A DNA stretch of 22,977 nucleotides from Cochliopodium minus (taxonomy: Eukaryota > Discosea > Himatismenida > Cochliopodiidae), in assembly GCA_024220525.1 (NCBI GenBank), contig JAMYWO010000140.1, forward strand, positions 43,826-66,802, given 5' to 3'. This document shows, piece after piece, positions 1 through 22,977 of the stretch. Both the position numbers and the translations under genes were made by a program. How positions within the stretch are numbered: position 1 is the stretch's first letter; every line of letters begins with the position of its first letter. The notes below the pieces were generated by a model that was not told the origin of the DNA, did no database searches, and was given only the letters and a program-made list of their open reading frames with translations.

Positions 1-238
1 AAATAAATAAAATAAATAAAATAAATAAAATAAATAAAATAAATAAAATAAATAAAATAAATAAAATAAAAATAAAAATAAAAATAAATAAAAATGAATT
101 AATAAACAATTTAAAATATAAAAAATAACATTATAAAAAAATAAAATAAAAATAAAAATGAAGAAAGTAAATGAATAAAATATAAAATAAATTGATTAAA
201 AAAAAATAAAATAAATATAAAAATAAATTTATTTCCAG
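1..238 (+). repeat. A/T low-complexity intron tail with a 9-bp tandem array
   Basis: This stretch has no coding signal. Positions 1 to about 70 are an almost perfect tandem array of a 9-bp unit (AAATAAATA). It decays into irregular AAAAT/AAATA runs up to a TTTCCAG acceptor ending at 238. Because the exon starting at 239 is open in phase 0 and carries no start codon, I read this as the end of an intron whose 5' side lies beyond the left edge. Confidence 0.6.
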
Positions 239-1136
239 GCAAACTTGGACATATGTGGCGAAATAGTGGGCTTGAATTACGCCAAACTAAGTTGGAATTG
301 CATCAAATGTTTCCCAATATTTCTATGCGGAAACTATTGCAAAGGTCTTTTTATTCATTAATTTTTCATTTAAAGTTTTATTTTTTTTTTATTTTTATTT
401 TATTTGATTTAAATTTTTTTTTGTTCAATTTTTTTTTTAATTTTTTATTTATTTTATTTATTTTATGAAAGACAAAATGAACCACTTTCTTGAAAACTTG
501 CATTCCATAGAAGCTGTTGTCAAAGTCAAAGTGCAGGACGACACTGACCTTGCCACCATAGTCTTCACCAACTGGAATTTGGTGTGCCATCTCTATTCCA
601 TCAACTCCAAACAAGAAGTTGAAATCCTTTCATTTTTGTAACCAATAAAAAATATTTTTTATTTTTTTTTTGATTTTAATTTAATTATTTACATTCATTT
701 TTTATTTTTTATTATTTTGATATTTTTCAAAAAAAAAATTTGTTTTATTTCTTTTATCAAAAATTTTTAAATGAAAATTTTTAAATTTATTTTGTTTTTT
801 TATTTTAATTCTAATTTAAATTTATTTTTTATTTTTAAATTTTATATCTTTTCTAGACACAAATACAGCGACTTTAGTTTCACAGGAAAAAACTCTTTTA
901 TGACAAAAGATGACCAAGATTTGGACGACGAGGAGTACGTCAATTTTTTCAGGAACATTTTTTTCGACAGACACTGCATCTATAAAAAGCACCACTTCAT
1001 CTGCCAACTCAACAAGAATGAAAAAAAGAAAAACTATTTCAATGATGAGATTCTCATCAGCCTTTCTTCTGTTTGCATCAAGGAATTTGATGAGCAAACA
1101 GAAATTTATAGACTAATTGAAAGGTTGAATGTTTAA
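239..1136 (+). CDS. 3' part of an unrecognised multi-exon gene
   Basis: Three exons join cleanly: 239-344, 472-637 and 857-1136 (stop TAA). Intron phases match at both joins: phase 1 at 345-471 and phase 2 at 638-856, with acceptors TGAAAG and TTTCTAG. They encode the last 183 residues of a protein whose start is beyond the left edge. The first visible exon is Cys-rich (several Cys in about 20 residues around GLNYAKLSWNCIKC). The middle exon has a hydrophobic stretch around FTNWNLVCHLYS, and the C-terminal exon is acidic then lysine-rich. There is no transmembrane segment or motif I can name, so I do not assign a function. The stop lies 51 bp from the stop of the convergent ankyrin gene. The first intron's donor (G|GTCTTT) is weaker than others here. 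Exon calls rest on phase and codon quality. Confidence 0.7.
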
Positions 1137-1187
1137 ATGTTTTTTTTTTGTGTACAAAATAAATAAATGAATGTTCAATTTGGTTTA

Positions 1188-4100
1188 TTAATTGGAAAAA
1201 GTCAAATGAAGAGTTGTTTGGATTATTTTTTGAAGAAGATATTTTGGAATTTTGTGAGTGAAAAGAGGTTTTATCTTGATTCGGAAGCAGATCAAGATTG
1301 TTTCAATCAATTTTTTGATTTCAACAGAAAAGAAACAAATATTTTCCATCTTCCACAATTCCCCATTCTCCAACTCATCGAAATATGAACTCATCACTTC
1401 ACACACATCTTCTTTGATCATTTTTTGCTTACAAGTAAGTCCTTTATTATTTTCAACATTGATGTCTGCTTTGTGAGAAATGAAAAGTGTGAAAATTTCT
1501 CTTATCTCTTGGTTATATTTCACATGTTCTTGCATCAAATGAAAAGGAGTGTTTCCCTTTTTATTGCGAATATTCAAATCACATTTTTGAACTTCAATCA
1601 AGTATTTCAGAACTTTTGTTGTTTCGAATTGATTTCCTCCAAGAATAGCGCAAAACAAAGCATTCTCACCTTTCTTGTTGGTCAAATTGACACTGCAACC
1701 TTGTTCTTCAACAAGAAACCTTATAATTTCAACATCTTCATAATATTTACACATTAAAAGGAAAGGAGTGTCTCCATTTTCATCTTTCAAATTAAAGTCC
1801 ATTTTTTTCTCGGCAAGATAAAAGATAATTTCTTTTTCAACAGAAATGTTCTTGGAGAGACTGTGATGAAGATACATATCAATGGAATCCTCATTCAACT
1901 TTTGAAAATCAATATTGCAATCTTCTACCAAATATTTAATCACTTCCAAATTAACACTTTCGTTTCGATACAAATATTTGCTCAAAGGGGTTTCAAAATC
2001 TTCACTGATAAGGTCGATAAAATTCACCTCTAATTCCCGGAAATACTTCAACCATTCAACATCAATATTCAAATTGGTTTCCATCAAAAAATGGAAAATA
2101 GAGTTGTTTTGAAAATCTCTTTCTTTGTGAAAGTTTTTGCTTTCAATCAAATACTTTACCACTTCAAATTCAACCTTTTCGTTCAAAAATAAACTCATAT
2201 AAGGGGATTTCCCCTCATCGTCCAAATCACTCGAAAAAATGTCTTCGATGGATTCTAAATACATTATGATTTCAAGATCAATATCTCCGTTCATCATAAA
2301 AGAATGGAAACAAGTTTCACCCAACATGTTTTTTATTTTCAAATCGATTTTGCTTTCAACAAAATATTTTAAAACGGGGATGTCGAGTTTGTAATTTGAA
2401 AAAATGTGATGAATGACGGCATTTCTCTCATAATGCTTCTTGTTTGAAATCTGATGAAAATCGCAATTATTATTTTCAACCAAACATTTCAAAAAATCGA
2501 GATTAAACTTGTTTGGGATGCAACAATTGTAAAAATTATTTGTCAAAACGTTCATGTCAAACTGTCTTTGAGAGATGACATAACTAATTATTTCCATGTC
2601 AGCATTTTCGTTCGAGATCAAATGGTAAATGGGAGATCTTCTATTTTCGCTGTCTTTATTAAAGTCATATTCGACATTTTCGATGATATATTTCACAATA
2701 TCCAAGTTGATATTTGAGTTTGAGAAGAGAGTGTGAATCGGAGTTCTATCGTGAACCCCCTTGACTTTCACGTCTGCCTTTTTCTCTTCCACTACAAAAC
2801 TAATTGTTTCAAGATCAACACTCTTGTTTTGAAAAATGAGATCAACGTAAGGGGTTTGATTTTTAACAAAATTGACATTCAAGTTTGTTTTGCTGATGAA
2901 ATGTCTCAATGATTCACAATCTAATCTCGTCAAAGTATGATACATTTCAGCTTTATTCAACTTTTGCAAATCAAAATCAAACTGGAGTTCATCAAACAAA
3001 TACTTTGTCAACTCGGAGTCCATTATTTTTCGATTGTTCAAAAGGAGATAAACAGGATTCAATTCTTCTCTGTTTTCAACCGAAAGATCCCGTCCACTCC
3101 CAATGAAATGCTTGATAACATGCAGATCTTTGTTGAACAAACACAAATGATGAAGAGGAGTGTTTCCAACTTTATTTTGAGTGTTCCAATCAAACTTTTT
3201 TAGATCTAGCACTAGATCTAGTGTATCAATGTCAACGTGTCTGTTTTGGCACAAACAATTGAAAAAATTGTTTTTTTCGTCATCTTCAAAGTTTTCAATA
3301 TCAATAACTTTTTCACCAACAAAATAATTAACAACACTTTTGATTTCTTTGTGAGATTTAACAATATGAGCAATCATTTCGCTAAATTTTGTTTCGTTTT
3401 CTTTCCCACCAAACAACTTTCTTTCTTCAATCAAAAATTTCACAAAATCAAGATCAACGCTTTTGTTTTGAAAGATATACTGGAACATTGATCCGAGATA
3501 TTCATTTTTGCTATCAAAATCAATCAAATCCTCTTCAATGAATTGCTTAATAATTTCAAGGTTTTTGTTTCTGCAAAGCATATGACTTGCAGTTTCTCCG
3601 TTAAGATTGGTTGATTTGGTCTCACTTTTTTTCAATTCCCAGATGTACTTGACGATCTGCAGGTTCTCATTTTCTGAGCAAGCATAATGTAGAAGTGTGA
3701 AATTTTCCCGTCTGTCTTTTTCATATTTGTTCTCTGTTCGAACTTTGAGCTCTTCAACCAAATACTTGATCACTTCCATTCCGTTGATGTTTGTACAGGC
3801 AAATTGCAAAATGATGTAACTTTCGTTGACAGATCTTTTCATCAAACTTTTGTTTTTTTCTATCAAATGTTTTATTGTTTTCAAATCAGAAATGTATTTG
3901 AATGCTAGAAGAAATGGTGATATTCCTCTGTTATTTCTTGCTTTTATTCTTATTCCTTTCAAATCAATCAAATATTTTATTGTTTCTGTATCTTTTATCT
4001 TCTTAAAAGCAAGATGAAGAGGAGTATTTCCTTTGTTGTTTTTGAGGTTTATATCGCATTTCATTTCGATCAGTTGTTTTATTCTTTCTATTACGACATC

Positions 4101-4249
4101 CTCATTTCTTGAAAATAAATTATGAAGTGGATTTCTATATTTTTTATCTTTTCATTTTATTTTGAAGGAGAAATAATTTTTGGTAATGTCATATATTGGA
4201 AATAAAGAAAAATATACTTGTTATATTGGAAGTATATTATTTCTTTCAT
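1188..4249 (-). CDS. Giant ankyrin-repeat protein
   Basis: One uninterrupted reading frame (1188-4134) is built almost wholly of degenerate ankyrin repeats of about 34-39 residues. I count roughly 25. The best consensus copies carry NKKGNTPFHL or NNKGNTPLHLAF, followed by an IKYLIE-type second helix. Many internal copies lose the TPLH turn but keep an N-x-(S/N)-V-D-L-E-x-(I/V)-KYLVE core. No other domain is visible. The first internal Met is at 4064, but the repeat frame stays open about 70 bp further upstream. I therefore propose a short first exon at 4218-4249 (ATG, 32 nt) and an 83-nt intron at 4135-4217 (GTATAT..TATAG). Its phase matches and it completes the first repeat, giving about 992 residues. 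The 3' end (1188) is certain; the start is tentative. Ankyrin repeats bind proteins; the partner cannot be inferred. It is divergent from the small globin-like gene. Confidence 0.85.
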
Positions 4250-4772
4250 CAAATATTTTCTTCCATTTTTTTAAAAATTATCAATATACAAACCATCCAA
4301 GAATAAATAGGCCATGTTCTCAAAACTAAATTGATAATATATGATCATCATTGAATTTTGAAGTTACTGTATTTTTATTAAGTAGATATTTTTATTATTG
4401 TGGACTGGTTTTCAAGTGGATTTTATGGCAACATATAAAATCATTATAAATTCTATTTTTGGAATTTTGGAGCATGAATTTGCTAACAAAAATTTGAAAT
4501 GATTTGAATGGGATTTGATACAATCTTTTCAAACACAATTTCTATGGATTATTTATAGTATTATTTCAGAGAATTCCATTTTATATATTTTTTTCTTTGA
4601 TTTTTCTCAGTAACTCACACGTTGAAATTATGAATTATAATTATCTTGTTGAGAATTATTCGCAAATGGATTGATATTATCACAGAGGGATCAAAAAAGT
4701 TCCTTCAAAGGGAAGAAAAAAGAAAAAGCAAAAAATAAAAAAAAAATCAAAACAACAAAGAAAAAATTGAAA
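4250..4772. other. Divergent intergenic region
   Basis: These 523 bp separate the divergent ankyrin and globin-like genes. They are AT-rich but not simple-repeat, unlike the introns. From about 4671 the + strand becomes purine-rich (A/G, lysine codons), typical of an A-rich 5' leader running into AAAATG at 4773. I see no convincing open frame or RNA gene. Promoters for both genes probably lie here. Confidence 0.5.
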
Positions 4773-5063
4773 ATGTCCAACATTGAATCAACACTGGATT
4801 TTGAAATAGAAAAACTTTACAGTAAAGTTTTAAAAGACCCAATGCTTATACCTTACTTCCTATTGAGCTTTGCTTATGGAGATCAGAAAGGAGAAAAAGA
4901 TCTCAAAAAAATGACATCGTCGGGAAATAAAAATGAATATGGTCGTAATATCGCCAACAATCTAGAATACACAATGATAGAGATGGGAAGCAAAGATAAA
5001 GATCTCAAAGAGGTGGAGAACATGGCGAAATCTTTCCGCACCACTGTACATATTGAAAAATAA
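4773..5063 (+). CDS. Small truncated-globin-like protein lacking the proximal His
   Basis: A single-exon frame of 96 residues. I chose the Met at 4773 (context AAAATG) because the 34 in-frame residues upstream are almost all Lys/Thr and look like A-rich leader; a start at 4671 is possible. The N-terminal piece LYSKVLKDPMLIPYF resembles the A/B-helix motif of truncated haemoglobins (FY.rVLaDp.L.pfF). LLSFAYG then DLKKM resembles the family's fl..alGG..-DLreaH segment. The last third (MIEMG...ENMAKSFRTTV) resembles the G/H helices (elGv..i.ev..iaes.RddV). Two things do not fit a working haem protein. About 15 residues between PYF and LLS are missing (family length is about 115-125), and the usual proximal His after DL.. 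is Thr. If the similarity is real this is a non-haem globin relative; otherwise it is an orphan. Confidence 0.6.
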   Translation: MSNIESTLDFEIEKLYSKVLKDPMLIPYFLLSFAYGDQKGEKDLKKMTSSGNKNEYGRNIANNLEYTMIEMGSKDKDLKEVENMAKSFRTTVHIEK

Positions 5064-5235
5064 TTGCTTTCGGAGAAAAGAAAAAAAAATCTGTTTATAA
5101 TAAATTATTTATTTGAAATTTTAAATCATTTTAATTTTTGAGATATACACTCTTTGAATGTATTGATCACTACATATTTATTTTCTTCTTGTTTTCAAAA
5201 AAAAAAAAAATTGAAGTCTTTCAAGCTATTAAACA

Positions 5236-6926
5236 ATGATAAAAGAAGAATTTTCCAAACAATTTGATATACCCAAACCTATCCTTATCAAATTGTTATG
5301 TTTATTGGAATTCAAAGACATCTCCTCGATCCTCCTCTCCTGCAAACAAATCTACTTTCTCTCCAAGACAGATTCGTTCTGGATGAATCTGATCTTTGAA
5401 AAAACAGAATTAAAGAGAGAAGAGGTCCATTCTCTTATGAAAAATGGTAAACTTTTAACCAAAAAAATATATATATAGATCATATCAAATGATCTATCAA
5501 TATTATATCTTGATCTTATGATTGTTTTATGCTATACAAGTCCAACTTTTTTTCGCGGATATTAATTATTAGCTTACGAAATTTAAACTTTTGAACATCC
5601 TCAATTATATTAAAAATTCTATTTTTTTAGAATTTAAAGATTTTTAACTCAAGTTCCATAAAAAAAATTTATGAAATTTAATAATCGATCTAACGTTCAA
5701 ACAAGAATCACATTAAAAATTTTTTATTTATATAAGATTAATCTGGAAAGATAGAATTGTTAATTTCACATCTTGAAAATAGATGCTAAGAAATTTCAGA
5801 TTATTCGGGTTTTTTGATTTTTATAACCAAAAATAAACTAGTCCATTTTAATTAAAATTTTTGAAAGTCTTTTATTTATTTTTATAAAAATAAAAATAAA
5901 AATTATTTTTTTTTTAATTTCATTGATTTAAAAAATGTAACTTGATATGACCAACAAATATTTTTTCAAAATTGTTTATTATTTTTTTTTATTATTAATT
6001 TTTTTTTGATCAATAATTTTTTATTTTTTTCGATTTTTTTTTTATAATCCCTCCAATTGTTTACATTATGACAGAAAAAACATACAAAGAAATATTCATA
6101 GAAAGTTTGGTAGGATGGGACGTGCCAAGATCAGATCAAGTCTACCTGAGGTACAAAGGCCAAATAGTGACACACTCTCACAACTACAATTTAGCGTGTG
6201 TTTTCACCAAGAAAAAATTTATTTCAGGACAACACAATGTTTTGTTCACTTTTGAGTTGAATGTAAGGAGTGGTGATAATTATGCGACTGGTGTTAATGT
6301 GGATGGTGTGTACGAAAAAAATTTATCTTTTCAAACAATTTTAATTTTTTTTTTTATGCTTCATTTCTTTGATTTTATTTTTTATTAATTTCTTTTCGAA
6401 AAAAAATCTGTACCATTAATTTATTTTTGGCTTTTCACAAATTTTTTCTTTTAATCTTACACTTTATATATTTTTTTTTACACAATTTTTTTACCACATT
6501 TTTTCGAAAAAAAAGACCCAATACAGAATGGTAAATTTTGAAAAAAGTTTGTTAAAGACATCTTTAAAATTTTTTTTTATCATTAAAGGCTTCATGGAGG
6601 AAGAACAGGTTGGGGAGGGTTAATTTCATTACGAATCGAATTTTTAAAATTTTTTTTGAATTTTCTCTAGGTATAATCACGACCTGGGAACTGATCAGAG
6701 CACAGGACCCTACATCATGAAAGTCTTGGTTTCAAAGGAGCCTTCCTACTACATTTACAACAAAACAACCAAAAGGGGGGTTTATGGGAGAAGGGTGGAC
6801 ATTGATAAACTCATCTGTTTCCACGTCATCATTTCTTATGGTCACAATGAAATAAAATTCATTAGCACGAAGGTTCTAGATGAGGTTCCCTCGTGTGTTG
6901 ATGATACTTTCATGGATACCCTTTGA
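5236..6926 (+). CDS. F-box protein with SPRY-like C-terminal domain
   Basis: The model has five exons: 5236-5446, 6075-6309, 6516-6530, 6589-6618 and 6671-6926 (stop TGA). All phases agree and give 248 residues. Residues about 8-55 are a recognisable F-box: Ile-Pro-Lys-Pro, then LLCLLEFKDISSILLSCKQ, then WMNLIFEK. This is the Skp1-binding motif of SCF ubiquitin ligases. The rest is a beta-rich domain. The phrase KFISGQHNVLFTFELNV recalls the SG.hyfEv strand of SPRY/B30.2 domains, followed by GRTGWGGYNHD. I call it SPRY-like, not certain; it would be the substrate-binding half. Intron 1 is long (628 nt) and nondescript. Introns 3 and 4 are 58 and 52 nt. Exon 3 is a 15-nt microexon; leaving it out keeps the frame. 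Convergent with the transporter gene, stops 122 bp apart. Confidence 0.8.
6516..6530 (+). other. 15-nt microexon of the F-box gene
   Basis: ACCCAATACAGAATG lies between an AAAAG acceptor and a GTAAAT donor. It enters in phase 2 and leaves in phase 2, adding five residues and creating a Trp codon across the downstream junction. The following intron is then 58 nt, the usual size here. It could be skipped without loss of frame, so inclusion is likely but not forced. Confidence 0.55.
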
Positions 6927-7048
6927 TTTTTAAAACATTAATTTTTAAAAAAATTAAAACTTTAAATTCTCTCATTTTTTTGTTTTAAAAAATTCATTTT
7001 AATTTTTTGTTTCTTCTCAACAATACATCTTTGTATATTCTGAATCAG

Positions 7049-9473
7049 TTAACCAAATAAGGATAAAAGAATGGCACCACCTATCGTGACAATGACAGAG
7101 CCAAAAAACAGAGATATTCTCTTCCACCCCTTTATTTCCTTGTAGTAAAAAAGTCCCCACATTCCACTAATGATGAGTTGTACCTGTACCAAAGGAAACC
7201 CAATTGTATTTCCCTTTTTAAAAATGAAAAAAATAGATTTTATCTCAAATAAAAAAATTTGAAGATTTTACGAGGTAAAGAGTGGCATAAGTTGCACAAA
7301 AATTTCCAACTAAACAAAATAAAATAAACGAAATTTTCAATTTTTTTTTATAGCTTACTTGTCCACATAAATCCTGTTTTTTTTTGAAATTGTTTGCATT
7401 AAACAAAAAAAAAAAAAAAAAAAGATAAACCTGTTGATAAACCAGGAATGCAAGTGACTCTGAAATGAAACGGCGGGAATTTTTTGCCCATGAAAAATAA
7501 CACAACAAAAACAACCAGATCCATGAAGAGAACGATCACCATTATTCCTATCGCAAAAGAAATCAAAAATTGAATTCCATGTGCTTCCTATAAATTAAAT
7601 TAAATTAATTTGTTTTTTTCATTATTATTTTTTTATTTTATTTTTTGTTTTTTATTTTATTTTTTATTTTTTATTTTTTTTTTACTTTTGGAGCATAAGA
7701 CAATGGTACCAAAAAACTTCCGTTCAAAAATCCGTTTGCGAAAGCGAGAAGAATCCCAATTTTAAACCTTTTTTCTGAGAAAACGGAAATTCAAACAAAA
7801 AGAAAAAAAAAAACAAAATTGTTCTGAAGAACTTGAAAAAATAAAAATTAAAAAAAAAACAAAAAAAATTAAGAAAAAATTTTTTTAAAAGAAAAATTAC
7901 TTCTGTGAATAACGTTATGATCTGTGTCTATTTCATTTTGGTTGATTCTTTCATATTCTCCTTTGGTAGGTTCAATCATATCATTGGTGTTAGGAGAAAG
8001 GGCTTTGAAAAGAATTTTTTTAAAATTTTTTTTAATCTTTTTAATTTTTTGAATTTTTTTTTTAATTTTTTTAATCTGAAATTTAAATTTAATATTTTTT
8101 AAACTTTTTATTAATTTTTTACTAATTTTTAACTTTTTTTTTTAATTCATAATTTTTTAATTCATAATTTTTTCAATTTATAATTTTGTTTCACCCACAC
8201 CCGCAATCCCGGAACACAGCAGGAACAATGCCAAAAAAGATAAATAGATATTTTTCACATTTTCCTTCAATACGATCCACCCTTATCGTTTCGAAACAAA
8301 AAAATTGTGAAACAAAAAAAAATAAAAAATTTTAAAAGATATTCAAAAAATATTTTAAAAAATATTCAAAAATATTTTAAAAAAATCTTTAAAAATATTT
8401 ACCCCACAAAAAACTTTCACTTTTTATTTAGTTTATTGTTATTTTCATTGTTTTTTACCTTACAACCATACCTGTGCCACTCCAAATTGCTTAAATAGAA
8501 AAAAAATTTTTTAGAACTGATTTGAATGTTGAAAATCTTTTATTTATTTTTTTAATCACCCTGTGATACTCCTAGTCCGGTATATCTAATCGCAGCAATT
8601 GCCATGGTTCCTCCTGTAAAAATTTACGAGAAAAAATTTTCAAAAATTGGCGCGATTTAATTGGGATAAATGAGATTTTTATTTAAAAGTTTCAAAAAAA
8701 TCGTGAATTCTTAAATTTCATGAAATTTTCATTCGTTTAAAAAAGTTACACAATAACTTTAAAATATATCCAAATGATTTTCTTAAAAAAAAAATTTTTT
8801 AGGGTCAACTCAACATTAACATATCTTTATTTGGAAGTGAATGGTTTTTTTTTTGTTTTAATTTCGATGATATTCTTGGTTTTTACTGTTTATCAATTTT
8901 ATAAAAAAATTTTACCAGATACAAAAATAGATGCAGAAATGAATCCTATTCATATTCTTCATTAATACTTAAATTACTATATTGTAAATTTGATATATTC
9001 TCACCCCAATATGTGAAGGTGAATTTGTTGTAGCTGAGAATCAACCATGATACGATGAATACGGCTGTGGATTTGTAATTCATGTAGATCCATGGATGCA
9101 CATCTGCCTTCTGTATTGCAGGTGTTTTTATAGGCACTCCTATTTTCCCCGAATGAATGATTATTGAAATAGAATCTTATATACTCACCAAATGATCCAT
9201 ATGCAACTATAAAAATTGAATATATTTAGTTTATTGGTCAATTGAAAAGAATATTATCATTTAAACAATTTCATTATAATGATTCAATTGAAATGAGTAA
9301 AAAATGATCATATAATTTGATAATTGGATCAATTTATAACTCAACTAATGAAACTAATATTATTGATCACAAATTATCATAATATCATTTATTGAAAATA
9401 AATAACTTATGGATCCAGTTACTGCAAAAAATCCATATAATGTTTCTTTGTTTTCTGCCAAAAGTTGGATCAT
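7049..9473 (-). CDS. TMEM144/GRP-type sugar transporter (14 exons)
   Basis: Exons, 5' to 3': 9407-9473, 9189-9206, 9005-9139, 8916-8945, 8560-8613, 8459-8489, 8403-8413, 8195-8281, 7901-8002, 7686-7774, 7431-7587, 7359-7373, 7272-7309, 7049-7213. All phases agree and give 332 residues, close to the usual 340 or so of TMEM144. About ten hydrophobic segments fall in two halves, joined by a charged loop (around EPTKGEYERINQNEID). Family motifs in order: YGSFGVPIKT, ASIFVSGGTMAIAA, GLGVSQAIWSGT, VVSFLWG, NGSFLVP, STGFMWTIGNF, GNTIGFPLVQ, and GMWGLFYYKEIKGWKR near the C-terminus. Members of this drug/metabolite-transporter relative (with ureide permeases and bacterial GRP glucose-uptake proteins) are multi-pass membrane carriers; the substrate here is unknown. 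Five exons are 31 nt or shorter. Introns run 45-302 nt. It lies downstream of, and on the same strand as, the SixA-like gene. Confidence 0.88.
7359..7373 (-). other. 15-nt microexon of the transporter gene
   Basis: GATTTATGTGGACAA lies between AACAG and GTAAGC and encodes the GFMWT core of the conserved GxxWxxGN motif. Both ends are in phase 1, and the flanking introns are 57 and 49 nt. Without it the motif would be lost, though not the frame. Confidence 0.85.
8403..8413 (-). other. 11-nt microexon of the transporter gene
   Basis: TTTTTTGTGGG lies between a GTGAAAG acceptor and a GTAAAT donor. It is required by phase (exon 8459-8489 leaves in phase 2, exon 8195-8281 enters in phase 1) and restores VVSFLWG, the family's VSFxWG motif. 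A second in-frame acceptor 6 nt upstream would make a 17-nt exon (8403-8419) and read VVSESFLWG. I prefer 11 nt because it matches the family spacing. Confidence 0.8.
9189..9206 (-). other. 18-nt microexon of the transporter gene
   Basis: The 18 nt between a TTTTATAG acceptor and a GTGAGT donor encode the AYGSFG turn of the first conserved motif (YGSFGVPIK) of the TMEM144 family. The motif is split between this exon and the next. Entry and exit phases are both 1. The downstream intron is 49 nt. Omission would keep the frame but delete the motif, so it should be constitutive. Confidence 0.85.
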
Positions 9474-9677
9474 TTTGATTTTTTTTTTTTTATATACTCC
9501 AACATTAATGTTGAATTGAAAAAAATGACCGCCAAAATTTAAGAATGATAAAGATTTTGGTCCACCTTGACAAATTTAAAAAAAAAAAATATAAAAAAAA
9601 TTTTAAAATCATTTATCGTCATAATATGCAAACAAAAAAAGGGATTCATCAAAATCGAAAAAGATCGAAAAAGAGTG

Positions 9678-10632
9678 CTATAAATCATCTTTGTTTTTTT
9701 GTTTTTTGTTTTCCTTCTTTTCTTTCTTTTCTTTCTTTTGGTTAGGATCTTTGGGAGGTCTGTGCTCGGAAGGTTTCTTAAGCCAAACAAGTTTCGCTTT
9801 TTCGAAATCTGTGCTTTTCCATGTTGTACCTTCAAATTCAATGAGAGCGCATCCCGTGGTTGGAAATCCTGATAAATCTTTGGTGTCTATTTCCAACGTG
9901 TCTTCTTTGCAGTTGGATCGCTTCTTTTCAAAGATTTCGAGGATATTCAATATAATGTTGCATTCTGGATTGTGACTCGTCAAAAAGATCAGATCATCTT
10001 TATCATTTTGTTCTTTTATCACTTCCAATACATCTGAATATCCTATTATCGAAACAATGAAAATTTATTAGTAAATTTTTTGTTGAAGTGATCGATAATA
10101 GGATCGATATTAATCACACATATGATAATTTGATTAATTTAGTATCTTTTATTTTGTTGAGATATATGGTGAAGATCTCAAAAAAAATGTTGAATATTTA
10201 ATTCCAAATTGGATCTATGAAGATATGAAATTTACAAAATAAGAGGGATATTAATTTGAATATATAATATATTTTATCAATTAAAGTTCATGAATTTAAA
10301 TTACCTTTGAAATATAACTTTTTGCTATTCTCTATTTCTTTATTATAGCCCACTATTTTCGATATTATTTTTGCTGTTTTGAAGGCCCGGAGCGCATGGG
10401 ATGATATAATTTTATCTGGAACCAACTTCTCATTTTTCAATACATTGCCCATTATCTTGCTATCATTGACTCCCCTCTTCTTTTTCAATGGTCTTTCCCA
10501 ATCCTTCAATTCATCGAATTTCCAGGAGCTCTTTGCATGTCTATTTAATTAATTCGTATAAAAATCATTGGGAATAATATTTAATACTACAACAAACCTT
10601 ATCAACACTATTCTCTTTTTCTTATTTTCCAT
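9678..10632 (-). CDS. SixA-like phosphohistidine phosphatase
   Basis: Three exons: 10598-10632, 10305-10540 and 9678-10042. The phase-consistent joins give 211 residues. The second exon opens with the histidine-phosphatase signature RHAKSSW (catalytic His about residue 13), followed by DWERPL, then SSHALRAFKTA, where bacterial SixA has the SpA.Ra.qTA helix. The third exon has TSHNPE, matching the second catalytic His motif (GHnP). All four landmarks of SixA (branch 1 of the histidine phosphatase superfamily) are present in order. The family removes phosphate from histidine, in bacteria from phosphorelay HPt domains; the substrate here is unknown. About 30 C-terminal residues are a Lys/Glu-rich tail absent from bacterial enzymes. 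Intron 1 is 57 nt, intron 2 is 262 nt. SixA is mainly bacterial, so old lateral acquisition is possible, but introns and codon use look native. Confidence 0.85.
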
Positions 10633-10943
10633 CAAGCAATTTATATTTTATTTTTTTATTTTTAATTTTGAGTTTCCTTGATCAGTGAGACTTTTTTTTT
10701 TTTTTATTTTTAGTTGAAAATGATTTGAAAAAAATGAATTCACATTGAGGAAAATGTCTTGAATCAAAATTGAAAAGAAACTAAAAAGAAAATTGTTTTT
10801 TGGGAAGATAGGGATGAGATCAAATAAGGGAACCCATTTTGATTCTTAATTTTAAAGATTACAAAGTAAATATGTAAAGAAATAAGTTAAATGATTTAAT
10901 AGTAAAAAAAAATTAAGGAAATAATATTGTTAAGATGAGAAGA
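10633..10943. other. Intergenic spacer, low complexity
   Basis: These 311 bp separate the start of the SixA-like gene from the stop of the 770-residue gene on the same strand. They contain T and A homopolymer runs and short AT-rich unique sequence. No open frame, RNA gene or repeat unit stands out. Confidence 0.5.
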
Positions 10944-13900
10944 TTAGACGTAGTCCCTCTTGTAAGTTCCGATAGCAGAAGGCAACTCGAATTCTTCATC
11001 TTTGCGCTTCTCGAGCCAGTCAACTTTCTTTACAATTTCATGGAGAACTGAAAGAAAAAAATAATGTTAAAAAAAAATCAAAAATAAAAAAATAATAAAT
11101 AAAAAATAAAAAAATAAAATAATTAAAAAAAAAAATTTATTTCACCTTTGACTTTTTCGAGTTGAGAGTAGTGAACGTTCCAAGTGATGGCTTGTTCAGC
11201 AGTTTGCAAAAATTCTCTGCGTGGATGGTCCTCTGGGATGACAAATCTTCCTAAGTTGGGAGTAGCCAATTTGACAGGATCTTCAGATTGCTTCAAAAAA
11301 TAAAAAAATTAAAAAAAAAAAATAAAAAATAAATAAAATGACATAAAATAAAAAAATAAAAAATAAAAAATAAAAAATAAAAAATAAAAAATAAAAAAAA
11401 AGTAATTTTTTTAAATTACTTGTCTGAGCTCCTCTTTAATGACATGCCAGTTAGGTTTAGAAGGGGAGGAGGTTTGCTCAGAAATAGGTAAGACGTTGGT
11501 TCTTCTTGCCAAAATCTTCTTGAAGAATTCTCTGTTTTTGGATCTCTGCAAAAAAAAAAAAAAATAAAATAAAATAAAATAAAAACAATTTTAAAAAATA
11601 TTTAAAAAATGCAAAAAAACAAAAAAAAAATTTACAAAAAGAAAAAAAAATAAAAAAAAACTAACCTTTTTGACTCTGCGACCAACATAAGCATTGACGA
11701 CGTCTTCATATTCGAAGATTGTTTTTGGGAGATCCTTCCAGAACATTTGGGTACCGGTGAGGAGATTGTCGACGTATTCGGTGTGAGCCTCAACATACTT
11801 TAAAAAAATTGTTAATAAAAAATAATAATAAATAATAAATAATAAATAATAAATAATAAATAATAAATAATAAATAATAAAATAAAGTATAATAATGACA
11901 TAAAAAATAAAAAATAAAAAATAAAAAATAAAAAAAACAAAAAATAAAAAAATAATAAATAATAAAAATAAAATAAAATAAAATTTTTTTACTTTTCCGT
12001 CGATGATCATAGCACCATTGAAGAGCTCGCTCTCTGGTGACTCTTCTTCTCTTCTACTGCCGAAGCTTGGTCTTTGGCTGAAGACCTCTCTGACATCGAT
12101 TCCTTCTTCCAACAATTCTAAAAAAAAAAATTTAAAAAAAATAAAAAGTAATAAACAGAAATTAAGAATAATAAATAAAAATTAAGAAAAATATAATTAA
12201 AAAATTAAAAAATGTTGATGATATTTTTTTACCATTAATTTCATCTTCGTTGAGTCCGGTGCTTTCTTGTTGTTGAGAGGCTCTTTCGTTGACGAATCTC
12301 ATGTTCTCAATGTCGCTTTCGCTCAAAATGTCGGAAGTCTCATAACCACCTATCAAAAAAAAAAAATTTCATAAATTTGAGATGTCATAATCAATAAAAT
12401 TAAATATTGAAATAAAAATGAAAATCAAAAAAAAAATTTATTTCAAATAAATAAAGGTATCAAAAGATAAAAATGAGACAAAAATAAAAAAATGAGACAA
12501 AAATAAAAATAAAAAAATGATAAATATAAAAAAAAAATAAAAAAAATAAAAATTTAAAATAATAAAATAAAGGGTGGCTTACTTGAAGCAGAATCAAAGT
12601 CAGTTCCAGTTGCAAAAGGATCCCTGACGTCCTCTTCAGGCTCGAAGCTGTGAACTCTGGAGCCATTGATGATGATATTCTCGTAGGCGGTAGGCAAAGG
12701 CTTGCGAGGGTAAGGAGCGAACCTGTTGTTGGAAAACTTGGAGTTGTCGGTGACCTCGCTAGGGGACATTCTGTCTGGGATAGGTTCGCCGGTTGGTTCT
12801 GTTGGGTCGACTTCTGTTTCAAGCTGTGGAGAAAAAAAAATTTGATTAAAATGTAAATAAAAAATTTAATTTAAATGATCAACAAAATTTTTTAAAAAAA
12901 AAAATTTTGAAAATAAAAAACAACTATTGAGAAAATGTATCCAAATTTTAAAACAAATTCCAAACAAAAAAAAAAAAATGATTTCATAAAAATTAAAGTA
13001 AATTCAAAATTGAAAAAATTGACAAATAAACAAAAATTTCAAAAAAAAATTATAAAAATTAACAACAAAATTATTTTTGAAAAAAAAAAAGAAAGAATAA
13101 GCCTTACATCTTCTCCTTGTACTTCTTCTTGTCTTTCCTCGAGTGGTTCTTCAACTCTGATAGCTTGGACTTCTTCAATGAGAGGGACCCCGCTGAATTG
13201 GGTTCTATAAACATATTTGGACTTTTCTTGCTCAGGGTTCTCTCTGTAGCTGTTGATTCTGTCGATGAAGGAGTATTGTTTTCCGGTACGGGAGTCGACA
13301 AAGTATTGGGAAGCTTTAGCATTTTTGAGAAACTAAAAGAAAAAATGTGTTTGAAAATAAAAACAAAAGATCTTGCAATAATGTTAGAGTTTAAAAAAAA
13401 TTGTTTAAAAAAATTGTGTTCCAAAAAAACAAGAATGTGAAAAAACAAAGTGAAAATAAATTAAAAAAAAAAAAATCAATTGAAGAAATAAAGAATCCTT
13501 GAAGATCAAAAAAAAAAATTTTACGTGGTTGTAGATGTGATCTTCATCACTGATGGTCATCTTTGCGTTGCTGCCGTGTTTTTTGTAAGATTTTCTGTCC
13601 ATGATTTGTTTGGTGATGATCCACTTGTAGAATTGGATTGGATCTTCTGGGTGAACCTCGTCTGGGGACAAAAGTTGAGTGGAAGGAGTCTCTGCGTATT
13701 CTGGGGAGCTATCTGAGTCGAATCTATTTGTTTTTGAATAAAAAAAGAGATAAATGATTAAAATAATTCTCGAATGATGAAATATATCAAATTTATAAAT
13801 GAAGATTCAATATGATGTGATATTCATGATATTCAATGTATTTAAAGGATAATAGAAATTTTATTAAAATTCATGTATTTACCTCTCATCTTCTGAATAC

Positions 13901-14982
13901 AAATCCATTTCATTATTATTATCCTCTTCGAACAATCTGAAATTCTTATCCTCGATAGCCCATCTCTTGAGCACATCTTTATCGCTGACTCCAATCAAAT
14001 CTTCAGAGGAGGAGGAAGAGGAGGAAGAGACATCATCGCTGGAGGAAGAGGAAGAGGAAGAGGAAGAGGAGGAAAGATCTTGGAGCCCCTTGGGAATGTT
14101 GATATTAGGATTGATGGGGTATTCATCCTCTGAAGAATAATTGAATTTTTGTTCGATTCTTCTTTTCCTTTTCTCCTTTTCTTCTGTATTTTCTGTAATT
14201 TTTTTTAAATGAAGAGGAATGTGAGTTTTTAAGAAGATATAATTAAGTTTATAGTTAATAATTGAGATGATAAAAGAATATATGCAAAGAGATAAAGCAA
14301 AAATGATAATTATATAATGATGATCATAGTATAAATTTCATGGTTATATCCTCTTTAAAAATAATATGAAAGTGTATAATTATTTATCATTACCCAATTC
14401 TTCTTCATCAGGTTTTTCTTGTTCACCCATGCTCTTTTTCTGTTGCATTTCTCTATATTTGGATGCGAGCATGTCAGATTTGGTTCTGAAATCAGAATAA
14501 GTAGTTTGATTCTCCTTGAGAAGCTCTTGAGGGGTATCAGGGATCAAATTCTTAGGCCCATCATTCTTTTCGCCTTGTCTCCATATCCATGGTGTCTTAG
14601 TTTGTTGTTGATTTCTCGGATCCTTCTTCATGATAGACAACAAACCACTGCCCAAAGAAGGTGATTTTTGTATAGGTTTATCCATTGGTTTGGGTTGTCT
14701 GGATTGTGTTTTTATAGGTTGATTATTATTTTCCTCCCTATTCTGCTTTATTTCTATTCTGGGCAATAATTTTTTAATGGGAATATTCTTTTTCTCATCT
14801 TTATTTATGTTGCTATCATTGCTGTTATCATTATTATTATTTTCATTGCTATAATATCTTTTAACAAAAAAGGTCTTATAATTGTCACTGTTGGTATATA
14901 AAACATTAAAGGCAGAGGATTTCTTCTCTTCAAAGAATGATTTTCTAAATGAAACAAAATTTTTCTTATTTATTTTCATCAT
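10944..14982 (-). CDS. Large acidic, probably mitochondrial protein, unknown function
   Basis: Eleven exons: 14394-14982, 13883-14192, 13525-13723, 13108-13332, 12583-12823, 12233-12349, 11993-12117, 11666-11797, 11420-11545, 11146-11290, 10944-11047. Every phase matches and the protein is 770 residues. The first 45 residues are basic, Ser/Phe/Tyr-rich and end in VKRYYS, a good mitochondrial presequence shape (MMKINKKNFVSFRKSFFEEKK at the start is amphipathic). Residues to about 200 are Asn/Gln/Lys-rich and disordered. Next come two Ser runs (about 12 and 7-8 Ser around DDV), a compact-looking part (FYKWIITKQIM, then SQYFVDSRTGKQYSFIDRIN), a long acidic linker, and a charged helical C-terminus (QMFWKDLPKTIFEYEDVV to IVKKVDWLEKRKDEEFEL). 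I recognise no family; a lineage-specific mitoribosomal or respiratory-complex subunit is a guess. Late exons use C-ending codons, early exons A/T-ending ones. Confidence 0.8.
11338..11400. repeat. 7-bp tandem repeat (AAAAATA) in an intron
   Basis: About eight copies of a 7-bp unit, A-rich on the + strand and T-rich in the sense of the gene, lie in the 11291-11419 intron. A second block of the same unit lies at about 11900-11935 in another intron of the same gene. Confidence 0.8.
11816..11881. repeat. 7-bp tandem repeat (AATAAAT) in an intron
   Basis: Roughly nine near-perfect copies of a 7-bp unit, different in sequence from the AAAAATA array next to it but with the same period, lie within the 11798-11992 intron. 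Confidence 0.8.
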
Positions 14983-15164
14983 TTTTGAGAGAAATCAATT
15001 TTGATCTATTTTTTTTTATATTTATTGTTGTAAAAAATTCTTTCAATCATGATCGATCATGATGACTATTTGATTGTATACAATAAAACATCAAAAATTA
15101 TTTCAAAAGATTTTAATTAATCAACAAAAGGATGAATATAAAAAAAATCGATATCAGATCGAAT

Positions 15165-16392
15165 TTATTTGTTGCTTGGATCTTTGGTAGTACGAAGATA
15201 TGGCTTGATGATTTTGAAATCACCAAACAATTCCTTTGCCTTTTCATTGTTGATGCTTGGTGCAATGATGACCTTTTGAAAAAAATGTTAAATTAATTGA
15301 ATGAATTTGAATAAAAATAGAGGGGTTACATCATCTCCTTTCTTCCAGTTACTTGGGGTGGTCAATCCCTTACCAGTAGTCAATTGCAAGGAATCCAATA
15401 CTCTGACGATTTCATCAAAGTTACGTCCACAAGATGCAGGGTACTATAAGTGATAAAAGATAGTATTAATATCAAAAAAAATCAAGAAAAAAAAAAAGAG
15501 ATTACAACTGATAGATTTTATGGACAAAGATTTGTTAGTTTTTAAAAAAATTATATTGAAAAGAAGGGCTTTATTTACTGAGGATGAGACGAATCTTTTT
15601 CAATGGATCAATGATGAAGACACAACGTACAGTCAATGGGATTGTTGGTTGTTCATTGGTGTCATCGAGCTCTCCGATCATACCATAGAGCTTGGAGATT
15701 TCTCTTTTTGGATCAGCGATGATAGGATAATTGACGGTGGTTGAATTCACTTCTTCAATATCTTTTTGCCTTTATTAATGAAAGTATGTTCAAGATATAG
15801 TTAAATGGAATGAATTTAAGAAATTTTACCATCTAGAAGGAAAAGGGTTTTGAAAATTCAAAAAAAATTTTTTTTTATTTTTTACTCGTGATGGGATTGG
15901 ACATCATCCACGGATAATCCAATGACCTTTGTATTTCTGCTTTCCCATTCTTTATGATATTTTGCAAGTGATCCTAATTCGGTTCTATTTCATTTTTATA
16001 AAGAAAAAAGTTAATTTATAAACATCATAATGCTTGTGAACAAAAATAATTTACGTGCATACTGGTGTATTATCTGCAAAAGATACATGAAATGATAATA
16101 TGGATCAAAATAAATAATAAATCTCAAAAGAAAATTCTTTACCAGCTAATTATTTAATTATCGAAATGTTGATTAGGGATCCAAAAATATTAACAAGAAA
16201 AAATTTTGCCTGGATGAGATACCAAAATTCCCCATGAAGTTCCAAGCCTGTTATTTATTAAATAAATGGAACTTATTCCAAAACCAGAGCATATTTTCTG
16301 AAATTATTTTACCATTCATGGAAATCAAGTTTTCCCTTGGTAGTTTCTGCAACAAAGTTTGGAGCAACATCACCTAATCTAAGAGTAGTCAT
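15165..16392 (-). CDS. 1-Cys (Prx6-type) peroxiredoxin with 2- and 3-nt microexons
   Basis: Ten exons: 16313-16392, 16210-16247, 16143-16145, 16055-16073, 15886-15984, 15830-15832, 15579-15769, 15506-15507, 15330-15443, 15165-15272. They total 657 nt and give 218 residues, against about 220 for plant and animal Prx6. Prx6 landmarks: SWGILVSHPAD, the peroxidatic site TPVCTTELG (Cys46), SVDDVQSHHEWQKDI, NYPIIADPKREI, VFIIDP, YPASCGRNFDEI, PSNWKKGDDVII and a C-terminal KPYLR. Such enzymes reduce hydroperoxides using one redox Cys; no second resolving Cys in the 2-Cys position is evident. Three exons are only 3, 3 and 2 nt. With them every intron is 53-71 nt; without them the frame breaks once and two conserved residues vanish. 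Intron 2 starts with GC instead of GT. The family's Phe/Tyr before TPVC is Asn here. Divergent from the kinase gene. Confidence 0.9.
15506..15507 (-). other. 2-nt microexon (TT) of the peroxiredoxin gene
   Basis: TT lies between a CTATCAG acceptor and a GTAATC donor. The upstream exon (ending 15579) leaves in phase 1 and the downstream exon (from 15443) enters in phase 0, so exactly two extra bases (or 2 mod 3) are needed. TT makes an Ile codon and gives KIRLILIYPASCGRN, matching the family's Ile/Leu before YPA. I found no other usable unit in the 135-nt gap. Flanking introns are 71 and 62 nt. Confidence 0.78.
15830..15832 (-). other. 3-nt microexon (ATG) of the peroxiredoxin gene
   Basis: ATG lies between a strong CCTTCTAG acceptor and a GTAAAA donor. 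Its A completes a Glu codon and its TG, with the next exon's G, makes Trp. The result is SHHEWQKDI, matching the conserved S-H-x-x-W-x-K-D-I of the family. Skipping it keeps the frame and gives SHHEQKDI without the Trp. Flanking introns are 53 and 60 nt. Confidence 0.78.
16055..16073 (-). other. 19-nt exon carrying the peroxidatic cysteine
   Basis: The 19 nt between TTTTGCAG and GTAAAT encode D-N-T-P-V-C plus two bases of Thr. They hold the catalytic Cys46 of the peroxiredoxin, so this exon must be included for activity. It enters in phase 1, leaves in phase 2, and is flanked by introns of 69 and 70 nt. Confidence 0.88.
16143..16145 (-). other. 3-nt microexon (CTG) of the peroxiredoxin gene
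   Basis: CTG sits between an ATTAG acceptor and a GTAAAG donor. With it the junction reads P-A-D before the active site (SHPAD..TPVC), the usual family spacing. Without it Ala is missing (SHPD), though the frame is kept. It splits a 136-nt gap into introns of 64 and 69 nt. Confidence 0.65.
16146..16209 (-). other. Probable GC-AG intron of the peroxiredoxin gene
   Basis: After the SHP codons the exon must end at CAG, and the intron begins GCAAAA. No GT donor nearby keeps the SHPAD motif, and reading on hits a stop after six codons. CAG|GC matches the consensus of minor-frequency GC-AG introns handled by the major spliceosome. The 64-nt length is normal for this gene. Confidence 0.75.
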
Positions 16393-16469
16393 TTTTTCTT
16401 TCAATTTTTTATTTTTTATTTTTAATTAAATATTAATTTACTAATAATTGCAAATTTACTTGCATCCCT

Positions 16470-16475
16470 CACGTG
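16470..16475. promoter_or_regulatory. CACGTG palindrome (E-box/G-box)
   Basis: CACGTG within CCTCACGTGTGG, 78 bp upstream of the peroxiredoxin start and in one of the few GC-richer patches of the spacer. This hexamer is the standard target of bHLH and some bZIP factors. The functional role is inference. Confidence 0.4.
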
Positions 16476-16618
16476 TGGATAATAGTATCCATTTAATTGT
16501 CAGACTTGATAAACTTGACTAATAGAGATTCACAAATTAGTTCATATTGAATTGAATATTATGTATTTTTAATTTGTATTTGATATTTTCCTCTTTTGTT
16601 TTGCAATTGATTTGTTTT

Positions 16619-16626
16619 TGACGTCA
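16619..16626. promoter_or_regulatory. TGACGTCA palindrome (CRE/ATF-type bZIP site)
   Basis: A perfect 8-bp TGACGTCA lies 115 bp upstream of the kinase start and 227 bp from the peroxiredoxin start. It is the classical full site of CREB/ATF bZIP dimers. Four G/C in eight bases is unusual in this spacer. Confidence 0.45.
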
Positions 16627-16740
16627 TTTTAAACTTAAATTTTTAACTGTAAAATTTCAATTGAGTAATCAACAAAAAATAAAATTAGCACATTAAATGG
16701 GTTTAATTAAAAAAAAATTAAAGTTTTTCAAACACATAAA

Positions 16741-18933
16741 ATGAAAAATCCCTCAACAGATTTTAGTTTTGATAATTCCTTGGATAATTTCAACTCATCA
16801 TATAACACAAATTCATATGATAGTGAATACTCAGATAGTCTGGGATATTCGAAATCATTCATACCTATCAAAACAAAATGTAAGATATATAAATTTAAAC
16901 CAAACCGTAATTAATAAATTGATAAATTACATAGCTACAACCAACTTGAAGGAATCCCTCGAAATGAATAACAAAAAAAGATATTTCGAATTGTTAGTAT
17001 GTGAAAACTTATGGATGAGATCAAAAAGAGATATGAAGACATTCAGAGAAGAATTGTTGAAAATCAAAAATCACAATCTTTTGCCTGAATTTCCAGATGA
17101 AATATTGGAATATAGTGATAAAGATCTCAAAGGTGAGATTTGCAGATTACATATACGAAATAAAATATTTTATGCATATTAACTTTTTTCAAAAGAATAT
17201 ATCAAGAAATATTTCATCATTGGATCACCATCTCCCATCATCAATAAACAAGATGAACAACATTACCAGATAGAGGATGATAATTCTCTGGATGATCTGT
17301 TCGAGAGAAATGATCAAAATAAGCAAATAACCACTCTCTACAAAGAAAGATTGAATTTTGATATTCTGCCATTTAAAGTATCCTTCCCAAGGTATATTAA
17401 AAAAAAACTCAATTTGATTGAAATCAAAAACAAAATAATGCCAATATATTTTGGTTTATTTAAAGTTATATTCAGCAAAATTTTAATTTTAATTTATAAA
17501 AAAATATAATAATTTTCCTCTCATATAAACCTAAATTCAACATAAAGCAATTTTTATTCGATTTGATTATTTTAATTTTTACTCCCTCATTCTCCTTGTC
17601 ACTAGATATCAGCTCGATTTCGTAGAATTATGCAAAATTGGCAGCGGTGGATTCGCAAATGTGTATAAAGCAAAACATATATTAGACGAAAGGTGATTAA
17701 TTTTATAAAATAAATTTTTTTTTGTTCATTTATTCCCCCTTTCATTGATTCACTTAACTTAATTTCTCCGAATTATAATTTATCATTCCATTTTATAATA
17801 ATAAATAATTAATCCTTCATTCATTCTTTCGGGAACCGATACAGATTGTATGCAATCAAAAAAATATTTTTCTTGGAAAAGTTTTTGCCCTCCCTCAACA
17901 AGGTTGTGAGAGAAGTGAAAACTCTGGCAAAGTTAAATCACAAAAGAATTGTAAATCTTTTTTTTTTTCTCATAAATCAATCTCACCTTAATATTTTTTT
18001 TTCTTTTCTCAAAATTTTTTTTTTTTTTTCTAGGTAAGATATTATAATGCGTGGATCGAAAAGATCGAAGATGTCAACCAGTTTCCCGAAGAAAATGTCA
18101 TTGTAGAAGAAAATTCTGAAAATTTGGAAAGTGACACAAGTGGATCAATGTTTGGTAATTAACATTTGATTTCAAGGCATCTTATTAATCTTCAATTAAG
18201 ATTAAATTTCTTAATTTTTTATTTTTTATTTTTTTATTTTTTTATTTTATTTTTATTTTATTTCATATTTGTTTATGTTTTTTATTTTTTATTTTTTATT
18301 TTTTATTTTTTATTTTTTATTTCTTATTTTTTATTTTTTATTTTTTATTTTTTATTTTTTATTTTTTTATTTTTTATTCTTTGTGATATTATTTTTTATT
18401 TTTTCTTATTTTCTTTTAAATTTTTTTTAATTTTAAAATTCATTGATTCTGGAATAGATACACCAAAAGCAATCATGAAGTACAACGGGAAGAACCAAAG
18501 AAACTTTAAAAATTCCAGGTCCGACACCCAAAAAACAAAGTATCTCTACGTCTTGTACATCCAGATGGAGATGTGCGACAACTCCCTGAGAAATTGGCTC
18601 GACGAGAGAAAGGAGATCAACGAAGCTAAGAACTTGGACCTCATGAATCAATTGTTGGCTGCTGTGGATCACATCCATGAAAACAATATCATGCACAGAG
18701 ATTTGAAGGTGAAACAAGTTTTTTGTTTATTTTTTTGTTTTTATTTTGTTTTTTGTTTTGTTTTTTTTTGTTTTTAGTTTGTTTTTGTTGTTTTTGTTTT
18801 TTTTTTTTTGTTTTTATTTTATTTTATTTTTTTTTGTTTTTGTTTTTGTTTTATTTTGTTTTATTTTATTTTGTTTTGTTTTTGTTTTTGTTTATTTTGT
18901 TTTGTTTTTTGTTTTGTTTTTTATTTTTTTTTG

Positions 18934-18964
<31 letters not shown>

Positions 18965-18996
18965 GTTTTGTTTTTGTTTTGTTTTGTTTTGTTTTG

Positions 18997-19027
<31 letters not shown>

Positions 19028-20974
19028 TGTTTTTTGTTTTTTTTTTGTTTTTGTTTTTTTGTTTTTTTATTTTTTATTTTTTTTTTTGTTTTTGTTTTTG
19101 TCTTGTTCTAACATTTTTTTTGTTCGAACGAATTTTTTTTTTGTTTCTTTTGTTTCTATTTTTTTGTTTGTTTTATTTCTGTTTTTGTTTTGTTTTTATT
19201 TTATTTTGTTTTTTAATTTTAGTTTTGTTCTTTACCAATTTTTTTAAGAATCATAAAACGCAAAACACAATATTTCAACTTAAAATAAAATTAAATAAAT
19301 CTGTTTTTCCAATCATTTCCCCAAATATTTTATTTCAAATCATTTTTTCAAAAAGCTTTTTTTCTAATCATTTTTTCTAATCATTTTTTGTTTTCGTTTT
19401 TGAAAAATAGCCATCCAACTGCTTCATCCAATTCAGATCGCCCAAAAACGATCCAAGTTCGCACTCCAACAACAGCAACACCAACTCGACCTCGCCCAAC
19501 AACTCGACCTCCTCCTCCTCCCTCGACACCTCGCCCTCCTTCCCCTTCTACTCCACCTCGCCGCTCCACTTCTCGGGCTCAATTCCGCCACCCAACACCA
19601 ACCCGAACCTCCAAAAAATCGAGATCAAGATCGGAGATTTCGGTTTGAGCAAGGAGATCTTGGACCACAACCAGCACCTCGTCACTTCTTTGGACGGTTT
19701 CGACGTCGAGAGGAGTTTCCGCGACTTGCACATGCTCAATCTTTCCAGGGACCCCACTTCTCAGGAGGATTTCAACAACGAGGATCTGGAGCACACTTCC
19801 AATTTGGGCACTGAGGTAACAACAAAAAATTGAAAACAACAATCAAATCATTTTTTTTTTTTTCCCCCAATTTTATTTATGAAATGTTTTTTTTATTTTA
19901 AATTGTTTATTAAAAATTATTTAATTTTTTTTACCCATCAAAATTTGCTTTCGTATTATTTTTATTTTTTATTTTTCGTATTATTTTTTTTTATTTTTAT
20001 TTTTTTATTTTTTATTTTATCTTTTATTTTTTATTTTATTTATTTATTTTTTATTTTTTATTTTTTATTTTTTGTTGTTTATTTTTTATTTTTTTACTTT
20101 TATTTTATTTATTTTTTATTTTTTATTTTATTTTTTATCTTTTATTTTTTATTTTATTTATTTATTTTTTATTTTTTATTTTTTATCTTTTATTTTTTAT
20201 TTTTTATTTTTTATTTTTTTTTTATTTTTTAATTTTAGTGTTACATCGCCCCAGAACTTTCCAGCCAATCCTACGGCCAAAAGTCAGACGTGTACTCATT
20301 AGGCATCATTTTCTTCGAGCTCTACAACATCTTCAGCACCAAAATGGACCGCAACATCAAAATCAAGAATCTCTCCAAGAGAATATTGCCCACCGAGATG
20401 CTCGAGAAGTACCCTCGTGCTTCTGCCATCATTTTGTCCATGATTTCTTTTGATCCCAAGGACAGGAAGTCTGTCTCTGAAATTTTTGAGTATTTTTTTT
20501 TTTTTTATTTTACATTTTTAATATTTTATTTTAATTTGTTTTATTTTTTGGAATTTTATTTTTAAATAATTTTTTTTTTATTTTATTTTTTAAAATATTT
20601 TATTTTTTATTATTTTTATTTTTTATTTTTTTTTGTCAAAAAGTTTTAAAATTATAATATTCATTCATTTAACATTTCATTTTTTAAATTATTTTTTTTG
20701 TATTTTGTTTAATTTTATTTTTTGTTATAAAAATTTTTTTAGTGACGAACTTTTCAAAAAGAAAGATTCTTTGGACGACAAAAACATCATTCTGATGCAA
20801 ACCACCACCATCAAGAACCTCTCCCTCCAAAACCTCGAGCTCGAAAGCAAGGTGCTCAAGCTCAAGAACAAGATAAGAGAACTCAAGAAACAAAACAGCC
20901 TCAACAGCAGCTTCAGCAACAGTAACAGTGCCAGTAACAGCACTAACAACAGCCCTCTTCAAACTAACAAATGA
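16741..20974 (+). CDS. eIF2-alpha kinase family (HRI/PEK/GCN2-type) protein kinase
   Basis: Ten exons: 16741-16879, 16935-17132, 17196-17391, 17606-17692, 17845-17950, 18034-18154, 18458-18708, 19411-19815, 20239-20489, 20743-20974. All phases match, giving 661 residues. The N-terminal 177 residues are Ser/Asn-rich and acidic. Kinase motifs in order: IGSGGFANVYKAKH (about 189-202), AIKK (Lys212), RIVRYYNAWIE, YIQMEMCDNSL, HRDLKPSN (Asp364), KIGDFGLSKE (Asp442), GTECYIAPE, and YGQKSDVYSLGIIFFEL..FSTKMDR. The last, with IVRYYNAWIE, is diagnostic of eIF2-alpha kinases, which damp translation under stress. An acidic insert splits the N-lobe as usual. About 60 Ser/Asn/Pro-rich residues separate HRDLKPSN from DFG, which is unusual. 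The C-terminal 77 residues hold a Leu/Lys coiled coil. No HisRS-like, transmembrane or signal segment is seen, so it is HRI-like in layout. Introns 6-9 are long and T-rich. Confidence 0.92.
18195..18385 (+). repeat. 7-bp T-rich tandem repeat (ATTTTTT) in a kinase intron
   Basis: Many near-perfect copies of a 7-bp unit occupy much of the intron 18155-18457, T-rich in the sense of the gene. Long Phe/Tyr/Leu open frames across it are artefacts. Confidence 0.8.
18709..19410 (+). repeat. 702-nt T/G-only low-complexity intron
   Basis: This kinase intron splits the catalytic loop right after HRDLK. From about 18718 to 19115 the sense strand is nearly pure T and G with scattered A and almost no C. 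Blocks of GTTTT (period 5) and GTTTTT (period 6) dominate. Open frames rich in Phe/Leu/Cys here are artefacts of the repeat. Confidence 0.85.
19955..20235 (+). repeat. T-rich 7-bp-type repeats in a kinase intron
   Basis: ATTTTTT and related ATTT units fill most of the 423-nt intron 19816-20238, up to the TTTTAG acceptor. Two sub-blocks (about 20020-20070 and 20130-20190) are nearly identical to each other, suggesting local duplication. Confidence 0.7.
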
Positions 20975-21237
20975 CGGATGATGATCGAAATGATTTTTTT
21001 TTTTTAATATTAATTTTCTTCTTCTCCTTCTTGATTCTTTTTGTTTATTCTTGTTTGATATTTAATTTTCTTATTGGGATTTTTCTTTTTTCTTTTTTAA
21101 TTGGAGACATCTTCAATTATAAAAAAAAAAGAAAAGTTTCAAAATTTTTTTTTTTTGTGGCATTTTGTTTAATTAAACACTTTTTCTCACAATTTTTTAA
21201 CTTTATGTTTGAGATTTTTAATGAAAATTAAAAAAAT

Positions 21238-22824
21238 TTAGTAAGAAAAAATTTGAGCATATAATGGATCGATGAAAACAAAAAGACCAGTAGTTCTCAA
21301 AGTTTGGGCAGATCTGTAATAAGTGGTGTTTCTACAACAAAAAAAAAAAATAAAAAAAATTTGAAAATAAAATTTTTTAATATTTACGACAAGAGATCTG
21401 TAACGGGGATGGTATCATTTCCATTCCTGGATTCTGCGTTGGAAAGGACGATGCTTCCAGAGCCTTTGGAATGAAATTTAATTAATAAAAATAAAATAAA
21501 AATAAAAATAAATAAAATGAAATAACCTTGTTGGTTTGTGTAGTTGATGATACAAAGTCTGTTTTTGTTTTGGTATTGCCATCTGTATGCGATAAGATTA
21601 CCACTAAATAAATAAATTGAAATAAAAAATATTCATTTTATTTTGTTAAAAAAAATTAAAAAAATTAAAAAAATTGAAAATTTTTTAGTGTTATAAATTT
21701 TTTTTATACGCTTGGCTGGAATTTTCAACATTGAGGTAGATCCATTCACCTTTCAACATGACATCTTCACTGATGATAGGATAAAATATTTTGTAAAAGT
21801 CCTGGCATCCTGTTTGGATTTGTGCGCTGGCTTCTCTTCTTAATTGGACCATGATTTGGGGCTTGACTATTGTTGAAAATTAAATTGAAAAATTAAACAT
21901 AAAAAATAAAAATAAAAAAAATAAAGATCAATTAAAAATAAATTCATTAATTAAAAAATAAAATAAATTAATAAAATTAAAATGAAATTAAAATTGAATG
22001 AAAACAAAAAAATAAAAATCTATTTACCTCCCCATTCTTCCCACATCCAAACAAATCTCAAGCCAGGCAGAGTGAATGATCTTATGTTTGTTTTAAAGTT
22101 TCAATTAAAAGTTGATTTTTTAAAATATTTTCTTACACCAATGCAGCAGCATCTGCTCTTTGCCATGAGCCAAAATAGTCAGCAGCTCTTGGTTGGTCCT
22201 TTTTAAATAAAAATAATTAGAATAAAAAAACAAAAATTAAAAAACAAAAATTTTAAAAAAAAAAATTAATTTTAAAAATAAAAATTTAAATAAAATAAAA
22301 TATAAATAAAATATAAATATGTTATCAAATTTAAAGTAAAAATAAAAAAATGAAATTTAAAAATTGAAAATTAAAAAATAATAATAAAAATGTGAAATAA
22401 TGAATAATGAATAACTTTTAAATAATAAAATATCATAAAATTAAAATGAAATAAAAATAATAAAAATGTAAAATAATGAATAAATTTTTTAAAATAAATA
22501 AAAAATTTAATTTTTTTACGTGGTTAGACACAAAATGAGCAGAATGCTGGATGAAACCGATGGAGTTGGAAGAGATCCACTTTTAGAATAAATGCAAAAT
22601 TTTAAAAATTATTAAAAAAATTATAACAAAAAAATTAAAAATTAAAAATTAAAAATTAAAAATTAAAAATTAAAAATTAAAAAATTTAAAAAAATTAAAA
22701 ATAAAATTCAGGGATACTTGTCTAATAGAGTCCATATTTCCATTTCCCAGCCTGTCATAAAGTTGTTTGTCATAGGTGTAATCAAATCCCACTGATTGCA
22801 TGTTAGGCTGCCAAGGAGAGTAAA
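21238..22824 (-). CDS. GH13 (alpha-amylase family) glycoside hydrolase, C-terminal part
   Basis: Eight exons are visible: 22718-22824, 22520-22579, 22137-22198, 22028-22080, 21710-21866, 21527-21603, 21388-21463, 21238-21331 (stop TAA). They encode the last 227 residues or so; the 5' part is beyond the right edge. All phases agree. Diagnostic pieces: GFDYTYDKQLYDRL in the barrel, then FVSNHDQPRAADYF, which is GH13 conserved region IV with its substrate-stabilising Asp, then SFTLPGLRF. After the barrel comes a typical C-terminal beta domain (GEWIYL, NLIAYRW, NRLCIINYT, PVTDLL, GLFVFIDPLYAQIF). The catalytic nucleophile and acid, regions II and III, would be in the missing part, so activity cannot be judged. 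The enzyme acts on alpha-glucans or related sugars; exact specificity is unknown. Introns are 56-321 nt. Convergent with the kinase gene. Confidence 0.85.
22632..22682. repeat. 7-bp tandem repeat (AAAAATT) in a GH13 intron
   Basis: About seven perfect copies of a 7-bp unit lie inside the 22580-22717 intron. It is another sequence with the same period as the arrays in the other genes. Confidence 0.8.
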
Positions 22825-22977
22825 CTATAAAATATTTATTTTAAAAAATGACAAAAAATAAATTAAAAATAATTAAAATTAAAAATATTTTTTGAAATTT
22901 ATAAAAAAAATTAAAAATAATTAAAATTAAAAATAATTAAAATAAAAAAATATTTTTTGAAATTTATAATTATTTTT
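22825..22977 (-). other. Intron, incomplete at the right edge
   Basis: A/T low-complexity sequence upstream of the first visible GH13 exon, whose acceptor is TTATAG. The two halves contain near-identical blocks (about 22858-22900 and 22910-22970, sharing AAATATTTTTTGAAATTTATAA), so there has been a recent local duplication. No coding signal. Confidence 0.6.

Follow-up and report, generated by a model that had tools for sequence, protein, structure and literature searches.

Exons of two and three nucleotides predicted in a peroxiredoxin gene of Cochliopodium minus, with similar tiny exons in its Ras-type GTPase family

A peroxiredoxin gene of the protist Cochliopodium minus carries, between pairs of short introns, three exons of only 2 or 3 nt (TT, CTG, and ATG) whose nucleotides are required to encode a conserved protein, and a like pattern is present in Ras paralogues of the same genome. 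We consider it very probable that this is an intact gene with nine short spliceosomal introns, that TT, CTG, and ATG are all needed in its mRNA, and that the introns are removed one by one under intron definition. The window (the whole 22,977-nt stretch of DNA analysed, in which the coordinates below are given) is part of a 44.65-Mb genome of 598 contigs. It is AT-rich, with a G+C content of 23-31% when measured in 2-kb windows, and its introns identify it as eukaryotic.

The gene (16392-15165, minus strand) is complete, with ten exons and a 218-residue product that has an ATG start and a TAA stop (Table 1). All introns are GT-AG, save intron 2, which is GC-AG. The product matches two Pfam families, AhpC-TSA (PF00578) at 101.8 bits for a cut-off of 26, and 1-cysPrx_C (PF10417) at 27.4 bits for a cut-off of 21.1. 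Aligned with the solved proteins 5ykj, 6p0w, 7kuu, and 1prx, it has zero gaps at the three tiny-exon places. The initial annotation had named the Prx6 family, and this gap-free fit bears it out. We take PVCTTEL to be the active-site motif of Prx6-type 1-Cys peroxiredoxins; the corresponding motif in the assembled protein is HPADNTPVCTTELG, and its columns are invariant in 21 sequences, except for A40 and N42. Judged by its sequence, the product is a 1-Cys (Prx6-type) peroxiredoxin, with peroxidase activity as its predicted function. Among the bacterial and archaeal models of NCBIfam, none of the 10 that matched the product did so at its own curated cut-off. A search of the genome with PF00578 returned four matches; two of them are the gene under study, and the other two are the loci L002 and L004. 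Just downstream on the same strand there is a 204-codon open frame (14994-14380, minus strand) that has no Pfam match.

Table 1. Exons and introns of the peroxiredoxin gene; shuffles are trials in which the shuffled gap yielded an internal exon, and a slash marks a splice junction within a codon.
Feature	Position	Strand	Description
exon 1	16313..16392	-	80 nt, ATG start
intron 1		-	65 nt, GT-AG
exon 2	16210..16247	-	38 nt
intron 2	16146..16209	-	64 nt, GC-AG (GCAAAA...TTAG)
exon 3	16143..16145	-	3 nt, CTG; gives Ala40 of HPADNTPVC (codons G/CT, G/AT); 0/600 shuffles
intron 3	16074..16142	-	69 nt, GT-AG
exon 4	16055..16073	-	19 nt; holds PVC cysteine
intron 4		-	70 nt, GT-AG
exon 5	15886..15984	-	99 nt
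intron 5	15833..15885	-	53 nt, GT-AG
exon 6	15830..15832	-	3 nt, ATG; finishes Glu80 (GA/A), opens Trp81 (TG/G); 0/600 shuffles
intron 6	15770..15829	-	60 nt, GT-AG
exon 7	15579..15769	-	191 nt
intron 7	15508..15578	-	71 nt, GTAAAT...CAG
exon 8	15506..15507	-	2 nt, TT; finishes Ile145 (A/TT); 8/600 shuffles
intron 8	15444..15505	-	62 nt, GTAATC...TAG
exon 9	15330..15443	-	114 nt
intron 9		-	57 nt, GT-AG
exon 10	15165..15272	-	108 nt, TAA stop

The exon structure comes from spliced protein-to-DNA alignment, using a model in which introns can occur in any phase, exons can have any length, and both gaps and non-canonical splice sites are allowed at a price. All 120 of the homologues listed (the best 120 of 8000 hits) produce an identical internal structure, TT included. 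The closest of these 120, P0001, is 82% identical to the product, and its residues where the tiny exons fall are A, W, and V; it lies on a 676-nt contig, from which we judge it to be probably a spliced sequence. Among the 120 listed hits, the best of 8000, there is no Prx protein or transcript of the organism itself, and none has more than 82% identity. As a control, the three composite gaps were dinucleotide-shuffled and realigned to P0001 in 600 trials. The counts of internal exons for the individual gaps are given in Table 1; in 0/600 trials did all three gaps yield one, and the best shuffle scored 799 versus 831 for the real sequence. On these data TT, CTG, and ATG would all be classed as microexons, that is, exons of ≤15 nt lying between an acceptor and a donor, and with nucleotides needed for a conserved product.

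The method was checked on a TMEM144-family gene in the same window (9473-7052, minus strand). It finds 14 exons there, and they are the same when using a 41%-identical homologue and when using P0241, a protein from EukProt that carries a Trinity name and agrees with the TMEM144 product at 331 of 332 residues. P0241 backs exons of 11 nt (8413-8403), 15 nt (7373-7359), and 18 nt (9206-9189). As Trinity is an assembler of RNA reads, the name points to splicing of all three of these short exons in this organism or one very closely related to it, and there seems to be a transcriptome of this species or one almost identical to it.

The initial annotation had proposed the 2-nt exon, and its coordinates, lengths, splice sites, and phases were right when checked in the sequence. 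Exon 7 ends in phase 1 with ...CTCATCCTCA at 15579 (minus strand), exon 9 begins in phase 0 with TACCCTGCA... at 15443, and joining the two directly breaks the frame. Inserting TT, which is found in the context CAG/TT/GTAATC, restores the frame and results in KKIRLILIYPASCGRNFDE, with Ile145 falling within LILIYPASCGRN. The 2-nt exon, its phases, and the restored isoleucine are backed by the sequence, by the 120 listed homologues (best 120 of 8000 hits), and by the shuffle control. That TT is the one usable acceptor-donor pair in the gap holds insofar as the aligner picked nothing else. The expectation of a hydrophobic residue before YPA was right for the 12 of 20 homologues with V or I, but not for the 8 with T or S; in these 20, chosen from the 120 listed, the column is never empty (V 8, I 4, T 7, S 1).

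The CTG and ATG exons are additional to those noticed earlier. Their splice contexts are TAG/CTG/GTAAAG and TAG/ATG/GTAAAA, respectively. Trp81, the residue begun by the ATG exon, does not vary across the 21 aligned sequences, which are the 20 homologues plus the product under study. If either CTG or ATG is skipped, the frame still stays open.

How common are such exons in this genome? In five CCT chaperonin genes (five analysed out of eight, named by eye where they were without a search), there are 26 introns and no exon shorter than 48 nt, and in the TMEM144 gene none of the 13 introns adjoins an exon of ≤10 nt. A genome-wide habit of making tiny exons, in its strong form, is ruled out by these 26 CCT and 13 TMEM144 introns, with no exon of ≤10 nt among them. 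Among the homologues listed for CCT3, identity reaches 69% at most. All 26 CCT introns start with GT; the GC-AG intron 2 of the peroxiredoxin gene (16209-16146, minus strand) is unusual in this genome, and it directly precedes the 3-nt exon CTG.

Ras-type GTPases are a greatly expanded family here, with at least 164 PF00071 matches when 150 of 771 candidates had been scored, and their genes range from uninterrupted to having seven introns (L125). Our sample of 60 Ras loci was chosen mostly for a family match that starts late or breaks early, and intron-rich copies are over-represented in it as a result; 30 further Ras loci are for the most part uninterrupted, and between 11 and 16 of these acted as references. 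Within the 60, two loci are truncated by contig ends (L093 and L102), two are intron-free in the match (L102 and L113), and one (L120) requires a non-canonical intron. The 60 loci have about 180 introns (53 and 125 when run separately, 180 in a joint rerun) at 75 sites, with small shifts in the total according to which reference set is used. We left out of the exon count any short piece abutting the end of a reference, such as those of 7 nt in L107 and 11 nt in L097.

Five of these Ras genes have exons of ≤4 nt: TG in L103, GG in L125, GCGG in L114 and L116, and TGTG in L119. The TG exon of L103 restores the tryptophan of WDTAGQE, and an internal exon turns up in 17 of 80 shuffles, each with a score lower than the real 278. 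The GG exon of L125 restores the first glycine of the P-loop; 3 of 80 shuffles have an internal exon, none of them of 2 nt, and the best shuffle ties with the real score of 331. On the shuffle test alone, the tiny exons of L103 and L125 are weak candidates. The 4-nt exon restores the Ala-Gly of DTAGQE in L114 (2/80 shuffles) and L116 (0/80), and a Cys-Gly at the place of DTAGQE in L119 (0/80). Near the P-loop we also observe nine different nearby intron sites across Ras paralogues (alignment columns 4-10), which suggests repeated gain or sliding.

Comparison of the Ras paralogues gives information on how tiny exons may originate and persist. The genes L114, L116, and L119, 44-52% identical to each other, form one group (FastTree support 0.86) and have the 4-nt exon in common, and at each shared site their introns have no detectable similarity (z between -0.8 and 0.9). 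Since the three paralogues have diverged this far, and the introns at their shared sites are dissimilar, the 4-nt exon is one that has been kept through a long divergence. Of the two sites flanking it, the first is occupied in 15 genes, the second in 5, and both in these three only. A second comparison is given by L125 and L100, which are sisters with 71% identity and support 0.93. The exon lengths are 16, 77, 60, 24, 43, and 233 nt in L100, and 16, 2, 58, 17, 60, 24, 43, and 233 nt in L125, that is, the single 77-nt exon of L100 is the one split into 2, 58, and 17 in L125. As the first L125 intron is common to ten genes and the intron 2 nt later is present in L125 alone, an intron gain in L125 is a simpler reading than losses elsewhere. 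More generally, tiny exons may be born by the gain of an intron 2-4 nt away from an existing one, a change that could well be neutral. Another candidate origin, in which one flanking intron is a duplicate of its partner, is rejected for lack of similarity in the eight pairs compared (z from -2.8 to 1.6, with other Prx pairs reaching 2.7).

Does chance placement of introns suffice? In a random model that pools the Ras sites, a rough guide that ignores kinship, gaps of ≤4 nt are expected 7.9 ± 2.6 times, and 5 are seen. Under the same pooled-site model, and with kinship uncontrolled, there are 6 gaps of ≤10 nt for an expectation of 20.7, and relative to that expectation exons of 5-10 nt look rarer in Ras genes than those of ≤4 nt. 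Nine introns inserted uniformly at random would leave fewer gaps of ≤3 nt than the three seen in the peroxiredoxin gene (P 0.003, or 0.011 conditional on at least one), and a passive origin may therefore be only part of the explanation for that gene. The same concentration of three tiny exons in one gene favours a reading in which they are selected regulatory elements, with TT acting as an off switch whose skipping results in a frameshift, and the frame is indeed broken when TT is skipped. But the skipping of CTG or ATG keeps the frame and leaves no switch at those two places, and the Ras gaps of ≤4 nt show no excess (5 seen versus the expected 7.9 ± 2.6, kinship uncontrolled), so that we regard selection as regulatory elements as improbable.

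It is very improbable that TT lies instead within a single 135-nt intron, and that the absence of 2 nucleotides is due to an assembly error or to the gene being a frameshifted pseudogene. The length of such an intron is normal for this genome. The initial annotation had argued that TT splits the 135 nt into introns of 71 and 62 nt, the usual size in the gene, and this is a weak argument, because the five CCT genes routinely have introns of 58-275 nt, among which one of 135 nt would not stand out. Also in favour, AT-rich runs invite sequencing errors, and no transcript appears among the 120 listed hits, the best of 8000. What weighs against these explanations is that three coincidences are needed, AG/TT/GT, AG/CTG/GT, and AG/ATG/GT, each placed exactly where a residue is missing, and that 0/600 shuffles reproduce them. 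For the CTG and ATG gaps, an indel error cannot create the need for the exon, because the frame is open with or without it. The remainder of the gene is intact, with its conserved residues and a normal stop.

We also listed all single introns of at least 30 nt that begin close to where exon 7 ends and reach into exon 9, with GT-AG, GC-AG, or AT-AC ends. There are 14 that keep an open frame, two of them GT-AG, and all 14 remove the invariant Y146. The GT-AG intron that uses exon 7's own donor (15578-15401, 178 nt) drops YPASCGRNFDEIVRV. With its canonical dinucleotides and open frame, it could conceivably be spliced in a minor isoform; as the gene's main structure, with a protein lacking YPASCGRNFDEIVRV and TT either ignored or an alternative exon, it is equally hard to believe as an assembly error or pseudogene. 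It removes Y146, P147, G151, R152, and F154, residues that are invariant in 21 of 21 aligned sequences, and the aligner picked it with 0 of the 120 listed homologues.

For the intact gene with its three tiny exons, we propose that each of the nine introns, of 53-71 nt, would be recognised as a unit (intron definition) by means of its own complete donor and acceptor. At three places two introns are only 2-3 nt apart, and their removal would leave TT, CTG, and ATG in between. U1 bound at the donor and U2 factors bound at the neighbouring acceptor would occupy overlapping positions, and because of that overlap we infer removal one at a time: the adjoining acceptor and donor would be too close for joint occupancy, and the introns would have to be removed one after the other. 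Removal in either order would produce a valid substrate. A scarcely credible variant is that the introns around TT form a stwintron, in which an inner intron interrupts a splice site of the outer one; adjacent short introns may need ordered removal, as stwintrons do, but both introns flanking TT already have a complete donor and acceptor, neither breaks a splice site of the other, and TT must stay in the mRNA, whereas a fully excised stwintron would not keep it. The introns show no clear branch-site motif. Candidate branch sites are CTAAC, 27 nt before the end of intron 7, and TTAAT, at 22 nt in intron 8; intron 5 has no match to YTRAY. Among 5-mers near intron ends in the Ras genes, enrichment is strongest for the TGAAA and TTGAA type, and CTAAC is outside the top 15.

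Tiny exons are a known kind, and 1-nt exons have been proven in plants. The 1-nt exon of Arabidopsis APC11 was established with cDNA and reporter tests by Guo and Liu (2015, PMC4674806), who favour intron definition with stepwise removal, and the sequential splicing that we propose is plausible by analogy with theirs. They also report that an engineered TT replacing the 1-nt exon, which makes it effectively an exon of 2 nt, is spliced in as TT in Arabidopsis protoplasts, and is mis-spliced in rice (PMC4674806). As described there, the APC11 exon, a constitutive one, is like TT in being far below spliceosome size, in having ordinary flanking splice sites, and in being needed for the frame. It is naturally of 1 nt, from a plant, and within a supposed 422-nt intron (PMC4674806), whereas TT is naturally of 2 nt, from an AT-rich protist, in a 135-nt composite gap of a gene with three tiny exons, and is known from sequence.

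A survey of plants describes small microexons of 1-15 nt, including the 1-nt exon of VPS55, and two clusters of 1-nt exons (PMC8831610). As in our case, it presents tiny exons that are conserved and were missed by annotation, and copies with and without them that show gain and loss; the genomes it describes are those of plants only, as opposed to a protist here (PMC8831610). There may be 2-nt exons among its 2,398 small microexons, and its main text uses "2-nt" 0 times (PMC8831610). No natural 2-nt exon is described in the open-licence PMC literature that we searched, with the length table of the plant survey outside that search. The 3-nt exon reported in Drosophila homothorax is subject to alternative splicing and forms the beginning of a 48-nt exon (PMC7392893); we see no overlapping larger exon here. 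Ratchet points, or zero-nucleotide exons, are similar to TT in that an acceptor is directly followed by a donor and removal is stepwise, but as described they add no nucleotides and occur in long introns (PMC8605326), whereas TT keeps 2 nt between introns of 62 and 71 nt. At all three places in the peroxiredoxin gene there are 2 or 3 needed nucleotides between AG and GT, where a ratchet point has none.

The unusual points here are the clustering of three tiny exons within a single small gene, the occurrence of another five in one gene family, and the existence of paralogues from which a possible way of forming them can be read. Exons of 1-3 nt suggest that neither exon sequence nor exon length is required for recognition when introns are short. 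Recurrent tiny exons, and paralogues that differ by one intron, provide a direct test of how a spliceosome copes with overlapping splice sites. There is also a practical side. Tiny exons are prone to being missed by gene-finding programs and read aligners, with false frameshifts or missing residues as a possible result; at risk in this gene are an invariant tryptophan and a residue beside the catalytic motif. A broader proposal, to which we give somewhat less than even credence, is that the spliceosome of this organism has no effective lower limit on exon length, such that exons of 2-4 nt would be recurrent, born by adjacent intron gain, and constitutive by strict intron definition. If that is true, the genome may hold hundreds of such exons, and the paralogues lacking one of the introns would be natural controls.

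Elsewhere in the window, an uninterrupted open frame of 987 codons (1188-4151, minus strand) is full of ankyrin repeats. On the plus strand, an open frame at 18163-18774 has a partial protein kinase domain, and the long run of low-complexity sequence after it, of TTTTG type, resembles an intron.
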